Shown here one piece after another: positions 1 through 64,000 of a DNA stretch of 64,000 nucleotides. The notes under the pieces were generated by a model, which was not told the origin of the DNA, did not search any database, and saw only the letters and a list, made by a program, of their open reading frames with translations. Position 1 is the first letter of the stretch. Each line of letters opens with the position of its first letter. The stretch is from Coriobacterium glomerans PW2. Its GTDB lineage: Bacteria > Actinomycetota > Coriobacteriia > Coriobacteriales > Coriobacteriaceae. Location of the stretch: positions 1,240,001 to 1,304,000 of the forward strand of contig NC_015389.1 in the NCBI RefSeq assembly GCF_000195315.1, given 5' to 3'. The translations under genes and the position numbers were made by a program.

Positions 1-1161
1 CTCTCAGGCGGGGTCCAGGTCGCAGTATTGGGCACCGGTGAGCGCACCTACGAGGATGCTCTCAATTTCTTCGCCAGTCTGTATCCCGGCGTCATGGCGG
101 CGCGCATCCAATTCAACCCCGCGCTGTCGCATCGCATGTACGCGGGTGCGGACATGCTGCTGATGCCCTCTCTGTTCGAGCCGTGCGGCTTGGCGCAGAT
201 GATCGCGATGCGCTACGCGACGCTGCCGATCGTGCGAGAGACCGGTGGACTCAAGGATACGGTCAAGCCCTACAACCGCTTTACCGGTGAGGGAACGGGC
301 TTCTCATTTTCCCACTTCAACGGCGACGAGATGGGCGATGCGGTCTTTCGTGCGGCGCGCCTGTTCTGGGATGATCGAAAAGGGTGGAGCGGCCTGGTCG
401 CACATGCCATGGCCGAAGACTTCAGCTGGGTTCACTCAGCCTCCCGCTATCTTGATCTCTACCGGCATCTGCTTTTCACAGGCGATGGCGACGCATCGGA
501 GACGCTGCCCGCAGGTGAATCGAGCGAGACCGAATCGGGGCGGATGCGATCCTCTGCCGAGCCGAGATCCGCGAAACCAGAACCCTGCTCTCAGCAGCTG
601 TCGGCCGCTGAGACGCGGCCGCGCGCAGGTGCCGCATCCGATGCGATCCAGTCGCAAAGCTCTGCCAAGCGGGCACCCGAGATGACAGCTGGTCCAGTTG
701 CGAAGACGGGCAGCGGCGCGCGGCGAGCCTCCGGCTCGAAGTCGGCGACCTCCAAGCGCGCCTCCGGGATCAGCCGCGGCTCCGGCGGCAAGGCGAACCC
801 GGTGAAGCCCTCGACCGCAGGGTCGACGACCGCGCGGGTCCGAATCTCGAAGCGCGGCGCTCGCGGCAGCGCCGAACGTCTCGAAACCACGTCGACCAGC
901 GCTGCGAAATCCAAGCGCTCGACTGAGAGCACCGTGTCCGCGCCCCCCAAAACCTCTCGAAAGGCACATGCGAGCGCAGATGCCACCGAGGCGCCCACGG
1001 GGTCGGTGCGCTCGAAGGGAGCGGCCGCACGAGGGGCTGCGACGAGTCCGAAGGGGGATGCGGGTTCGACGAGCAGCTCGTCTGCTCCATGCGACCTCGC
1101 GTCGGAGACCGTTTCACGCATGAAGCGCACACGAGGGCGTCGCTCGAATCGATCGAGATGA
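1..1161 (+). CDS. glgA: Glycogen synthase, C-terminal part, with long basic low-complexity tail (5' partial)
   Basis: The reading frame is open from base 1, so the gene begins upstream of the window. It encodes the second Rossmann domain of a GT5 ADP-glucose:glycogen glucosyltransferase, the enzyme that elongates alpha-1,4-glucan. Visible family segments are the LGTGERTYEDAL stretch, YAGADMLLMPSLFEPCGLAQ (nucleotide-sugar site, around 130-200) and the RETGGLKDTV loop. The GT5 core ends near base 490. Beyond it are about 220 residues of Ala/Ser/Lys/Arg/Thr-rich, apparently disordered sequence that normal GlgA proteins lack. The next gene also acts on alpha-glucan, which supports a glycogen role. 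The core call is firm; the function of the tail is unknown. Confidence 0.93.
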   Translation, partial: LSGGVQVAVLGTGERTYEDALNFFASLYPGVMAARIQFNPALSHRMYAGADMLLMPSLFEPCGLAQMIAMRYATLPIVRETGGLKDTVKPYNRFTGEGTGFSFSHFNGDEMGDAVFRAARLFWDDRKGWSGLVAHAMAEDFSWVHSASRYLDLYRHLLFTGDGDASETLPAGESSETESGRMRSSAEPRSAKPEPCSQQLSAAETRPRAGAASDAIQSQSSAKRAPEMTAGPVAKTGSGARRASGSKSATSKRASGISRGSGGKANPVKPSTAGSTTARVRISKRGARGSAERLETTSTSAAKSKRSTESTVSAPPKTSRKAHASADATEAPTGSVRSKGAAARGAATSPKGDAGSTSSSSAPCDLASETVSRMKRTRGRRSNRSR

Positions 1162-1242
1162 GAGGTGGGACTCCCCGGGATGACCGGTGAGCCCCATGCG
1201 CGATGGGACGCCTGGGGATCCGGTGCGGCCCGCCTTTCATCA

Positions 1243-1286
1243 GCCCCTCGTGCTATCATCTGATAGCGTGTACGAGGGCATTTTTT
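1243..1286 (+). terminator. Strong rho-independent terminator after glgA
   Basis: A long hairpin pairs GCCC-TCGT (1243-1251) with ACGAGGGC (1272-1279). Its core is the perfect palindrome GCTATCA-TC-TGATAGC (1252-1267), and six T follow at 1281-1286. It separates glgA from the GH13-GH77 gene. Confidence 0.85.
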
Positions 1287-1347
1287 CGATGAATCAAACG
1301 ACCATCCCACCTCGTTGGTTCGGATGCGCCGAGAAGATAAGGTATGT

Positions 1348-4300
1348 ATGAAATTGAGACATAACTCCAGGAGCTGCGATTGCCGCGCGCCCTTCGGAGC
1401 TGTTCGCGCCGGCACCACGGTCCGTCTGGCGGTTCACGTGGAGGATGCCGATTTCGCGAGCATCCGGCTTTCACTGCGCACCTGGGTCGACGGCAGAGGC
1501 GAGCGGATCGATGATATGCCTGCTGTCGGAAACGGGACCTTCGAGGTCTCGCTTGCGTGTCCGGAGCCTGAGATCGTCTGGTATCTATTCATCGCACGTG
1601 CCGCTGACGGGACCGCTACCTATCTCGGAGCTCCCACGGGGCGAACAGGCGGTGAGGGTGTCGCATATGCGTCGATCGACGCCCCCTCGTTTCAGATCAC
1701 GGTCTTTCAGCATCGTGCCATACGACCGACTTGGTACGAGCACGGCATCGTGTACCAGATATTTCCCGACCGCTACCGCCGCGATGCCGGATGGCGCGAG
1801 CGGACGGCTGCGGTGCTCGACAGACCCCGCGCCGGCATCGCGCGCCGACTCGTCGAGGACTGGAATGAACCGCCGAGCTATCGACGGGCGAACGACGGAT
1901 CGATCGCGTGCTGGGACTTCTACGGGGGCTCGCTGAAGGGCATCGAGGACGATCTTCAGCGCTTGGCCGAACTCGGCGTCTCGGCGATCTATCTGAATCC
2001 GATCTTCGAGGCGGCGAGCAACCATCGCTACGACACGGCGGATTATCTGTCGATCGATCCCATTCTCGGAACCGAAAAAGATTTTCGTCACCTGTGCGCG
2101 GCTGCGCGCGAACGGGGAATCTCGATTATCTTGGACGGAGTATTCAATCATACGGGGGATGACTCGATCTACTTCAACCGCTACGGAAACTACCCGGGCG
2201 CAGGAGCCTGGTCCGGCCCGGAATCCCCATGGCGCGATGCGTATAAGTTTGACGATGACGGCGGCTACAGGTGCTGGTGGGGCGTTAAAAACATGCCCGA
2301 TCTCAATCAGGATTCGCCTCTCGTCCGTGAGCTCATCCTGGGAGCCGACGGGGTCGTGAGACACTGGCTGCGCGCCGGCGCGCGAGGTTGGCGTCTCGAT
2401 GTCGCCGATGAGCTCTCCGATGGATTCATCGCCGATATCAAGCGCGCTGTCATGGAGGAGCGCCCCGACGGCTTGGTTCTCGGTGAGGTCTGGGAGGATG
2501 CGTCGAACAAGTCGAGCTACGGCAAGCTTCGTCGTTATCTTTTGGGCCAGGAGCTCGACTCCGCGATGAACTATCCGTTTCGCTCTATGGTCATCGATTA
2601 CCTGTTGGGCGTCAGATCCGCCCGCGATACGGCCGAGACCATCGAATCACTTCGGGAGAACTATCCTCCCGAGGCGCTCGCGTGCGCCCTCAATCTGCTT
2701 GGCAGCCACGACAAGCCCCGTATCGCATCTGTGCTCGGCGGCGGTCCGGACGAGTCCCAGCTGCCCGAGAGCGAGCGGGGTACCTGGCGGCTCGATCCGC
2801 ACGCGATGGGACTCGCAAAAGGACGCTTCTGGCTCGCCTCGCTCATGCAGATGACGTTCCCGGGAGTCCCCTCAATCTACTACGGTGATGAATACGGTCT
2901 TGAGGGGCTATCGGATCCGGGCAATCGACGGACACTGCCTGATGAGCGCGATGTCTTCGATCATGATATGCTCACCATCGTGAGAAACGCCGCGGCGCTG
3001 CGCCGGGCGCTGCCTCTGATGGTGACCGGTGACATCTCTGCCGAAGCGCGCTCAGATGACGTTTTATCATACACGCGTCGCGACGCGAGCGGACTCAGCG
3101 CGACGGTAATTCTCAACAGCGACTGCGCCTCGCAGCACGCCGTGAGCATCCCCATGCTCGGCCAGGCCGCCTCAGATCTGATCTCGGGCAGAGAGCTCGG
3201 TCGCAACGAGGACGGCACCGTGACGGTGGAGCTCGCACCGCTCGGTTCCGCGGTCGTGCACTTCCATGATCGGCGACGCATGCAGAAGCCGCTTGCCCCG
3301 GGAGCGGGAATCATGTGCCATCTCACCTCGATGCCGACCGAGGACGGTCGGGCAGGTCGTCTCGGTGCCGCTGCACGGCGCTTCATCGACCGACTCCACG
3401 CGATGGGTGCTCGCTACTGGCAGGTCCTGCCCGTGAATCCCACTGATGGCTTCAACTCGCCGTATGCGGGACCCTCCGCGTTCGCGGGCAGCTCTGCGCT
3501 TCTGCCCGGGACGGCTGGCGAGATCGAGCGGGATTTCGAGAGCTGGCGCGACACGGGAGGAGAGCACGACGCCGCGTTTCTGGAGTTTGCGCAGACGCAG
3601 GCGGCTTGGTTGGCACCCTATTGCGCTTTCATGGCCATCAAGCGCCATATGGGGGGTGCATCGCGCCATGAATGGCCCGCTCGCTTCAAGCGCTACGATC
3701 CCTCGCTGCTCGACGACGGCGATCTCGCTCGGGAGGCGCGATTCCAAGCGTATCTCCAATTCTGTTTCGAGACCGCATGGGGAGAGATGAGCGCGTACGC
3801 GCACGAGCGCGGCATCGAGATCATCGGGGATATCCCGATGTACGTCTCCGACGAATCGGCCGATGTCTGGAGCGCACCGGAGCTGTTCAATCTTGATGAT
3901 GACGGCAGGCCGACCGAGGTCGCGGGAGCTCCGCCGGACGACTTCGCACCCGACGGACAGCTCTGGGGCAACCCGACGTTTCGCTGGGACCGGATGAGAC
4001 ATGATGGATTCACCTGGTGGCTCGCGAGACTGCGACGCGCTCAACGACTTTACGACCATGTCCGACTCGACCACTTTTTAGGCTATCACTCGTATTTCAG
4101 CATTCCGGCTGGCGGTGCGTGCTCCGCGGGACGCTGGCTGCCGGGACCGGGAGCGGATCTGTTCCAACTCGCCTACGACGCATGGGGTCCGCTGCCCTTC
4201 ATCGCGGAGGATCTGGGCTATCTCACGCCCGGTGTGCGCGCGCTGTGCGCGACATGCGGCTTTCCGGGCATGGACGTCATGCAGTTCGAGGACTATGACG

Positions 4301-4647
4301 TCCGCGCCGGCTTTTATCCTCAAGCCGGAAAGATCTGCTACACGTCGACCCATGACACTTCGACCCTCATCGGCTTCTGCGAGCGCTCCTACGCCAACGG
4401 GGATCGAGAACAGGCGCGTCGCATCGCGGAAGCACTTCTTGGCGCCGCGCTCCACAGCGATGCGGATGTCGTGATCACGCCGCTTCAGGACATTCTTGAG
4501 CTGGATGATCAGGCGCGCATGAACGTACCGGGGGTGGCCGAGGGAAACTGGACATGGAGAGCGCGCGAAGCCGATGTGATCGACGCCGTCCCACGCATTC
4601 GCGAGATGCTCGAGAGAAGCGGTCGCATCAGCGCGGCGAGCCGATGA
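1348..4647 (+). CDS. Alpha-amylase family (GH13) / 4-alpha-glucanotransferase (GH77, MalQ) fusion
   Basis: A single polypeptide of about 1,099 residues carries two complete glycoside hydrolase domains. An N-terminal beta-sandwich (about 1-125) precedes a neopullulanase-like GH13 barrel: GIVYQIFPDRY near 132, DGVFNHTG near 263, GWRLDVADE with the nucleophile Asp near 350, GEVWED with the acid/base Glu near 379, and GSHDKPR near 452. From about 654 a GH77 domain follows: LTSMPTE, IGDIPMYVSDESADVW, RLDHF (nucleophile), AEDLG (acid/base) and THDTS. Likely role: hydrolysis plus disproportionation of maltodextrin and glycogen in the cytoplasm; no signal peptide is seen. ATG 1348 is preferred because AAGG lies 5 nt upstream; in-frame starts at 1315 and 1324 are possible. 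The domain calls are firm, the exact specificity is not. Confidence 0.92.
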   Translation: MKLRHNSRSCDCRAPFGAVRAGTTVRLAVHVEDADFASIRLSLRTWVDGRGERIDDMPAVGNGTFEVSLACPEPEIVWYLFIARAADGTATYLGAPTGRTGGEGVAYASIDAPSFQITVFQHRAIRPTWYEHGIVYQIFPDRYRRDAGWRERTAAVLDRPRAGIARRLVEDWNEPPSYRRANDGSIACWDFYGGSLKGIEDDLQRLAELGVSAIYLNPIFEAASNHRYDTADYLSIDPILGTEKDFRHLCAAARERGISIILDGVFNHTGDDSIYFNRYGNYPGAGAWSGPESPWRDAYKFDDDGGYRCWWGVKNMPDLNQDSPLVRELILGADGVVRHWLRAGARGWRLDVADELSDGFIADIKRAVMEERPDGLVLGEVWEDASNKSSYGKLRRYLLGQELDSAMNYPFRSMVIDYLLGVRSARDTAETIESLRENYPPEALACALNLLGSHDKPRIASVLGGGPDESQLPESERGTWRLDPHAMGLAKGRFWLASLMQMTFPGVPSIYYGDEYGLEGLSDPGNRRTLPDERDVFDHDMLTIVRNAAALRRALPLMVTGDISAEARSDDVLSYTRRDASGLSATVILNSDCASQHAVSIPMLGQAASDLISGRELGRNEDGTVTVELAPLGSAVVHFHDRRRMQKPLAPGAGIMCHLTSMPTEDGRAGRLGAAARRFIDRLHAMGARYWQVLPVNPTDGFNSPYAGPSAFAGSSALLPGTAGEIERDFESWRDTGGEHDAAFLEFAQTQAAWLAPYCAFMAIKRHMGGASRHEWPARFKRYDPSLLDDGDLAREARFQAYLQFCFETAWGEMSAYAHERGIEIIGDIPMYVSDESADVWSAPELFNLDDDGRPTEVAGAPPDDFAPDGQLWGNPTFRWDRMRHDGFTWWLARLRRAQRLYDHVRLDHFLGYHSYFSIPAGGACSAGRWLPGPGADLFQLAYDAWGPLPFIAEDLGYLTPGVRALCATCGFPGMDVMQFEDYDVRAGFYPQAGKICYTSTHDTSTLIGFCERSYANGDREQARRIAEALLGAALHSDADVVITPLQDILELDDQARMNVPGVAEGNWTWRAREADVIDAVPRIREMLERSGRISAASR

Positions 4648-4662
4648 ATGAGGAGACTGCTT

Positions 4663-4691
4663 GAAGCCCGAGCGCCACGGAGCCGGGCTTC
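4663..4691 (+). terminator. Hairpin after the GH13-GH77 gene
   Basis: GAAGCCCG (4663-4670) pairs with CGGGCTTC (4684-4691) just downstream of the stop. Only a weak T-rich tail (TTG) follows, so termination efficiency is uncertain. Confidence 0.55.
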
Positions 4692-4761
4692 TTGCGCGGC
4701 AAAGCTGTTTTGAGTAGGGTAGCCTATGGCTTATCAGCGAAACGAAAGGGTTCTGGGACAC

Positions 4762-5094
4762 ATGGCACGCTATGACTACCGCTGTGCTGCATGCGGAACG
4801 ACCTTCGAGGTCGAGCACCGTATGAGCGCTCATCCGAATATCAGCTGTCCGGCTTGCGGGGGCACCGCGGACAAGCAGTTCAGCGCCGCCGGCATCGTCT
4901 TCGAGGGGAGTGGCTTCTACAACACGGATCAGCGACGCGCCGACGCTCCGAAACCAGCTGCCCGAGAATGCGCGCAGACGCCCGCCTGCTCGGCATCGAA
5001 GAGCAAATCGAGCGGCGAGGGCGCGCATCCAACCGAATGCGCGACATGTCCGAACCACGAGAAGGTCCCGGCCCGAAGCGCAAAGAAGGCCTGA
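4762..5094 (+). CDS. FmdB-family zinc ribbon protein
   Basis: A small protein of 110 residues. It opens with MARYDYRCAACGTTFEV and continues to SCPACGG, giving the paired CxxC motifs of the FmdB/CxxC_CxxC_SSSS regulatory family at about residues 8-37. The rest is Lys/Ala/Ser-rich, with a second cysteine cluster near the C-terminus (ATCPNHE). ATG 4762 is chosen because the zinc ribbon begins there and GAAAGGG lies 11 nt upstream; an in-frame start at 4726 would add 12 unconserved residues. The family is known mainly from genomes and its biochemical role is unclear. It ends 24 bp from the convergent rsmB. Confidence 0.8.
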   Translation: MARYDYRCAACGTTFEVEHRMSAHPNISCPACGGTADKQFSAAGIVFEGSGFYNTDQRRADAPKPAARECAQTPACSASKSKSSGEGAHPTECATCPNHEKVPARSAKKA

Positions 5095-5117
5095 TCGCAA
5101 CGAAGTCGATCGGTCAG

Positions 5118-6530
5118 CTAGAGGCTATCGGCCGTATGACAGCGGATGAGCCGAGCGCAGAAGTGTCCATCGAAGTCCCCTGTCCGCGGCACGCTTTGCA
5201 GCGTGCCTCTTGCGCTTTCCAGGGTTTCGGCGAAGCGCTTGGCGTCCGCGAATCCCGCTGAGCGCAGGATCGGGGCGGCGGAGACGCGATCGAGCCTGAA
5301 TGCGCGGCCAGTCTCACCACCCAGAAAGTCATCGATGACATCGTCGTTCTCGCTGCTCAGCACCGAGCAGGTGGAATAAAGCAGCTGACCGCCCATGGCG
5401 ACACGGGAGGCCGCCGAGGCGAGCAGCGCTCGCTGAAGGTCCGGCAGTCCGCGCTCCACATCGCAGGGTCGCAGTCTCCAGCATATCTCGGGATGGCGTC
5501 GCATCGTACCGGTACCCGAACACGGGGCGTCCACGAACACGGTCTCGAACAGGCGGCGGCGATCTGAATCGCCGAGAGCCCCCTCGAGATCGCAGCCATC
5601 TGCCACCAGGGTGCGAACGCCCTCATCCAAGCCGGCTCGACGGAGACGCTGTCCGCACGACTCGGCGCGTCTCGAATCGATATCCAGCGCCACATGATGA
5701 CGCGCGAAGCCGGCCCGGTGAGCTTGGGAGGCCATGACGAAGGTCTTGGTGCCGCGACCAGATCCGATCTCCAGACACGTGCCCACCGCCGTGGCCGCGG
5801 TCGCGATCAGCTGCGCGACAGCGTCGGATACGACAGCGTCGCCGCGCTCGAGCGCCGACGATGCGAGCAGCTCGGGCCCTGGTACGGGTCCGGCGCACCC
5901 GGGCAGCTCGATAGATCCCAAAACCTTCGCGAAATCAGCGGATTCGCGAAGCGGGTTCAGATGGATCGCGATGGGTGCAGCCGTGAGCTGGGTGTCGAAG
6001 AGCCGCCCGGCGAGCTCTGGTCCGAGTGATCCCTCGATCGCGCCAGCGAGCCACACCGGCATCCCGGCGCAGCGCGCCAGGGACACGACTCGGCGGTCCT
6101 TGAGCGGCGCGTCCGCAGCGGCGAGATAGGAGCGCCGCGAGGTGGCGACGCGGCGAAGCACCGCGTTGGCCAGGCCGGTCGCGCTGCGAGCGATAGAGCC
6201 GACGAGTTCGACTCCCTGACTGACGGCGACGGCGGGCGGCCGCTCAAGATAGATCAATTCGAAGGCGGCGATGCGCAGCGCGATCCGAACACGCGCCGAC
6301 ACGCGTCGCGGGTGATCCAGGTGCATATCGATAACCTCGTCGAGCGCACCAGAGGTCACCGTCGCGCCCAGGGCGAGCCGCATCGCGAACGCGGCATCGC
6401 GTCGGTCGAGATGCCGGTCGCGTGCCACGCCGTCGAGCAGCTCGCGAACATGGACTCCGCGCTGATATGCCAGAAACAAGGCGGATAGCGCGGCCGCGCG
6501 GCCGGCGGCGGGAGCGGGTCTTCTCATCAT
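5118..6530 (-). CDS. rsmB: 16S rRNA (cytosine967-C5)-methyltransferase RsmB
   Basis: About 470 residues. An N-terminal NusB-like helical domain (about 1-140) recruits the RNA substrate. A class I SAM-dependent methyltransferase of the NOL1/NOP2/Sun type follows. Visible motifs are LEIGSGRGTKTF (SAM loop), VDAPCSGTGTMRRHPEICWR (motif IV with PCS Cys) and LYSTCSV (catalytic Cys of motif VI). The ATG at 6530 overlaps the fmt stop (ATGATGA), indicating translational coupling. The frame stays open upstream to 6830, but that extension lies inside fmt and is not conserved-looking. Confidence 0.92.
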   Translation of the reverse strand: MMRRPAPAAGRAAALSALFLAYQRGVHVRELLDGVARDRHLDRRDAAFAMRLALGATVTSGALDEVIDMHLDHPRRVSARVRIALRIAAFELIYLERPPAVAVSQGVELVGSIARSATGLANAVLRRVATSRRSYLAAADAPLKDRRVVSLARCAGMPVWLAGAIEGSLGPELAGRLFDTQLTAAPIAIHLNPLRESADFAKVLGSIELPGCAGPVPGPELLASSALERGDAVVSDAVAQLIATAATAVGTCLEIGSGRGTKTFVMASQAHRAGFARHHVALDIDSRRAESCGQRLRRAGLDEGVRTLVADGCDLEGALGDSDRRRLFETVFVDAPCSGTGTMRRHPEICWRLRPCDVERGLPDLQRALLASAASRVAMGGQLLYSTCSVLSSENDDVIDDFLGGETGRAFRLDRVSAAPILRSAGFADAKRFAETLESARGTLQSVPRTGDFDGHFCARLIRCHTADSL

Positions 6531-7447
6531 GCAAGCCGTTGCCAGGTACCCGTGCGAACGCGTACGCCGGAAGCCCAGGCGTCGGCGCCCATCTCGCGAC
6601 GACCATCCGGTTTGAGGGACAGAACCTGAAGTGAGCCGTCCGCGCAGCCGAGCAGCACGCGCTCTTTTCCGACCGCGAGACAGCCCGCAGCGACATGAGC
6701 CGACCTCACAGCGACGGCGCGCGTCACGCGGACCGGCCGATCGACGATGACGCAGCGGGCGGGTGCCGCATCCGATGACGCTCGCACGCGACGCGCGTTC
6801 ATCTCCGCCGAGGATTTCGGATCGAGCCACAGCTCGCCCTTCTCGATCTTGGGCGCGAGAGTGGCTCTGGTCTCATCCTGGGGCGACCACACGACATCGC
6901 CGGACCGGAGCGCAGGGAGGGTGCGCACGAGCAGCGATGCCCCCAGCTCGGAGAGATCCGAGCTCAACTCATCGGCGCCCTTGCTCGATACGGCACATGA
7001 AGCCTGGGCGCAGACATCGCCGGTATCGACACCGGAGCTGATCCGCATGATCGATGCGCCCGTGCACGAGTCACCGGCAAGGATGCAGCGCTGAATCGGC
7101 GCCGCCCCGCGCCAGCGCGGCAAAAGGGACGCATGAACGTTCACGCATCCCAAAGGAGACATTCTCAGGACCTCGTCGGGCAGGATCGAACCGAAGGCGA
7201 CGACGCAAAAGATGTCAGCCTCCGTCGCGCGAAGGGCCTCGATCACATCGGAATCCATTCGCCTCGCCTCGAGCACCGGGATTCCCAGATCGACTGCCGC
7301 CGCCTTCACGGCAGACGGCTCGAGTCGTTTGCCGCGCGCGCGAACGGCATCAGGCCGGGTCACGGCGAGACAGACATCATGAGCGGCGGCGAGCGCGCGC
7401 AGGGGGGGCACGGAGAACGACGGGGTTCCCATGAAAACGACGCGCAT
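6527..7447 (-). CDS. fmt: Methionyl-tRNA formyltransferase
   Basis: 306 residues, the usual length. It formylates initiator Met-tRNA using 10-formyltetrahydrofolate. The N-terminus MRVVFMGTPSFSVPPLRAL and the VNVHASLLPRWRGAAPIQ segment (SLLPxxRG folate-binding motif, around residue 108) are diagnostic; a short C-terminal OB-like domain follows. It sits 15 bp after def with GGGAGGGAA as ribosome binding site and overlaps rsmB, so def-fmt-rsmB is an operon for formylation, deformylation and rRNA modification. Confidence 0.96.
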   Translation of the reverse strand: MRVVFMGTPSFSVPPLRALAAAHDVCLAVTRPDAVRARGKRLEPSAVKAAAVDLGIPVLEARRMDSDVIEALRATEADIFCVVAFGSILPDEVLRMSPLGCVNVHASLLPRWRGAAPIQRCILAGDSCTGASIMRISSGVDTGDVCAQASCAVSSKGADELSSDLSELGASLLVRTLPALRSGDVVWSPQDETRATLAPKIEKGELWLDPKSSAEMNARRVRASSDAAPARCVIVDRPVRVTRAVAVRSAHVAAGCLAVGKERVLLGCADGSLQVLSLKPDGRREMGADAWASGVRVRTGTWQRLA

Positions 7448-7462
7448 GCTCGGTTCCCTCCC

Positions 7463-8020
7463 CTACTCCGTCTCGACTGGCTTCGCCCCGGTCTCGCCGG
7501 GCTTCGCCCCGCGAGCGAGCGCATCCTGATACGCGCGCAACGCGATGACGTGCGCAGCGGGATCGAGTCGCTCGAACATGGTGATCCCCTTGAGATGATC
7601 GATCTCATGCTGCAGGCAGACGCACATCAGATCTCCCGCTGCCTCATAGCGTATCAGGTTCGCGTCGAGATCATAGGCCTCGACGACGACATGATCGGGC
7701 CTGTAGATCTCACAGGAGATTCCAGGAATCGACAAGCACCCTTCCGAGAACGCTGTCAGCCGATCTGACTGCTCGATAATCACGGGATTGATCAAGACGT
7801 AGGGATCGTAGTCCTCACGTGACGTATAAGAGGTATCAATAACTATCATTTGAACAGTTTGACCCACCTGTGGTGCGGCAAGGCCGCATCCGGCGTTCTC
7901 AAACATCTCCTGTTTCATATGCGACGCCAGCCGCTCGATCTCGGGTGTGATCTCCTCGATCGGGGCACATTCCCGTCGCAGGCGCTCATCAGGCGACAAG
8001 ACGATTCCATTTATCTCCAC
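7463..8020 (-). CDS. def: Peptide deformylase
   Basis: 185 residues. It removes the N-formyl group from nascent proteins using a metal held by Cys and two His. All three motifs are present: GCGLAAPQVG (about 45-54), EGCLSIPG (metal-binding Cys, about 95) and QHEIDHL (two His and the catalytic Glu, about 138). The start is GTG at 8020 with GGAAGGGAA about 10 nt upstream. The C-terminus ends in a short repeat-like tail (AKPGETGAKPVETE). Confidence 0.96.
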   Translation of the reverse strand: MEINGIVLSPDERLRRECAPIEEITPEIERLASHMKQEMFENAGCGLAAPQVGQTVQMIVIDTSYTSREDYDPYVLINPVIIEQSDRLTAFSEGCLSIPGISCEIYRPDHVVVEAYDLDANLIRYEAAGDLMCVCLQHEIDHLKGITMFERLDPAAHVIALRAYQDALARGAKPGETGAKPVETE

Positions 8021-8105
8021 GAAGCGGTTCCCTTCCAGTTCAACGCGATCTCAGACCCCCCACTTGATCGACCGTGCGCCCTCGGGCAGACCGGTACCTT
8101 TCGGC

Positions 8106-10592
8106 TCACATCAGATCGTAGGCGTCAACGTCCACAGTCACGCTGATCCCCGATCTCGAGCCGATGCGAGAAAGAGTCGCGGCGATTATTCGAGATATAT
8201 GATACCCCAGCGGGCATTTGATCACGATGTGGAAGCGAAAGCGATCGTGCGCGCGTTCGATGACGCAGCTCGCCGGACCGACGACGATGGGGCCGCTCAT
8301 CGGATCAGGCGAAAGAGTATGCGTCGTATCCGCAGGTACGTGCCCCGGTTCCCCACAAGATTCCTCGGAGATCGCGCGCCTCAGCGCATTCGCCACAAGA
8401 TCGGCGCAGGCGCGCACGGATTTCTCCTCACGACCCTGGCACACGATGTTCACCAAGCGCACAAAGGGCGGATAGAGCGCCTCGGCGCGCACGCGCAGAT
8501 CGTGCTCGGAGAAGATGGATCGATCGTGCGCGGCGACGGCTCTGATGACCGGATCGTCGGGCAGATACGTCTGGATTATGACTTCGCCGGGGTTCTCGCC
8601 GCGCCCCGCGCGACCCGCAACCTGCTCGAGCAGATCAAACGCCCGCTCTCTCGCACGGAAATCCGGCATCTTGAGAGCATAGTCGGCATTGATCACGCCA
8701 GCGAGAGTCACCTCGGGAAAATCGAGACCCTTGGCGATCATCTGTGTGCCGAGCAGAACGGAGCACCGGGCGGCATCGAAGCGCTCGAGCAGCCGCTTGT
8801 GACCGTCGCGCCCCCTGGTCGAATCGGCATCCATGCGAATGATCTCGACATCGCAGGGCAGCAGCGCGTGAAGCGCATCCTCGACCTGCTGGGTGCCGAG
8901 CCCCATCTTCGCGAGGTAGGGGCTGTTGCACCTGGGGCAGCGCGCGTTCTGGTCGGGATAGGCGCGAATGCGGTAGACGGTCGAGCACGTATGGCACTCG
9001 AGCGTGTGCGTCCGCTCATGATAGGTCAGGGCGGTCGAACAGTGGCGGCACGTCGGGACGCATCCGCACTCGCGACACATGAGAAAGGGCGCGAAACCCC
9101 GACGGTTGTGCAGCAGCACAGCCTTTTCACCGCGCTCGGCGACCCGCTCGAGCGCGGCGGCCAGGGGACGCGAGAAGATCGAGCGCCCGCCGGATCGAAA
9201 CTCTCGCCGGAGATCCGCGATCGTGATGTTGGGCAGCTGTGCGAAACCCGGCCGATCAGGCATGGTGACCCGCAGCCAGCTTCTGTTCGCATAGCCTTTC
9301 TCCCGGCAGCGCATGAGTGACTCCGCCGAGGGAGTCGCTGAGCCCAGTACGAGCGCGCAGCCGTATCGGGCGGCCATGGCTGCGGCGACCTCGCGCGCGT
9401 GATAGCGAGGATTCGAACCCTGCTTGTAACTTTGCTCGTGCTCCTCATCGATGATGATGATCCCCAGATCGGAAAAGGGGCAGAACAGCGCCGATCGCGC
9501 ACCGACGACGACTCGCGCGGTGCCATCGCGCACGCGATCCCACTGATCGAGGCGCTCACCGGCAGACAGGCGCGAATGAAACACGGCTACCGTCGCACCG
9601 AAGCGCGAACGGAACCGACCGACCGTCTGAGCTGTGAGGGAAATCTCGGGGACGAGCACGCAGGCCGAGCGGCCGGCTTCGAGAACTGGCTCGATCGCGG
9701 AGAGATAGACCTCGGTCTTGCCCGAACCCGTCACGCCGTCGATGAGCACGACGTCGCCGCGACCGGCGCTCACCGCGCGGCCGATCGCCTTCAAGGCAGC
9801 GACCTGTGCGCCCGTCAACGTCTCCGGTGCCAGCCCGGATGCCGATGAAAGCGTGGTCTCCTGATCGCATCCGCGCCAGACTCTGCGCTGCTCGACTGAG
9901 ACGAGTCCGCGGCGCTCGAGTGCGCGCACGGTCGCGGACATGCTCGTGTACAGAGCTGCCAGCTCTCTGGTCGTGACGGGTCCGCATGAAAGCGCTTGGA
10001 TGAGCTGTCGCTGACGGCTCGCGCGAGCAGGAGGCTCGAAACGCCGGCCGCGCTCGGTGAGAGACACCCAGCGATCGCAGACCTCTGAGACGCGGGGCTG
10101 CTCGAGGACATAGGTGCCATCGGCCGCCCGAGACAGACGAGCGGAGCGCCCCGGTGGCAGAAACAGCCTCAGGCACTCCGAGGTCGACGCGACGTATTCG
10201 CGCGCCATCCAGCGAGCGATATCAGCTGAAATGGCTGAGAACGATCGACGCGCGAGAACCGATCGGATCGTCTTCACACTCCGACCCTCGACAGCCCCCC
10301 CGTCGGGGAGCCCCTGAGGCTGCTCGGCGATGGCGATGACATAGCCCACGGCAAGACGCCGGCCGAACTCGACCAGCACGGTGGATCCGATCTCTATCTC
10401 ATTGACGGCCGCGTCGTCCACGGCGTAGGTGAATGGCTCGGTGAGCGCGCGCGATGCGATGTCAACGATCACCGAGACGAATGCGCAGGCGACGCCAGCT
10501 GCGCGACGCGCCGTCCCTGCCGATTCCCCCGAGCGGGAGCCGCTCGCGGATCGCGAGATCGACGCGGGCTTCTTATCAGAGATCTTCGGCAC
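8106..10592 (-). CDS. priA: Primosomal protein N' (replication restart helicase PriA)
   Basis: 828 residues. An N-terminal 3'-DNA-binding domain (from about 35) leads into a superfamily 2 helicase with Walker A DGVTGSGKTEVYL and the DEAH-type box IIIDEEHEQSYKQ. The PriA zinc-binding insert contains eight cysteines in CxxC-type pairs (CRECGCVPTCRHC, then CHTC, CPRCNSPYL). It reloads the replisome at stalled forks. The GTG start at 10592 lies 5 bp after the metK stop and has no clear ribosome binding site. The first ~33 residues are Ser/Arg-rich, so an internal start near FVSVIVDIASRAL is possible. Confidence 0.93.
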   Translation of the reverse strand: MPKISDKKPASISRSASGSRSGESAGTARRAAGVACAFVSVIVDIASRALTEPFTYAVDDAAVNEIEIGSTVLVEFGRRLAVGYVIAIAEQPQGLPDGGAVEGRSVKTIRSVLARRSFSAISADIARWMAREYVASTSECLRLFLPPGRSARLSRAADGTYVLEQPRVSEVCDRWVSLTERGRRFEPPARASRQRQLIQALSCGPVTTRELAALYTSMSATVRALERRGLVSVEQRRVWRGCDQETTLSSASGLAPETLTGAQVAALKAIGRAVSAGRGDVVLIDGVTGSGKTEVYLSAIEPVLEAGRSACVLVPEISLTAQTVGRFRSRFGATVAVFHSRLSAGERLDQWDRVRDGTARVVVGARSALFCPFSDLGIIIIDEEHEQSYKQGSNPRYHAREVAAAMAARYGCALVLGSATPSAESLMRCREKGYANRSWLRVTMPDRPGFAQLPNITIADLRREFRSGGRSIFSRPLAAALERVAERGEKAVLLHNRRGFAPFLMCRECGCVPTCRHCSTALTYHERTHTLECHTCSTVYRIRAYPDQNARCPRCNSPYLAKMGLGTQQVEDALHALLPCDVEIIRMDADSTRGRDGHKRLLERFDAARCSVLLGTQMIAKGLDFPEVTLAGVINADYALKMPDFRARERAFDLLEQVAGRAGRGENPGEVIIQTYLPDDPVIRAVAAHDRSIFSEHDLRVRAEALYPPFVRLVNIVCQGREEKSVRACADLVANALRRAISEESCGEPGHVPADTTHTLSPDPMSGPIVVGPASCVIERAHDRFRFHIVIKCPLGYHISRIIAATLSRIGSRSGISVTVDVDAYDLM

Positions 10593-10596
10593 CGGC

Positions 10597-11880
<1,284 letters not shown>

Positions 11881-12323
11881 GGCATGCCCTTTCTCTCGAG
11901 TTGCCCGACGACCGTTGCCATTCCGCCGGGCGCGTTGATGCGAGATGATTGTACTCTTGGGTCGAGACGATTATGTCAGGTCGCTCCGATGCGCCCACAA
12001 GCATCACACCTCGCTGGTCGCGCGAACAAGACCGACAGGGAGCACCCCGTCTGCGGCGTGCGATCTCGTCGTGATCCGAGCCGGCCCCCGACTCGGCTGG
12101 ACGGGAGGCGCCGCGAACGATGCCCCGTGCCGCTCGCCGCTTCCATCGCGTGCGCAGACGGCAGGGGCAACCGGATGGGCGCGCGTCTCCTCCAGAAGCG
12201 AGAGAACTCAGATACGTTTTTCATACCCGGAGTCGAGCTTCGCCTCCATAGCGCTTCAGCTTGGCATATAATGCTTGGCGCAGCAAGCTGCTCAGCATAC
12301 GACCAATCCCTCGAGGAGCATCC
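11881..12323. other. Divergent intergenic region between metK and gltX
   Basis: 443 bp without a convincing gene. On the minus strand a possible -10 hexamer TACAAT lies at 11948-11953, about 70 nt before metK. On the plus strand TATAAT lies at 12267-12272, about 50 nt before gltX. Neither has a good -35. The middle (12000-12200) holds short GC-rich inverted repeats but nothing diagnostic. Confidence 0.5.
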
Positions 12324-13805
12324 ATGACCTCTCCCGTTCGCGTTCGCTTCGCACCCTCCCCCACCGGTCGCCTTCATATCGGCGGCGCCCGCACCGCGAT
12401 CTACAATTGGGCTTTCGCGCGCTCACGCGGCGGCACGTTCATCTTGCGCATCGACGACACGGATCCGGCCCGCTCGACCGAGGAGAACACGCGCGTCATC
12501 CTGAGCGCGATGCGCTGGCTGGGACTCGACTGGGACGAGGGCCCCGAGATCGGCGGCCAAGCAGGGCCCTATTCCCAAGCCGAGCGACTCGACCTCTACC
12601 GCGAAGCCGCCATGCGCCTCGTCTCGCAGGAGCGCGCCTACCCATGTTTCTGCACTCCCGCTCAGCTGGCCGCCGAGCGCGACGCGGCCCGTGCCCGACG
12701 CGATCCCTATCAGGGATACAATCGCAGCTGCCGCGGGATCGATCCGGATGAGGCGAGAGATCGCATCCGAGCCGGCGAGCCGCATACCCTGCGCATCAAG
12801 GTTCCCCTCGATCGAGGCGATGTGGTGATCGAAGACGCCGTGCACGGCTCTGTGAGCTTCGCGGCCAAAGAACTCGATGACTTCGTGATCATGCGCACCG
12901 ACGGCACCCCCACCTACAACTTCGCGACCGTCGTCGATGATGCGCTCATGGGCATCACCCATGTCATCCGCGGCGACGATCATCTCTCGAACACACCGCG
13001 ACAGGTCATCGCTTACGAGGCGCTCGGAGCCACCGTCCCGGTGTTCGCGCACATATCGATGATCCTCGGAGAGGATGGGCGCAAGCTCTCCAAGCGTCAC
13101 GGAGCCACGAGCGTCGAGGAGTACCGCGATGCCGGCATTCTGCCTGACGCCCTGATGAACTACCTGGCGCTCCTCGGATGGTCACTCGACGGCGAGACGA
13201 CGATCATCCCGCGCGAGGTGCTGGCGAGCGAGTTCTCACTTGATCGCATCTCGAAGAATCCCGCGACGTTCGATCCCAAAAAACTCGCATGGATGAACGC
13301 CGAGTACATCAGGCGCATGTCCGAAAGCCGATTCATCTCAGAGATCCTCGTCCCGCAGATAGAGCGCGCTGGCCTCGGCAGCTGCCTCATCGGTCGCAGC
13401 GAGAGCTGGCTTGGCGACCTGGCGCGCCTCGTTCAGCCGCGAACGAAGATGCCCGAGACGGCAGCGCAGATCGCGCGTCCGATTCTCATCGGTTCCAAAG
13501 AGCTCGGCTATGATGAGAAAGCGCTTGCGAAAACGCTTGAGCGACCCGGGTCCTCCGCGATTCTGAACCCCGTCATCGACGTCCTTTCGGCCATCCCGGA
13601 ATCCGCATGGACGACCGAAGCGATCGACGCGGCGATCGATACCGTGCCGGAGCTTCTCGATAAGAAGCGACGCGATGTGTTTCAGGTCGTTCGGGTCGCG
13701 CTGATGGGCACCATGGTCTCACCGCCCCTCGGAGAGGCCGCCCAGCTCATCGGGCGCTCAGGTTGCCTCGAGCGCCTCGAGCAGGCGCGAGTGCGGTCCG
13801 CGTGA
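12324..13805 (+). CDS. gltX: Glutamyl-tRNA synthetase
   Basis: 493 residues, class I aminoacyl-tRNA synthetase charging tRNA-Glu. The HIGH-type motif appears as FAPSPTGRLHIGGARTA at residues 8-24 and the KMSKS-type loop as GRKLSKRHG near 256. The start at 12324 follows GAGGAG at 12313-12318 and places the catalytic motif at the expected distance. sdaA begins 30 bp downstream, so the two may be co-transcribed. Confidence 0.96.
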   Translation: MTSPVRVRFAPSPTGRLHIGGARTAIYNWAFARSRGGTFILRIDDTDPARSTEENTRVILSAMRWLGLDWDEGPEIGGQAGPYSQAERLDLYREAAMRLVSQERAYPCFCTPAQLAAERDAARARRDPYQGYNRSCRGIDPDEARDRIRAGEPHTLRIKVPLDRGDVVIEDAVHGSVSFAAKELDDFVIMRTDGTPTYNFATVVDDALMGITHVIRGDDHLSNTPRQVIAYEALGATVPVFAHISMILGEDGRKLSKRHGATSVEEYRDAGILPDALMNYLALLGWSLDGETTIIPREVLASEFSLDRISKNPATFDPKKLAWMNAEYIRRMSESRFISEILVPQIERAGLGSCLIGRSESWLGDLARLVQPRTKMPETAAQIARPILIGSKELGYDEKALAKTLERPGSSAILNPVIDVLSAIPESAWTTEAIDAAIDTVPELLDKKRRDVFQVVRVALMGTMVSPPLGEAAQLIGRSGCLERLEQARVRSA

Positions 13806-13835
13806 TGGGAAAACATCTCCTTGGGAGGAAAAATC

Positions 13836-15446
13836 ATGTCCCGTCTGTCGGCATTTGAGATTCTGGGTCCGGTGATGGTCGGGCCCTCCAGCTCGCACAC
13901 AGCCGGTGCCCTGCGCTGCGCGCGCGTAGCGGCATCGCTCATGGAGGGCTCCGTGACGCGGGTGCGCTTCACGCTGTGGAACTCCTTCGCCCACACCTAC
14001 CGGGGTCATGGATCCGATAGAGCCCTTGTAGCGGGGATTCTGGGCCTCGACACCGACGACGAGCGCATTCGCGACGCCCTCTCTCTCGCCCGGGAGCAAG
14101 GGCTTGATTGCTCGTTCATCGTCGGCGGAGATGACGGATCGATCCATCCCAACACCGTCGACATCGAGATGGCGGGCGCCGCCGGTGAGCGCCGCCGCGT
14201 GCGCGGAGAGAGTCTCGGTGGGGGGCGCGTGCGCATCAGCCGCATCGACGGCGTCTCAGTCGATCTCTCGGGCGAGTACGATACCTTGTTCATCGCTCAC
14301 CGCGATGAGCGCGGCGTGCTCGCCCGTCTCACCGTCGAGCTCAGCGAGCGCGGCATCAACATCGCGTTCATGCGCACCTACAGAACAGCGCGCGGGGGCA
14401 GCGCCTACACGGTCTTCGAACTCGATGAGCTGCCCGAGGGGGACGCGCGCGCCGAGCTTGTGCGCAGGCTGCGGGCAAGCCCGGAGATCGCGACCGCGAC
14501 CGTCATAAGCATTCCGGGCTCGAATGGCTCCAGGGGCGCAGGCGAGATCGAATGCGATTTCTCAACAGCTGAAGAGCTGCTCGAGCTCTGCGACGGACGA
14601 CAACGCGGGCGCCGGCCCGCGCGATCCATCGGCTCGGTCATGCGGACCCGCGAGGAATCGCTTGTCGGCGGCGAGCGGGCGACGGATTCGATGAAGCGGG
14701 TTTACACGGTCATGCGCAAGGAGACGACCGAGCCCATCGAGCGGCCACGCCGCTCGCTCGGCGGCTTCATCGGCGGTGAGGCGCGAGCCGTCCGCTCCTG
14801 CGGCTCCAGGCTCGCCGACGCGCTGATGGGCCCCGTGCAGACCGATGCCGTCGCCCGCGCGATGGCCGTCCTCGAGCGCAGCGCGAGCATGGGTGTCATC
14901 GTGGCCGCGCCGACCGCCGGATCATCGGGCATCGTACCCGGCTGCGTGCTCGCCCTCGCCGATCATCTCGGCTCCGATGAATCGGAGCTATTCGAGGCTC
15001 TCTTCTGCGCCTCCGCCGTCGGCCTCATTCTGACGACGCAGGCCTGCGTCGCCGGGGCAGAGGGGGGATGTCAGGCGGAAGTCGGCAGCGCCGCGGCGAT
15101 GGCCGCCGCCGCCTGCGCGCAGCTGCTCGGTGCCGAGCCCGCTGGCGCGCTCAATGCGGCCTCGCTCGCTCTGTCCAATCTGCTCGGACTCGTGTGCGAT
15201 CCCGTCCAGGGTCTCGTGGAGGTGCCCTGCCAGAATCGCAACGCCATCGGTGTGGCGTGCGCGCTCTCATCGGCGCAGCTCTCCCTATCCGGGGTCGAGA
15301 GCCTCGTCTCATTCGACGAGATGGCCGATGTGATGTGCGCAGTCGGACATGCGCTGCCCCCGAGCCTGCGCGAGACGGCCCAAGGCGGTATCGCGCAGGC
15401 GCCGACGGCGCTGCGCGCAAAAGGATGCTGCGGAGGCTGCGACTGA
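13836..15446 (+). CDS. sdaA: L-serine dehydratase, single-chain, iron-sulfur dependent
   Basis: 536 residues. It converts L-serine to pyruvate and ammonia with a [4Fe-4S] cluster. The beta part is N-terminal (GPSSSHTAGALRCARV at about 16-31, then an ACT-like region ERGINIAFMRTYR near 174). The alpha part follows: AAPTAGSSGIVPGCVLALAD, AGAEGGCQAEVGSAAAMAAA and CDPVQGLVEVPCQNRNAIG, which supply cluster cysteines. The protein ends in a Cys-rich GCCGGCD. Many bacteria split these parts into SdaAB and SdaAA. GGAGG lies 8 nt upstream of ATG 13836. An oxygen-sensitive enzyme of this kind fits an anaerobic amino-acid fermenter. Confidence 0.94.
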   Translation: MSRLSAFEILGPVMVGPSSSHTAGALRCARVAASLMEGSVTRVRFTLWNSFAHTYRGHGSDRALVAGILGLDTDDERIRDALSLAREQGLDCSFIVGGDDGSIHPNTVDIEMAGAAGERRRVRGESLGGGRVRISRIDGVSVDLSGEYDTLFIAHRDERGVLARLTVELSERGINIAFMRTYRTARGGSAYTVFELDELPEGDARAELVRRLRASPEIATATVISIPGSNGSRGAGEIECDFSTAEELLELCDGRQRGRRPARSIGSVMRTREESLVGGERATDSMKRVYTVMRKETTEPIERPRRSLGGFIGGEARAVRSCGSRLADALMGPVQTDAVARAMAVLERSASMGVIVAAPTAGSSGIVPGCVLALADHLGSDESELFEALFCASAVGLILTTQACVAGAEGGCQAEVGSAAAMAAAACAQLLGAEPAGALNAASLALSNLLGLVCDPVQGLVEVPCQNRNAIGVACALSSAQLSLSGVESLVSFDEMADVMCAVGHALPPSLRETAQGGIAQAPTALRAKGCCGGCD

Positions 15447-15520
15447 GATATCCGTTTGATAAACCTCGCGTCCCGAGGAGCGGTTGCAGGTATACTCGAG
15501 ATGCATAAGGTTGAGCGACA

Positions 15521-15536
15521 AAACCGCGCGCGGTTT
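15521..15536. other. Perfect 16-bp palindrome before the L,D-transpeptidase gene
   Basis: AAACCGCG pairs with CGCGGTTT with no loop, 36 bp before the gene. It could be an operator or part of a terminator for sdaA; no T-run follows. A -10-like TATACT lies just upstream at 15491-15496. Confidence 0.35.
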
Positions 15537-15571
15537 CGGCGCTCATCGCAACACAGGAAACGAAGTGCACG

Positions 15572-17278
15572 ATGTCGCAGAATGACAGCTCATTCGATTC
15601 GCATGGCGCAAGCGCCGACCACCCCTTTGGGTCCGCGTCCCGCCCCGGCGTCAACAGGAAGCCGGAGGGAACCATCGGAGTGATCGGAACCCGGACGCCG
15701 AGCGGCACGCCTCCGATCATACCGCCACGACCCGTGCAAGCGCTTCTGCCCGAGCCGCGGGACCGCCGCACGACAGGTGGCGCCCACGCGGCGCGAAGCG
15801 GCGCTCGCGGACGGCTCGGATGCGGCAGCGGGCGGCGCGGCGGCAAAATCGCCCTTCTTCTCGTTTTGAGCTTCATCGCTCTGGTCTATGTGGGCGGCAT
15901 CGCAGCGTTTTCGCTGGTGTTCTATCCGAACACCTCGATCGCTGGCGCAGACGTCTCGCTGCTTCCCGAGGATGGTGCCGCGACGCGCATCGACTCGATG
16001 GCGAACCGCTACAGCCTCACCGTCGAGGGAATCGGATTCAAATGGAGCTATGCGCCAAAGCATGGTTCGGACCTCATCGACGCGAACGCCGCAGCCAAAA
16101 GAGCCCTCGCCGGCAACGAGCCCTACCTGTGGCCGGTCAGGCTATGGCGAGCGTGCACGGGCGCGCAAGCCGATGCGGGGACATCAACCGATCGCTCCCT
16201 GCTTTCCCCCTCCTTTGACGAGGACTCCTTCAGCAGTGATCTGAAGCAAGCGATCGATACGTTCAACGAGCACCGGAGCGGGGCGTTCGATACGCAAAGC
16301 GCGTTCGATCCCACTTCAGGTGCATTCAGCGCCGAGCGGGCGCGCGGCAACGAGAAGCTGAGCGAGAGCACCGTGGAGCGGCTCGCCAAGGAGGCGCTGT
16401 CGAGCCTTCGCGAAAGGGTTTCGCTTGAAACGAACGCATACGAGCCGCTCAAAGGGGGTGTCAGCGATGGAGACCTGCAACGGGCATGCGACGCGGCAAA
16501 TGCTCTGATAGGCACGAGCGTGACGTTCAAGCTGGCTGGCACTGAGGCCGGCGCACTCGATGGCGAGACGCTCTCGAAGTGGATCACGTTCGATGATGCC
16601 CTGTCGCCTGCCCTTGACAACGACAAGGTGAGCTCATGGGCCCATGAGCTCGCCGATACCATGAACACCGTCGGCAGCGAGCGCACCTACACCCGCCCGG
16701 ACGGCAAGGTCATCACGGTCTCAGACGGCACCTACGGCTGGAAGGTCGACGAGAAGAAGCTCGTCGAGATCGTGCAGGACGCCGTCCACACCAAGCGAAG
16801 CGGGGAAATCGATGTTCCCACCACCTCTGAAGGCGTGACCTACGCGGCGCACGGCAACCCCGACTGGGGCGCCTATGCCGATGTCGACATATCCGAGCAG
16901 CGCGCGCGCTACTTCGATGCCAGCGGCAAGCTGCTCTGGGAGACCGGGATCGTCACCGGCAAGCCCAACGGAGAGGACGATACGCCGACGGGGATCTACA
17001 AGGTCAACAAGAAGCTGCGCAACATCACGCTGGTGAGCGGCAAGATCGATCCGAATACCGGCAAGCCGGTCTATGAGAGCCCCGTGCAATACTGGATCGC
17101 CTTCGTGGACGGCTCGATCGGGTTCCATGATGCGAGCTGGCAGAGCGCCTCGGTCTACAGCGATCCGGGCGCCTACCGCTGGGCCGGCAGCCATGGCTGC
17201 ATCAACACCCCACTCGACAAGGTCATCGAGCTCTACGACATGATTCAGGTCGGCGACGCCGTCATCGTCCACAACTGA
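15572..17278 (+). CDS. Membrane-anchored L,D-transpeptidase (YkuD domain)
   Basis: 568 residues. A Pro/Arg-rich cytoplasmic N-terminus (about 1-85) is followed by one transmembrane segment (GKIALLLVLSFIALVYVGGI, about 91-110). A long extracellular region of the PG-binding type found in actinobacterial and firmicute Ldt proteins follows (about 120-420). The C-terminal YkuD domain (about 430-568) has the catalytic SHGCINT motif with Cys543 and His541. It probably makes 3-3 or attaches 4-3 type crosslinks in peptidoglycan outside the membrane. It lies 9 bp before a two-component system, suggesting that cell-wall state and signalling are linked. Confidence 0.9.
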   Translation: MSQNDSSFDSHGASADHPFGSASRPGVNRKPEGTIGVIGTRTPSGTPPIIPPRPVQALLPEPRDRRTTGGAHAARSGARGRLGCGSGRRGGKIALLLVLSFIALVYVGGIAAFSLVFYPNTSIAGADVSLLPEDGAATRIDSMANRYSLTVEGIGFKWSYAPKHGSDLIDANAAAKRALAGNEPYLWPVRLWRACTGAQADAGTSTDRSLLSPSFDEDSFSSDLKQAIDTFNEHRSGAFDTQSAFDPTSGAFSAERARGNEKLSESTVERLAKEALSSLRERVSLETNAYEPLKGGVSDGDLQRACDAANALIGTSVTFKLAGTEAGALDGETLSKWITFDDALSPALDNDKVSSWAHELADTMNTVGSERTYTRPDGKVITVSDGTYGWKVDEKKLVEIVQDAVHTKRSGEIDVPTTSEGVTYAAHGNPDWGAYADVDISEQRARYFDASGKLLWETGIVTGKPNGEDDTPTGIYKVNKKLRNITLVSGKIDPNTGKPVYESPVQYWIAFVDGSIGFHDASWQSASVYSDPGAYRWAGSHGCINTPLDKVIELYDMIQVGDAVIVHN

Positions 17279-17287
17279 GGTGAGACC

Positions 17288-18013
17288 ATGAAGCATCGGA
17301 TCTTGCTTGTCGAGGACGATCCCATCATCGTCAGCTCTCTCAGCGAGCTGTTGGTCTCCGAAGGCTACGGCGTCGAGCACGCGGCGACCCAGAACGCCGC
17401 GATCGAGCGCGTCCACGTTTTGTCTGACAGCTCGCTCGGCGCTCGGTGCGAGCAGCGGGTGGGCGCGCCGCTCAGCCTCGTCCTTCTGGATGTGACGCTC
17501 GAGGAGGGCAACGGGTTCGCGGTATGCGGGGAGATCAAGCGCGAACAGCCCGACCTCCCCGTCATCTTCCTGACCGCCTCAGATGACGAATTCAACACGG
17601 TCACAGGTCTCACGATGGGAGCGGATGACTACATCGCCAAACCATTTCGACCCCGCGAGCTGATCGCGCGCATCGCCACCGCGATCCGCCGCGCTCAACC
17701 GAATGCCCGCAAGGTCTTCTTCGGACCGCTTGCGATCGACACCGAGCGAGCGCATGTCGAGCGTGATGGCTGCGAGCTCATCTTGTCAGCCCTCGAATAT
17801 CGCCTGCTCCTTTTATTTGCCACCAATCCCGGACGACTCGTCACCCGCGAGATGATCCGCGAGGCTCTGTGGGATGATGCCGGTGCATACATCGAGGAGA
17901 ACACCTTGTCTGTCTACATCAAGCGGCTGCGCGATCGCATCGAGGATGATCCCGCACACCCGAAGATGATCACGACGGTGCGCGGCATGGGTTACAAAGC
18001 CTCTGTGGCGTGA
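17288..18013 (+). CDS. OmpR/PhoB-family response regulator
   Basis: 241 residues. A receiver domain with acidic pocket VEDD (8-11), phosphoacceptor Asp68 (LLDVTLEEGNG) and conserved Lys118 (AKPF) precedes a winged-helix DNA-binding domain (about 140-241, ending VRGMGYKASVA). The phosphoacceptor is about 15 residues later than usual because of an insertion at about 43-60 (SDSSLGARCEQRVGA). The gene overlaps the kinase gene by 4 bp. Two near-identical direct/inverted repeat elements at 19112 and 22232 are plausible binding sites. Confidence 0.92.
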   Translation: MKHRILLVEDDPIIVSSLSELLVSEGYGVEHAATQNAAIERVHVLSDSSLGARCEQRVGAPLSLVLLDVTLEEGNGFAVCGEIKREQPDLPVIFLTASDDEFNTVTGLTMGADDYIAKPFRPRELIARIATAIRRAQPNARKVFFGPLAIDTERAHVERDGCELILSALEYRLLLLFATNPGRLVTREMIREALWDDAGAYIEENTLSVYIKRLRDRIEDDPAHPKMITTVRGMGYKASVA

Positions 18014-19086
18014 TCACCATGCTGCTGCGCAACAGGGAGCTCACAGGATTCGTTCTCGCGTACGCCGCCATCGCGATCGCGGTGTGCGCCTTGGCCGCAG
18101 GCATCGACGGTCCGCCGGCGGCGCTATGGGCGGGCGCTGCGGCGCTGGCCGTCGGGGTTCTCGTCGCCGCCGAGACCCGAGCGCGCTACCGCGCTATCGC
18201 CCGCATGACCTCCGAGCTTGAGCGCGTGCTGCACGGAGGTCGCAGCCTGGATATCGATCACATGAGCGAAGGCGAGCTCGCTGTCCTCTCCAACGAGCTG
18301 AGCAAGATGGTCGCGCGACTGAATCTGACAGCCGATCGTCTCGGGCGGGAGCGCATGGCGCTCGCCGATGCGCTCGCCGACATTTCGCATCAGCTGAAGA
18401 CGCCGCTCACCTCGCTGTCTATCACCACAGAGCTCGTTCGCAAACGGCTTGTCCAGCGCGGCGGATGCTCTCAGGAGGTCGAACGTCTGCATGTGATCGA
18501 GCGGCTGCAGTTGCACATCGAGCAGCTCGTGTCGAGTCTTCTCAAACTCGCCCGACTCGATGCGGGCGCCGTCGAGCTCGCGCGGCAGCCCGTTGATGTC
18601 GAGCGGCTCGTGGCCATCGCCTTCGAGCCGCTCGCCGTCGCCTACGACATCGCCGATGTGAGCTTCGAGCATGATATCGCAGCTGGAACCACGTTTGCAG
18701 GCGATCTGTCGTGGACGGCTGAGGCCGTGACCAACATCCTCAAGAACTGCATGGAGCACACCCCGCCGGGCGGACGCGTTCGCATTCGAGCCTGGGAGGA
18801 TACCCTGGGCTGCCGAATCACGATAGAGGACAACGGGACGGGCATATCCAGCGGGGATCTCCCCCATATCTTCGAGCGCTTCTATCGCGGCAGCGATTCG
18901 GTATCGCCCGGGCATGGGGAGGGTCTCAGCCAAGTCAACCCGGTTGGCGTCGGCATCGGGCTCTCCCTTGCCAAAAGCCTCATCACCGCGCAGGACGGCA
19001 CCATCAAGGCAAGCAACATCGATGAGTCTCGCCACGAAGGTCGTGGCGCGCGCTTCGAGATCACCTTCTTCAAATCAGTCGTATAG
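18010..19086 (+). CDS. Sensor histidine kinase
   Basis: 358 residues. Two adjacent N-terminal membrane segments (about 10-30 and 38-54) have almost no extracellular loop between them. A HAMP-like linker and HisKA domain (ADISHQLKTPLTSL, His127) follow, then a HATPase_c domain (NILKNCMEHTPPGG N-box, IEDNGTGIS G1, GVGIGLSLAKSLI G2). The short sensor resembles intramembrane-sensing kinases that detect envelope damage, often with a partner permease; that role is inference here. The GTG start at 18010 overlaps the regulator stop; ATG 18019 is an alternative. Confidence 0.92.
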   Translation: MITMLLRNRELTGFVLAYAAIAIAVCALAAGIDGPPAALWAGAAALAVGVLVAAETRARYRAIARMTSELERVLHGGRSLDIDHMSEGELAVLSNELSKMVARLNLTADRLGRERMALADALADISHQLKTPLTSLSITTELVRKRLVQRGGCSQEVERLHVIERLQLHIEQLVSSLLKLARLDAGAVELARQPVDVERLVAIAFEPLAVAYDIADVSFEHDIAAGTTFAGDLSWTAEAVTNILKNCMEHTPPGGRVRIRAWEDTLGCRITIEDNGTGISSGDLPHIFERFYRGSDSVSPGHGEGLSQVNPVGVGIGLSLAKSLITAQDGTIKASNIDESRHEGRGARFEITFFKSVV

Positions 19087-19111
19087 CACGGGCATGACGC
19101 CGTCCGAGAGA

Positions 19112-19138
19112 TGACAGTATTGTCATGCGACGGTCATC
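19112..19138 (+). promoter_or_regulatory. Candidate response-regulator operator upstream of the large permease
   Basis: TGACA at 19112 forms an inverted repeat with TGTCA (19121-19125). A second GTCAT starts exactly 11 bp after the first (19122 and 19133), the spacing of OmpR-type half-sites. The same arrangement recurs at 22232. It lies about 72 bp before the permease start. Confidence 0.6.
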
Positions 19139-19209
19139 TCGCGCCAAGTTGCTTGCTTCATGATGATCGATGGGCGGAAACCGAGCGACTCCGGAAGAGG
19201 CGATGAGAC

Positions 19210-22143
19210 ATGGGCATATTCGGCAGATTCGCGTTGCGCTCGCTTCGGCGCAATCGCGTCCGCACGATCACCTCGATCGTCGGCGTCGCGTTGTCGTGCG
19301 CTGCGATCACCGCGATCGTGACGACGGCGTTTTGCATCAGATCCGCGCTGATCGATGCCACCGCTCGGCATGAGGGCACCTGGCAGATCGTGTTCCGCTC
19401 GCTGAGGGACGCCGATCTCGCCTCGCTTCGTCGCGATCCCCACGTGGCGCACGTCTCCCAACAGGGAGAATACGGTCTCGCGGTGACTTCGAGGCCACAA
19501 AGCGCGGGTTTTCAGCGGCGCGCGAAGCCGAATTCGAACTCCGGTGAGTATCTGAGTCTGCTCTCCGTCTCAGACGCGAATGACCGGCTCTCACCCCGGC
19601 CAGACCTCGAGTCCGGCCGCTATCCCGAGAAGCCGCATGAGATCATCGTTCCGAATGCGCTTCTGGGCATGAGAGTCCCCGCGCTCGACGATGCCCCCGG
19701 AATGGAGGACTCCGTATCGATCGCGCTGGGATCCGTGCTCCGGCTCCAAATCGGATCACGGGCGGCCGGGGCGAATGCCGCCCGCGACGACCGATCCGAG
19801 CTGAGCGATGTTTCAGACAGCGGTCCGCTCACCGTGGTCGGCGTCTACATCGCAGACGGCGGCGAGGCCGCGCAGGGAGGCTACGATGTTTTCACAGGGG
19901 CGGGCGGCGGTGCCGCTCCGCGCGCATTCAGCGCATGGATCACCACAACGGGCCTGGACACCTATGAGGACGTGCAGAGGTTCGCCGATGCCTTCGTGAG
20001 AAAAAGCGGCGCCGGGGCCCGACGGATGAGCACGCGGGCGCTCGACCGCCCGGTCGCGCTTCACGACTCGCTGCTCGAACTCGAATTCAATACCCCGTTC
20101 TCGTCCCTGTGGACTCGTCTCCTCATCGCTGCGGCGCTGCTTTGCGCAATCGTGATGGTCGCCTCCTCCGTATTCATCTTCACATCCCTCGCGATCTCGG
20201 TTTCCGAGCGCACCAAGCAGTTCGCGCTGCTCGCTTCATTGGGCGCATCGAAGCGCCAGCTGCGGCGCGTCGTGCTCGCCGAGGCGCTCGCGCTGACGCT
20301 GATCGGGGTTCCCGTCGGAGTCGCGCTCGGTCTGCTCGGAGCGAAGATGGCGCTGAGCGCGGGCAAGGCGGGAATGAGCGTGCTGTTCCAAGCCGAACTC
20401 AACGGCGCGTCGTTCTCCATCCAGCCGGTCGCGATCGGTCTGGCCGCCCTCGCCTCGCTCATAGCGGTTGCGCTCGGCGCCGCTCTCCCCGCTTGGAGGG
20501 CGTGCCGGGTATCGCCGGTTGATGCCGTGCGCGGTGTTCGCGTGAGAAGGAAGCGTCGCTCAGCGCGCCGGGGCCGCGTGCGAGGCCAGGCAGCCGTGTC
20601 GCGGTGCGATCGCGTGCGCCTGCGCATCGGGGGCGTCCCCGGGCTTCTCGCTCAACGCAACCGTCGTCGCACCGGAAGCCATGCGCGCGTCGCGACGGCG
20701 GCGCTGACGGTATCGGTGGCGGTCCTCGTAGTCTCGGCCTGGCTGTCCTCCTTCATGAACGACGTGTTGCGTGCCTCGTCGCGCACACGCGACGGCGACA
20801 TCGTGCTGTCGGTGGAGCAGACCGACCGCGTCGGCGAATCGCTCGAGACGATGCTCGCGGAGCTCGATGGGCTTCAGCGAGAGGCCGCCGGCACCGCAGG
20901 GGTCCGCTCACGGGGCACCGATACGATCATCCAGCTGAACGCGCATGTCGATGCGGAGATGCTGCAACCCGATGTCTGGCGGGACGCGGCGGCGAGATCC
21001 CCCTATCCGCAGGTCAATCTCAACTTCATGGATGACGCCGCATGGAGAAGATACCTCGACGCGCTCGGCCTGTCCGTCGGCGACTACTGCAACCCCGAGT
21101 GTCCCCTGGCGATAGCATTGAACACGAGATTGGTCGTTTGTGACGCCAACAGCTTCGCGTATCGCCCCGTCTTCAGGCACACGGGTGCCATCGACCTCGT
21201 CACCCGTGTGCGCGCCCACCGCGACGGCTTGGACTATCAGGGCCTCAGGGGGGACGGCGCGGGCGGGTGCGACGCCGTGTACGGCGCGGCCGATGGCGGC
21301 AGAACCGAGTTGACACCGTCCGGTCATGCGATTCTGTCGAGCACTCCGATCAAGATCGCAGCACTGAGCGAGCGAGCACCCGATGCGCTGGCGAGTCTTG
21401 GCAGCTCGAGTGCGATCGAGATCCTCCTGCCGCTCTCAAGTCTGCCGAAGATCGCCGCCTCGGCTCGGCACACGTCTGATGATTCGGCGGACGATGTCAC
21501 ATCTGAACCGTCCGCCCTCTCCGCAGGCGCGCTCGATCCGGCACCGTTTGGAGATGAGACCGGCTTCAAACGCACGCTGAAGACGAGCTGCTCCTTTCAA
21601 TCCGCCGACGCCGCCAAGACCGAGCGCTCGCTGCGCGAGATCATCGAGCGGGCCGGCTATGTCGATGCGGGATTCTCCTTTTCTATCGTCAACAACGCGA
21701 AGGTCAATCAGGAGGGGCGCATCGGGCTCGCGGCGGCGCAGGTGCTCGCCACAAGCTTCTCCATGCTCACGGCGCTTATCGCGGTCGCGAATGTGTTCAC
21801 TGCGATGAGCGCTTCGATCGTGCTTCGCCGACGCGAATTCGCGGTGCTGCGCTCGCTGGGCATGGACGGTCGAATGTTTCGCGCGATGATCGCGCGCGAA
21901 TGCGCGACCTGCGCATTCCGGGCGCTGACGGCGGGCCTTATGATCGCGACCGGACTATGCTATCTGATCTTCTGGGGAGTGCAGCCCGCCCTCTTGCAGT
22001 TGACGTTCTCGCTGCCCTCGCTGTTCTCCATCGGTCAGGCCTGTTCGATCGTCTTCTGCGTCACACTGGTCTCCGTCGTCTACGCTCTGCGCCGATGTCG
22101 CTCGGATGCGCCGGTGGAGACCTTGCGTGATGAGGTGCTCTGA
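19210..22143 (+). CDS. Large FtsX/MacB-type ABC transporter permease
   Basis: 977 residues with no ATPase domain. An N-terminal membrane segment (about 18-42) is followed by a ~270-residue extracytoplasmic region and an FtsX core of three helices (about 300-430). A linker segment (LLAQRNRRRTGSHARVATAAL) leads to another helix near 500, a second large extracytoplasmic region (about 520-830) and a C-terminal FtsX core (about 840-970). This duplicated architecture is that of peptide/lipid export or antimicrobial-resistance permeases. It stands alone behind the two-component system, so it must borrow an ATPase; the nearest is at 23742. GGAAGAGG precedes ATG 19210. Confidence 0.88.
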   Translation: MGIFGRFALRSLRRNRVRTITSIVGVALSCAAITAIVTTAFCIRSALIDATARHEGTWQIVFRSLRDADLASLRRDPHVAHVSQQGEYGLAVTSRPQSAGFQRRAKPNSNSGEYLSLLSVSDANDRLSPRPDLESGRYPEKPHEIIVPNALLGMRVPALDDAPGMEDSVSIALGSVLRLQIGSRAAGANAARDDRSELSDVSDSGPLTVVGVYIADGGEAAQGGYDVFTGAGGGAAPRAFSAWITTTGLDTYEDVQRFADAFVRKSGAGARRMSTRALDRPVALHDSLLELEFNTPFSSLWTRLLIAAALLCAIVMVASSVFIFTSLAISVSERTKQFALLASLGASKRQLRRVVLAEALALTLIGVPVGVALGLLGAKMALSAGKAGMSVLFQAELNGASFSIQPVAIGLAALASLIAVALGAALPAWRACRVSPVDAVRGVRVRRKRRSARRGRVRGQAAVSRCDRVRLRIGGVPGLLAQRNRRRTGSHARVATAALTVSVAVLVVSAWLSSFMNDVLRASSRTRDGDIVLSVEQTDRVGESLETMLAELDGLQREAAGTAGVRSRGTDTIIQLNAHVDAEMLQPDVWRDAAARSPYPQVNLNFMDDAAWRRYLDALGLSVGDYCNPECPLAIALNTRLVVCDANSFAYRPVFRHTGAIDLVTRVRAHRDGLDYQGLRGDGAGGCDAVYGAADGGRTELTPSGHAILSSTPIKIAALSERAPDALASLGSSSAIEILLPLSSLPKIAASARHTSDDSADDVTSEPSALSAGALDPAPFGDETGFKRTLKTSCSFQSADAAKTERSLREIIERAGYVDAGFSFSIVNNAKVNQEGRIGLAAAQVLATSFSMLTALIAVANVFTAMSASIVLRRREFAVLRSLGMDGRMFRAMIARECATCAFRALTAGLMIATGLCYLIFWGVQPALLQLTFSLPSLFSIGQACSIVFCVTLVSVVYALRRCRSDAPVETLRDEVL

Positions 22144-22231
22144 TGGGAGCACCTTGACGACGGCTTGCACCTCGGGGTTCGAGTGGCCGTAAGCGACCGA
22201 AGAGAACATGCGTCATGCGCGACATCTGAGG

Positions 22232-22258
22232 TGACAGAACAGTCATGTGAGCGTCATC
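22232..22258 (+). promoter_or_regulatory. Candidate response-regulator operator upstream of the MacA/MacB-like operon
   Basis: This repeats the element at 19112 with the same internal spacing: TGACA at 22232, GTCAT at 22242 and GTCAT at 22253 (offsets 0, 10, 21 in both). Flanking bases are also shared (TCATCT at the end). It lies about 140 bp before the adaptor gene. Confidence 0.6.
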
Positions 22259-22401
22259 TGCGAGCAACCTTGGCGAGTCACCATGCATTGAAGGGGCCAC
22301 GCTGGTTCTGAATAGGCTTGAGCCGGGCCTGCGACAGTGATCATGCTGCCAAGCGGGTTTTGGTCCGAAGCCTGATAAGGTTGTCAAGATGGGAGCGGAA
22401 C

Positions 22402-23745
22402 ATGAAGAATCGCACTCACGTCGCCTCAGCGGTCTGCGAACCGGAGGTGACCGGCACCGCCTCAGTCGACGCCGACGCGCTCGCCGCGGCTGAGAAGGCT
22501 GCCCGCTCTGATGCAGAGGCGTTCGCCAATCTCAAGCGGCACCGCGCCGAGCGCAGACGGCGCAGACTCATCAAGCGGGCGATCGTGGCTGCGGTGCTCG
22601 TCGCGCTCATCGGACTCGCCGCCGTAGGTATATCGCTAGCGACGCACGGCTCGACGCCTTCCGTCCAGCTTGTGACCGATCAAGTTGCAGCCGGAACGTT
22701 CACAAGCCAGATCGAAGACCGTGGTGCGCTCGAGGCGAGATCCTCGATCGCGGTCTCGCCGACGGTCGACGGCACCATCGCGGAGGTCCGCGTCTCTGCG
22801 GGCCAAACGGTCAACAAGGGCGATGTGCTCATGATCATCTCCAACCCGCAGATCGATACCGCGTTGAAAGACGCGGAGCGCGAACTCAAGGGCGCCGAAG
22901 CCGATCTTGTCTCAGCGAACAAGATCGCCGGACGGCCCCGGGGCGCCGACGCAGCCGACAGCGGCGGTACAGCCGACGCGCTCGCCGTCGCTCAGCGCGC
23001 CGTCGAGACGGCCCGAGCCGCACGCGACGCCGCACGAGCCAAAGTCTGTGAGAAGACGGTGCGCGCTCCGGCGGCGGGCAGCATCATCTCTATGAACGTG
23101 CAGGTCGGTGCCCGTCTATCGGAGCTCTCTTCAACCGGAGGCAGCTCCGATCCGCTCATGCAGATCGCCGATCTGTCTCAGATGAAACTTCGGCTGCAAA
23201 TCGACGAGGAAGACATCGCCTCTGTCGTCGTCGATCAGATTGCAGACATCACCTTTCCCGCATTCGAGGGCCTCAAGCTCCAGGGGAAGGTCGCAAACAT
23301 AGCCTCCTGCGCCTCGACAGACTCCGCGGCGAGCACGTCCATGAGCTATAACGGCTCCGCGGCGAACACATCCACCTTCGCCGTCGACCTGCTGATAGCC
23401 GAGCCAGACCCGCGCCTCAAGCCGGGCATGAGCGCTGAGGCGACACTCGTGACGAACCGCTTGGACAACGTTGTCATGGTTCCGCTCGTCTCGCTGCAGT
23501 CAGACGGCGGTACGGACTTTGTGATGGTGCAAGACGATCCGGAACAGAAGGGGGGCCGCCGTCAAGAGGTGCACATCTATGCCAGGAACGACGATGTCGC
23601 CGTCATCGGGAGCGCTCAGCCGAGGCAAGCGGGCTCCGATGAGTCGGGTATGGATGAGGCGCCGCTCAGAGATGGCGACTTACTCGTGATCGCGACCGGA
23701 TCCGGCGCACGCGGGACCACGGGAAAGACGGAGGTCGCCTCATGA
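22402..23745 (+). CDS. HlyD/MacA-type efflux adaptor
   Basis: 447 residues. The cytoplasmic N-terminus is followed by one membrane anchor (AIVAAVLVALIGLAAVGISLA, about 68-88). A biotinyl-lipoyl-like hairpin (IAVSPTVDGTIAEVRVSAGQTVNKGDVLMII, about 115-145), an Ala/Arg-rich coiled coil (about 150-215), its return lipoyl half (KTVRAPAAGSIISMNVQVGA) and a beta-barrel (about 250-390) follow. In Gram-positive bacteria such adaptors pair with MacB-like permeases to export peptides or lipids. The stop overlaps the ATPase start by 4 bp. GGGAG precedes ATG 22402; the frame extends upstream to 22318 without a better start. Confidence 0.9.
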   Translation: MKNRTHVASAVCEPEVTGTASVDADALAAAEKAARSDAEAFANLKRHRAERRRRRLIKRAIVAAVLVALIGLAAVGISLATHGSTPSVQLVTDQVAAGTFTSQIEDRGALEARSSIAVSPTVDGTIAEVRVSAGQTVNKGDVLMIISNPQIDTALKDAERELKGAEADLVSANKIAGRPRGADAADSGGTADALAVAQRAVETARAARDAARAKVCEKTVRAPAAGSIISMNVQVGARLSELSSTGGSSDPLMQIADLSQMKLRLQIDEEDIASVVVDQIADITFPAFEGLKLQGKVANIASCASTDSAASTSMSYNGSAANTSTFAVDLLIAEPDPRLKPGMSAEATLVTNRLDNVVMVPLVSLQSDGGTDFVMVQDDPEQKGGRRQEVHIYARNDDVAVIGSAQPRQAGSDESGMDEAPLRDGDLLVIATGSGARGTTGKTEVAS

Positions 23746-24563
23746 GACCCGCCATAGAGCTGAGGGCGATCCATCGGATCTTCGAGACGGAAGCCGGCTT
23801 CGCCCATGTTCTTCACAACATCTCGCTGACCGTCGACACCGGCGAGTTCATCGCTATCACCGGACCATCGGGCTCGGGCAAATCGACGCTCATGAATATT
23901 CTCGGCTGCCTGGACACACCGACATCGGGAACCTATCTGCTCGAAGGCCTCGATGTCGCCAAGCTGAACGACGACGAACTCGCCGAGGTTCGCGGCGGGC
24001 GCATCGGCTTCGTGTTCCAGAGCTTCAACCTGCTTCCGCGCATGAGCGTCATCGACAACGTCATGCTGCCGCTCTCCTACACGGACTGCCGCCGCGCCGA
24101 CCGGGAGCGGCGCGCCATACACGCGCTGCGAGCCGTGGAGCTTCCCGTTGACCACTGCGATCACCGGACGAATCAACTCTCGGGCGGCCAGATGCAGCGC
24201 GTCGCCATAGCCCGCGCGCTCGTGAGAGACCCTGCCATCATCTTGGCCGACGAACCCACCGGCAATCTGGACAGCTCCACGGGAGCCGCTGTGCTCGCCA
24301 CCTTCCATCGTCTCAGGGCGCAGGGCAAGACGATCGTGCTCATCACCCACGATGAGCGAATCGCTGCCGTCGCGGATCGCACCATCGAGATCCGCGACGG
24401 CAGACTCCGCGCGAGCGCCACGCGGCCCCCGCTCGAGAGCCCGACCGAATCGGATGACGCTCCGAGAGCCGCCGAAGCGGGCGTCGGCGGCATGAATTCG
24501 GATTGCGATCTGGCGAATCTCGTCCCACGCGTCTATCCCACCTTGCAGGGAGCGCGGCCATGA
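23742..24563 (+). CDS. ABC transporter ATP-binding protein (MacB/LolD type)
   Basis: 273 residues. Walker A is GPSGSGKSTLMN (about 41), followed by Q-loop FQSFNLLPRM, signature LSGGQMQRVAIARAL, Walker B IILADEPTGNLD and the H-loop LITHDE. About 45 residues after the H-loop form a non-conserved extension rich in Asp/Glu. It overlaps both neighbours by 4 bp (ATGA), so adaptor, ATPase and permease are translationally coupled. It may also energise the orphan permease at 19210. Confidence 0.95.
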   Translation: MRPAIELRAIHRIFETEAGFAHVLHNISLTVDTGEFIAITGPSGSGKSTLMNILGCLDTPTSGTYLLEGLDVAKLNDDELAEVRGGRIGFVFQSFNLLPRMSVIDNVMLPLSYTDCRRADRERRAIHALRAVELPVDHCDHRTNQLSGGQMQRVAIARALVRDPAIILADEPTGNLDSSTGAAVLATFHRLRAQGKTIVLITHDERIAAVADRTIEIRDGRLRASATRPPLESPTESDDAPRAAEAGVGGMNSDCDLANLVPRVYPTLQGARP

Positions 24564-25792
24564 CCATGCACGATCTCATCTCCTCCGCCCTGCGCGCGTT
24601 GGGTGCCAACCGCGGCAGAAGTCTGCTCACCATCTCGGGCATCGTGATCGGCATCACGGCCGTCATCGCTATGACCTCTCTTATCGGCGGCGTGCGCAAT
24701 TATATGATGGGCTCACTCGGCCTCAACGCATCCAGGCTGCTGAACATCTCCGGGAATTTCCAGATGTCGCAGAAGGATCTCAAGAAGCTCGAGCGGCTCG
24801 TTCCCGATTACGAGTTCGTCAAGGGGCGCGTCTACGGATCCGGCGAGCAGCGCGTCAACGGAGTCTCCATGCAGGTCAGCATCAACGGAACCGATGCGGA
24901 GTATCTCAACCTCACCGGAGCCGTGAAGATCGCTGACGGCAGGATGTTCAACCCCTCCGAGGAAGTCGCCGCAGCACGAGTGATCATCATCGGCAAAGGT
25001 GCCGTCAAGATGCTGTTCGGAGACGCGGAAATCGACGCCGTCGGCAAGACGGTAAGCATCGGAAGTCGCGACTACACGATCGTCGGCGTCGACGAGGCCG
25101 GCACCGTCAGCGCGGGTCAAGACCCCGCCTTACTGGCATATGTGCCGCTCAAGACCTGCATACGCGACTATCCAGACACGAGAGGATCCGAGAACCAGGT
25201 GATGGGGCTCGTTCGACAGGGCGCGGACCTCGATGCGGTCGCCGACGAGACGAAGACCCAGCTCGCCAAGATCAAGGGTATCGCTGAAAAGGACATCGAT
25301 CAGTCGATCACCATCTCCTCGATAAAGTCGCAGATGGATTCCATGAATATGTTCATGGGAGCCTTTCAGCTCATCATGGGCACGGTCGCCGGCATCTCCC
25401 TGCTGGTCGGAGGTATCGGCATCATGAATATGATGCTGACCAATGTCACGGAGCGCATCCGCGAGATCGGCGTGCGACGCTCACTCGGCGCGAGGCGGCA
25501 TGATATCACAACGCAGTTCCTCGTCGAATCTGCGGTGCTGTGCGTCAGCGGCGGCGTCATCGGAACGGTTCTCGGTTACATGATCGCGTTCGGGATCGCG
25601 GCGGCTGCGAGCGCCATCGGCTCTTCGTATCTGTCCGCATCCGGGCAGAGCCTGAACATCCAGCCGGATTTCTCGCTGGTGACTATCGCGCTGGCCGTCG
25701 GTCTGAGCGTCTTCATCGGGATTGTCTTCGGGTTCTATCCCGCCAGACGCGCAGCCCGGCTCGATCCCGTCGAGAGCCTTCGCTACCAGTAG
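24560..25792 (+). CDS. MacB-like ABC transporter permease
   Basis: 410 residues. It has an N-terminal helix (SLLTISGIVIGITAVIAMTSLI, about 20-42), a MacB periplasmic core domain (about 45-275) and three C-terminal helices of the FtsX domain (about 285-405) including VTERIREIGVRRSLGARRHDI, the coupling segment. ATG 24560 overlaps the ATPase stop. With the adaptor and ATPase it forms a tripartite Gram-positive exporter; the substrate cannot be told from sequence. Confidence 0.93.
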   Translation: MTMHDLISSALRALGANRGRSLLTISGIVIGITAVIAMTSLIGGVRNYMMGSLGLNASRLLNISGNFQMSQKDLKKLERLVPDYEFVKGRVYGSGEQRVNGVSMQVSINGTDAEYLNLTGAVKIADGRMFNPSEEVAAARVIIIGKGAVKMLFGDAEIDAVGKTVSIGSRDYTIVGVDEAGTVSAGQDPALLAYVPLKTCIRDYPDTRGSENQVMGLVRQGADLDAVADETKTQLAKIKGIAEKDIDQSITISSIKSQMDSMNMFMGAFQLIMGTVAGISLLVGGIGIMNMMLTNVTERIREIGVRRSLGARRHDITTQFLVESAVLCVSGGVIGTVLGYMIAFGIAAAASAIGSSYLSASGQSLNIQPDFSLVTIALAVGLSVFIGIVFGFYPARRAARLDPVESLRYQ

Positions 25793-25854
25793 GGGGTCGC
25801 CGTCCGGCCGATCGCGCAGAGCCGACACCAGAGAGGGACCGCTCAAGGGGTACC

Positions 25855-25929
25855 ATGGAAAACAAAGATGCGGAAACGCCTCCACGGGATGGGCCTGCGG
25901 TGGCGTGGCACGGGAAGGCGGCACCATGA
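25855..25929 (+). CDS. Possible 24-codon leader ORF
   Basis: A short frame (MENKDAETPPRDGP...) starts at ATG 25855 after AAGGGG. It stops inside the ATGATGA that starts the alpha/beta hydrolase gene. It might couple translation of the next gene, but it is too short to support by composition and could be chance. Confidence 0.22.
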   Translation: MENKDAETPPRDGPAVAWHGKAAP

Positions 25930-26906
25930 TGAAATCGCGCGCGACAAGGGCATCCGCCGCTGCCATCGCCGCAGCAGCCGCCGTGGCGATCGGATACAGC
26001 GGCTATCGCCTGTTCAGGTTCGGACTGGACCCGCATATGCGCGAATCGATGATCGCGCGGGTGATCAGCGGCGGCGTTGAAGCATCCGATGAGGCGGTTT
26101 CGCCAGCCGATGCGGACTTTGAGCACAGGGCAAAAGCGTGGTTCTTGGGGGCGCGGCGCTCAATCGAGCATCTCGCGGATGACGGCCAACGGCTTTTTGG
26201 CTGGCGCATCGATGCGGCCTGCGACGAGCAGCCCACGCACGACTACGCGATCGTCTGCCACGGCTACTCCAGCGCACCCGAGCACATGGCGAGATACGTC
26301 TATCACTTCTTCGAGCGCAACATGAGCGTGCTCGCGCCGGCGGCCCGCGCACACGAGCGCAACAGCGACACAGGTTTCATCCAGATGGGCTGGCGGGACA
26401 GCCTCGACCTTCTGGGTTGGATCCAAGACATCTGCAGACGAGATCATCGGGCGCGCATCATCTTGTTCGGTCTATCGATGGGAGCCGCCGAGGTCATGAT
26501 GGCCTCCGGACTCGAGCTGCCGGAAAATGTCAGGCTCATCATCGAGGACTGCGGCTACACGAGCGTTTGGGACGAGTTTTTCTTCCAGTTCAAACGCATG
26601 TTCAAGATGCCGGCATTCCCCGTGCTCTATGCCGCCGATGCGATCTGCCGGCTGCGCGCGGGCTTCACCCTGGGCGAGGCTTCCTCCCTGGAGCGGCTCG
26701 CCCATGCGCGGATACCCATGCTCTTCATCCATGGAACGAGGGACACCTTCGTTCCATTCTCGATGCTCGATGAAGTGTTTGACGCGTGCGCCAGCCCGGT
26801 GAAGCGCAAGCTCGCCATCAATGGTGCCGGTCACGCCCGATCCGCATCGACCGATCCCGAGCGCTACTGGGGGACGATCGATGCGTTCATAGACGATAAC
26901 CTCTGA
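25926..26906 (+). CDS. Membrane-anchored alpha/beta hydrolase
   Basis: 326 residues. An Ala-rich N-terminal membrane anchor (about 8-27) lacks a lipobox or clear cleavage site. The hydrolase fold shows CHGYSS (oxyanion region), the nucleophile elbow FGLSMGAAE with Ser184, IHGTRDTFVPFS (acid Asp) and GAGHARS (catalytic His). It resembles the YqkD/bem46-like serine hydrolases of Gram-positive bacteria whose substrates are not established. GGAAGG lies about 9 nt upstream of ATG 25926. It is convergent with the flippase gene, only 9 bp apart. Confidence 0.87.
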   Translation: MMKSRATRASAAAIAAAAAVAIGYSGYRLFRFGLDPHMRESMIARVISGGVEASDEAVSPADADFEHRAKAWFLGARRSIEHLADDGQRLFGWRIDAACDEQPTHDYAIVCHGYSSAPEHMARYVYHFFERNMSVLAPAARAHERNSDTGFIQMGWRDSLDLLGWIQDICRRDHRARIILFGLSMGAAEVMMASGLELPENVRLIIEDCGYTSVWDEFFFQFKRMFKMPAFPVLYAADAICRLRAGFTLGEASSLERLAHARIPMLFIHGTRDTFVPFSMLDEVFDACASPVKRKLAINGAGHARSASTDPERYWGTIDAFIDDNL

Positions 26907-26915
26907 GGAGCTGGA

Positions 26916-28196
26916 TCAGCCCTGCGTGCCGGTCTCATCGCGCCCGTCGGTGCGGCGCTTGCGGATCAGATCCTCTGGAGACACGGTTATCCCGCCTGTC
27001 GGACGATGCGAGCCCCTGGTGGACACTCCCCTGCCTCCCGAAGCTTCGTCGGCTCCACTCCTCTGAGACGAACGGCTCGCCAGAAGCCGCCCGATCGTGC
27101 GATCCCAGCGGGCGTGGATGCTCGCGTTGTGCGGGCTCTTGAGACCGAGCAGCGGCGCGGCGATGATCGTGGGCGCGATGAAGGTGATCAGACGCCAGAG
27201 CAGATAGCCCGCCGTTGCCGCCGACCCGAAAAACTGTCCGAGGAACAAGGCGAAGCCGCCTTCCGCCCCGCCGGTGCCACCGGGCAGGGGGACCGCCGAT
27301 GAGAGCAGCTGCACGAATGCTGCGGCCGCCATCACCGAGAAGAAGTCGATATCGTGCTGACCGAAGGCGAGCATGAGGAAGAACGGCACGAGATAGAAGA
27401 AGGCGAGTTGAAGCAGGGTGATCACGACGGTGAGCAGCATGGAGGAGGTGTGTCCGGCTGCCAGTTTGAACTTGCGCGAGAACGAGTAGATCTCCTCGTC
27501 GACGAACTCCCGCCAGTTCTCGATCTTGTCCTCAGCGACCCCGACGCGCGCCATGAGCGCGATGATCCAGCATGCGACCCGCGTCACGGTTTTGGGCATG
27601 AGCGCGATCGCGAAGATCGTGAGCAAGACAAGCACGTGTCCACCGAAACTGAACACGCACAACAGCATCATGTCGCCATAGCGCGCGGTGAAGAACGGCA
27701 TCCGCGCGATGAGCAGGATCGCGCCCCACGCCACCAGACCGAACTGATAGACGATGAAGCGGGTGAACTGCACCGCACCCGCTTCGCCGACGTTCTGGCC
27801 CGCCTTGGTGAGCCGGTAGATCTGCGCCGGCGTCGAGCCCATCATCATAGGGGTAAGATTGCCGAAGAAGATGCCGCTCGCCTCGACGGAGATGAGATCT
27901 CGGATGCCCACCGGCGAATCGGGGTCGAGCCAGACGGCGATCGCGTAGGCAGCGATGCCGAAAATGAGGTAGAGCAGCATGAACAGACAGGCGACGAGAA
28001 GCCAGGGGATCCGCACCGTCTGCATCGCTTCGATGAACTGGGCGATCTGACCGCTCACCAGAAGATAGATCACGAAGGCGAGCAACGCGACCCCGATGAA
28101 GATCGCCCCCCTGCGCGCGCTCTTCCGCTCATCCCGACCTGAAGCCTGAACGGATACCTGGGGCTTGGGCGCAGAGGGTTTGGACGAATCTGACAT
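26916..28196 (-). CDS. Flippase-like integral membrane protein (YbhN/LPG_synthase_TM family)
   Basis: 426 residues with about eight membrane helices between residues 30 and 345. The characteristic segments ISVEASGIFFGNLTPMMMGSTPAQIYRL (about 103-130) and SSAVPLPGGTGGAEGGFALF (about 285-305) match the UPF0104/AglD family. That family includes the flippase domain of lysyl-phosphatidylglycerol synthase. A charged cytoplasmic C-terminus (about 355-426) is not conserved. There is no lysyl-transferase domain, so it probably moves a lipid-linked intermediate. A -10-like TACAAT lies upstream on the minus strand (complement of 28289-28294). Confidence 0.85.
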   Translation of the reverse strand: MSDSSKPSAPKPQVSVQASGRDERKSARRGAIFIGVALLAFVIYLLVSGQIAQFIEAMQTVRIPWLLVACLFMLLYLIFGIAAYAIAVWLDPDSPVGIRDLISVEASGIFFGNLTPMMMGSTPAQIYRLTKAGQNVGEAGAVQFTRFIVYQFGLVAWGAILLIARMPFFTARYGDMMLLCVFSFGGHVLVLLTIFAIALMPKTVTRVACWIIALMARVGVAEDKIENWREFVDEEIYSFSRKFKLAAGHTSSMLLTVVITLLQLAFFYLVPFFLMLAFGQHDIDFFSVMAAAAFVQLLSSAVPLPGGTGGAEGGFALFLGQFFGSAATAGYLLWRLITFIAPTIIAAPLLGLKSPHNASIHARWDRTIGRLLASRSSQRSGADEASGGRGVSTRGSHRPTGGITVSPEDLIRKRRTDGRDETGTQG

Positions 28197-28544
28197 GGAT
28201 CTCCTCAGAGGCGCACGGCGACGATGAGCGCGGACGCCCAGCGCGATCGAAGGCCCGTGCGGTCGGTGGCATCGGATGCGGGTTCCCCTATTGTAGATGT
28301 TATCCGCCGTTTGGCGCGGGCGAGTTGGTCGATATGGAGAACCTTCAGATGCTGCGAGTACGCGCCGCGACGAGACGGGATCTCCTCGGCCCGAGATCTC
28401 ACGCGACTCAAGAGTACAGCGGTCGTCGATCGTTGATAGACTTTCCGATCACTCTCGTCCTCAACATATTGGAAGTCTTGAGATCCGATGAGTTCACACC
28501 GCCTTGTCCGAGCCCGGTCCAGCTGATGATGAATGACGGCACGG
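28197..28544. other. Intergenic region between the flippase-like gene and the ROK regulator
   Basis: 348 bp. Apart from the TACAAT-like hexamer on the minus strand near 28290, no gene, repeat or terminator is evident. Short open frames here lack ribosome binding sites and conserved features. Confidence 0.4.
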
Positions 28545-29837
28545 TCAGATGCGAAGCGATCTCGCGTCTCTGTCCGCAGAGCTTGCGGGTGTTCGACGAA
28601 ATGAAGCGAGACCTCTATCAGATTCTCCCAAGTGCTCTATGACGCTGCTATAGGCAACGCCCGCACCACTCAGGAACACCTGCCGACTACCGATATCGCT
28701 TAACGATGCCCGCCGTCCGGTGCGCTCGAACGCGTCATGCAGTTGCTCATTCAAAAGCTCGAGCAGAACGCTGCCGGCGGCTGCGCCGAAATATAGATAG
28801 ACCTGCGTGAGATCGAGCAGATTCATATAGTCTATGATCCGTCCGCCGAGGATGCGCATCTTTTCTCGATACAGGCCGACGACGATTTCATTGTTCGATA
28901 CGAGCTGGTCGTCAATTACATGTTGAGTGAGCTTTGAGAGATCTCCTCCCAGAGCTTTGAATAGCTTCGGAAATCTCAACGCGGACCAGAACGGACAAAG
29001 CTCGTCGCGGACATATTCAAGAGCGAAGATGTCCTCCAGACAGACCGGCGCACGACGAGATCGATCGTTCTTTAAACCTTCGCCGACCATCGAGCTGCCG
29101 ATCTCTCCTGCCAAACCGTGCTCGCCGCGATACAGCTCGCGGTCCAGCACGATTGCACTGCCGATCCCGGGACCGACCTTCACGAAGAGAAACGACGACG
29201 CGCTCCGGTCGAAAAAGCTCGTCTGAGCCTCGGCCAGAGCGCAGACGTTGTTGGAAACGGTGACCGGTATCGACAGAACGCGCATGAGCAGCTCGATCAT
29301 CCGCTGTTTCGTCTCGAACATCGAAGGCATCGGCAACCCTCGAGCACGGAAGTAGTACTCTCGCCCCACCATTCCGATCCCGCACTGCACGAGATCATCG
29401 CGGGTCAGGCCCGTCTTGCGCAGCATAGTGCTCAGCAGACTCGAAATCTTGCGCACGAGCTTCGGTGCACTGCCAGCATCGAGTTCGCGCAGGTCGAATG
29501 CAAACGAACGCTTGATCACGGGCCTGCCCTTGAAGGTGACGATGCCAAGAGACACGAGATCCATCTCGATGTCGATACCGAGAAGATACGAAAAGGTCTC
29601 GTCGATGTCGATGAGCACCTCCCGAGGACCCGCGTGGCGCTTCCGCGAGATGACGGGGCCCACCTCATGCAGCAGCCCCGCTTCGATCATACCGTTGGTC
29701 AGCTGCGTTATCGAAGCTTGAGTGAGGCTGAGCGCTTCAGCGATCCGTTTGCGCGACATCGCTTGCCTCGCCTGAATAAGCTGCATGATTCTGATTTCAT
29801 TCTCGCGCTTTGCTCGATGCTTTGAGTTCACAATCAT
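28545..29837 (-). CDS. ROK-family transcriptional regulator, probable controller of the sulfoquinovose module
   Basis: About 430 residues. An N-terminal winged helix (MSRKRIAEALSLTQASITQLTNGMIEAGLLHEVG, about 27-60) precedes a ROK sugar-kinase-like domain (LGIDIEMDLVSLGIV, VGPGIGSAIVLDRELYRGEHGLAGEIGSS). The phosphate-binding DxGxT motif and the CxCGxxGCxE zinc motif of typical ROK proteins are both degenerate; only VCLED remains near 268. It is therefore a regulator, not a kinase. It is divergent from the GH31 gene, with 320 bp between them holding AT-rich inverted repeats. ATG 29837 follows AAGG; an upstream in-frame start at 29912 is less likely. Confidence 0.88.
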   Translation of the reverse strand: MIVNSKHRAKRENEIRIMQLIQARQAMSRKRIAEALSLTQASITQLTNGMIEAGLLHEVGPVISRKRHAGPREVLIDIDETFSYLLGIDIEMDLVSLGIVTFKGRPVIKRSFAFDLRELDAGSAPKLVRKISSLLSTMLRKTGLTRDDLVQCGIGMVGREYYFRARGLPMPSMFETKQRMIELLMRVLSIPVTVSNNVCALAEAQTSFFDRSASSFLFVKVGPGIGSAIVLDRELYRGEHGLAGEIGSSMVGEGLKNDRSRRAPVCLEDIFALEYVRDELCPFWSALRFPKLFKALGGDLSKLTQHVIDDQLVSNNEIVVGLYREKMRILGGRIIDYMNLLDLTQVYLYFGAAAGSVLLELLNEQLHDAFERTGRRASLSDIGSRQVFLSGAGVAYSSVIEHLGESDRGLASFRRTPASSADRDARSLRI

Positions 29838-30157
29838 GCCTGTACCTTGGCTCCTCGTCTGAGATCGCGGGCTGCTCGGCGCGCGATCTCGCTGATTGAT
29901 AAATATGAGCATTATCGCAGCTGTAAGATGGTCCCGTCAATCAAATGGAACTCCAAGGGAGCATGCGACCATACCGTTCGCGGGGCCTTTCGGCCCGGTC
30001 GCACAAAGCGCGCTTTACTGCTTCCGATCAGAAAGCTACGCTCGATCTATATCAGTTAATTAATTTAACTATTTAAGAAGGGGGTTGCGCGTTACACGGC
30101 ACGATGCGAAATCGCAGATCAAACGCACCTGGCGTCGGATTCAAGGAGGATCCGTTT
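29838..30157. promoter_or_regulatory. Control region between the ROK regulator and the sulfoquinovosidase
   Basis: 320 bp. It holds a perfect 9-bp inverted repeat GAGATCGCG / CGCGATCTC (29861-29869, 29882-29890) in the regulator leader. GATAA/TTATC (29898-29902, 29912-29916) lies near the regulator promoter. The AT-rich repeat at 30054-30076 is listed separately. Both divergent promoters must lie here, but no clean -35/-10 pair was found. Confidence 0.5.
30054..30076 (+). promoter_or_regulatory. AT-rich candidate ROK operator upstream of the GH31 gene
   Basis: The inverted repeat GTTAA-N5-TTAAC (30055-30069) sits in an unusually AT-rich run within a GC-rich region. A related run, sharing AGTTAATTA and TTTAA blocks, lies before the transaldolase gene at 32297. 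ROK regulators typically bind AT-rich palindromes. Confidence 0.5.
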
Positions 30158-32188
30158 ATGGAAATCAGGCACAAAACCCATATCCTGAAGATCACCGACC
30201 AAAAGATCACCTATGACGATCGCTGCCTGATGAGCGGCATCGATCAGACACCCTTCTGCTACCTGGGTCATGGCGACGCGGACATCACCATGTACCGCGG
30301 CAACTTCGATATAGTCGATGATGTCATCGAGAGACTTCCCCTGACACCGATCGATCACGAGATGCACGAAACGACGCTGACGCTCATCATGGGATATCAG
30401 GGCGCGCCATATGCGACCTGCATGTTCGAACTGTCTCAAAACGGCGATCTGAGTTTGCGCGTCGAGACGACCGACGCGAGATGGAACAGACTCTGGCTTC
30501 GCCTTGACGCGGAGCCCGACGAGCACGTATTCGGCTGCGGCGAGCAGCTCTCCTATTTTGATCTTCGCGGGCATCACTTTCCGCTTTGGACATCTGAACC
30601 CGGCGTCGGAAGAAACAAGACGACGCTGACCACATTCTACGCGGACTCGCGCGATCACGCCGGTGGCGACTGGTGGACGACCAATTATCCCGAGCCGACC
30701 TTCATCTCGAGCAAGCGGTATCTCTGTCACGCCGACACCTTCGTCTACGCCGACTTTGATTTTCGTCCCAAAGGCTACCACGAGCTGCAATTCTGGGGGA
30801 TCCCGAAACGGATCATCTTCAGAACGGCGACGAGCTATCAAGAGCTTCTGCGGAAGCTGACCGATATGCTCGGGCGGCAGCAACCGCTTCCGAGCTGGAC
30901 ATCAGAGGGGTTCATCGCCGGCGTCCAAGGTGGGTCCGAACGTGTGGATGAGCTGATTTCGAGGTTCAGACGAGCTCAGGTTCCGCTAGCCGGTGTGTGG
31001 TGCCAAGATTGGGAGGGCGTGCGGATCACGGATTTTGGCAAACGCCTCTTTTGGAACTGGTCCGCTAACGACCAGCTCTATCCTGAACTCAAAAGCAAGA
31101 TCGCCGCGTGGAGACGCGAGGGCATCCGATTCCTCGGATACATCAATCCCTACATCGCCGCCGATGCATCGCAGTTCCCCCAGGCCGAGCAGAGCGGCTT
31201 CTTCGCGCGACGCAAGGACGGCACCACCTATCTGGTCGACTTCGGTGGTTTTGATTGCGGCGTGATCGATTTCACGAATCCGGCGGCTTACGATTGGTTC
31301 AAGAACTTGATCAAGACGAATCTGATAGATGTCGGCCTCTCGGGATGGATGGCGGATTTCGGCGAGTATCTGCCGACTGACGTCGTGCTCTTCGATGGAT
31401 CCAATCCGCTGGAGCGCCACAATGAGTGGCCGGCGCTGTGGGCGCGCTGCAACCGCGACGCGATCCATGAGGCCGGGCGCGAGCGCGAGATCATCTTTTT
31501 CATGCGTGCCGGAACGAGCGGAACTCAGGGATTATGTCCTCTGCTCTGGGCGGGCGACCAGAGTGTCAACTGGAGCTTGGATGACGGACTCGCCTCGGTC
31601 ATACCCGCTGCCCTGTCCGCCGGCATGACCGGCTGCGGACTGACTCATTCCGATATCGGCGGATATACATCTCGATATGGCAACATCCGCACCCGCGAGC
31701 TGTTCATGCGATGGGCGGAGATGGCTGCATTCACCCCCTTTATGCGTTCTCATGAGGGGAACCGTCCGGATACCAACTTCCAAGTCTACGACGATCCCGA
31801 CGCACTGAACCATCTCGCTCGCTATGTTCACGTGTTCCGCTTGCTGGCGAGCTATCGGACTCATGTCATGAGCGAGGCCGCAGAGCTCGGCCTACCTGCG
31901 CAGCGGGCGTTGTTCCTGCACTACGAGGATGACGAGATCACCTACTCGCTCAAGTACGAGTACCTTCTCGGGCAGGATCTGCTCATCGCACCGGTTTACG
32001 AGCAGGCGCAGACGACTCGACGGCTCTATCTACCGGAAGATACGTGGGTCCATCTGTGGAGCGGAGCGCGTTACGGCGGTGGCTGGCATAGCATCGAGGC
32101 ACCTCTGGGGCAGATACCCGTGTTCTTCCGGGCCAGCTCCCCGTTCGTAGAACTCTTTGATGGCCTCAAGTCCGCCGTGCTCGATTGA
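30158..32188 (+). CDS. sftG: GH31 sulfoquinovosidase
   Basis: 676 residues. It hydrolyses sulfoquinovosyl glycerol or sulfolipid glycosides to free sulfoquinovose (SQ). It has the YihQ-type signature residues: Gln283 (CQDWEG), Arg296 and Trp299 (KRLFWNW) and Tyr503 (GGYTS). These match E. coli YihQ Q288, R301, W304 and Y508, which bind the sulfonate, at a constant offset of five. The nucleophile is Asp400 (WMADFGEYLP) and the acid/base Asp467 (WAGDQSV). AAGGAGG lies 9 nt before ATG 30158. No signal peptide is present, so glycosides are cleaved after import. It is first in a nine-kilobase run of SQ genes. The symbol follows the sulfo-TAL naming. Confidence 0.9.
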   Translation: MEIRHKTHILKITDQKITYDDRCLMSGIDQTPFCYLGHGDADITMYRGNFDIVDDVIERLPLTPIDHEMHETTLTLIMGYQGAPYATCMFELSQNGDLSLRVETTDARWNRLWLRLDAEPDEHVFGCGEQLSYFDLRGHHFPLWTSEPGVGRNKTTLTTFYADSRDHAGGDWWTTNYPEPTFISSKRYLCHADTFVYADFDFRPKGYHELQFWGIPKRIIFRTATSYQELLRKLTDMLGRQQPLPSWTSEGFIAGVQGGSERVDELISRFRRAQVPLAGVWCQDWEGVRITDFGKRLFWNWSANDQLYPELKSKIAAWRREGIRFLGYINPYIAADASQFPQAEQSGFFARRKDGTTYLVDFGGFDCGVIDFTNPAAYDWFKNLIKTNLIDVGLSGWMADFGEYLPTDVVLFDGSNPLERHNEWPALWARCNRDAIHEAGREREIIFFMRAGTSGTQGLCPLLWAGDQSVNWSLDDGLASVIPAALSAGMTGCGLTHSDIGGYTSRYGNIRTRELFMRWAEMAAFTPFMRSHEGNRPDTNFQVYDDPDALNHLARYVHVFRLLASYRTHVMSEAAELGLPAQRALFLHYEDDEITYSLKYEYLLGQDLLIAPVYEQAQTTRRLYLPEDTWVHLWSGARYGGGWHSIEAPLGQIPVFFRASSPFVELFDGLKSAVLD

Positions 32189-32296
32189 GTCAACCAACTC
32201 GATTCAGCGTCACTCTGACCGTTTGCGACATGATTTTGCTCGCTCGCGATTTGATTCTTTACTGCTCTGGTTCACAAATCTATGCTCGGTTATGTT

Positions 32297-32316
32297 AGTT
32301 AATTATTTTAATTTAA
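32297..32316 (+). promoter_or_regulatory. AT-rich candidate ROK operator upstream of the transaldolase gene
   Basis: The run AGTTAATTATTTTAATTTAA shares its core with the element at 30054 and has TTAATT / AATTtAA dyad symmetry. It lies 17 bp before the start codon, in a 145-bp gap. The transaldolase operon may thus have its own regulated promoter. Confidence 0.45.
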
Positions 32317-32332
32317 TGAATGGAGGTCCATC

Positions 32333-32998
32333 ATGAAGTTTTTTCTGGACAGCGCGAAGATCGACGAAATAAGAGAGGCCCGTGACACGTTCGGCATCGA
32401 CGGTGTCACCACGAACCCGAAGCACGTGATGAATTCGGGAAAACCCTTTTTGACGGTCGTGAACGAGCTCGCGGCTGAGTTCAAGGGCCATCCCGACTTT
32501 CCTATCTCCGTGGAGATCAACCCGCACCTCGAGACCGCTGCGGATATCGTCGACGGGGCCGAGAAGATAGCGAGGATCTCGGAGAATTTCGTGATCAAGA
32601 TTCCGTGCACCAACGAGGGCCTGTGCGCTGCGCGCAAACTCGAAGCCAAGGGAGTCCGCACGAATGTGACATTGGTGTTCTCCGCCTCTCAGGCGATCGT
32701 CCCCGGCAAGATCAAAGCGAAGTATGTCTCCCCTTTCGTGGGCTGGAAAGAGGACAGCGGTGATGACGGCTTGGACTATGTTCGCGACATCGTCCAGATT
32801 TACCGGACCTACGGGTTCGACACCGAGATCATCGTCGCGGCCGTTCGCAACGGTTACCAGATCGGCGAGGCCGCCAAAGCCGGTGCCGATATCGTGACCG
32901 CTGGGCTCGCCGTCTTTCGCGCCTCCTTCGAGCATGCGTTCACCGCACAGGGCCTCGGTGTGTTCCAGAACGCTTGGGACAACACCGTGACCGACTAG
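32333..32998 (+). CDS. sftT: 6-deoxy-6-sulfofructose transaldolase (FSA-like)
   Basis: 221 residues, the size of short TalB/FSA-type transaldolases. Proposed reaction: sulfofructose plus glyceraldehyde-3-phosphate gives fructose-6-phosphate and 3-sulfolactaldehyde (SLA). The Schiff-base lysine is Lys89 in FVIKIPCTNEGL. The GVTTNPKHV segment (about 24-32) has Lys-His where ordinary FSA has Ser-Ile, a change that could suit a sulfonate substrate. SFVGW-like SPFVGWKED and AGADIVTAG are typical barrel segments. It is followed 8 bp later by the DUF4867 gene. The fold is certain; the substrate is inferred from the neighbours. Confidence 0.85.
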   Translation: MKFFLDSAKIDEIREARDTFGIDGVTTNPKHVMNSGKPFLTVVNELAAEFKGHPDFPISVEINPHLETAADIVDGAEKIARISENFVIKIPCTNEGLCAARKLEAKGVRTNVTLVFSASQAIVPGKIKAKYVSPFVGWKEDSGDDGLDYVRDIVQIYRTYGFDTEIIVAAVRNGYQIGEAAKAGADIVTAGLAVFRASFEHAFTAQGLGVFQNAWDNTVTD

Positions 32999-33006
32999 GA
33001 GGCCTT

Positions 33007-33675
33007 ATGCTGCAACAGATTCGGGAATTGAATCCCAAACTTCAGATCTTCTCCGTATCAGATCCGACGTTCCGCGATTACGGGCAGGTGCTCGCCGATA
33101 TAGACATGGCGGCACCGTTGAAGGCGCTCGCAAAAAAGCCGCTGCCCGCCGAGGGCAACATCTACGTGGCCTCAGACAACGAACTTGAGAGCACCGATGC
33201 GGCCCTTTGGCTGCGTTATGAGATCTTCGGCGGTATGCCGGTCGAGGTCGGCTACTGCAACGGGCACAGCAGCCAGCTCAACTGCCTCGAGTGGCACAAC
33301 GCTCCTGAGGTCAACATCGCCACCGATGATATTGTCTTGTTCCTCGGACGCACACCCGAGCTTCAGGGCGACCGCTATCGCGTCGAGGATATCAAGGCCT
33401 TCTTCGTACCTCGGGGTACCTGCATCTCGATATTCGGAACGACAATGCATTTCGCACCCTGCAGGACGTCCGAAGACGGCTTCAGATGCCTGGTGATGCT
33501 ACTTGCAGATGTCAACACCGATCTGCCTGAGCACCCGTACGCCGAAGACCGCGCCCGGCCGCGGACACTGTTCAAATATGGCAAATGGCTGATCGCGCAT
33601 CCTGACAACGAACGATTCGTCGCGTGCGGCGCCTACCCGGGCATCGTGGGCGAGAACCTGACCATAGCCATCTGA
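33007..33675 (+). CDS. DUF4867 family protein of the sulfoquinovose cluster
   Basis: 222 residues. The pattern (ASDNELE, FGGMPVEVGYCNGHSSQLNCLEWH, EVNIATDDIVLFLG, FFVPRGTCISIFGTTMHFAPC) matches DUF4867, a small cupin-like family with no proven reaction. Conserved His and Glu residues in LEWHNAPE and MHFAP could bind a metal. Members recur beside transaldolase-type SQ genes, where the protein has been called SftF. A mutarotase or accessory isomerase role is possible but only inference. AGGAGG overlaps the preceding stop codon, and spacing to both neighbours is tight (8 and 12 bp). Confidence 0.8.
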   Translation: MLQQIRELNPKLQIFSVSDPTFRDYGQVLADIDMAAPLKALAKKPLPAEGNIYVASDNELESTDAALWLRYEIFGGMPVEVGYCNGHSSQLNCLEWHNAPEVNIATDDIVLFLGRTPELQGDRYRVEDIKAFFVPRGTCISIFGTTMHFAPCRTSEDGFRCLVMLLADVNTDLPEHPYAEDRARPRTLFKYGKWLIAHPDNERFVACGAYPGIVGENLTIAI

Positions 33676-33687
33676 GAGGAACTCATT

Positions 33688-35019
33688 ATGACAATACGCG
33701 CACTCTATCTGCCGGCGGCACGGCTCACATTCGATGTCGATCTGGCGCAGCGCATGTTCGAGCAGAGCAGACGGCTACTCGGAGATCTACCCGGCATTGA
33801 GCTCACTGCTCCCGATACGCTGCTGAGCGATCCTGCTGAGCTGGCGGATTTCGTCCGGGGCCACCGTTCGGCCACCGATGCGATCATCTTCCAGGCGATC
33901 ACGTTTGTCGACGGTGAATTCATCGGCACGGCGATCGATCTTATCGACGCGCCGGTCATCATCTGGGGCCTGCGCGAACCGGGTATCGGCGGTCGCCTCA
34001 GACTGAACAGCCTGACCGGTGTCATGGCGGCGGCGAACACGCTGAAGTTCAACGGCCGCACCTTCCTGCACCTGATAGGCAACCCCGATCAGCAGCGCAC
34101 CGAGCTCGATCTGTCCCGCAGTCTGGCCGTGCTCGGCCTGGCATGGCGATTCAAGACGACCACGGTCGGTGTGGTCGGAACCTATCCGAGCGGATTCTTC
34201 TTCTCGGATACCAATAACCAGGCGCTCCATGAGGCGTTCGGCATCTCGACCAAGAAGTACGAACTCGCGGACTGGTTCAGCGAGGCCGAGCAGGTGAGCG
34301 AGCAGGAGTGCGCGCAAGAGCTGCGCTTCGCCCGCGAGCACATCGTCGGCCTCGAGGCGAACGACGACACCGTCGGTCGTCTCGCCCGATTCACCACCGT
34401 CGCTCGACGCCATATCGAGGCTGACCATCTGAGCACGATCGCGATGCGCTGCTGGCCGGACTTCTTCGAGCGGATGCATACGGCTCCGTGCGGAATCTTC
34501 TCCCAGCTGACCGAAGAGGGCTTTCCGACGACCTGCGAGGCCGATATCCATGGCTCGCTGTCCATGTTCGCCCTGCGCGAGCTCACCGGAGGTGCACCGT
34601 ATCTGGGTGACATCGTCAGCATCATCGAGGAGGAGAACGCGATCGTGATGTGGCATTGCGGATTCGCCCCGTATTCGCTCGCCGCCGACAGCGAGGGCGC
34701 CCGAGCGGGCCTGCATCCGAACCGCAAGATCGGAGTCGCCATGGACTTCGGACTGAAGCCCGGCGGCGTGACCCTGCTCCGGATCAGCTACACGCCGCAG
34801 GGCTACCGTCTGATCGCGACCTGCGGCACCGCGCTGGACAAACCGAACGCCTACACGGGGACCTCGGTCGTGGTCAAGCTGAGACCAGCCGTGACCAACT
34901 TCATCGATCAGGCGATCACCGAGGGCTACGAGCCGCACTTCGCACTCGCCTACGGAGATGTCACCGATCAGATCGAGCAGCTCGGACAGGTCCTGCATAT
35001 CGAGACGACGATTCTGTAG
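33688..35019 (+). CDS. sftI: Sulfoquinovose isomerase (L-fucose isomerase-like)
   Basis: 443 residues with the two-domain fold of fucose/arabinose isomerase-like proteins: an N-terminal Rossmann-like part (AIIFQAITFVDGEFIGTAIDLID, about 67-90) and a C-terminal metal-binding part. VVGTYPSGFFFSD (about 165), AMRCWPDFFERMHTAPCG (about 252) and DIHGSLSMFALRELTGG (about 288) supply the Glu/Asp/His-type metal site region. Proposed reaction: SQ to 6-deoxy-6-sulfofructose. It is unrelated to the E. coli YihS isomerase, which is the distinction expected of the sulfo-TAL pathway. GAGGAA precedes ATG 33688. Confidence 0.82.
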   Translation: MTIRALYLPAARLTFDVDLAQRMFEQSRRLLGDLPGIELTAPDTLLSDPAELADFVRGHRSATDAIIFQAITFVDGEFIGTAIDLIDAPVIIWGLREPGIGGRLRLNSLTGVMAAANTLKFNGRTFLHLIGNPDQQRTELDLSRSLAVLGLAWRFKTTTVGVVGTYPSGFFFSDTNNQALHEAFGISTKKYELADWFSEAEQVSEQECAQELRFAREHIVGLEANDDTVGRLARFTTVARRHIEADHLSTIAMRCWPDFFERMHTAPCGIFSQLTEEGFPTTCEADIHGSLSMFALRELTGGAPYLGDIVSIIEEENAIVMWHCGFAPYSLAADSEGARAGLHPNRKIGVAMDFGLKPGGVTLLRISYTPQGYRLIATCGTALDKPNAYTGTSVVVKLRPAVTNFIDQAITEGYEPHFALAYGDVTDQIEQLGQVLHIETTIL

Positions 35020-35030
35020 AGGAGCGCCAT

Positions 35031-35909
35031 ATGAATATCGGATTCATCGGGCTGGGCATCATGGGTTCTGCGATGTCGGCCAATCTCATCAGGAAGTCCG
35101 GACACGAGGTCTTCGTCTTCGACTTCGATGCCGACAAGGTCGCCCAGGCGTCCTCGATCGGCGGGCGCGCCTGCGACAGCAGCCATGAGGTCGTCGAACG
35201 CGCCGACGTGGTCTTCACGAGCGTCCCCAAAGCCGAGCACGTCCGCGCCATCCATGAAAGCGTCTACGATGCGATCAGGCCGGGCCAGATCTTCATCGAT
35301 ATGAGCACCATCGCGCCGGCGGACTCGATCTCGCTGGCCGAGGCGCTCGGTGAGCGCGGCGCGATCTTTCTCGACGTGCCGGTAGTGAAATCCAAGCAGC
35401 AGGCGATCGATGGAACGCTCGGCATCTACGTGGGCGGACCGCGCGAAGCATACGAACAGGTGAAGCCGCTGCTTGAGATCCTGGGTCAGGATATCGTCTA
35501 CATGGGCGGCAACGGCCAGGGCATCACCATGAAGATTCTGCACAACATGCTCGTCGGCGAGATCCAAAACGGCGTCAACGAGATGATGGCGCTCGCTGAG
35601 CGCTGCGGCATCGACTGGCAGCTGTTCGTGAAGGCGATCTCCATCGGCGGTGCCAGCAACTTCTATCTGCAGACCAAGGCGGAGGCGATCGGCACGCGGC
35701 AGTTCGCCACGGCCTTCTCGGTGGACAACATGAGCAAGGACACCGGGATCGCGCAGGATCTCGCTGCCGAGAAGGGACTCGACCTTCCGGGCGTCGCCTT
35801 GGTGCGCGGCATCTATCAGCAAGCGGTCGAGGAGCATCTCGGTGGCGAGGACTTCTCAGCCTCCTTCAAGATCGTCGAGGAGAACGCGTTGGCTCATCCG
35901 TCGCTCTGA
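35031..35909 (+). CDS. 3-sulfolactaldehyde reductase (beta-hydroxyacid dehydrogenase family, YihU-like)
   Basis: 292 residues. The N-terminal NAD(P)-binding fold begins IGFIGLGIMGSAMSANLI. The substrate loop is DVPVVKSKQQAIDGTLGIYVGG. Carboxylate-specific family members usually carry DAPVSGG here; the Lys120-Ser121-Lys122 substitution suggests a sulfonate. The catalytic lysine is Lys168 (MKILHNMLVGEIQNGVNEMM). Proposed reaction: reduction of SLA to 2,3-dihydroxypropane-1-sulfonate (DHPS), which recycles NADH in an anaerobe. Oxidation to sulfolactate would instead need an aldehyde dehydrogenase, and none is present. AGAGGAG precedes ATG 35031. Confidence 0.85.
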   Translation: MNIGFIGLGIMGSAMSANLIRKSGHEVFVFDFDADKVAQASSIGGRACDSSHEVVERADVVFTSVPKAEHVRAIHESVYDAIRPGQIFIDMSTIAPADSISLAEALGERGAIFLDVPVVKSKQQAIDGTLGIYVGGPREAYEQVKPLLEILGQDIVYMGGNGQGITMKILHNMLVGEIQNGVNEMMALAERCGIDWQLFVKAISIGGASNFYLQTKAEAIGTRQFATAFSVDNMSKDTGIAQDLAAEKGLDLPGVALVRGIYQQAVEEHLGGEDFSASFKIVEENALAHPSL

Positions 35910-35959
35910 GTTTCGCGTGACGGTGCGCTCATCTGGACCGAGAAGGACGGTGATTAAAA

Positions 35960-36706
35960 ATGAGCACCTCTGTCGCGATGCTGGCCGCCCTCTTTCTCGT
36001 GGTGTTCGCATCAAACGTCATCCAGGGCATCACGGGTTTCGCCGGAACGCTCATCGCGCTGCCATTCGCGATTCTGCTCGTCGATCTGGAGACCGCCAAG
36101 CAGGTGCTCAACTTCCTCGGACTTGTCGCCAGCATCGCCATCCTGATCAAAGATCACCGATCGATCAGCTGGAGCGGCGTCAGGAAGATCCTCACGTGGA
36201 TGATCACGGGGCTCATCATCGGCATCGCATCCTATGAGGTCGCGCCCCGAGCCGTCCTCATGGTCTGCCTTCCGCTGTTCGTGATCGCGATAGCCGTGCG
36301 CGGACTCATCAAGGTGATCGGGCATGAACAGCTCAGGACGCGCGGTCCCGCTCCTGCGCGGGACGCGGCCTGCCTTGTGGCTGCCGGGATCGTTCACGGC
36401 CTGTTCGTCTCAGGAGGCCCTCTGCTGGTCGCGTATGCGACCGACAGGCTGCCGGAGAAGCAGCGGTTTCGCGCGACGCTGTCAGCCTGCTGGATCGCTC
36501 TCAACTCGATCATTCTTGTCCAAGCGGCGCTCTGCGCGAAGCTCACCGCTCCGATGATGGGCTACATGGCGTTCTCACTTCTTCCCATGGCAGCCGGCGT
36601 GGCTGTCGGAGGGTCTCTGCTCAAGCGGATGGACCAGCGCACGTTCATGCTGATCTCCTATCTGCTGCTGCTGGCATCCGGTGCGAGCCTGCTGATCTCC
36701 ATCTGA
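35960..36706 (+). CDS. TauE/SafE-family exporter, probably for DHPS
   Basis: 248 residues with eight predicted membrane helices in two similar halves. The halves carry the family motif GxxGF(A/S)G near residue 22 (GITGFAGTLIALPFAI) and near 148 (VHGLFVSGGPLLVAYA). The family exports organosulfonates, sulfite and related anions. Placed right after the SLA reductase, it is the obvious candidate to expel the C3-sulfonate end product; direction and substrate are inferred. The start is preceded by GAGAAGGA at a rather long distance of about 13 nt. Confidence 0.85.
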   Translation: MSTSVAMLAALFLVVFASNVIQGITGFAGTLIALPFAILLVDLETAKQVLNFLGLVASIAILIKDHRSISWSGVRKILTWMITGLIIGIASYEVAPRAVLMVCLPLFVIAIAVRGLIKVIGHEQLRTRGPAPARDAACLVAAGIVHGLFVSGGPLLVAYATDRLPEKQRFRATLSACWIALNSIILVQAALCAKLTAPMMGYMAFSLLPMAAGVAVGGSLLKRMDQRTFMLISYLLLLASGASLLISI

Positions 36707-36780
36707 GCACGCTGCGCTGACATGCCGATCACATCCACCTCAGACGATGAAAACCAAAGACCGGAAAGGCGGTTCACGAG

Positions 36781-38235
36781 ATGCAGGCAACCATTTCAAT
36801 CGAGAAGGAGCGCAGCAAAGAGGAATTCCCCGCTGTGCTGTCGCTCAGGGAGAAGCTGGCCTACGGCCTGGGCGATGTGGGAAGCAACTTCTTGTTCGAC
36901 ACCGGCCAGCTTTTCCTGCTGAAATACTTCACCGACGTGGTCGGTTTGAACCCGATGGTCGCCGGCGGCGTCTTTCTGGTCGCAAAGATCTGGGACGCCT
37001 TCGCCGACGTCGGGGTCGGAACGTGGATCGACAACCGGCGCAGAATCGGGCCGCGCGGTCGGTTCCGTCCGTTCATGCTCTGGGCTGCGCTGCCTCTGGG
37101 GATACTCATGGTCTCAAACTTCATGATCCCGAATGTCTCGATCACCGCGCAGGAGATCTGGGCCTATGTGAGCTACATCGTGTTCGGAACCGTCTACAGC
37201 ATCTCCAATGTCGCGTTCGGCTCCATGCAGCCGGCGATGACGCGCAACAGCGTCGAGCGCTCGCAGCTCTCCGCATGGCGCAACATGGGGTCGAACATGG
37301 GCAACCTGCTCACGACGGTCGGATTCATCCCCATCGTGCTGCTGCTGCCGACCCAGAGGATCGGCTATACCGTCGCAGCGGTCGTCTTCGCGATACTCGG
37401 GGTGGCCTGCCAGCTGATCTCCTATCGCAACATCAAGGAGAACTACCATGACGAGGCGCGCGACAACGCCGCTGCCGAGGTCCATAGCGTTGGTCGCAAG
37501 GAATTGCTGAAAGACGTCCTTCGGTCCTACAGATCGGTCTTTCGCAACAAGCCGCTACTGGTGCTGTGTCTGGCGAACCTGTTCACCTTCTCGGCATACA
37601 ATGTTAAGCTGGCGGTTCAGTTCTACTTCGCGCAGTATGTCCTCCACGATATCACGATCGTATCTTACATGACCTTTGTCACCATGGGATTCGCCATCTT
37701 GGGCTCGGCGATGATCCCGGTGTTCAGCAGGAGGCTTGGCAAGAAGCAGACCTATATCATGGCCTGCATGATCTGGGCCATCTCAGACGGCATAGGGTAT
37801 TTCCTTACGAACTCGGGATGGACGTTCGCCTTCTTCACAAGCGTATCCTACTTCGGAAACGGTCTGATCACAGGACTCAACTGGGCGCTCATCTCCGATG
37901 TCGTCGACTACGGAGAATGGAAGACTCACGTTCGCTCAGAGGGAATCGTCTACTCGTCCTACACCTATTTTCGCAAGCTGTCGCTCGCAGCAGCCGGATC
38001 GATTCCCGGTTTCATCCTGGCCTTCATCGGATACGTTCCCAACCATGAGCAGACGGCGTTCGCGCTCGAAGGCATCCGCGGTCTCGTCTTTCTCTATCCC
38101 GTCGCAGGTGCGCTGCTCACGATGGTTCTCATGTGGTTCTATCCCATCACCGAGCGGAAGTACACCGATATCATGCTCGATCTTCAGCAGCGACGCAACA
38201 AAAGCCAGCTGGACCGAGCCGATGAGAAGGCCTGA
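36781..38235 (+). CDS. GPH-family sugar:cation symporter (MFS), probable SQ/SQ-glycoside importer
   Basis: 484 residues with twelve predicted helices. Glycoside-pentoside-hexuronide signatures are visible: KLAYGLGDVGSNFLFD (about 24-39), AKIWDAFADVGVGTWIDNRRRIGPRGRFRPFMLW (about 68-100) and NWALISDVVDYGEWKT (about 366). E. coli uses GPH-family YihO and YihP near its SQ genes, so import of SQ or sulfoquinovosyl glycerol is the natural reading. AAAGG lies 10 nt before ATG 36781. It is the last gene of the module. Confidence 0.87.
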   Translation: MQATISIEKERSKEEFPAVLSLREKLAYGLGDVGSNFLFDTGQLFLLKYFTDVVGLNPMVAGGVFLVAKIWDAFADVGVGTWIDNRRRIGPRGRFRPFMLWAALPLGILMVSNFMIPNVSITAQEIWAYVSYIVFGTVYSISNVAFGSMQPAMTRNSVERSQLSAWRNMGSNMGNLLTTVGFIPIVLLLPTQRIGYTVAAVVFAILGVACQLISYRNIKENYHDEARDNAAAEVHSVGRKELLKDVLRSYRSVFRNKPLLVLCLANLFTFSAYNVKLAVQFYFAQYVLHDITIVSYMTFVTMGFAILGSAMIPVFSRRLGKKQTYIMACMIWAISDGIGYFLTNSGWTFAFFTSVSYFGNGLITGLNWALISDVVDYGEWKTHVRSEGIVYSSYTYFRKLSLAAAGSIPGFILAFIGYVPNHEQTAFALEGIRGLVFLYPVAGALLTMVLMWFYPITERKYTDIMLDLQQRRNKSQLDRADEKA

Positions 38236-38467
38236 GAGAATCCTGAGAGCATGTGGAGCAGCATGCGAGGGGGGCTTTCGACTGATGGGACGCACTGCCA
38301 ACCTTCATCACCATCGCTTGGATCTGGACGGCGAGCATGCTCGCACTCGTCCATGGAAGCTCGGCTATCGTATGGGGCGTGACCGTCGATATGACTCGGA
38401 GTCGTAGAAAGAAGACGCCTGTCCGATCGCCCGGGTGTCAGCTTGACCTTGGAGCTCTAAACGAAAG
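38236..38467. other. Intergenic region after the SQ module, with a possible gene remnant
   Basis: 232 bp. One frame from about 38287 to 38455 reads as a membrane helix followed by a basic tail (FITIAWIWTASMLALVHG ... TRSRRKK) without a usable start. It may be the decayed end of a membrane protein gene cut by the rearrangement that created the tRNA duplication. Nothing else is evident. Confidence 0.3.
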
Positions 38468-38505
38468 GATGCGGACCCGATAAACGGGTCCGCATCTGAA
38501 AGCTC

Positions 38506-38581
38506 TGGTAGCCCGTACCAGATTCGAACTGGTGATCTCCGCCTTGAGAGGGCGGCGCCCTAACCGCTAGACGAACGGGCC
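38506..38581 (-). tRNA. tRNA-Glu (CTC), duplicate copy lacking its promoter-proximal partner
   Basis: A cloverleaf read on the minus strand: acceptor GGCCCGT / ACGGGCT, anticodon loop CTCTCAA (anticodon CTC), T-loop TTCGAAT, discriminator A and encoded CCA (complement of 38506-38508). Structure is intact. However, the promoter and the upstream tRNA-Gln of the ancestral locus are missing, so expression is doubtful. Confidence 0.9.
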
Positions 38582-38602
38582 GACAATGTGTTGACAGCGC
38601 AC

Positions 38603-38654
38603 TGGCTGGGATGGAGGGAGTCGAACCCCCATTGGCGGAACCAGAATCCGCTGT
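38603..38654 (-). pseudogene. Truncated tRNA-Gln (3' half only)
   Basis: It contains the T-arm, acceptor 3' strand and CCA of tRNA-Gln (CTG) plus the anticodon. It ends abruptly at 38654, where the intact copy continues with the D-arm and 5' acceptor strand. It cannot fold as a tRNA. Confidence 0.92.
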
Positions 38655-39110
38655 GATAGTTGCGTTTGATTCACGGTACGAACTTGCCGATCACCATGAG
38701 GACGACGCCCAATCTACCCCACATCACGTCGCACATGAAAGCAACCCCGCAGTGCCGACATCGGCTCCTGAGGATGGAAGAAGCAAGGGAGCTCAACCGC
38801 CCATGTGAAGACGATCATGAGAATCGTGATCGAGACACCCATGATCAGAAATGAGCTCTTGGCGTGATCGATATTGCGCGTCAGCGGACCGATGCGCGCA
38901 AACCCCCAAAAGCAACAGCAACATGGTGAAAGGTGCGGCAGAATACAGCGCGGAAACCCAGTTCGGACCCGTTGCATCATTCACTCCCCGCCAGCTCCAA
39001 TGCATCGGCACAGCCGTCGGCAGAAAGAGGGCCGCGATAAGGTGCAGCACCACGTTCAGACAGCAGACGCCGATGAGAGCACGGTATACGACCGAGGTGC
39101 TATAATTGAG
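38655..39110 (-). pseudogene. Decayed SdpI/DUF1648-like membrane protein gene
   Basis: Three reading frames in succession give pieces of one SdpI-family protein. First: a helix and PMHWSWRGVNDATG (DUF1648 motif), then SALYSAAPFTMLLLLLGV. Second, after a frameshift near 38880: FLIMGVSITILMIVFTWAVEL. Third: LGVVLMVIGKFVP, a TGA, then IKRNY, matching the family's G(N/K)xxPxIKxNY segment. The gene breaks off exactly where the tRNA repeat begins. SdpI proteins give immunity to the SdpC-type killing peptide; this one cannot function. Confidence 0.62.
39098..39106 (+). promoter_or_regulatory. Extended -10 promoter element before the 124-residue membrane protein
   Basis: TGCTATAAT is a perfect extended -10 (TGnTATAAT) 38 bp before ATG 39144. 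No good -35 is seen, as is common with extended -10 promoters. Confidence 0.5.
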
Positions 39111-39143
39111 CTGCTGTCATTCCCTCCCGATGCGAGGTCCAAC

Positions 39144-39518
39144 ATGCGAAAAATCACCATCGACAACCCTTGGCTTCCTCGCGCCGTCGTGTGCGGCTTG
39201 GCCATCGCCGTCATCTTCTGCGCGCTGTTCGGACCGGGGCTGTACATGATGGCGACCGGCAGTGTGCTGTGGCTGCATCCGTATCACTATGCGCATATAG
39301 CCTCAGCCGAGCTACCCGTCTTCGCCGCGAGGGAGGGTCTGTGCATCGCCGGTCTCGCCATCGGATCCTCGATGGCTATCATCGGCGTGACAAGGATGCT
39401 CGCGGCCCCGGCACCTTGCTGGGCGAAGGTCCTCTTAGCCGCGGGCGGCGCAGTGACAGCGCTCTCTTTATGCGGCTGCCTGGGAGTCATCATCATCTTC
39501 AACGGCACGCTGCTCTGA
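39144..39518 (+). CDS. Small hypothetical membrane protein
   Basis: 124 residues with three to four hydrophobic segments (about 13-38, 63-84, 93-120) and the motif HPYHYAHIASAE between the first two. No family is recognised. It lies between the two tRNA repeat copies and is divergent from the SdpI-like pseudogene, so it may belong to the same lost toxin/immunity or transferred unit; that is speculation. TCCCTCCCGATGCGAGG offers at best a weak ribosome binding site. Confidence 0.6.
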   Translation: MRKITIDNPWLPRAVVCGLAIAVIFCALFGPGLYMMATGSVLWLHPYHYAHIASAELPVFAAREGLCIAGLAIGSSMAIIGVTRMLAAPAPCWAKVLLAAGGAVTALSLCGCLGVIIIFNGTLL

Positions 39519-39671
39519 GATCCCCGCATCCCCGCAGCTGACGTCTCCGCCGTCTCGGCGCATGCTTTGAGCGAGGGCTCTGAGCAAGATGCTGTGACGG
39601 AGCGCGCGGATCGGACGCAACAGCCCCTCCGACGGGATGCAGTGACGGGGCACCCCCCCCCCCGTAGAACG

Positions 39672-39705
39672 AAAAAGATGCGGACCCGATAAACGGGTCC
39701 GCATC
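39672..39705 (-). terminator. Rho-independent terminator of the tRNA-Gln/tRNA-Glu operon
   Basis: On the minus strand the perfect 12-bp stem GATGCGGACCCG / CGGGTCCGCATC with a 5-nt loop is followed by five T (complement of 39672-39676). Confidence 0.88.
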
Positions 39706-39863
39706 TGAAAGCTCTGGTAGCCCGTACCAGATTTGAACTGGTGATCTCCGCCTTGAGAGGGCGGCGTCCTAACCGCTAGACGAACGGGCCGACTATGTGT
39801 GGACAGCGCACTGGCTGGGATGGAGGGAGTCGAACCCCCATTGACGGAACCAGAATCCGCTGT
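39677..39863. repeat. 187-bp direct repeat, copy 2 (intact tRNA locus)
   Basis: This is the partner of 38468-38654, displaced by 1,209 bp. Sequence continues past the repeat into the complete tRNA-Gln and its promoter, so this is the probable parental copy. An 11-base C homopolymer (39653-39663) lies 13 bp before it. Confidence 0.95.
39715..39790 (-). tRNA. tRNA-Glu (CTC)
   Basis: Same cloverleaf as the copy at 38506, with anticodon CTC and encoded CCA. Differences are one D-stem/variable position and T-loop TTCAAAT in place of TTCGAAT. It is co-transcribed with tRNA-Gln 21 bp upstream. Confidence 0.95.
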
Positions 39864-39885
39864 CCTGCCATTAGACGACATCCCA
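39812..39885 (-). tRNA. tRNA-Gln (CTG)
   Basis: Minus-strand cloverleaf: acceptor TGGGATG / CATCCCA, anticodon stem GCGGA/TCCGT with loop TTCTGGT (anticodon CTG), T-loop TTCGACT, discriminator G and encoded CCA. It is the first gene after the promoter at 39934-39962. Confidence 0.95.
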
Positions 39886-39933
39886 ATGGGTGCCTGTCCT
39901 CGCGCACGCGCTCCCGCGCCTGCGCAGATAAGA

Positions 39934-39962
39934 ATAATAGGTGACGCGTCCCGTTCACGCAA
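39934..39962 (-). promoter_or_regulatory. Promoter of the tRNA-Gln/tRNA-Glu operon
   Basis: On the minus strand TTGCGT (complement of 39957-39962), a 17-bp spacer and TATTAT (complement of 39934-39939) form a good sigma-70-type promoter about 50 bp before tRNA-Gln. The duplicated copy at 38506 lacks it. Confidence 0.72.
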
Positions 39963-40126
39963 GCCAAAATGCGCTCTTTTTCAAGATGTGGACAAAAAGA
40001 GATCAAGCGGTCTCCCTGAACCGCAGATCCTGCTGCCAGAGGAAGAAACAGGCTGAAGCTGAGGAGCAGCTGAGAGCTGCGCGGCGGCCGCATGAGACTC
40101 CCTGGGTCCCGACCCGACCGACCGGA

Positions 40127-41593
40127 TCACGCGAAACGGGCTGCGTCGAACCACACATCCTCGGTACCCATCAGATCCTGAAGTTCGCTTCGATCGCAAT
40201 CGCGCGGCAACCTGCGAGCTCCCCACAGTCGCTCCAGCATGTGCAGGCCCTCCAGATCGAAATCGCGAGCCGCCCCGGTGTCGCATACGACCGGAACCGC
40301 CGCGTCGATCGGCGATGTGGAAGATGCATCGAGACAGCCGGCATGGCCTGCGACATTCTCTTTGGCGATGGCGAGCAGCGCATCTGCCATCTCGCCGACC
40401 GGGACCCCGTACACACTTGCGCCCCATCCCTGCTCCTCGAGGTGCACCCGCGCGACGACTGCATCGTTCTCGTCAATCTCATCGAAACCTTCGGGGAGCC
40501 GCGCCCGAAGTCGATCTACGAGTTTCGACTCGAGTTCACGATCGTAGAACAGCGCACCGGTGAAACTCGTGCAGGCGGCGGCAAGCCTGGGCGGCAAGGA
40601 ATCCATCTCGCGCAACTCAACGAAGCCCTTCAAACGCACGTTCGGATAGACCGTGGAGAGCAGATGCAGAAGCTCGTTGCGACTCAGTAGCCGTTTGGAC
40701 ATGATGTCGCGTGTGTACAAATCGTCCGTCGAGGTCGTGACCTTCTGCTCATCGGTGAAGATCACAGGCTTCACCGATGAGACCCACAAGATATAGTCCT
40801 CGAACGACAATCCCTTGAGCGCGCCCGGGACGATGCCGCAGCGATCGACATCGACGTGGCGCCAGATGCGTGAGCGGGCCATGCCGAAAGCAGGCTGCCC
40901 GCGGAAGATCGGAGCGTTGTCGAACAGAAAGGCGAACATCGGTCCGAGAAGCGTGGCCATGCGATATATCCGCTCGGCGTCGCACTCGCTCTCGTAGTCA
41001 AGTGACACCTGTGTCGAGGCGGTGCAGCGCATCATATCCTGTGCGAATCGACCCCGACCAGACAGATAGGCATCCATGAAGGTGTAGCGCTTCTTCGGAA
41101 TGAGTTCGAGATCGAGCGGGCTTCTCACCGAAGGGTTGCAGCCGAGAGCCACCAGATGCGCATCTATCCCCAGCGTCGCGAGAGCCCGTCGGACCTCCTC
41201 ATCGAATCTGAGGACCGTCTCATAGAGAGCGCGGACCGAATGCGCCGGACCAGTTGAGATCTCCATCTGGGCCGAGGGCTCGAGCGAGACGGTCACGTCG
41301 ACCGTCTCGCTCGAGGTCTCGACCGGGTATGCGAGGCCGAGCAGACTGCCGTCGATGAAGTCGAGCTGCTGCTCGGGCCGGGTACGCGCCATCTCATGCA
41401 GCAGAGCGCTGATTCCGCGCTCACCGGAGAAGGGAACGGGCGAGCCGTCGGCATAAAGCAGGATGCGCTCGAGTTCGAATCCGATCTTCTTGCCCGCCGG
41501 TCGCTTGTCGCCGATGATGAGCGTGGAGATCAGCGCATCGAGATTCTCGCGGAACGCGCCGGTAAACGAGGGGATGCGGTAAGGACGCGACAT
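40127..41593 (-). CDS. Glutamate-cysteine ligase family protein (GCS2/plant type)
   Basis: About 488 residues. The GCS2 signatures are visible: GKKIGFELERILLY (about 34-47), FIDGSLLGLAYPVE, VSLEPSAQMEISTGP (about 103-117) and MRCTASTQVSLDYES (about 188). Together they form the glutamate/ATP site. The predicted product is gamma-glutamylcysteine. No glutathione synthetase gene is nearby, so it may serve as a thiol pool itself or make another gamma-glutamyl amide. ATG 41593 follows AGAGAGG; GTG 41596 is an alternative. AT-rich sequence with TATTAT on the minus strand near 41636-41641 may be its -10. Confidence 0.82.
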   Translation of the reverse strand: MSRPYRIPSFTGAFRENLDALISTLIIGDKRPAGKKIGFELERILLYADGSPVPFSGERGISALLHEMARTRPEQQLDFIDGSLLGLAYPVETSSETVDVTVSLEPSAQMEISTGPAHSVRALYETVLRFDEEVRRALATLGIDAHLVALGCNPSVRSPLDLELIPKKRYTFMDAYLSGRGRFAQDMMRCTASTQVSLDYESECDAERIYRMATLLGPMFAFLFDNAPIFRGQPAFGMARSRIWRHVDVDRCGIVPGALKGLSFEDYILWVSSVKPVIFTDEQKVTTSTDDLYTRDIMSKRLLSRNELLHLLSTVYPNVRLKGFVELREMDSLPPRLAAACTSFTGALFYDRELESKLVDRLRARLPEGFDEIDENDAVVARVHLEEQGWGASVYGVPVGEMADALLAIAKENVAGHAGCLDASSTSPIDAAVPVVCDTGAARDFDLEGLHMLERLWGARRLPRDCDRSELQDLMGTEDVWFDAARFA

Positions 41594-41915
41594 CACGTAC
41601 CTCTCTCTGGATGTTAACCATAGTTTTCTTTATTTATAATACCCACTGCGCGCCGCCGCGATGACGAGAGCCCCGCTTCCCCCGCGTTATCATAGGAAAA
41701 CGGCACAGAGCAGCTCAGAGCGACCATCGGGCGCGCAAGCTCTAACATCGACGCTGTTTTTGAGGCCCAGCATATCCTGTATGCGCAAGAAGCGAGACCC
41801 CATGCATGGAGCCTCGCTTCCAGCCCTATTTCATGATGACAGCATCAAAGTCATTGGATCCACCAGACCGACGGGTTTGTCTGGGGACATTTTTCAAATC
41901 GAGCAGGGCGCGATG
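41594..41915. other. Intergenic region with two hairpins downstream of the first surface protein gene
   Basis: 322 bp. CCAGAC / GTCTGG (41863-41868, 41879-41884) and GAAGCGAG / CTCGCTTC (41789-41796, 41813-41820) can fold after the minus-strand surface protein gene; the second may end its transcript. An AT-rich stretch near 41625-41645 holds the likely promoter of the ligase gene. No open frame here looks coding. Confidence 0.45.
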
Positions 41916-44015
41916 TCACCGTGACCGGCGCGACCTTACGCGCGACAGGGCGATCAAGCCGACGCCGACCGCGAGCAGGACAGCCGAGACGCTCCCCGCG
42001 ACCCAGTACGCATCTCCGGTCGAGGGCATCTTGGCCTTGCCGCGTGCGACTCCGCCATTTGATTTTGCAGCGGATCGACCGCTGGAGCCGGATCCGGCAT
42101 GAACGTTGACGCCGTTTTGGCCCGCTTGACCCTGCGTGCCGTCGCGGCCATCCCGACCGGCTTGACCCTGCGTGCCGTCGCGGCCATCGCGACCGGCTTG
42201 GCCCTGCGTGCCGTCGCTCCCATCGCGACCGTCCTTGCCGCTCTTGCCGTCTCGGCCGTCCTTGCCGTCGCGGCCGTCATGGCCGTCATGGCCGTCGCCG
42301 AGGATGCCGGCTGTCGCGTTCGCGCTGGCGTGCCCCTCGGACAGGACGTAGTTTCTGGACCGCGGGCCGTCCTGCCTGAGACTGACGGTGACGACGACGC
42401 TCTTGTCCTGGCCGGGCTCGGCGTCGGCGAAGGAGCCGGTCGCCTCGTAGTCCTCGCCGGGCCAGAGATGCTCGCCGCCGACGAGGCCTGTGAACTCGAC
42501 GCCGGAGACCGAGGCGTCGGTCTTGCCGTCGTAGGCCTTGGGCGCCGCGCTCGCCGAGGCGACCTCGAGCGGCCTGCGATCGATGGTGAGCTTCAGACTC
42601 ACCGGTCCTTGCGGGATGAGGGCGAGCTTGCCGGTGCCGTCCGCGAAGGGCCGCTCGGTGACCTCGACCTCGTAGGCGCCGGCGTCTTCGGGCAGCCCGT
42701 CGGTCCAGGGGCCGCCCGCGCCTTGCGGCCGGTAGCGGAACGTCGCGTGATCGGTGAGCTCAGCGGGGTCGACCGCGACGTCGGCCCTGGCGCCGAGCGC
42801 GATCGCGTCGGCTCCGAGCGCGACGGCGTCGTAGACGGCCGGAACGTCCTGCGCCGCCGTGAGCGTGTAGGGGTCGTTCTTGAGCACGCGCACCGGGTAG
42901 TCGGCCTTCGAGTCGGGCTCCTCGTTGGCGATCGCGATGTAGCCGAGATCGGGCGCCGTGTTGTAGACAGCGCCCCGGTCGCCGTCGTCGCCGGGGGTCC
43001 CGCTCAGCGTTCCGGCACCGAAGAAGCCGCCGGTGATCGAGAGCTTTCCGCCGGCGTCGCGGATCGGCGTTGTGGGTAGCCGGTCTGAGGCGGCCGTTAT
43101 GTAGCCGCCGGTGATGGAGACATCGCCGGGTGTGTAGACCCCCCCGTAAAACGACGAGTAAAACCCAATCGCGGCCCCTGCGAAGCTACCGCCCGCCGTG
43201 GCGCTCACCGTGCCGCCCTCGATGACGATGTCGCCATATTGTCCACTGGCATAATAGCCTCCGTTGCCGATGGCGCTAATGTTGTAGGGCGTGCCGCCCA
43301 TGCCGTATACGGAGTCGGTCGTGGCGGTCACATCGCCGCCGCTGATCCGTATGCCGCCAAAGTAACCCAGACTGCTGCCGATCGCGGCCCCGGCGCCTTG
43401 CGCCCGCGCGTTGATCGTACCCCCCTCGATCACGATGAAGCCGCCGTAGTTGGCGCCGATGCCCGCCCCGTTCTGTTGGTGATATGAGCTGTTATCGGTG
43501 CTCTCGACGTCGAGCTCGCCGGTGCCCCCGATCGTGAGGGTCCCCTTGTTTCCAACGGAGATCGCGTCGCTCTGCGTGGTGCGCAACCTGTTCACGGAGC
43601 CGGGGGCGAGCGTCAGCCTCGTGCTCCCGCTCTTGGCGGACCCAAGGACTCCTATCGCCAAGATGTTGTAGCTGGACCTAGAAGCGCTGGTGTCGGTGAA
43701 ATCCGCGTTCACGCCGTCGAGCGTCACATTCGCGTCGACGCCGTCCGCGACGGCGATCCGATCGCTCGCCGTCTGCTCCACGCCGTCGGCCATCGAGATC
43801 GTGACCTCGGTGCCCGTCAGGATGGTGAGGAGGTGCCTACTCGCATCATAGGTCCAATCGACGCCCTGCGCGCCGCCATCGACGCTGTAGTCGCCCGCCG
43901 TCACGGGTTCGGCGAGCGCTGCGCGCCCAGGCGCGAAAACGAGCGCCGCCAAGACAAGCGCGAACATGAGCAGCGCTCGACGTGGGGCCTTTCTTCGCAT
44001 GAGTCGTTCTTTCAT
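41916..44015 (-). CDS. Sortase-anchored surface protein with beta-helix, YDG and collagen-like repeats (paralog A)
   Basis: 699 residues. A signal peptide (RRALLMFALVLAALVFAPGRAALA) is followed by a repetitive right-handed beta-helix region (about 90-340, repeats like GGIRISGGDVTATT and YGDIVIEGGTVSA). A YDG-type domain follows (PKAYDGKTDASVSGVEFTGLVGGEHL, about 490-560), then a collagen-like Gly-X-Y tract (about 572-635). The cell-wall sorting signal is MPSTG, a membrane helix and RVRSRRSR. It is exported and fixed to peptidoglycan by a sortase encoded elsewhere. AAAGGGGA precedes ATG 44015. Its paralog lies directly upstream; function is unknown, perhaps adhesion. Confidence 0.85.
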   Translation of the reverse strand: MKERLMRRKAPRRALLMFALVLAALVFAPGRAALAEPVTAGDYSVDGGAQGVDWTYDASRHLLTILTGTEVTISMADGVEQTASDRIAVADGVDANVTLDGVNADFTDTSASRSSYNILAIGVLGSAKSGSTRLTLAPGSVNRLRTTQSDAISVGNKGTLTIGGTGELDVESTDNSSYHQQNGAGIGANYGGFIVIEGGTINARAQGAGAAIGSSLGYFGGIRISGGDVTATTDSVYGMGGTPYNISAIGNGGYYASGQYGDIVIEGGTVSATAGGSFAGAAIGFYSSFYGGVYTPGDVSITGGYITAASDRLPTTPIRDAGGKLSITGGFFGAGTLSGTPGDDGDRGAVYNTAPDLGYIAIANEEPDSKADYPVRVLKNDPYTLTAAQDVPAVYDAVALGADAIALGARADVAVDPAELTDHATFRYRPQGAGGPWTDGLPEDAGAYEVEVTERPFADGTGKLALIPQGPVSLKLTIDRRPLEVASASAAPKAYDGKTDASVSGVEFTGLVGGEHLWPGEDYEATGSFADAEPGQDKSVVVTVSLRQDGPRSRNYVLSEGHASANATAGILGDGHDGHDGRDGKDGRDGKSGKDGRDGSDGTQGQAGRDGRDGTQGQAGRDGRDGTQGQAGQNGVNVHAGSGSSGRSAAKSNGGVARGKAKMPSTGDAYWVAGSVSAVLLAVGVGLIALSRVRSRRSR
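42112..42299 (-). repeat. Collagen-like Gly-X-Y repeat tract of paralog A
   Basis: The coding sequence repeats GRDGRDGTQGQA units three times after a GHDGRDGKDG-type block, without interruption of the Gly-X-Y period. The nucleotide repeats of 36 bp are nearly identical, so copy number could change by slippage or recombination. Confidence 0.85.
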
Positions 44016-44397
44016 GTCGTTCCCCTTTCCGTGGGAGATGTCTGTCGCAAGGGTCTTGTTTCTCTACCCGAAATCGAGCCAACGTCCGAGAGGTTCACAG
44101 CATCCATATCTTAGCTGTCGCGAATCCCGAAAGCATACATGTCTGTCCGTCGCGGCTCGTATCCGCGCGACTGCGAGCGCATCGCAGCGAAAGACACCGT
44201 CTGAGGGGCCTTTCGGTTGCACATGCCTTGTCGTCACGCAATGTACACAGCAAAAGGTGCAGCGCAAAGAAAGACCCCCGATAGCGGGGGTCTCATCAAT
44301 ATCGATTGCTGTGACATGAACGCATGGGATCCGTCAAGCCCTCAGCGCCGTCGTGTCTCGTACGCGACATTTCGAGCCGACGATAGTCGATCCGTTC
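44016..44397. other. Intergenic region between the two surface protein genes, with a terminator
   Basis: 382 bp. On the minus strand AGACCCCC / GGGGGTCT (44272-44293) followed by TTTCTTT forms a good terminator for the upstream paralog B. The remainder (44040-44260) must carry the promoter and leader of paralog A, but no clear -35/-10 pair was found. Confidence 0.6.
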
Positions 44398-46437
44398 TCA
44401 CTTGCATCGAAGAGCCTTCCCGCGTGAGAGCACGATGAAGCAGGAACCGGCGACGAGCAGAGCGGTAGACGCTCCACCGGCGATCCAGGCGGCGTCGCCG
44501 GTGGAAGGCATCTTGGAGCCACGTACCTTTGCATCGCCCTTCCTGGCGACCGCATCTCCTCGCGCGCCGCTCGCGGAGGTACCGTTCTTGCCGTTTTCGC
44601 CTTTCTGGCCGATGGTGCCCGCGCCGTTCTTGCCGTCGCGCCCATCTCGACCATCATGGCCGTTGCCGTCGCGGCCGTCGCGGCCGTCCTTGCCGTCGCG
44701 GCCGTCATGGCCGTCATGGCCGTCGCCGAGGATGCCGGCCGTCGCGTTCGCGCTGGCGTGCCCCTCGGACAGGATGTAGTTTCTGGACCGCGGGCCGTCC
44801 TGCCTGAGGCTGACGGTGACGACGACGTTCTTGTCCTGGCCGGGCTCGGCGTCGGCGAAGGAGCCGGTCGCCTCGTAGTCCTCGCCGGGCCAGAGATGCT
44901 CGCCGCCGACGAGGCCTGTGAACTCGACGCCGGAGACCGAGGCGTCGGTCTTGCCGTCGTAGGCCTTGGGCGCCGCGCTCGCCGAGGCGACCTCGAGCGG
45001 CCTGCGATCGATGGTGACCTCCGCGATCGCCGCTCCCCGCGGGATCAGGGCGAGCTTGCCGGTGCCGTCCGCGAAGGGCCGCTCGGTGACCTCGACCTCG
45101 TAGGCGCCGGCGTCTTCGGGCAGCCCGTCGGTCCAGGGGCCGCCCGTGCCCTGCGACCGGTGGCGGAACGTCGCGTGATCGGTGAGCTCGGCGGGGTCGA
45201 CCGCGACGTCGGCCCTGGCGCCGAGCGCGATCGCTTCGGGGTCGAGCGCCCCAGCGTCGTAGACGGCCGGGCCGTCCTGCGCGGCGGACAGGTCGTACGG
45301 ATCGTTCTTGAGCACGCGCACCGGATAGGCGGCCTTCGAGTCGGGCTCCTCGTCGGCGATCACGGTGTATCCCGGATCGGGCTCCGCGCCGTAGACCGCG
45401 CCCCGATCGCCGTCGTCGCCGGGGGTCACGCTCAGCGTTCCGGCACCGAAGAAGCCGCCGGTGATCGAGAGCTTCCCGCCGGCGTCGAGGATCGGCGTGG
45501 CGGGCAACCCGTTTGAGGCGGCCGTTATGTAGCCGCCGGTGATGGAGACATCGCCGGGTGTGAAGCTCCCCCCGTAATACGCCGGGTAGTACCCGATCGC
45601 AGCGCCAGACTGGGAACCACCTGCCTTGGCGCTCACCGTGCCGCCCTCGATGACGATGTCGCCATATTGTGGATTTGAACCGGCAAAATAGCCTCCGTTG
45701 CCGATGGCGCTGGCGTTGTAGGAATTGCCGCTTGTGTAGAAATCGGAGTCGGTCGTGGCGGTCACATCGCCGCCGCTGATCCGTATGCCGCCGAGGTAAC
45801 CCTGACTCGAGCCGATTGCGGCCCCGGCGCCTTGCGCCCGCGCGTTGATCGTACCCCCCTCGATCACGATGAAGCCGCCGTAGTTGGCGCCGATGCCCGA
45901 ACCGTTCGGATAGTGATATGAACTGTAATCGGTGCTCTCGACATCGAGCTCCCCGGTGCCCCCGATCGTGAGGGTCCCCTTGTTTCCAACGGAGATCGCG
46001 TCGGACATCGTGGTGCGCAATCTGTTCACGGAGCCGGCGGCCAGCGTCAGCCTCGTGCCCCCGCTCGTGGGTGACGCTGGGCTTCCGATCGTCAAGATGT
46101 TGTAGCTGGACTTAGAAGCGTTGATGTCGGTGAAATCCGCGTTCACGCCGTCGAGCGTCACATTCGCGTCGACGCCGTCCGCGACGGCGATCCGATCGCT
46201 CGCCGTCTGCTCCACGCCGTCGGCCATCGAGATCGTGACCTCGGTGCCCGTCAGGATGGTGAGGAGGTGCTGATTCGCATCGTAGGACCAGTCGCCGCCA
46301 TCGACGCTGTAGTCGCCCGCCGTCACGGGTTCGGCGAGCGCTGCGCGCCCAGGCGCGAAAACGAGCGCCGCCAAGACAAGCGCGAACATGAGCAGCGCTC
46401 GACGTGGGGCCTTTCTTCGCATGAGTCGTTCTTTCAT
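44398..46437 (-). CDS. Sortase-anchored surface protein with beta-helix, YDG and collagen-like repeats (paralog B)
   Basis: 679 residues with the same order as paralog A. The signal peptide is identical. The beta-helix region is very similar, with local differences (for example DFYTSGNSYNASAIGNGG). The YDG domain is the same. The collagen-like tract is shorter (GDGHDGHDGRDGKDGRDGRD...KNG) and lacks the TQGQA units. It ends MPSTG, helix, RGKALRCK. GGAGAGGCGGA precedes ATG 46437; an in-frame start at 46455 is less likely because the first 16 residues from 46437 equal those of paralog A. A recent tandem duplication followed by divergence explains the pair. Confidence 0.85.
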   Translation of the reverse strand: MKERLMRRKAPRRALLMFALVLAALVFAPGRAALAEPVTAGDYSVDGGDWSYDANQHLLTILTGTEVTISMADGVEQTASDRIAVADGVDANVTLDGVNADFTDINASKSSYNILTIGSPASPTSGGTRLTLAAGSVNRLRTTMSDAISVGNKGTLTIGGTGELDVESTDYSSYHYPNGSGIGANYGGFIVIEGGTINARAQGAGAAIGSSQGYLGGIRISGGDVTATTDSDFYTSGNSYNASAIGNGGYFAGSNPQYGDIVIEGGTVSAKAGGSQSGAAIGYYPAYYGGSFTPGDVSITGGYITAASNGLPATPILDAGGKLSITGGFFGAGTLSVTPGDDGDRGAVYGAEPDPGYTVIADEEPDSKAAYPVRVLKNDPYDLSAAQDGPAVYDAGALDPEAIALGARADVAVDPAELTDHATFRHRSQGTGGPWTDGLPEDAGAYEVEVTERPFADGTGKLALIPRGAAIAEVTIDRRPLEVASASAAPKAYDGKTDASVSGVEFTGLVGGEHLWPGEDYEATGSFADAEPGQDKNVVVTVSLRQDGPRSRNYILSEGHASANATAGILGDGHDGHDGRDGKDGRDGRDGNGHDGRDGRDGKNGAGTIGQKGENGKNGTSASGARGDAVARKGDAKVRGSKMPSTGDAAWIAGGASTALLVAGSCFIVLSRGKALRCK

Positions 46438-46631
46438 ACTGTTCCGCCTCTCCAATGAAAGGTCGCTTGAGATGTATGCTTCACGACGTTATCTACCCCC
46501 CTAAAGCGGGTGGCGCATGGCAGACCACGCAAATCTATATGCTAAACGCAATTCAATGAAACCGGCAATGCCGTTAGGGCTCCTCCAAACAGGCACGTGA
46601 TGCAAGGGAGGGCCACGTGAAGCTCGACGGA

Positions 46632-48110
46632 CTATTCCGAAGATCGTCTTCGATCATCCAGATCAAGATAGTCAAGCAGAGCCATGGGATCGTTATCCAC
46701 CTTGCCGGCGATCGTCGCGGCAAGTGCCTCACGCAGCAGAGTGCCGATAGGCGGTCCCGGCTCGACACCCACGCGAATCAGATCGCCGCCGTTGATCGAA
46801 AGCGTCGCGAGGCTGTAGGCTTCACGGTGCGCAAGCAGTTCGTGCACCATCTCGCGCATCCGCTCGATTTCATCGACATAGCAAAAGCATGACGGCGCCT
46901 TGCCGAGCGTGTCCGCGCGCTTGAGATCAAACAGCTCATCCATAATATGAGCTGTGTCAGCTCCGGGCCGGGACATGAGGGCCATGGCACCCAGCAGATC
47001 AGAGCGATCCGGCCGCATGGGTCGATCATGATACCGAATGAGCAGACATGCGTCTCGCACGACGTCTCGCGGCCGTGCGAGACGTCCCATGATGCGACCT
47101 GCGAGGTCGGCTCCCAACTCGGGATGACCGAAAAAATGCCCCTGCCCATCTCTATCAAGTGTGAAGGTCTCCGGTTTCGCGATGTCGTGCAGCAGCGCCG
47201 CCCACATGAGAGCGGGATCGAGCGCGGAAAGCGCCCCGCCGTCGGTATCGGATGCGAGGGCGAGCTCGGAGGCGACCGTGAGCACGCGAGCCGTATGATC
47301 GTATACGTCGAAGTCATGATAGCGACTGCGCTGATCGAAGCCGCGCAGTCGCGCGAGCTCGGGAATCGCGACGCACATGAGTGCGGGATGATGCGCCAAG
47401 GCATCTCCCCCGCGTCCGCTCGCCAGAATCCGATCGAGCTCGGAACCCACGCGCTGAGCGCTGATCGCCTTGAGAAGCGGGGCGCAGGCGCGGATCGCCT
47501 CGTCGGTCTCAAAATCCATCTTGAAATCAAGCGAGCAGGCGAAGCGCACCGCGCGAAGCATCCTCAGCGCATCCTCCTCGAAGCGCTCACGGGCGATGCC
47601 CACGGCGCGAATGACGCGCCGAGCGAGATCTCCCCGCCCGTCGAACAGATCGATGAGCCCGCGCTCGGGATGCCAAGCCATTGCGTTGACAGTCAGGTCG
47701 CGCCGCGCAAGATCGTCCTCGATGGAGCCGGCGCGCTCGATGCGCACGGGATGCCGACCGTCAACGTAGTCGCCATCGATGCGGTAACTCGTGACCTCGA
47801 CGCGGTCATGTGCGATCACCGCCGTGATGCCTCCGAAGCTCACGCCGGTCTCGAGAACCTCGATGCCGGCCGCGCGCAGCGCCGCCGCGTTTGACTGCCA
47901 TGATCCCGAGCAGCAGATATCTATATCATGGCTCTCGGAGCCGAGCAGCGCATCGCGTACCCAGCCACCGACGAACCATGCCTTGAGGTCTGTCTCCTCA
48001 AGCGCGCGCAGAACAGTACTTGCCGCATCTGAGGGGGCGACCCCATTGAGCGTGGAGGCCGCCCCGGCTGTGTGAGTGGTACCGCGGGTCTCGCCTTCGG
48101 ACACGGACAT
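46632..48110 (-). CDS. cca: CCA tRNA nucleotidyltransferase
   Basis: About 492 residues. It adds or repairs the 3' CCA of tRNAs. The class II nucleotidyltransferase head shows WFVGGWVRDALLG and SHDIDI (the DxD metal ligands), then RRDLTVNAMAW and ERFEEDALRMLRAVRF. An HD domain follows in the C-terminal half (LLHDIAKPETF). GGAAGAGAAG precedes ATG 48110, 17 bp after pepC, so the two are probably co-transcribed. The tRNA genes in this window already encode CCA, which makes a repair role likely. Confidence 0.93.
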   Translation of the reverse strand: MSVSEGETRGTTHTAGAASTLNGVAPSDAASTVLRALEETDLKAWFVGGWVRDALLGSESHDIDICCSGSWQSNAAALRAAGIEVLETGVSFGGITAVIAHDRVEVTSYRIDGDYVDGRHPVRIERAGSIEDDLARRDLTVNAMAWHPERGLIDLFDGRGDLARRVIRAVGIARERFEEDALRMLRAVRFACSLDFKMDFETDEAIRACAPLLKAISAQRVGSELDRILASGRGGDALAHHPALMCVAIPELARLRGFDQRSRYHDFDVYDHTARVLTVASELALASDTDGGALSALDPALMWAALLHDIAKPETFTLDRDGQGHFFGHPELGADLAGRIMGRLARPRDVVRDACLLIRYHDRPMRPDRSDLLGAMALMSRPGADTAHIMDELFDLKRADTLGKAPSCFCYVDEIERMREMVHELLAHREAYSLATLSINGGDLIRVGVEPGPPIGTLLREALAATIAGKVDNDPMALLDYLDLDDRRRSSE

Positions 48111-48127
48111 TGCGCTTCTCTTCCGCG

Positions 48128-49477
48128 CTAATCGGCGAGCGCACCCATGGGATCCCAGGGGGCGAGCTCGATCGGATCGCAATCGTAGGCGGCGATCTCC
48201 TCATCGCTCAGATAGCGCCTGTCGACGACGACTTGGTAGACATACTCGTCGAACCATGCTGTGGAGGCGATGTCGTAGCCCTTCTTCCCCCGGTCATCCC
48301 CCCAGCTGTTTTCGATGCGCCAGCGCGTGGGTTCGCCCTCGGAATCAAGATTAACACCTTGTATCGTCATGGCATGGGTCATGAGCGACTCACCGTAATC
48401 AAGCCGGCCCGCCTTGTCCAAGCCCTCTTCGATCGGGAGGCGAAACAGCGAATCGACATCAAGGGCGCCTGGGTCGAGCACGCCCTCCTTGCGCAAGAAA
48501 CCCTGGTCGACATCGGAGCCGAACCAGACAGGCAGCCCATCGCGCAGCTGAGCAACCGCGACCCGTTTGAGCACCTCGATCGGCAGATTCACATAGCGGA
48601 CGCTTCCATCTTCGATAACATTGCCAAGATACTTCACCGTATAGGAGCGCATATACGGCTTGTCATCGGTCGGTGCATTGATCAAGGAGATGTAGGCGTC
48701 GAGATCCATGTCGACGAATTCGGCGAAGAACTCCTTTGGCGTGTAGGTCCCACTCGCCTTGAGTTCGTTGCGCTCGTCGCGAATGCGCACATCGAAGGTT
48801 TTCGGAGGCTCACCGAGGGTGATGACGAGAATCCGATAGACCCCGTCCATGAGTTCTTTTTTGAGCTCGGTGAGCGCCTCGGTGCCGGAACCGCTTGCGG
48901 CGGCATCGCGAATGCGCTTGGCCCCGTGACGCAGATACCGCGTCAGATACTTGCGAAGATCTCCGGTGTCACCTGAGAGCGCCGTTTCAGGCATGGCCTC
49001 TTTGGGCACTACACCGTATTTCTTGACGAGTGCGCGAAACATGTCCCACTGCCCGCCGTCGCCGATGGGATCGGCAAGCAGATATGAGACCTCGCGCGAG
49101 GTGAGCTGAGCGTCAACGGTCGCGATGATGTTCTCGAAAAACCAGTTCGATCGCTCGAACTTGTCCCAGAACAGCGGGTAGGTCTCGCTCAGTTCGAACG
49201 TCTTGAGACCGAGCTTTCTCATGACCCTGAACCTCATCGTGTTCAGACTCGCAAACATCCAGCAGCGACCGGAATGTCGCTGATTGGTGATATCGCCTTG
49301 CTCGAGTTGGATATCGAACGTCGTGGTCGCGCGGGCCAGCGCAGCGGGATCGGCGGCCACCGCGCGCACGCCCGAACCCGTCACCGCGTTGCGGGCGATC
49401 GCGTTGCACCGGCAGTCGTCGAAGTTCCGTTGCGCTCGCTCGATGTCGGCAGGCGTGATGGTGTGAACTGAATCCAT
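48128..49477 (-). CDS. pepC: Aminopeptidase C (bleomycin hydrolase family, C1B)
   Basis: 449 residues. A cytoplasmic cysteine aminopeptidase that trims peptides. The catalytic Cys72 is in NQRHSGRCWMFASLN, the His in SLMTHAMTIQGV and the Asn in RIENSWGDDRG, the classic papain-like triad of this family. GGAG lies 6 nt before ATG 49477. A TTG-initiated extension to 49507 would add 10 residues (MSFFDTFGDA) and is less likely. Confidence 0.94.
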   Translation of the reverse strand: MDSVHTITPADIERAQRNFDDCRCNAIARNAVTGSGVRAVAADPAALARATTTFDIQLEQGDITNQRHSGRCWMFASLNTMRFRVMRKLGLKTFELSETYPLFWDKFERSNWFFENIIATVDAQLTSREVSYLLADPIGDGGQWDMFRALVKKYGVVPKEAMPETALSGDTGDLRKYLTRYLRHGAKRIRDAAASGSGTEALTELKKELMDGVYRILVITLGEPPKTFDVRIRDERNELKASGTYTPKEFFAEFVDMDLDAYISLINAPTDDKPYMRSYTVKYLGNVIEDGSVRYVNLPIEVLKRVAVAQLRDGLPVWFGSDVDQGFLRKEGVLDPGALDVDSLFRLPIEEGLDKAGRLDYGESLMTHAMTIQGVNLDSEGEPTRWRIENSWGDDRGKKGYDIASTAWFDEYVYQVVVDRRYLSDEEIAAYDCDPIELAPWDPMGALAD

Positions 49478-49517
49478 GGCATCTCCAAACGTATCAAAAA
49501 AGGACAATCATGTTGAA

Positions 49518-49544
49518 CGATCCGGTCGGCTCGCCGCCGGATCG
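49518..49544 (-). terminator. Hairpin between fruK and pepC
   Basis: CGATCCGG (49518-49525) and CCGGATCG (49537-49544) pair around an 11-nt loop. Only TTC follows on the minus strand, so it may attenuate rather than stop transcription. Confidence 0.4.
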
Positions 49545-49557
49545 AATATCTGAGAAC

Positions 49558-50490
49558 TCAGAGACGATCGAGTTTTCTGACCTTGATGCGCTTGCTGTAC
49601 TCGTCGACCCGCGCGAAATCACCGAGGCCGACACTCTCGGCGACATTGGCACCCGTCGCAAGCGCGAGCTTCATCGCGCACTCGACATTGTCGCGCTCCT
49701 CGTACCACTTGGTGAGAAACGCCGCCAACGTGCAATCGCCAGCGCAGACCGATGAGACGAGCTTGATGTTGAAATCGCGCTGCGCGAACCAGATGTCCTC
49801 ACCATTCGAGAAGTAGGCGCTGCCCTTGCTGCCCATCGTCAGCAGCACGTTTTGAATGCCGATGCCGTGCAGATGAGCCATAGCGCGCCGCACGTCCTCA
49901 TCGTCGCGCACGGGAAGATCGAAGATCTCGTGCAGCTCATGGTGATTCGGTTTGATGAGCAGCGGGCGCTTCTCAGCCAGCTCCTCGAGTTTTTTGCTCG
50001 ACAGATCGAGCACCACGTCAGCCCCGCGGACCTGTGCGTGCTCCATGACCTGATCCAGAAAGTCCTCCGTGCTGCGAGGGGGCAGCGAGCCGGACACGAC
50101 GAGACAGTCGAGGTTGCCGGCTGTATCGATGACCTTGTAGAGCTCCTGCTGGTACTCGGGTGTGAGCGGAGCTCCGGGATTCAATACGCCGTACTCGCTC
50201 TCGCCGTCATTGATATAGACGTTGATGCGGGTGATGCCGTCTGTCCACACCGGTCGACACAGGCACCCCATGTTCATGGTCTCCTCGACGATGAACTTGC
50301 CCGTGAAACCGGCGAAGAAGCCCAGTGCCACCGATTCGGTTCCGAATTTCTTCAGGGCGAACGAGACATCGAGTCCCTTGCCGTTGGGAGTGTAGCTCGC
50401 TGAGCCGGATCGGATGTTCTCATTGGGTATGAGCCCGTTGCACGACACCGTCATATCGACCGCCGGGTTCGCTGTGAGCGTGTAAAACAT
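49558..50490 (-). CDS. fruK: 1-phosphofructokinase
   Basis: 310 residues of the PfkB family. It phosphorylates fructose-1-phosphate, the PTS product, to fructose-1,6-bisphosphate. Features are FYTLTANPAVDMTV at the N-terminus, the GKGLDVSFALKKFG substrate segment (near 40), VVSGSLPP, LIKPNHHEL and the VCAGDCTLAAFL anion-hole/catalytic-Asp motif (near 245; usually GAGDS). The Cys in GDC is an unusual neighbour to the catalytic base. It follows ptsI by 98 bp. ATG 50490 is chosen because the family N-terminus begins there. Confidence 0.9.
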   Translation of the reverse strand: MFYTLTANPAVDMTVSCNGLIPNENIRSGSASYTPNGKGLDVSFALKKFGTESVALGFFAGFTGKFIVEETMNMGCLCRPVWTDGITRINVYINDGESEYGVLNPGAPLTPEYQQELYKVIDTAGNLDCLVVSGSLPPRSTEDFLDQVMEHAQVRGADVVLDLSSKKLEELAEKRPLLIKPNHHELHEIFDLPVRDDEDVRRAMAHLHGIGIQNVLLTMGSKGSAYFSNGEDIWFAQRDFNIKLVSSVCAGDCTLAAFLTKWYEERDNVECAMKLALATGANVAESVGLGDFARVDEYSKRIKVRKLDRL

Positions 50491-50588
50491 AATGGCAGCG
50501 CCTTTCATCATCTATGCCGCGGCGCGTGAGACCATGCGCCCCCGCAGTGCGCGGCTTTGCGTTTTCTGAGCATGTACCCGATCCGCGA

Positions 50589-52292
50589 TCAGCGCGCGGC
50601 CTCGGTTAAAATCGCCTTGACCTCTTCAATCGTAGAGCATGCCAGAGCGCGCTCTGCGAGCTCATCCGCCTCTTTCTTCGTCCACAGCGAAATCGTCTTG
50701 CGCGCGCGCAGCACGCTCGGCGCCGACATGGAGAACTCTTCGAGTCCGAAGGAGATCAGCAGCGGCTCGAGGAGCGGATCGGCAGCGGCCTCGCCGCACA
50801 TGCCGACCATGATGCCGGCGCGCACACCGCACTCGATGATGTTTTTGATGGAGCGCAAGACGCTCGGATAATACACGCTATATAGATATCCGACGCGGTC
50901 GTTGCCTCGATCGGCGCACATGGTGTAGCCGATGAGGTCGTTCGTGCCGATTGAGAAGAAGTCGGCTTCGCAAGCGAGCCTGTCGGCGATCAGCGAGGCG
51001 GAAGGGGTCTCCATCATGACGCCGACCTTGATGTCCTCATTGAACTCGATGTTCTTGTCGCGCAGCTCGGCTTTGCACTCCTCAACGAGCGCTTTGACGG
51101 CGCGCACCTCCTCGACGGCTGTCACCAGCGGGATCATGATCATGATCTTGCCGAAGGCGCTCGCGCGCAGAAGCGCGCGCAGCTGAACCTTGTACTGGTC
51201 GGGGTTACCCAGACAGTAGCGCACGGCGCGATAGCCCATGAAGGGATTGTCCTCCTTCTTCATGTGCAGATAGGCTATCTCCTTGTCGCCGCCCACGTCG
51301 AGCGTGCGGATGATCACCGATGCGCCCTTCGCGGTGACCGCCGCCTTCTTGTACGCCTCGAACTGCTCGTCCTCTGAGGGAAGCTGCTTGGCATCCATGA
51401 ACAGGAACTCCGTGCGGAACAGCCCGATGGCCTCGGCATCGTGCTCCATTGCGGCGACGGCGTCGTCGGGGTTGCCGATGTTGGCTCCGATGATCTTCTC
51501 GATCCCGTCGGCGGTCTTTGTGGGTTGGCCGCGGAAGCGCTCGAGCTCGGCCTTCTCCGCTGCGAACTCCTCGGCCTTCTTCGTGTACTCGGCGAGCGTC
51601 TTCTCATCGGGGTCCAAGATGACCACACCGCATGTCCCGTCTACGATCGCGGTCGTGCCCCGACGCATCGCGGCGCAGCAGTTCACCACCGACAGGACCG
51701 CGGGAATCTCGAGTGCGCGAGCAATGATCGCGGAGTGAGATGTGCGTCCGCCCGTCTCGGTCACGATCCCGACGACGTTATCCTTGTCTATGGTCGCCGT
51801 CATGGACGGTGTCAGATCGTGCACGGCGACGACCGAGCCGGCGGGCAGCGTCGAGAGATCGACGATCTCCTTGCCGAGCAACTGGGCCAAGATGCCCGTG
51901 CGGATATCTGCGACATCTGTCGCACGCAGGCGGAACATCTCGTCATCCATGGAGAGAAACATGTTCTCGAACATGGTGGTCGCCTCGGTGAGCGCCTGCT
52001 CGGCCATCACGCCGGAGTCGATCAGGCGGTTGATCTCATCGAGCAGGCCGGGGTCGTTGGCCATGGCGATATGGCCCTGCATGATCTCAGCCTCTTGCTC
52101 GCCGATGGTCCGACACAGGTGATCGGCCTGCTTCTCCGTCTTCTTGATGAAGGCTTCCAGCGCGCGCCCGTAGCGCGCGCGCTCGGCAGCAGTGTCCTCC
52201 ACCGTGGTTGGCGTGAACGAAAGATCGGGTTCGACCGCGACGACGACCTTGCCGATTCCGATGCCCTCGGATGCGTTTACTCCCTCGTACAT
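50589..52292 (-). CDS. ptsI: PTS enzyme I (phosphoenolpyruvate-protein phosphotransferase)
   Basis: 567 residues. It transfers phosphate from PEP to HPr. The phosphohistidine loop is GGRTSHSAIIARALEIPAV. The PEP-binding barrel has DVGGDKEIAYL, NPFMGYRAVRYCL, GTNDLIGYTMCADRGN and the CGEAAADPLL segment with the active Cys. GGAGAGAGGA precedes ATG 52292. It lies downstream of ptsH beyond an intrinsic terminator, so HPr probably exceeds enzyme I in amount. Confidence 0.97.
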   Translation of the reverse strand: MYEGVNASEGIGIGKVVVAVEPDLSFTPTTVEDTAAERARYGRALEAFIKKTEKQADHLCRTIGEQEAEIMQGHIAMANDPGLLDEINRLIDSGVMAEQALTEATTMFENMFLSMDDEMFRLRATDVADIRTGILAQLLGKEIVDLSTLPAGSVVAVHDLTPSMTATIDKDNVVGIVTETGGRTSHSAIIARALEIPAVLSVVNCCAAMRRGTTAIVDGTCGVVILDPDEKTLAEYTKKAEEFAAEKAELERFRGQPTKTADGIEKIIGANIGNPDDAVAAMEHDAEAIGLFRTEFLFMDAKQLPSEDEQFEAYKKAAVTAKGASVIIRTLDVGGDKEIAYLHMKKEDNPFMGYRAVRYCLGNPDQYKVQLRALLRASAFGKIMIMIPLVTAVEEVRAVKALVEECKAELRDKNIEFNEDIKVGVMMETPSASLIADRLACEADFFSIGTNDLIGYTMCADRGNDRVGYLYSVYYPSVLRSIKNIIECGVRAGIMVGMCGEAAADPLLEPLLISFGLEEFSMSAPSVLRARKTISLWTKKEADELAERALACSTIEEVKAILTEAAR

Positions 52293-52336
52293 ACCAAGTC
52301 CTCTCTCCTGCCGGATCTCCATGATACCGTTACGAC

Positions 52337-52373
52337 GAAAAACGCAGACGCCCAGCGGTAGCAGGCGCCTGCG
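52337..52373 (-). terminator. Intrinsic terminator between ptsH and ptsI
   Basis: On the minus strand the stem ACGCAGGCGCC / GGGCGTCTGCGT is followed by five T (complement of 52338-52342), about 50 nt after the ptsH stop and 45 nt before ptsI. Confidence 0.78.
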
Positions 52374-52423
52374 TATGCTCCTATGAACCTATGCGTTCAA
52401 ATCGGAAAGTCGCCAAGACGAAG

Positions 52424-52687
52424 CTACTCACCCAGACCGCTCTTGATGAGATCCACGGCAGCTGCGAGCGCCTCGGTCTCATCGGTGCCGTCGCAGCGGA
52501 TCTCGACCTCGGTGCCACAGGGAATGCCAGCGGCCATAAGAGCCATCGGGCTCTTTCCGTTGACCTCCTTCTCGGGTGTGACCACGGTGACGTCACATGC
52601 GAACTTACCCATGCTGGAGGCGAACAGACCCGCCGGACGCATGTGAAGACCCTGGGGATTGACGAGGGTGACCTTCTCAGAAACCAT
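52424..52687 (-). CDS. ptsH: Phosphocarrier protein HPr
   Basis: 87 residues, full length. The phosphorylated His15 is in GLHMRPAG. The regulatory Ser46 is in NGKSPMALMAAGI, so HPr kinase/Ser-P control is possible in principle. It passes phosphate from enzyme I to the fructose-specific EII encoded just upstream. Confidence 0.97.
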   Translation of the reverse strand: MVSEKVTLVNPQGLHMRPAGLFASSMGKFACDVTVVTPEKEVNGKSPMALMAAGIPCGTEVEIRCDGTDETEALAAAVDLIKSGLGE

Positions 52688-52935
52688 ATTGACTCCTTCT
52701 CAGACATGTTCCGCAAGCTGATGCGGTAAAACGAGGTAAACAACGTACCTAGTTTAGCGCATGGACGCCTTGAGAAGGCGAAGAAAGCGCAATTGGGATG
52801 CGATCCTCGTCTCCGTCATCTGATCGCGCCCTGACGACCGGATACCACCGCGCGCGGAACCATCCCATGGCCGCCATCGAAGCCGAGCACACCGGACTCC
52901 CGCTCCATCAGATGAAAACTATACCCAGCGGGCAC

Positions 52936-55131
52936 CTAAGACAACCGCTCGTTCACGATCTGCGCGATCGCCTCGCGGCTCCTCGCCTTCCTGAGATCCT
53001 GCCGCAGATCCTCATCCATCAGGGCCTCCGCGACGCGCGACAGAAGCCTGAGATGGGTCGACCCGGCTTCGGAATCCGGAATGAGCAATGCGATGGCGAT
53101 ATTGATGGGCTTATCATCCATCGTGTCCCAGCCATCGATGCCAGAAGGGTCCTTCACGATCATGACAGCCGCATCGCGCACCGTCGCAGCCTTGGCGTGA
53201 GGAATGGCGAAACCGTCCATCATACCGGTTGATCCCTCTGCCTCGCGTTCCAGAAACGCAGCAGCGAGCGCCGAGGCGTCATCGGCGTGGCCGCGGGAGA
53301 CGGCCTCCCGGGAGAGAAAGTCGATCACCTCGTCACGCGTCGAGAAATCAACATCCACGAAGATGTCTTCCGGACAGACGAAACCCTTGCTCGCCTCCGA
53401 TCCGCCCTGCGTGACCGATCCGGTCCCGAAGCCGCGCTGCATCTTGCCATCGTCGGAAGGCGCGCCCTGGGGATCGCCAGCCTGAGGGCCTGCTGCGGAC
53501 GGGTCACCTGATGAAGCGACAGCTCGGGCGTCCACCGCCGAGGTCTGGGCCCCGGCATCGGACTCCTTGCAAGCGAGCGATCCCGCGGGGCTGACGGTCG
53601 CGCTCCTCGGCGCGACTCCCCCGTTGATCATGTCCCCGTGCTCCCGCCTGAGGTGATCCGCGCGCTTGAAACCGACGAAGAGCAGCCCTCCGACGACGGT
53701 GCCCGCAAGAATGGAAGCGACCCACAGCTGCCAGCCCTCGACGACCGGGATCACCAGAAAGCCGCCGTGCGGTGCGGGGTCGTGAACGTTGAACATGATC
53801 GTCAAAATCGAGGCGATAGAGGAACCGATCATCATGATAGGCATGACCGGCCAGATGTTCTTCGTCATGAACGGGATCGCTCCCTCGGTGATATGCGTCG
53901 AGCCCAAGATGAGGTTGACGACGCCGGCATCGTGATCCTCTCGGGAGAACCAACGCCTGCCTACGATGACCGCAAACGCCGTGATGAGCGGCGGCACGAT
54001 GCAGGCCGCTGAGACGGCGGCCATGAAGTTCGTGCCGAAGTCGTAAGCCCGGGTGCCAACACCCGCTTCCAAGGCGCTGCCGAGCAGAAACGTCCCGGTC
54101 GCGTAGGCGGCCTTGTTCACAGGGCCGCCCATGTCGAATGCGCACATGCATCCGATGGCGAGACCGAGCACGATCGGTCCGGAGGACCTGAGACTCTGCA
54201 AGAAGCTCATCATCGAGGTGTTGATCCACGCCATGGGAACCGAGATGGCCAGCATGACGATTCCGACGATCAGCGTCGAGAACAAGGGGTAGAGAAAGAT
54301 CGCCTTGAGCCCTCCCAGACTCTGCGGCAGCCTTCGCAGCAGGTGCTCGAGCGCAACGATCACATAACCGGCGAGAAAGCCTCCGACGATGCCCCCGAGA
54401 AAGCCGAACCCGACCCCGGTGCCGCCGGCGTCGATCAGGCCGGTCGTCGCGTTGACGGGCAGCCCCTGGATCGCGATCATGCCGGCGACGAAGCCCGGCA
54501 CGAGAGCGGGGCGGTCGCCGATGGACTCGGCGATGTACGCCGACAGCACGGGCACCATGAGATTCATGGCGATGCCGCCGATCGTCTTGAGCATCGCTGC
54601 GAACGCGCTGTAATCGGCTGCCGTGGAATCATAGGAGGTGATGCCCCACAGAAACGACATCGCGGTGAGCACGCCCCCGGCGACGACGAACACGAGCATG
54701 TGGCTGACGCCATTCATGAGATGACGGTAGAGCTGGTGGACGATGGTCTCATGTTCCCTGGATGCGCGAGGCGCCCCTTCAGCTGCCGCACGGTCCGCCT
54801 GCGCTCGGGTGCCCTCGGCGGCGAGGGCACGGTCGATGAGCACGCCGGCCGCTTCGGCGGACAGCGCCTTCGATACGCTGACCGACACCTGTGGCCTGCC
54901 GGCGAAGCGATCGGCGTCCACGTCCTTGTCCGCGGCGATGACGACTGCCCGGGCGCCGGCGATCTCGGCGGCTGTGAGCTCGTCCTCGACGCCGACCTGT
55001 CCGTGCGTCTCCACCTTGATGCTCAGCCCGCGCGCCTCGGCAGCCCGCTCGAGCGCCTCTTTGGCCATATACGTGTGTGCGATGCCGGTCGGGCAGCCGG
55101 TGGCGGCAACGATATCGAATGTGTCGGACAT
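52936..55131 (-). CDS. fruA: Fructose-specific PTS enzyme II, fused B-C-A domains
   Basis: 731 residues. Domain order is IIB (about 1-105; GCPTGIAHTYMAKEAL, phospho-Cys13), a linker, IIC with eight or more helices (about 150-500), a Ser/Ala/Gly linker with DDGK and QGG segments, and IIA (about 585-731; GFAIPHAKA with the phospho-His). It imports and phosphorylates fructose at C1. GGGAGAAC precedes ATG 55131. Together with ptsH, ptsI and fruK it makes a self-contained fructose uptake and activation pathway. A CAGCGC-CGGT-GCGCTG dyad at 55249-55264 is a possible operator. Confidence 0.95.
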   Translation of the reverse strand: MSDTFDIVAATGCPTGIAHTYMAKEALERAAEARGLSIKVETHGQVGVEDELTAAEIAGARAVVIAADKDVDADRFAGRPQVSVSVSKALSAEAAGVLIDRALAAEGTRAQADRAAAEGAPRASREHETIVHQLYRHLMNGVSHMLVFVVAGGVLTAMSFLWGITSYDSTAADYSAFAAMLKTIGGIAMNLMVPVLSAYIAESIGDRPALVPGFVAGMIAIQGLPVNATTGLIDAGGTGVGFGFLGGIVGGFLAGYVIVALEHLLRRLPQSLGGLKAIFLYPLFSTLIVGIVMLAISVPMAWINTSMMSFLQSLRSSGPIVLGLAIGCMCAFDMGGPVNKAAYATGTFLLGSALEAGVGTRAYDFGTNFMAAVSAACIVPPLITAFAVIVGRRWFSREDHDAGVVNLILGSTHITEGAIPFMTKNIWPVMPIMMIGSSIASILTIMFNVHDPAPHGGFLVIPVVEGWQLWVASILAGTVVGGLLFVGFKRADHLRREHGDMINGGVAPRSATVSPAGSLACKESDAGAQTSAVDARAVASSGDPSAAGPQAGDPQGAPSDDGKMQRGFGTGSVTQGGSEASKGFVCPEDIFVDVDFSTRDEVIDFLSREAVSRGHADDASALAAAFLEREAEGSTGMMDGFAIPHAKAATVRDAAVMIVKDPSGIDGWDTMDDKPINIAIALLIPDSEAGSTHLRLLSRVAEALMDEDLRQDLRKARSREAIAQIVNERLS

Positions 55132-55364
55132 GTGTTCTCCCTGGTTCCCGGCGCCAAAGGGCGCGCAGCCTTTTTGCCGCATGCATGCCGCCCGAATCGA
55201 ATGCGGACCCGGCATGCAGGATATGGTGTATTTGTGATGAGTCTACCACAGCGCCGGTGCGCTGAAGCCGACTCAAAAGAATCGGTCGATGAAAGAGCGC
55301 GTGGGTCCTCTCACTGAGTTCGCGAAGCCACCGTCGGTGATGCAGCATGTGGCTTCACGAACGC

Positions 55365-55387
55365 AAAAGACCGGGCTGGCGACCCGG
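55365..55387 (-). terminator. Terminator of tRNA-Arg
   Basis: On the minus strand CCGGG-tcgccag-CCCGG is followed by TCTTTT, 14 bp after the CCA end of tRNA-Arg. Confidence 0.75.
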
Positions 55388-55400
55388 CACCATATGATCA

Positions 55401-55477
55401 TGGTGCGCCATATAGGATTCGAACCTACGACCTTGGGATTAGAAGTCCCCTGCTCTGTCCAGCTGAGCTAATGGCGC
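55401..55477 (-). tRNA. tRNA-Arg (TCT)
   Basis: Minus-strand cloverleaf: acceptor GCGCCAT / ATGGCGC, D-loop AGCTGGAC, anticodon loop CTTCTAA (anticodon TCT), T-loop TTCGAAT, discriminator A and encoded CCA. A TATAAT hexamer lies upstream on the minus strand (complement of 55522-55527). Confidence 0.96.
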
Positions 55478-55759
55478 GTTTGCCCGCGGAGATCACATTC
55501 GCGTCCCGCCGAGCAAGAATGATTATAGACGAAAATGATGACAGCCGATGTGAGAGCTCCGACGAGGTTATGATTGTTCGATACCCTGCTCGATACCGAT
55601 TCTCAGCGCACCCGTGAGAAGCGCGGGGCTCGAGAGCAGCGACACGCGAGGGTCGCATTCAGCCGTTCGCCCGCGAGCAGTACGCGCGCGATGTCAAAGG
55701 GGTAGAAGCAGAACTGAATCTGGAATCGACTGCCGACGCATGCGGCTGAGGAGATAGCT

Positions 55760-56818
55760 GTGAAGAAGAATATCGCGGTGCTCATCCCCTGTTTCAATGA
55801 GGAGCTCACCATCGGGGACGTGATCGAGGACTTTCGTCGAGAACTGCCGGATGCGGAGATCTATGTGTATGACAACGCATCGACCGACCGAAGCGGAGCG
55901 ATCGCGCGGGAACACGGTGCCCACGTGCGTTTCGTGTCCCGACGCGGCAAGGGCAATGTGGTGCGACAGATGATCCGCGACATCGACGCCGAATGCTATC
56001 TCATGGTCGACGGCGACAGCACCTACCCGGCCGAAGCGGGCCGGGGGCTCTGCGCCCCCATCCTTGATGGTCGCGCGGACATGGTCGTCGGCGATCGACT
56101 CGACAACGGATCCTATATGGAGGAGCACCCTCGTGTGTTCCACCGCTTCGGCAACTATCTCGTCCGAGGTCTGATCAGGTTTCTGTTTCGAGGGGACCCC
56201 GGCGACGCCATGTCAGGGTACCGCGCGCTCTCCCGGCCGCTCGCTAAGACCTTCCCGGTGCTCGCAGATGGATTCCAGATCGAGACCGAGCTGTCGATCC
56301 ATGCGATAGCCATGGGATGGCGTGTCGCGGCGCTGCCCATCGATTATCGTGATCGCCCGCCGGGATCGACGTCGAAGCTCTCCACGATCTCAGATGGGGC
56401 GCGCATCATCTGGTGCGTTCTATCGATGCTCAGAGCTATCCGGCCGCTGATGTTCTTCTCGGTGGTCGCCGTGGCGCTTGCCGCCGTCGGAGGGGGGCTC
56501 GCCTCGGGCGCATCGGCGCGGATCGGCGAGGTACGAGAAGTCTGGCCACCCGTGATCCCGCTCGCCGGTGCGCTCATCCTTCTTGCCTGCTTTGCATTGA
56601 TCGGAGGCGTCATATTGGACTCGATCGCGAAATCGGAGCGCCGGCACTGGGAGCTCGAGGTCTATCGGGAGATGGAGCGCCCCCTTGCGCCGACGAGCAC
56701 CGAGGCGATCGGTCGGACAGAGCCCGCGCAGGCGCTGAGAAGAACGGGTCCGCCGAGGCTCCTGCGTCCTATCTCAGAGGCGGCGGCACAGCAGGGCTTC
56801 ATTCGGCCGCTTCCCTGA
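55760..56818 (+). CDS. DPM1-like family 2 glycosyltransferase with two C-terminal membrane helices
   Basis: 352 residues. The GT2 catalytic domain (about 5-230) shows LIPCFNEELTIGDVI, YDNASTDRSGAIA and MVDGDSTYP (metal-binding DxD-like). GDPGDAMSGYRALSR and QIETELSIHA are typical of polyprenyl-phosphate hexosyltransferases that feed extracytoplasmic glycosylation. Two membrane segments (about 231-252 and 272-298) anchor it. GTG 55760 follows GAGGAG. Its 3' end overlaps that of the convergent GlfT2-like gene by 20 bp. Confidence 0.88.
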   Translation: MKKNIAVLIPCFNEELTIGDVIEDFRRELPDAEIYVYDNASTDRSGAIAREHGAHVRFVSRRGKGNVVRQMIRDIDAECYLMVDGDSTYPAEAGRGLCAPILDGRADMVVGDRLDNGSYMEEHPRVFHRFGNYLVRGLIRFLFRGDPGDAMSGYRALSRPLAKTFPVLADGFQIETELSIHAIAMGWRVAALPIDYRDRPPGSTSKLSTISDGARIIWCVLSMLRAIRPLMFFSVVAVALAAVGGGLASGASARIGEVREVWPPVIPLAGALILLACFALIGGVILDSIAKSERRHWELEVYREMERPLAPTSTEAIGRTEPAQALRRTGPPRLLRPISEAAAQQGFIRPLP

Positions 56819-58685
56819 GATAGCGCTCCCAGAAGGCTTGAGAGGTGAGCATCTCGCGAGCGGCGGCATAGCTTCGGCGCAGCTGCTCGCCATGCGCCCG
56901 ATAGAAGCGCAGATCCCGGCGATAGCGACGCATGATCGCCCTGTAGCGCTTCCTGTCCTTGCGCCGTATGGTGCCCCGCTGGCGATGCCAGTCGATCACC
57001 ACGAGCGCGCGCTTCCCATGAAACTTCTCGAGGTCGTTGTTCCAACCGAGCGCTGAGATGATGCCGTACCCCTCTCCGCGCCGCGCGAAGGGGGCGCGCT
57101 GAAAGTTCCATGTGACGAGATCGATCAGCGTGATCAGCTTGGAGTGACGGTTGGGAACATCGAGATCGCGCTCGGTGATTCCACTCAGATCCGGGCCGCC
57201 GTCGGAGTCGACATCGGCTTGCAGCTTTGCCAGATCGAAGAACTTCTCCACATTGCGATTCGCCTCTATGAAGCAGCGCTCGGCAACCGGGGCCGCTATG
57301 AAGTCTGGTCCCTTGAGAAAGTCCTCGAAGCCGTCGAGCAAAACGGAAGCGTCGGTGTAGTTGAACTTTCTCAACTCGATGCTCAGATTCCGCCTGAGCT
57401 CGCGCAGAAAGTCCGAACGGGGAGCCATCCCGGTCACAGCGTGGGAGATCATGGTGTTCCTGGTGGTCTGATAGCGCTCCACGGCGGCGTTATAGCGAGC
57501 ATCGAAGGCCATGTGCCAGATACACAGGCTGTTCATGGTGATGAACCTCGGCTTGCATCGAATACCGTACTCCGCGTCGTCGCATCGGACGAACAGGGGC
57601 AACGGCAGACCCTCGCGCCGAATGACGGCAGCCGGGATGCAGCAGTACCACCATGCGGCATACATCTGCTCGCGCTGAAGATCCGTGAAGCGCATGCGCT
57701 CGTTGAGGACGACTTCGGGCAGCTTGCTCAGATTGAGCGGACCCTTCGCGGTGGAGAACGTTCCCTCCGCGGTCATGAATCCGACATCTTCCCATTGCTC
57801 CTCACCCTGCATGAAATCGAGCATCGCGCCGCTGATGAACGCCTCCCTGTACTCGGCGTTCAAGATTCTCAACAGGTTGTAGGTGCGTCGAATGCTCTCA
57901 GAGGAGACCGAGACGTCATCGTCCATGAGCAGCACATGCGTCGCTGCAATCGGTTGCTGGCGCAGCGACTCGATCATCCCGCGGGCGAATCCGCCGGACC
58001 CGCCGACATTGGGGTTCGCGAACACGGTGACGCCATCTCCGGAGAGCGCTTCGGCATCCAGCGTGCGCCCGTTGTCGATGACGTTCATGCGAACATGACG
58101 GGCGATATCGTCTTCACAGCCCAAGATCTCGCGGCGGATGAGCTCGATGTTGGGAATGATATAGCTCTCTTTTTTGAATGTCGTGGTGACCAGCGAGAGT
58201 TCAACGGGATCGAGATCTCCCTCGATCTCGAGTTCGTACCAGGATCGCCGCAGCTCGACCGCCCCTCGCGTCTCGATGCGAAAAGCGACCAGAACCGCGT
58301 CATCATCCACCTTGAGCTCAAGATCGATCGGCTCCCAAGCGGCATCCGCTGCGGCCTCCGTCCCAGCGAGATCACGGGCGACCGAATCGACGGTGAGCGA
58401 CTCCTCCAAAAACGCGCAGGCCTTCGTCTGGACGACGCGGCAGGGGGCGCCGCGCACCTCCGCATGCAACGTGAAGCCGGTAGCGCGCGTGTACTCGAGC
58501 AGTTTGCGCACAGACAGGGCGTTGAAGTACGTCGTGAAGTCGTACGTGCCCTCCTCCTGCAGAAACAGGGCCTCGTGCTCGCTATCATAGACCGCGAGCT
58601 TCTCGGTGCGATAATAGAGACTCGGAAAGCTCATCGCGCGAGCATTCGGTTTGAAAACAATATTGGCGAATCTCATCTTCGTCAT
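56799..58685 (-). CDS. GlfT2-like galactofuranosyltransferase (GT2)
   Basis: 628 residues, close to mycobacterial GlfT2 in size and order. An N-terminal beta-sandwich (about 1-165) precedes a GT-A domain: SLVTTTFKK, NPNVGGSGGFARG, the metal-binding LLMDDDVSV (about 265), WWYCCIPAAVI and VRCDDAEYGIRC (catalytic Asp pair), then SLCIWHMAFDARY with the metal-binding His. A helical C-terminal region follows. GlfT2 polymerises beta-galactofuranose from UDP-Galf on a lipid carrier at the inner membrane face. UDP-galactopyranose mutase must be encoded elsewhere. It lies 3 bp after the next glycosyltransferase gene, in the rml operon. Confidence 0.85.
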   Translation of the reverse strand: MTKMRFANIVFKPNARAMSFPSLYYRTEKLAVYDSEHEALFLQEEGTYDFTTYFNALSVRKLLEYTRATGFTLHAEVRGAPCRVVQTKACAFLEESLTVDSVARDLAGTEAAADAAWEPIDLELKVDDDAVLVAFRIETRGAVELRRSWYELEIEGDLDPVELSLVTTTFKKESYIIPNIELIRREILGCEDDIARHVRMNVIDNGRTLDAEALSGDGVTVFANPNVGGSGGFARGMIESLRQQPIAATHVLLMDDDVSVSSESIRRTYNLLRILNAEYREAFISGAMLDFMQGEEQWEDVGFMTAEGTFSTAKGPLNLSKLPEVVLNERMRFTDLQREQMYAAWWYCCIPAAVIRREGLPLPLFVRCDDAEYGIRCKPRFITMNSLCIWHMAFDARYNAAVERYQTTRNTMISHAVTGMAPRSDFLRELRRNLSIELRKFNYTDASVLLDGFEDFLKGPDFIAAPVAERCFIEANRNVEKFFDLAKLQADVDSDGGPDLSGITERDLDVPNRHSKLITLIDLVTWNFQRAPFARRGEGYGIISALGWNNDLEKFHGKRALVVIDWHRQRGTIRRKDRKRYRAIMRRYRRDLRFYRAHGEQLRRSYAAAREMLTSQAFWERYLREAAE

Positions 58686-58688
58686 GGA

Positions 58689-60746
58689 TCACTCCTGTGT
58701 GGCTCGGTGCCGATTGAGCCTATAATACAGGCTGTTCGGATCGAAGTTGGGGTTATGGCTCGGATCTCCCTCACCGAGCACATCGTGATGGACCGAAATG
58801 AGTCGAGCACCATCAGACGATGGCCACATGCACGCCGGCTCGACGATCAGGGAACGCGCGACTCTCAGACGCGCGGTCACATACGGAACATAGGCGCTGA
58901 GCAAGCGGCGTGCACGCGCTTTCAGGCAGGCGTCCGCGAGCAGGTACTCAAGTGTCGAGAAGCGCGCATCCAGACCGATCCGCTTAAGCGCGCCCCCTCG
59001 CACCATGCAGCATTCACCGTTCAAGACAGCCGCATCGTAGGACCGGTGGGCACGGCCAAGATAACCCCCGTCGGCAGCCGGCAGCAAGCGATTCAGACGG
59101 CCAAGCGTGCCGTCGGGTCGCACGATGGCACCGGCGAAATCCATCAGACCGTCTGCGCGGACCACGCGAGGGGACACGGCGAAGACCTCCCGGCGCTGAA
59201 AGTAGCTCATGAGACGACGTATGCCCGCGACATCGAGGCGAATGTCCCCGTTCAAGAAAAGCACAAGGTCGGATTCGCTGATCGTCTCGGATACCACGTT
59301 CGCAAGATTCTCTTCATCGGGACGCGACCGAGCCAGCGAGCGAAGCGAAACGTCCACGCCAGCTTGTTCGAGGTCGTCGATCACCGCCGAGACCTCATCG
59401 GATGCGCTGCCATCGAGCAGCAGCTGCAGTCGCCGCTTGTCGTCGGAAGCATCGAAAAGCTCAGCCTCATAGGTGTAGGCCACATCGGTCGGCCTCACCT
59501 GCGCTGGTATCTCCCGTCTTCGCAATGCAAAACAAATAGCCCGGCGACCGGCATCGGCCGCATAGGGCTTTGAATCCGGGTTGATGTTCGTCGATCCCGC
59601 GTGTATGCGCCAGTGGTACAAGACATGCGGAATGCGACAGATGGCTGATGAGCGCTCGAACACCTTGAGGGTCAGGTCGTAGTCCTGGGCCCCATCGAGC
59701 TCGCTTTCTGATCGGTCGATCGCATCCAGCATCCGTCTGCTCACCGTGAGCCAGTGGATGACATAGTTGTTCGAGTAGAGCAGATCGATGTTCGCTCCCG
59801 GCTTGAAGAGGGGCAAGACGAACTTGCCGCGCTCATCGAAGCTGTCCTCGTCACAGTAGATGAGATCGAGTCCGCCTTCATGGTGCTGGATCTCTCGCAC
59901 CATCAAAGCCAGGGCGTGCGGTTCGATGAAGTCATCATGGTCAAGAAAGCTCACATACGCCCCGTGTGAGGCGGCGATGCCCAGATTCGTGTTACCGGCG
60001 ATGCCCAGATTCTCCGCGGCGTCCACCACAATGATTCGATCATCATCGAGATCCGCCAACACCGCCGCCATAGCTTCATTTTCCGGGCTCGCATTGATGA
60101 TCACGAGCTCCCATCGAGCGTAGGTCTGCTGTATCACGGAAGCGATCATCTCGCTGAGATATGCTGGCGGGGTGTTGTACGCGGGCACGACGATGCTCAT
60201 CAGAGGACCCGTCTGGGGAGGGGCCAGTCTCTGCGCACGGCGGCGATCTCCGGCGAGCCACGTTTTGTAACCGTCATCCACAAGGATGTTTCTGATTTGC
60301 TCGAAATAGGCATCGATCTGACGCGAGCTCTCCACGGCATCGATCCGACGAACGTAGATGCCCAAGCGCAAGCTGAACGCGCGACACTGAATCGGCACGG
60401 GAACCGCGTATTCGGTCGCGCACCATCGCCGTCCCCGGACCAGCACATCCCAGCTCACCAAGCGCGCAGGTGCGACGGGGTGAGGAATGCCGGAGATACC
60501 CGATAGACGGGGAGGCACCTCACGCCGCCAAGCTTTCCGCAGGCAGATCACCGACCACACCATCGTCTGCGGTGATGACGAGAGATCATCATCGGCCGAT
60601 CGCACGCATGAGGTGACGCGAAGCGCCCGTCCGCGCCGCACATCGGCCTCGGTCAGCGGACAGGCTGCCAAGCAGCTGACAAGCGCCTCCGTCTCAGGCG
60701 ATCCCGTCTCGGAGCAGGAGATCTGCGCGTTGCTCACCTCGCCCAT
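58689..60746 (-). CDS. Two-domain family 2 glycosyltransferase, probable rhamnan/galactan assembly
   Basis: 685 residues. The first ~170 residues match nothing I recognise. The first GT-A domain (about 180-400) has MSIVVPAYNTPPAYLSEMI, ASHGAYVSFLDHDDFIEPHAL and GAQDYDLTLKVFE. A second, more divergent GT2-like unit (about 450-660) has SDLVLFLNGDIRL and NGECCMVRGGALKRIG, ending with an HNPNFDPNSLYYRL tail common in rhamnosyl/O-antigen transferases. It lies between rmlCD (9 bp) and the GlfT2-like gene (3 bp), so it probably works on the same cell-wall glycan. The donor sugar is not established. Confidence 0.82.
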   Translation of the reverse strand: MGEVSNAQISCSETGSPETEALVSCLAACPLTEADVRRGRALRVTSCVRSADDDLSSSPQTMVWSVICLRKAWRREVPPRLSGISGIPHPVAPARLVSWDVLVRGRRWCATEYAVPVPIQCRAFSLRLGIYVRRIDAVESSRQIDAYFEQIRNILVDDGYKTWLAGDRRRAQRLAPPQTGPLMSIVVPAYNTPPAYLSEMIASVIQQTYARWELVIINASPENEAMAAVLADLDDDRIIVVDAAENLGIAGNTNLGIAASHGAYVSFLDHDDFIEPHALALMVREIQHHEGGLDLIYCDEDSFDERGKFVLPLFKPGANIDLLYSNNYVIHWLTVSRRMLDAIDRSESELDGAQDYDLTLKVFERSSAICRIPHVLYHWRIHAGSTNINPDSKPYAADAGRRAICFALRRREIPAQVRPTDVAYTYEAELFDASDDKRRLQLLLDGSASDEVSAVIDDLEQAGVDVSLRSLARSRPDEENLANVVSETISESDLVLFLNGDIRLDVAGIRRLMSYFQRREVFAVSPRVVRADGLMDFAGAIVRPDGTLGRLNRLLPAADGGYLGRAHRSYDAAVLNGECCMVRGGALKRIGLDARFSTLEYLLADACLKARARRLLSAYVPYVTARLRVARSLIVEPACMWPSSDGARLISVHHDVLGEGDPSHNPNFDPNSLYYRLNRHRATQE

Positions 60747-60755
60747 GAAGTCGGC

Positions 60756-62216
60756 TCAGCTTCCATCTTCTGCTGACGCCACTGCGTCGACGTAGGCCGT
60801 AAGATCCCGCTCCCAGTCGGCCGGCATGAAGCCCGTCGCCTCGATCTTGGTCAGATCGAGCGCGGAATGGATCGGTCTCGGACTCACGGGCACCTCGCTC
60901 GCCCCATAGTAGCGCGCCGTCGATACCGGCACCACCGCCTCGCCGTTGCCGCAGGTCCGATCGAACACCGCTTGGGCGATGTCGGCCCAAGACCTGACCT
61001 CGCCCTCCCCGGTGAGGTTGTAGGTTCCGAAGTCCGATCCCGAATCGAGAAGGTGGAAGATGCCCCGAGCCATGTCACGTGTGAACGTGAGACGGCCGAG
61101 CTGATCGTCGACGACGCTCACCTGCGTCAGCGCGTCATCGTTATCCGCGACGCGCCGCGAGAGAGCCATCATCGTCTTGACGAAGTTGCGCCCCTCCCCG
61201 ATCACCCAACTCGATCTCACGATGTAGTGAGCAGGACAGGTGGCGACGGCGATGTCACCGGCTGCCTTCGTTTGCCCATAGACCCCCAGAGGCGCGAAGG
61301 GCTCAAGCTCGGTGTGGCTATCAAGGACGCCATCGAAGACGTAGTCGGAACTCACGTGCACGAGCGTGATGCTGTGCTCGACGCATGTGCGAGCGAGCAG
61401 AGCGGGGCCCGCCGCGTTCGCCCTCCACGCGACGGCGCGGCCCTCGCGGGTCTCGGCCCGATCGACCGCGGTATAGGCACCGCAGTTGATGACAGTCCCG
61501 TAGAGCGACCAATCGTATGCTGAATAGGCGTCCGGATCTGCAAAGTCGAACGTGTCGATGTCGCAGTAATCGAATCCCTGCAAATCATGCTCTTGCGCAT
61601 AGGTGCGCACCGCGCGACCAAGCTGGCCGTTGCAGCCGGTCACGAGCGTGCGCTTCGGTGCCATGGGCACAACCTCGCGCAGGGGCGGGTGAGCGCGGTC
61701 GGCATCGGAGAGCTCTGCTGCCGTCAGCGGGATAGGCCAGTCGATCGCAAGGTCCGGATCGGCGAGGTTCACGAACGTGTAGGTTCGCTTCTGAGCGAGC
61801 GACCAGTGCGCGTCAACCAGATAGGTGTAGGTCGTTCCATCTGCGAGCGTCTGAAAGGCATTGCCCACCCCACGCGGAACGAAGATCGCCTTCGAGGGAT
61901 CGAGGGTGCAGGTGAACACGCGCCCGAACGTGGCTCCGGGACGAAGGTCGACCCACGCACCGAAGATCTCGCCGATCGCGATAGAGATGTACTTGTCCCA
62001 GGGCTCAGCGTGGATGCCCCGCGTGACACCGCGCGATGTGTTGTAGCTGATGTTGTTCTGTACCGGCCGGATGTCCGGCAGACCGAGCGCCACCATCTTG
62101 GCGCGCTGCCAGTTCTCCTTGAACCACCCCCGGTTGTCCCCGTGCACGGGCAGATCGAGCACCACGAGCCCGGGGATATCCGTCCTGTGAACCGCGAGCT
62201 CGCTCTCGAATTCCAT
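60756..62216 (-). CDS. dTDP-4-dehydrorhamnose 3,5-epimerase / reductase fusion (RmlC-RmlD)
   Basis: 486 residues joining the last two steps of dTDP-L-rhamnose synthesis. The RmlC cupin (about 1-195) has VQNNISYNTSRGVTRGIHAE with the catalytic His, and IAIGEIFGAWVDLRPG. The RmlD short-chain reductase (about 208-486) has TLVTGCNGQLGRAV (NADPH loop), HVSSDYVFDG and GVYGQTKAAGD (Tyr-x-x-x-Lys). The first domain lacks the usual RGLHYQ in favour of RGIHAE. GGAGGGAA precedes ATG 62216. It follows rmlB by 129 bp. Confidence 0.92.
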   Translation of the reverse strand: MEFESELAVHRTDIPGLVVLDLPVHGDNRGWFKENWQRAKMVALGLPDIRPVQNNISYNTSRGVTRGIHAEPWDKYISIAIGEIFGAWVDLRPGATFGRVFTCTLDPSKAIFVPRGVGNAFQTLADGTTYTYLVDAHWSLAQKRTYTFVNLADPDLAIDWPIPLTAAELSDADRAHPPLREVVPMAPKRTLVTGCNGQLGRAVRTYAQEHDLQGFDYCDIDTFDFADPDAYSAYDWSLYGTVINCGAYTAVDRAETREGRAVAWRANAAGPALLARTCVEHSITLVHVSSDYVFDGVLDSHTELEPFAPLGVYGQTKAAGDIAVATCPAHYIVRSSWVIGEGRNFVKTMMALSRRVADNDDALTQVSVVDDQLGRLTFTRDMARGIFHLLDSGSDFGTYNLTGEGEVRSWADIAQAVFDRTCGNGEAVVPVSTARYYGASEVPVSPRPIHSALDLTKIEATGFMPADWERDLTAYVDAVASAEDGS

Positions 62217-62345
62217 CCTGTTCCCTCCGTCGTCTATCTGATGCGATCTGATGTGCTCGTGCGATCCCGCGCCAGCCGGTGCCATGGATGCCGCATCACG
62301 CGACAGGGTTGCCGCTCACGGATCACCCAGGCCGATGCGGCCGTC

Positions 62346-63461
<1,116 letters not shown>

Positions 63462-64000
63462 TTAACCGAGATGCCGCAGGATGATCTTGCCCTCGGCGAT
63501 CTTTTTCAGATGCTGGCCGTAGGTCGACTTCCCGTATCGCTCGGCGCACGCGAGCAGCCGCTCGCGATCGATCCAGCTGTTTTCGAAGGCGATCTCCTCG
63601 AGCACCGAGACCGGCTGATCCTGTGCGCGCTCCATGACGCGCACCAGCTCGCTGGCCTCGAAGAGGCTCTCCATGGTGCCCGTGTCCAGCCAGGCGTAAC
63701 CGCGACCGAGCGTGACGACTGACAGCGAACCGTTCTCGAGATACATCTGGTTGAGCGTCGTGATCTCGAGTTCTCCACGGGCGGAGGGGCGCACCTGCCG
63801 GGCGAGCTCGCACACACGGCTGTCGTAGAAGTACAGGCCGGTGACGGCGTAGGAGCTCTTGGGCTCGGTTGGCTTCTCCTCGATTGAGATAGCGTTGAAC
63901 TGCTCATCGAACTCGACGACGCCGAAGCGCTCGGGATCATCCACGTGATAGCCGAACACGGTCGCTCCACCGGCGGCCTCGGAGCGCTCGACCGCGCGCC
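63462..64000 (-). CDS. rmlA: Glucose-1-phosphate thymidylyltransferase (5' partial)
   Basis: The frame is open to the window edge, so the start lies beyond base 64000. The visible C-terminal ~179 residues are typical Rml[77 protein letters not shown] and [10 protein letters not shown]. It makes dTDP-glucose from glucose-1-phosphate and dTTP and is first in the minus-strand order rmlA-rmlB-rmlCD. Confidence 0.95.

Follow-up and report, generated by a model that had tools for sequence, protein, structure and literature searches.

Two sites in the window analysed here (64,000 nucleotides of the Coriobacterium glomerans PW2 genome) very likely act as operators and activator-dependent promoters of the response regulator encoded at 17288–18013, and would belong to a regulon of three units. 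The sites, their geometry and conservation, their linkage with the kinase and the prediction of three regulon members were obtained by computation. The features of the window are listed below, with positions counted from its first letter.

15572–17278, forward strand: L,D-transpeptidase with YkuD and PG_binding_4 domains (Pfam YkuD 8.4e-21; synteny)
17288–18013, forward strand: OmpR/PhoB-family response regulator, 241 aa (Pfam Response_reg, Trans_reg_C)
18010–19086, forward strand: histidine kinase, 358 aa, HisKA and HATPase_c (Pfam; hydropathy)
19112–19137, forward strand: predicted operator 1, dyad TGACA-N4-TGTCA and GTCAT direct repeat at offset 21
19144–19148, forward strand: predicted degenerate fourth half-site CCAAG, offset 32 (alignment of relatives, which have GCAAG)
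19159–19164, forward strand: predicted −10 box CATGAT, offset 47 (−10 position conserved in Eggerthellaceae and Firmicutes)
19210–22143, forward strand: ATPase-less FtsX-family permease, 977 aa (Pfam FtsX; tree; model and fold search)
22232–22257, forward strand: predicted operator 2, dyad TGACA-N4-AGTCA and GTCAT direct repeat at offset 21
22264–22268, forward strand: predicted degenerate fourth half-site GCAAC, offset 32 (alignment of relatives)
22279–22284, forward strand: predicted −10 box CACCAT (weak), offset 47 (position conserved in relatives)
22402–23745, forward strand: MacA/HlyD-like membrane fusion protein (Pfam HlyD_D23, HlyD_3; NCBIfam RND_mfp above cut-off)
23742–24563, forward strand: ABC ATPase, MacB/LolD-like (Pfam ABC_tran)
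24560–25792, forward strand: MacB-like permease, MacB_PCD and FtsX (Pfam)

Genome-Wide Search for the Predicted Operator

The pattern TGACA-N5-GTCAT-N6-GTCAT was exact at 19112–19137 (TGACAGTATTGTCATGCGACGGTCAT) and 22232–22257 (TGACAGAACAGTCATGTGAGCGTCAT), so the site pair named in a preliminary description of this DNA was borne out. When the 64-kb window and the whole genome (2,115,681 bases, a single contig) were searched, these were the only two exact matches. Allowing two mismatches gave three further places in the whole genome. The 26-bp pattern was picked post hoc, with both sites already seen, and an independent profile is therefore the weightier test.

The 67-bp profile (A1/R1) was built from 24 sites of other species only and contained no window sequence. 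Against the whole genome, its best match was at genome position 466297 (E = 1.8e-7, 32.5 bits), followed by the window sites 22232 (E = 1.2e-5, 26.6 bits) and 19112 (E = 3.6e-4, 21.9 bits). One extra match was the reverse strand of 466297, and the next independent match had E = 9.3. The genome thus has three predicted regulon sites, rather than the two that had been thought to define the regulon; the third came to light through the other-species profile. A second profile, made from Firmicutes sites (R2), did not find the C. glomerans sites at E ≤ 0.01, which indicates that the operators of the two lineages have diverged outside the half-sites.

The third operator lies 793 kb from the window sites, about 140 bp upstream of an ATPase gene (ATPase1) that is followed by the gene for a 986-aa permease; operator and genes together span L137:6298-10075 (genome 466297–470074). 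This ATPase1 is 79% identical to the ATPase beside the two-component system in relatives. On the upstream side of the third operator there is also a further FtsX permease that lacks an ATPase (977 aa, L137:3299-6232), together with an ABC transporter whose ATPase is short (L137:1971-2621).

In Coriobacteriaceae relatives the usual order is two-component genes, then ATPase1, then a long permease, with the operator just upstream of ATPase1, beside the orthologous two-component genes. At orthologous two-component loci of Coriobacteriaceae, Eggerthellaceae, and Firmicutes the element stands about 85 bp upstream of the ATPase–permease genes. In C. glomerans, the ATPase1–permease pair is at 466 kb and the two-component genes directly adjoin a permease alone.

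These results bear on a rival reading, in which the pair of window sites arose by chance or by recent duplication and has no regulatory role. The sites are alike (both GTCATCT), they are the sole exact matches in the genome, and the pattern was selected after the fact. However, both were recovered by a profile from other species, and the element and its geometry are kept upstream of an orthologous operon in two phyla. A chance pair is ruled out by the profile and the cross-species conservation, and chance or duplication as a whole is extremely improbable.

Some sites of the same type were seen at other loci. Collinsella intestinalis and a close relative have an extra operator (L176:5284 and L175:5824). 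The gene behind it encodes a C39-like cysteine peptidase for which a membrane anchor is predicted, and this peptidase is a possible additional regulon member. One Firmicutes genome (G075, that of locus L098) had four Firmicutes-type operators (C2:168485, C2:184052, C21:58337, C38:18228), and the other Firmicutes genomes tested had one or two each.

Predicted Operator Architecture and Promoter Geometry

The 11-bp spacing of the half-sites had been said to fit tandem OmpR-type binding. This stands for offsets 10 and 21, the only pair in an 11-bp direct repeat; the half-sites at offsets 0 and 10 are inverted with respect to each other, and the upstream part is a Bce/Gra-like dyad. As read from its sequence, the predicted operator combines this dyad with a direct repeat that resembles a Pho box and covers the −35 position. 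A search of the available literature for a description of such a composite operator found nothing.

Eggerthellaceae and Firmicutes sequences were aligned by anchoring on the dyad alone (offsets 0–13). Among the 36 dyad-anchored sequences, 34 had the GTCAY half-site at offset 21 and 21 had it at offset 32, the latter including nearly all of the Firmicutes; at any other offset it appeared in 2 at most. The dyad was perfect in 37 of 53 upstream regions of these two groups, versus 0.7% of shuffles, and its Eggerthellaceae form was TTACA-N4-TGTAA-like. The Firmicutes showed a −10-like box (TA.AAT) at offset 47 with a mean of 4.8 out of 6 matches, the next best being 2.9. The start codon followed at a constant distance from offset 0 (medians 83–89 bp). 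In Coriobacteriaceae the fourth half-site was a conserved GCAAG, and the best −10 match was at offset 50, with offset 47 second. The degenerate fourth half-site and the −10-like box at offset 47 are, by prediction, parts of the operator unit.

The −10 boxes of the window were poor matches, especially at site 2, and a search of the window sites for a consensus sigma-70 promoter gave none. Its absence is expected if the promoters are activator-dependent. The same geometry weighs on the possibility that the linked regulator is a repressor freed by the signal, which we consider unlikely. The operator does cover the −35 region, but it lies upstream of and over the −35 and not over the −10 position. 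The −10 box follows the last half-site at a fixed distance of 10 bp and a good −35 hexamer is absent; a site so placed, with these two properties, is the arrangement of PhoB-type activation.

The Response Regulator as Probable Ligand

It is almost certain that the predicted operators are bound by the linked OmpR/PhoB-family regulator, as the preliminary description had proposed. Three lines of evidence give this strong support: the presence and absence of sites among genomes, the conservation at orthologous loci of two phyla, and the lack of a close paralogue. Among 67 Coriobacteriaceae genomes, a strong site was found in 35 of the 38 with the kinase, whereas the 29 that lack the kinase had none (Fisher p = 6e-16, a value that overstates independence because the genomes are related). 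Three kinase-bearing genomes had no strong full site (G029, G031, and G049). A hit in G008, 34% identical to the kinase, was left out of the orthologue count. The 29 kinase-less genomes had zero sites even at E = 0.05, and the pattern on that side was free of exceptions.

The next paralogue of the regulator in the genome was only 39% identical to it. The C-terminal recognition region of the regulator was conserved in 98 orthologue rows. The best matches among solved structures were MtrA and RegX3, and PhoB and MtrA were among the best family matches.

Of 30 relatives, 10 had a dyad-only site in front of the regulator gene (loci L043, L044, L046, L123, L124, L131, L039, L040, L086, and L132), compared with 0.3% of shuffles, which suggests autoregulation in those relatives. 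Before the regulator gene of the window itself, no dyad-only site was found.

The E. coli Pho box is CTGTCAT repeated with a 4-bp spacer, and OmpR/PhoB regulators bind direct repeats (PMC4832192). The window sites agree with this form in half-site and spacing, with GTCA half-sites in an 11-bp direct repeat at offsets 10 and 21. As in PhoB and mycobacterial PhoP promoters, this repeat lies over a −35 position that has no good hexamer. Unlike those promoters, the C. glomerans operator has an extra inverted half-site upstream, forming a dyad that is foreign to Pho boxes, and the genes linked to it are transporter genes and not phosphate genes. The regulator is also no PhoB equivalog; its 155.6 bits are far below the cut-off of 296.2. 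Beyond the window sites, the profile finds only the ATPase1–permease operon in the genome, and strong sites are missing from all family genomes without the linked kinase. This presence–absence pattern rules out a phosphate regulon, and it is very unlikely that the sites are Pho boxes of a phosphate-responsive PhoB/PhoP.

Kinase and Neighboring Genes

Hydropathy placed two transmembrane segments of the kinase near residues 14–32 and 36–54, with few residues between them. Two segments with so minimal a loop are typical of intramembrane sensing, and the kinase probably perceives its signal inside the membrane or by way of a partner. The L,D-transpeptidase gene ends 9 bp before the regulator gene, and its linkage to the two-component system held in each of the 32 Coriobacteriaceae loci that were examined. 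A lysylphosphatidylglycerol synthase TM-region domain (MprF-like flippase part) is encoded close to the export genes, at 26916–28196 on the reverse strand.

Predicted Target Transporters and Related Systems

The window permease was modelled with a mean pLDDT of 76.5; it has about 8 helices, and two of its domains are large and extracytoplasmic. The fold search gave E. coli YbbAP as the best match, then YtrF, BceB, LolCDE, and MacB. These matches place the permease in the broad superfamily of BceB, with a layout that is not BceB-like. In the tree, the window permease had a long branch and grouped with both permeases encoded at the 466-kb locus (SH-aLRT 96). It is therefore most likely a lineage-specific paralogue of the ATPase1-linked permease rather than an ancient orphan. 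The earlier term "orphan permease" fits the absence of an adjacent ATPase, but by the tree the protein is a derived paralogue, and a conserved ATPase1–permease operon exists 793 kb away. With no adjacent ATPase and a long branch, the activity of the window permease is uncertain.

The locus shares several properties with the Bce-type modules BceRS–BceAB, GraRS–VraFG, and PsdRS–PsdAB. The kinase spans the membrane twice and is nearly devoid of an extracytoplasmic domain. In most relatives, though not in C. glomerans, where only a permease is adjacent, the two-component genes stand beside an ABC transporter with an FtsX-type permease. GraR/BceR-type sites are inverted repeats (PMC3128592); that source, citing de Been 2008, reports a AAGTGACA-N4-TGTCATTT dyad upstream of vraFG. 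For Lacticaseibacillus Bce-type sites the consensus is AnnTTACnAnnnnGTnAG (PMC10858260). The operator dyad found here (TGACA-N4-TGTCA) agrees with TNACA-N4-TGTNA. Unlike the Bce-type sites, the present operator adds GTCA half-sites in an 11-bp direct repeat. The permeases differ too. BceB has 10 helices, and a single large extracellular domain lies between helices 7 and 8, whereas the permease here is fused and closest in fold to YbbAP, with about 8 helices and two extracytoplasmic domains. In C. glomerans, furthermore, the permease near the two-component genes lacks an ATPase, and there is an additional MacAB-like operon. Full BceAB-type membership is ruled out by the permease architecture.

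The operon behind operator 2 resembles MacAB exporters, as it combines a membrane fusion protein, an ATPase and a MacB_PCD/FtsX permease. E. coli MacB fuses the last two, whereas here separate genes encode them in a Gram-positive organism, and the match to the fused form was low (PRK10535, 165–245 bits against a cut-off of 966). About half of the Coriobacteriaceae loci also have a fusion protein–ATPase–MacB operon. A perfect dyad before the MacA-like gene was found in only 2 of 15 relatives, which rules out a general operator at this position. As the operator is not generally conserved there, site 2 may be a recent gain.

Proposed Mechanism

The kinase, with its almost absent extracytoplasmic domain, would probably be signalled to by the membrane or by a transporter. 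The phosphorylated regulator would then occupy the upstream dyad (offsets 0 and 10) as well as the direct-repeat half-sites over the −35 position (offset 21 and the degenerate offset 32). Bound in this way, it would bring RNA polymerase to the promoter, with the −10 box at offset 47. Three units would be switched on: the ATPase-less permease (19210), the MacA–ATPase–MacB operon (22402) and the ATPase1–permease operon 793 kb away. We infer binding and activation by the regulator at these operators from the sequence comparisons.

The function may be the sensing or removal of envelope-active or peptide substances. This envelope role is suggested by the kinase type, the neighboring L,D-transpeptidase, the transporter types and the operator before the Collinsella C39-like peptidase. 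The system had been described as an autonomous envelope-stress export circuit. Such a circuit is plausible as a hypothesis in view of the kinase, the L,D-transpeptidase, and the MacAB- and YbbAP-like transporters; "autonomous" is doubtful, since one of the three targets is far away and the permease of the window lacks its own ATPase.

Implications

A more speculative reading, somewhat less likely than not, is that the locus is one form of a widespread two-component/ABC module, which has a YbbAP-like permease unlike that of Bce systems and a composite operator found from Firmicutes to Coriobacteriia. A single OmpR/PhoB-type regulator would read both the inverted pair and the 11-bp direct repeats, and the co-regulated ATPase-less permease paralogue would perhaps be a sensor or modulator and not a transporter. 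The direct-repeat arrangement of OmpR/PhoB sites and the inverted-repeat arrangement of BceR/GraR sites here occur in one operator of fixed geometry, kept across two phyla. With both arrangements in one operator, the reading of mixed-orientation half-sites by a regulator becomes directly testable. The operator can also be used to look for regulon members of an envelope module, so far uncharacterised, that is common in gut Coriobacteriia and Clostridia.

Follow-up and report, generated by a model that had tools for sequence, protein, structure and literature searches.

A DUF4867 cupin protein in a presumed sulfoquinovose operon of Coriobacterium glomerans as a candidate sugar ring opener accessory to the isomerase

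The window, a 64,000-nucleotide stretch of the C. glomerans PW2 genome, holds a run of plus-strand genes that, going by its gene content, is presumably a sulfo-TAL (sulfo-SFT) sulfoquinovose (SQ) operon. It opens with a GH31 glycosidase at 30104..32188 (alternative start possible at 30158), the presumed sulfoquinovosidase, which scores 906 bits against a cut-off of 553 with PRK10426, a model we take to be of the YihQ type. There follow a small transaldolase (TAL_FSA, PF00923; 32333..32998), presumed to act on sulfofructose (SF); the DUF4867 gene studied here (33007..33675); a FucI-fold, SftI/SqvD-like isomerase (33688..35019; NF048012 517 bits, cut-off 700), the presumed SQ isomerase; and a HIBADH-like reductase (35031..35909, with the ATG at 35031 chosen as start and the frame scanned from 35028). 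The last, a presumed sulfolactaldehyde (SLA) reductase, scores 169 bits against a cut-off of 348 with PRK15461, a sulfolactaldehyde reductase model. Transport is represented by a TauE/SafE family exporter (35960..36706), presumably for sulfonates, and a GPH-family sugar:cation symporter (36781..38235; TIGR00792 433 bits, over cut-off), the presumed importer of SQ or SQ glycosides; a ROK-family regulator is divergent (28545..29912, minus strand). All four sulfo-TAL gene kinds (SQase, SQ isomerase, SF transaldolase, SLA reductase) are present, and the sequence-only reading had named the cluster an SQ operon; the gene content and the GH31 score over its cut-off bear this out, but the isomerase and reductase matches lie under their NCBIfam cut-offs, so we infer the operon's substrate. 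The aldose epimerase family PF01263 had no match at E <= 0.001 in the DUF4867 protein or its operon, and the genome's three PF01263 genes all lie outside the 64-kb window. Just downstream of the cluster are two tRNA-Glu(ctc) genes (38506-38581 and 39715-39790), a possible island boundary, and further on two adjacent large minus-strand ORFs (41916-44015 and 44398-46455) share a signal-like N-terminus, likely a tandem duplication of a secreted protein.

The DUF4867 gene runs from an ATG at 33007, with AGGAGG upstream, to a stop at 33675 and encodes a 222-aa SftX/SqvB-like protein. Its tight packing, described earlier from the sequence, was measured as gaps of 8 bp to the transaldolase and 12 bp to the isomerase, all three genes being on the plus strand. 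Pfam includes a model for the cupin phosphoglucose isomerase family; at E <= 0.001 the protein matched neither a phosphoglucose isomerase nor an AllA model, nor any family other than PF16161 (DUF4867), whose match (222.9 bits, cut-off 28.7, model positions 1-201 of 201) is, judging by this score, not due to chance. The cupin-like His/Glu pattern seen in the sequence-only reading also holds up: E95, H97, E101 and H148 align with Glu97, His99, Glu103 and His150, the Fe ligands of Bacillus megaterium SqvB (9GYY), and are identical, together with K193, in 130 of 130 DUF4867 rows, many of them drawn from few genera; H198 is identical in 129. They come from 164 DUF4867 hits, from which duplicates and sequences shorter than 170 aa were removed, leaving 80 from the best 80 of 584 loci, 29 from relatives of the window genome, and 19 others; the window protein and 9GYY complete the set.

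The predicted fold agrees with this assignment. An AlphaFold model (pLDDT 96.1, from a 51-row alignment) superposed on 9GYY with Z 35.1, at 1.3 Å over 219 residues with 37% identity in the structural alignment. Ureidoglycolate lyases came next (Z 10.2-12.3, 13-14% identity to 1XSQ and 1YQC), AllA (1XSQ) giving Z 10.5 and 3.5 Å over 132 residues, the same fold. Many cupins reached Z values of about 8-9, including archaeal cupin phosphoglucose isomerases at 8.4-8.5; Foldseek ranked these phosphoglucose isomerases next after 9GYY and 9GYZ (E about 1e-5, TM-score about 0.35).

That the protein lacks an assigned reaction, as the earlier reading remarked, is a real gap, already published as the SftX/SqvB question. 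A 2022 paper, which also regards SQ as a glucose-6-phosphate mimic, proposed on the model of AllA that SqvB opens the pyranose ring of SQ and so serves SqvD, a FucI-like isomerase (PMC9594981). In a 2025 report, B. megaterium SqvB was solved as 9GYY and 9GYZ with Fe on the four residues given above, and soaking with SF produced density on the metal that could be assigned neither to SF nor to HEPES (PMC11968277). The same report describes for SftX no detectable mutarotation of SQ or SF and no nanoDSF shift with 10 mM SQ or SF, and found no kinase activity; it suggests a role as mutarotase or ring isomerase in ketose metabolism (PMC11968277). A 2026 review still has “the mutarotase SqvB,” and a DUF4867-type “candidate SQ mutarotase” is reported as produced by an SQ-degrading Faecalicatena (PMC11659671); its identification as DUF4867 is our own reading, from 48% sequence identity to the candidate of sulfo-TAL strain SOS1. 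Literature searches on DUF4867, SqvB/mutarotase and SftX found no later solution of the function among the matches listed.

The printed assay deserves a closer reading. A 24-h incubation of Eubacterium rectale SftX with SQ, SF or SR, alongside standards, was followed, as printed, by heating at 80 C, drying, transfer to D2O and then EXSY (PMC11968277). If done as printed, SftX would have been heat-killed before exchange was measured, a design sensitive to stable conversion among SQ, SF and SR and blind to ring opening or mutarotation. With exchange measured on dead enzyme, the negative would weigh little against a ring opener and carry some weight against an isomerase.

A comparison is available within the same organism. 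The 2.1-Mb, one-contig genome has two DUF4867 matches, the second (L003:9534-10187; G000:C1:2012560-2013177, minus strand) being 35% identical to the window copy. XylB (544 bits, cut-off 380) is on one side of it, and on the other is a FucI-fold isomerase (PF02952, 86 bits); the operon further includes a GPH importer and an alpha-xylosidase of family GH31 (1212 bits, cut-off 606). XylA had no match anywhere in the window genome, so this FucI-fold enzyme is probably the operon's xylose isomerase. Common to both operons are a GH31 alpha-glycosidase, a GPH importer, DUF4867 and a FucI-fold isomerase, and both GH31 enzymes are expected to release an alpha-aldopyranose of gluco/xylo configuration; kinase, transaldolase and reductase are not the same in the two. 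This combination of a shared GH31-isomerase-DUF4867 set with differing later enzymes suggests a task of DUF4867 around the isomerase and away from SLA. Replacement of XylA by the DUF4867-linked isomerase was also considered as a general pattern and set aside; XylA was over cut-off in one of 197 relatives of the window genome, and, in a broader genome sample described below, in one of 14 genomes with DUF4867 (G418) and four of the 66 tested among 384 others. G464, at first taken for another genome that pairs an SQ with a xylose copy, was dropped, its SQ-side copy at L198 having an 8-residue loop and adjoining a GH3-like gene.

To see what accompanies DUF4867 elsewhere, we counted neighbors in the best 80 of 584 loci from a scan of named genomes with a pair of peptide patterns; the 9GYY form, LNGLE, is excluded by one of the pair, and the sample is biased. 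Among these best 80 of 584, a FucI-family isomerase lay within the locus in 64, in 58 of them as the immediate same-strand neighbor of DUF4867; an FGGY (XylB-type) kinase was in the locus in 58 and directly beside DUF4867 in 15; and a transaldolase was in the locus in 12. The 45 of them with at least 5 kb on both sides contained the isomerase in 36 cases and the kinase in 33, and the nine that lack the isomerase rule out any strict law that DUF4867 always shares an operon with a FucI-fold isomerase. Some loci without the FucI-family enzyme have LacAB, RpiB, RhaA or LuxS nearby, and aldose-ketose isomerases of unrelated folds are found near DUF4867 overall (the FucI fold, LacAB, RpiB with Rpe, and IolB). 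The RhaA case, recognized by eye, is in Clostridium oryzae, where DUF4867 lies upstream of what appear to be rhamnose genes for a kinase, an isomerase, an aldolase and a reductase (L106:10010-17620).

In 398 genomes from the phylum of the L055 genome, DUF4867 was over cut-off in 14, and all 14 had a FucI-family isomerase detectable with NF048012, each scoring below that model's cut-off, versus 88 of 384 other genomes (Fisher 2.6e-9, kinship ignored). Leaving out G418, a doubtful case in which DUF4867 matches at 37.7 bits in a frame containing a stop, gives 1.0e-8, again with kinship ignored. With PF02952, a weaker model, the isomerase was found in 15 of the 31 DUF4867 carriers among 197 relatives of the window genome, versus 25 of 166 others (Fisher 1.1e-4). 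Conversely, PF16161 had no match in seven of eight genomes with SftI-like scores of at least 440 bits, in four relatives that have the isomerase and XylB (G084, G117, G183 and G196), or in ten genomes of the sample with isomerase loci (L259-L264 and L268-L271); two isomerase-XylB loci of DUF4867-free relatives are L171 and L172. FucI-family isomerases thus also occur alone, and DUF4867 is accessory to them, as would be the catalyst of a reaction that runs by itself.

We also examined SftI-family loci without DUF4867 (L248-L251 and L253-L258), and found no transaldolase in those read. Nine of these ten, L255 being the exception, have a creatinase/M24-like protein of about 370 aa (L248:10742-11857, L249:8155-9270, L250:11002-12126, L251:6735-7850, L253:907-2022, L254:10808-11923, L256:13559-14755, L257:8644-9771 and L258:5918-7042), with a Pfam match over cut-off only for L257 of three scanned; possibly it is a functional substitute for DUF4867, or has a separate role. 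A further cluster (L252:7781-17197) is of SQ type, with GH31, a fused Dak1-Dak2 kinase, an iron alcohol dehydrogenase, an SLA-reductase-like gene, an SftI-like isomerase and, by eye, PFK-like and class II aldolase-like genes; perhaps it represents an SF aldolase route giving dihydroxyacetone.

Two classes of DUF4867 can be told apart by markers that we defined here after inspecting trees rather than took from the literature. The SqvB class, 13 of the 130 rows and including the window protein and 9GYY, has a 9-residue loop between H198 and G208, N9, and a residue other than Arg at 98. The 9-residue loop occurs in none of the other 117 rows, of which 115 have Arg98 and four have Asn9. In a tree of 91 rows, one per 85% identity group, the 13-row group with 9GYY had SH-aLRT 96; after removal of four long branches the value was 83 for the 11 rows left (87 rows). 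A tree constrained to unite the window copy with those of its own order was not rejected (p-AU 0.74) and was even more likely; loop length is firmer evidence for the class than the tree. A suggested anion-binding residue at 190 was dropped, since it is Met in 9GYY.

The classes differ in their surroundings. The other class, to which belong the second copy of the window genome and the loci having XylB and an isomerase of roughly 495 aa, is mostly found with a FucI-family isomerase and an FGGY kinase. SqvB-class copies lie near IolB in six loci (L036-L038, L042, L099 and L100), after lacA, lacB, a hexose kinase and lacD on a Carnobacterium plasmid, and downstream of rpe and rpiB and upstream of a GH1 gene on a Listeria seeligeri plasmid; three (L040, L089 and L097) are outside any recognized sugar operon. 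Where the pathway can be read, with substrates that we presume from family knowledge, the SqvB-class sugars bear a terminal anion (sulfonate, phosphate or carboxylate); the rpe-rpiB pair next to the Listeria copy may point to a pentose phosphate, for which reason “C6 anion” was widened to “terminal anion.” Four of the six IolB loci have a FucI-family isomerase (L036, L037, L042 and L100) and five contain an FGGY kinase, so DUF4867 may encounter a different sugar in them. Known sugar ring openers include the GalM and RbsD/FucU kinds, and a GalM-type gene is directly beside DUF4867 in four loci (L037, L097, L099 and L100), while the Carnobacterium plasmid has an annotated aldose 1-epimerase after DUF4867 on the other strand; such neighbors accompany five of the 13 SqvB-class rows. 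A plain substitution for GalM is therefore not the whole story; this adjacency fits another function or a different step, either ring opening in place of anomer exchange or action on the ketose.

A further neighbor is LuxS, whose reaction starts with an aldose-ketose isomerization of a ribose hemiacetal. In a related genus (g3), 20 of 23 DUF4867-bearing genomes have luxS within 4 kb on the same contig (L163:10240-10728 and L165:8544-9032, for example), 17 with 164-187 bp and three with about 3.7 kb between model matches; in the remaining three the two genes are on different contigs. In an Oscillospiraceae locus luxS follows DUF4867, the opposite order to g3 (L097:10757-11281). In one genome the luxS match immediately preceding DUF4867 is split into two parts separated by about 1.4 kb, which may be due to an insertion (G046:C1:860286-862187). 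The neighborhood is compatible with ring opening, but its conservation, mainly in one genus, counts as a single event; LuxS as a specific partner is weakened by this and by the presence of luxS in 109 of the 197 relatives. LuxS has zero occurrences in the main text of PMC11968277.

We suggest that the window protein is an SftX/SqvB-class DUF4867 acting as a metal-dependent lactol ring opener (a mutarotase or “pyranase”) accessory to the isomerase, a reading to which we give somewhat better than even chances; the GalM-type neighbors of five SqvB-class rows lowered this estimate slightly. The anomeric oxygens of sulfoquinovose, and perhaps also the sulfofructose furanose ring, would be bound by a divalent metal on E95, H97, E101 and H148. 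An acid-base pair, for which the invariant K193 is one candidate, would take a proton from O1 and deliver it to the ring oxygen, and the ring would open to the open-chain aldehyde needed by the FucI-fold SQ isomerase. Alpha-SQ from the GH31 sulfoquinovosidase would then be spared spontaneous opening; uncatalyzed mutarotation of SQ has a half-life of about 300 min (PMC9594981). As both reports argue, the logic of the bond has a precedent in AllA, which splits a hemiaminal much as a hemiacetal would be opened (PMC9594981; PMC11968277). In terms of net chemistry, the earlier remark that no additional enzyme is required in the pathway is correct; it leaves ring opening out of account. Its suggestion of a mutarotase is the best supported of the three it made, and had already been published as a hypothesis (PMC9594981; PMC11968277).

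More broadly, DUF4867 might be a general cupin “lactolase” for isomerases of unrelated folds, an extension that we offer tentatively and expect to fail more readily than it holds. It would comprise a terminal-anion class, for sulfoquinovose, galactose-6-phosphate, another sugar phosphate and perhaps 5-deoxyglucuronate, and a pentose class that perhaps extends to S-ribosylhomocysteine by way of LuxS; one copy of each class would then be present in the window genome.

Next after aldose ring opening comes a role on the ketose side, in which the protein would open the furanose of sulfofructose (or xylulose) to the keto form for transaldolase, transketolase or kinase. FGGY kinase-DUF4867 fusions, reported under the heading “ketose metabolism” (PMC11968277), speak for it, as do seven loci (L202, L203, L205, L206 and L208-L210) in which DUF4867 shares its strand with XylB and a transporter while the isomerase is divergent, two in which it directly precedes a transaldolase (L113 and L207), and the DUF4867-free SftI-family loci, in which no transaldolase was found and several of which have PFK-like and class II aldolase-like genes by eye. 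Yet in the best 80 of 584 loci the direct neighbor is far more often the isomerase than the kinase, with a transaldolase in few loci, and sulfo-EMP2-type clusters, which have a kinase and no transaldolase, also carry DUF4867 (23 of 127; PMC11968277); we regard the ketose role as unlikely, at about one chance in a handful.

Less probable still is that the protein is itself a cupin aldose-ketose isomerase or epimerase, serving either as a reserve SQ isomerase or in the repair of a side epimer. The Foldseek ranking of archaeal cupin phosphoglucose isomerases and the likeness of SQ to glucose-6-phosphate (PMC9594981) would suit such an enzyme, but ureidoglycolate lyases score higher in structural alignment, Z values near 8.5 are common among cupins, the SQ operon already has an isomerase, and the only Pfam match is PF16161. 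The alternative isomerase put forward in the sequence-only reading also loses ground to the 24 h end-point assay, which could have detected a conversion of SQ, SF or SR and for which no new species is mentioned (PMC11968277).

A non-enzymatic part, as sugar sensor, scaffold or stabilizer for the isomerase, would explain why isomerase genes often adjoin DUF4867 in the best 80 of 584 loci, and why the literature has so far reported no activity. We consider it distinctly improbable, given four metal ligands and a lysine kept in every one of the 130 rows, and ligand density on the metal after the SF soak (PMC11968277), which together point to catalysis or, at the least, to ligand binding on the metal. 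Protection against SLA, the third earlier suggestion, draws on the gene's place in an operon that probably makes SLA, and we reject it on genomic context as barely credible, since the second copy is in a xylose-type operon and most of the best 80 of 584 loci are isomerase/FGGY kinase operons.

The ring-opener claim is not new; what is added here is the pair of copies in one genome, the markers of the two classes, the co-occurrence counts and a critical reading of the printed assay. Sulfoquinovose is produced on a very large scale, and this conserved sulfo-TAL gene has so far resisted assignment in print. The paralog pair, the class markers and the assay critique make a known question more directly testable, and if lactol opening were true of the whole family it would annotate a gene of many gut bacteria.

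Compared with known systems, the window protein is closest to SftX of E. rectale and SqvB of B. megaterium, with which it shares Pfam family and kind of operon, and with SqvB (9GYY), the protein compared here rather than E. rectale SftX, also fold, metal ligands and class markers. It differs from those systems in being accompanied, in its genome, by a DUF4867 paralog from the other class, and its host is perhaps outside the sulfo-TAL phyla (Firmicutes, Thermotogae and Chloroflexi) named in the 2026 review. With AllA it has in common a cupin barrel, a metal enzyme's character (Ni in AllA; PMC3793230) and related bond chemistry; it differs in sequence, at 13-14% identity and with a Pfam match to PF16161 alone, and urea chemistry is not expected of it. 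Cupin phosphoglucose isomerases of P. furiosus and T. litoralis resemble it as metal cupins with a C6-anionic hexose substrate, but their structural similarity is weaker than that of AllA, and no isomerization is reported for SftX (PMC11968277). YihR (PF01263) resembles it in proposed task, the equilibration of SQ anomers beside an SQ isomerase, and belongs to another family, one with no match in the window operon.
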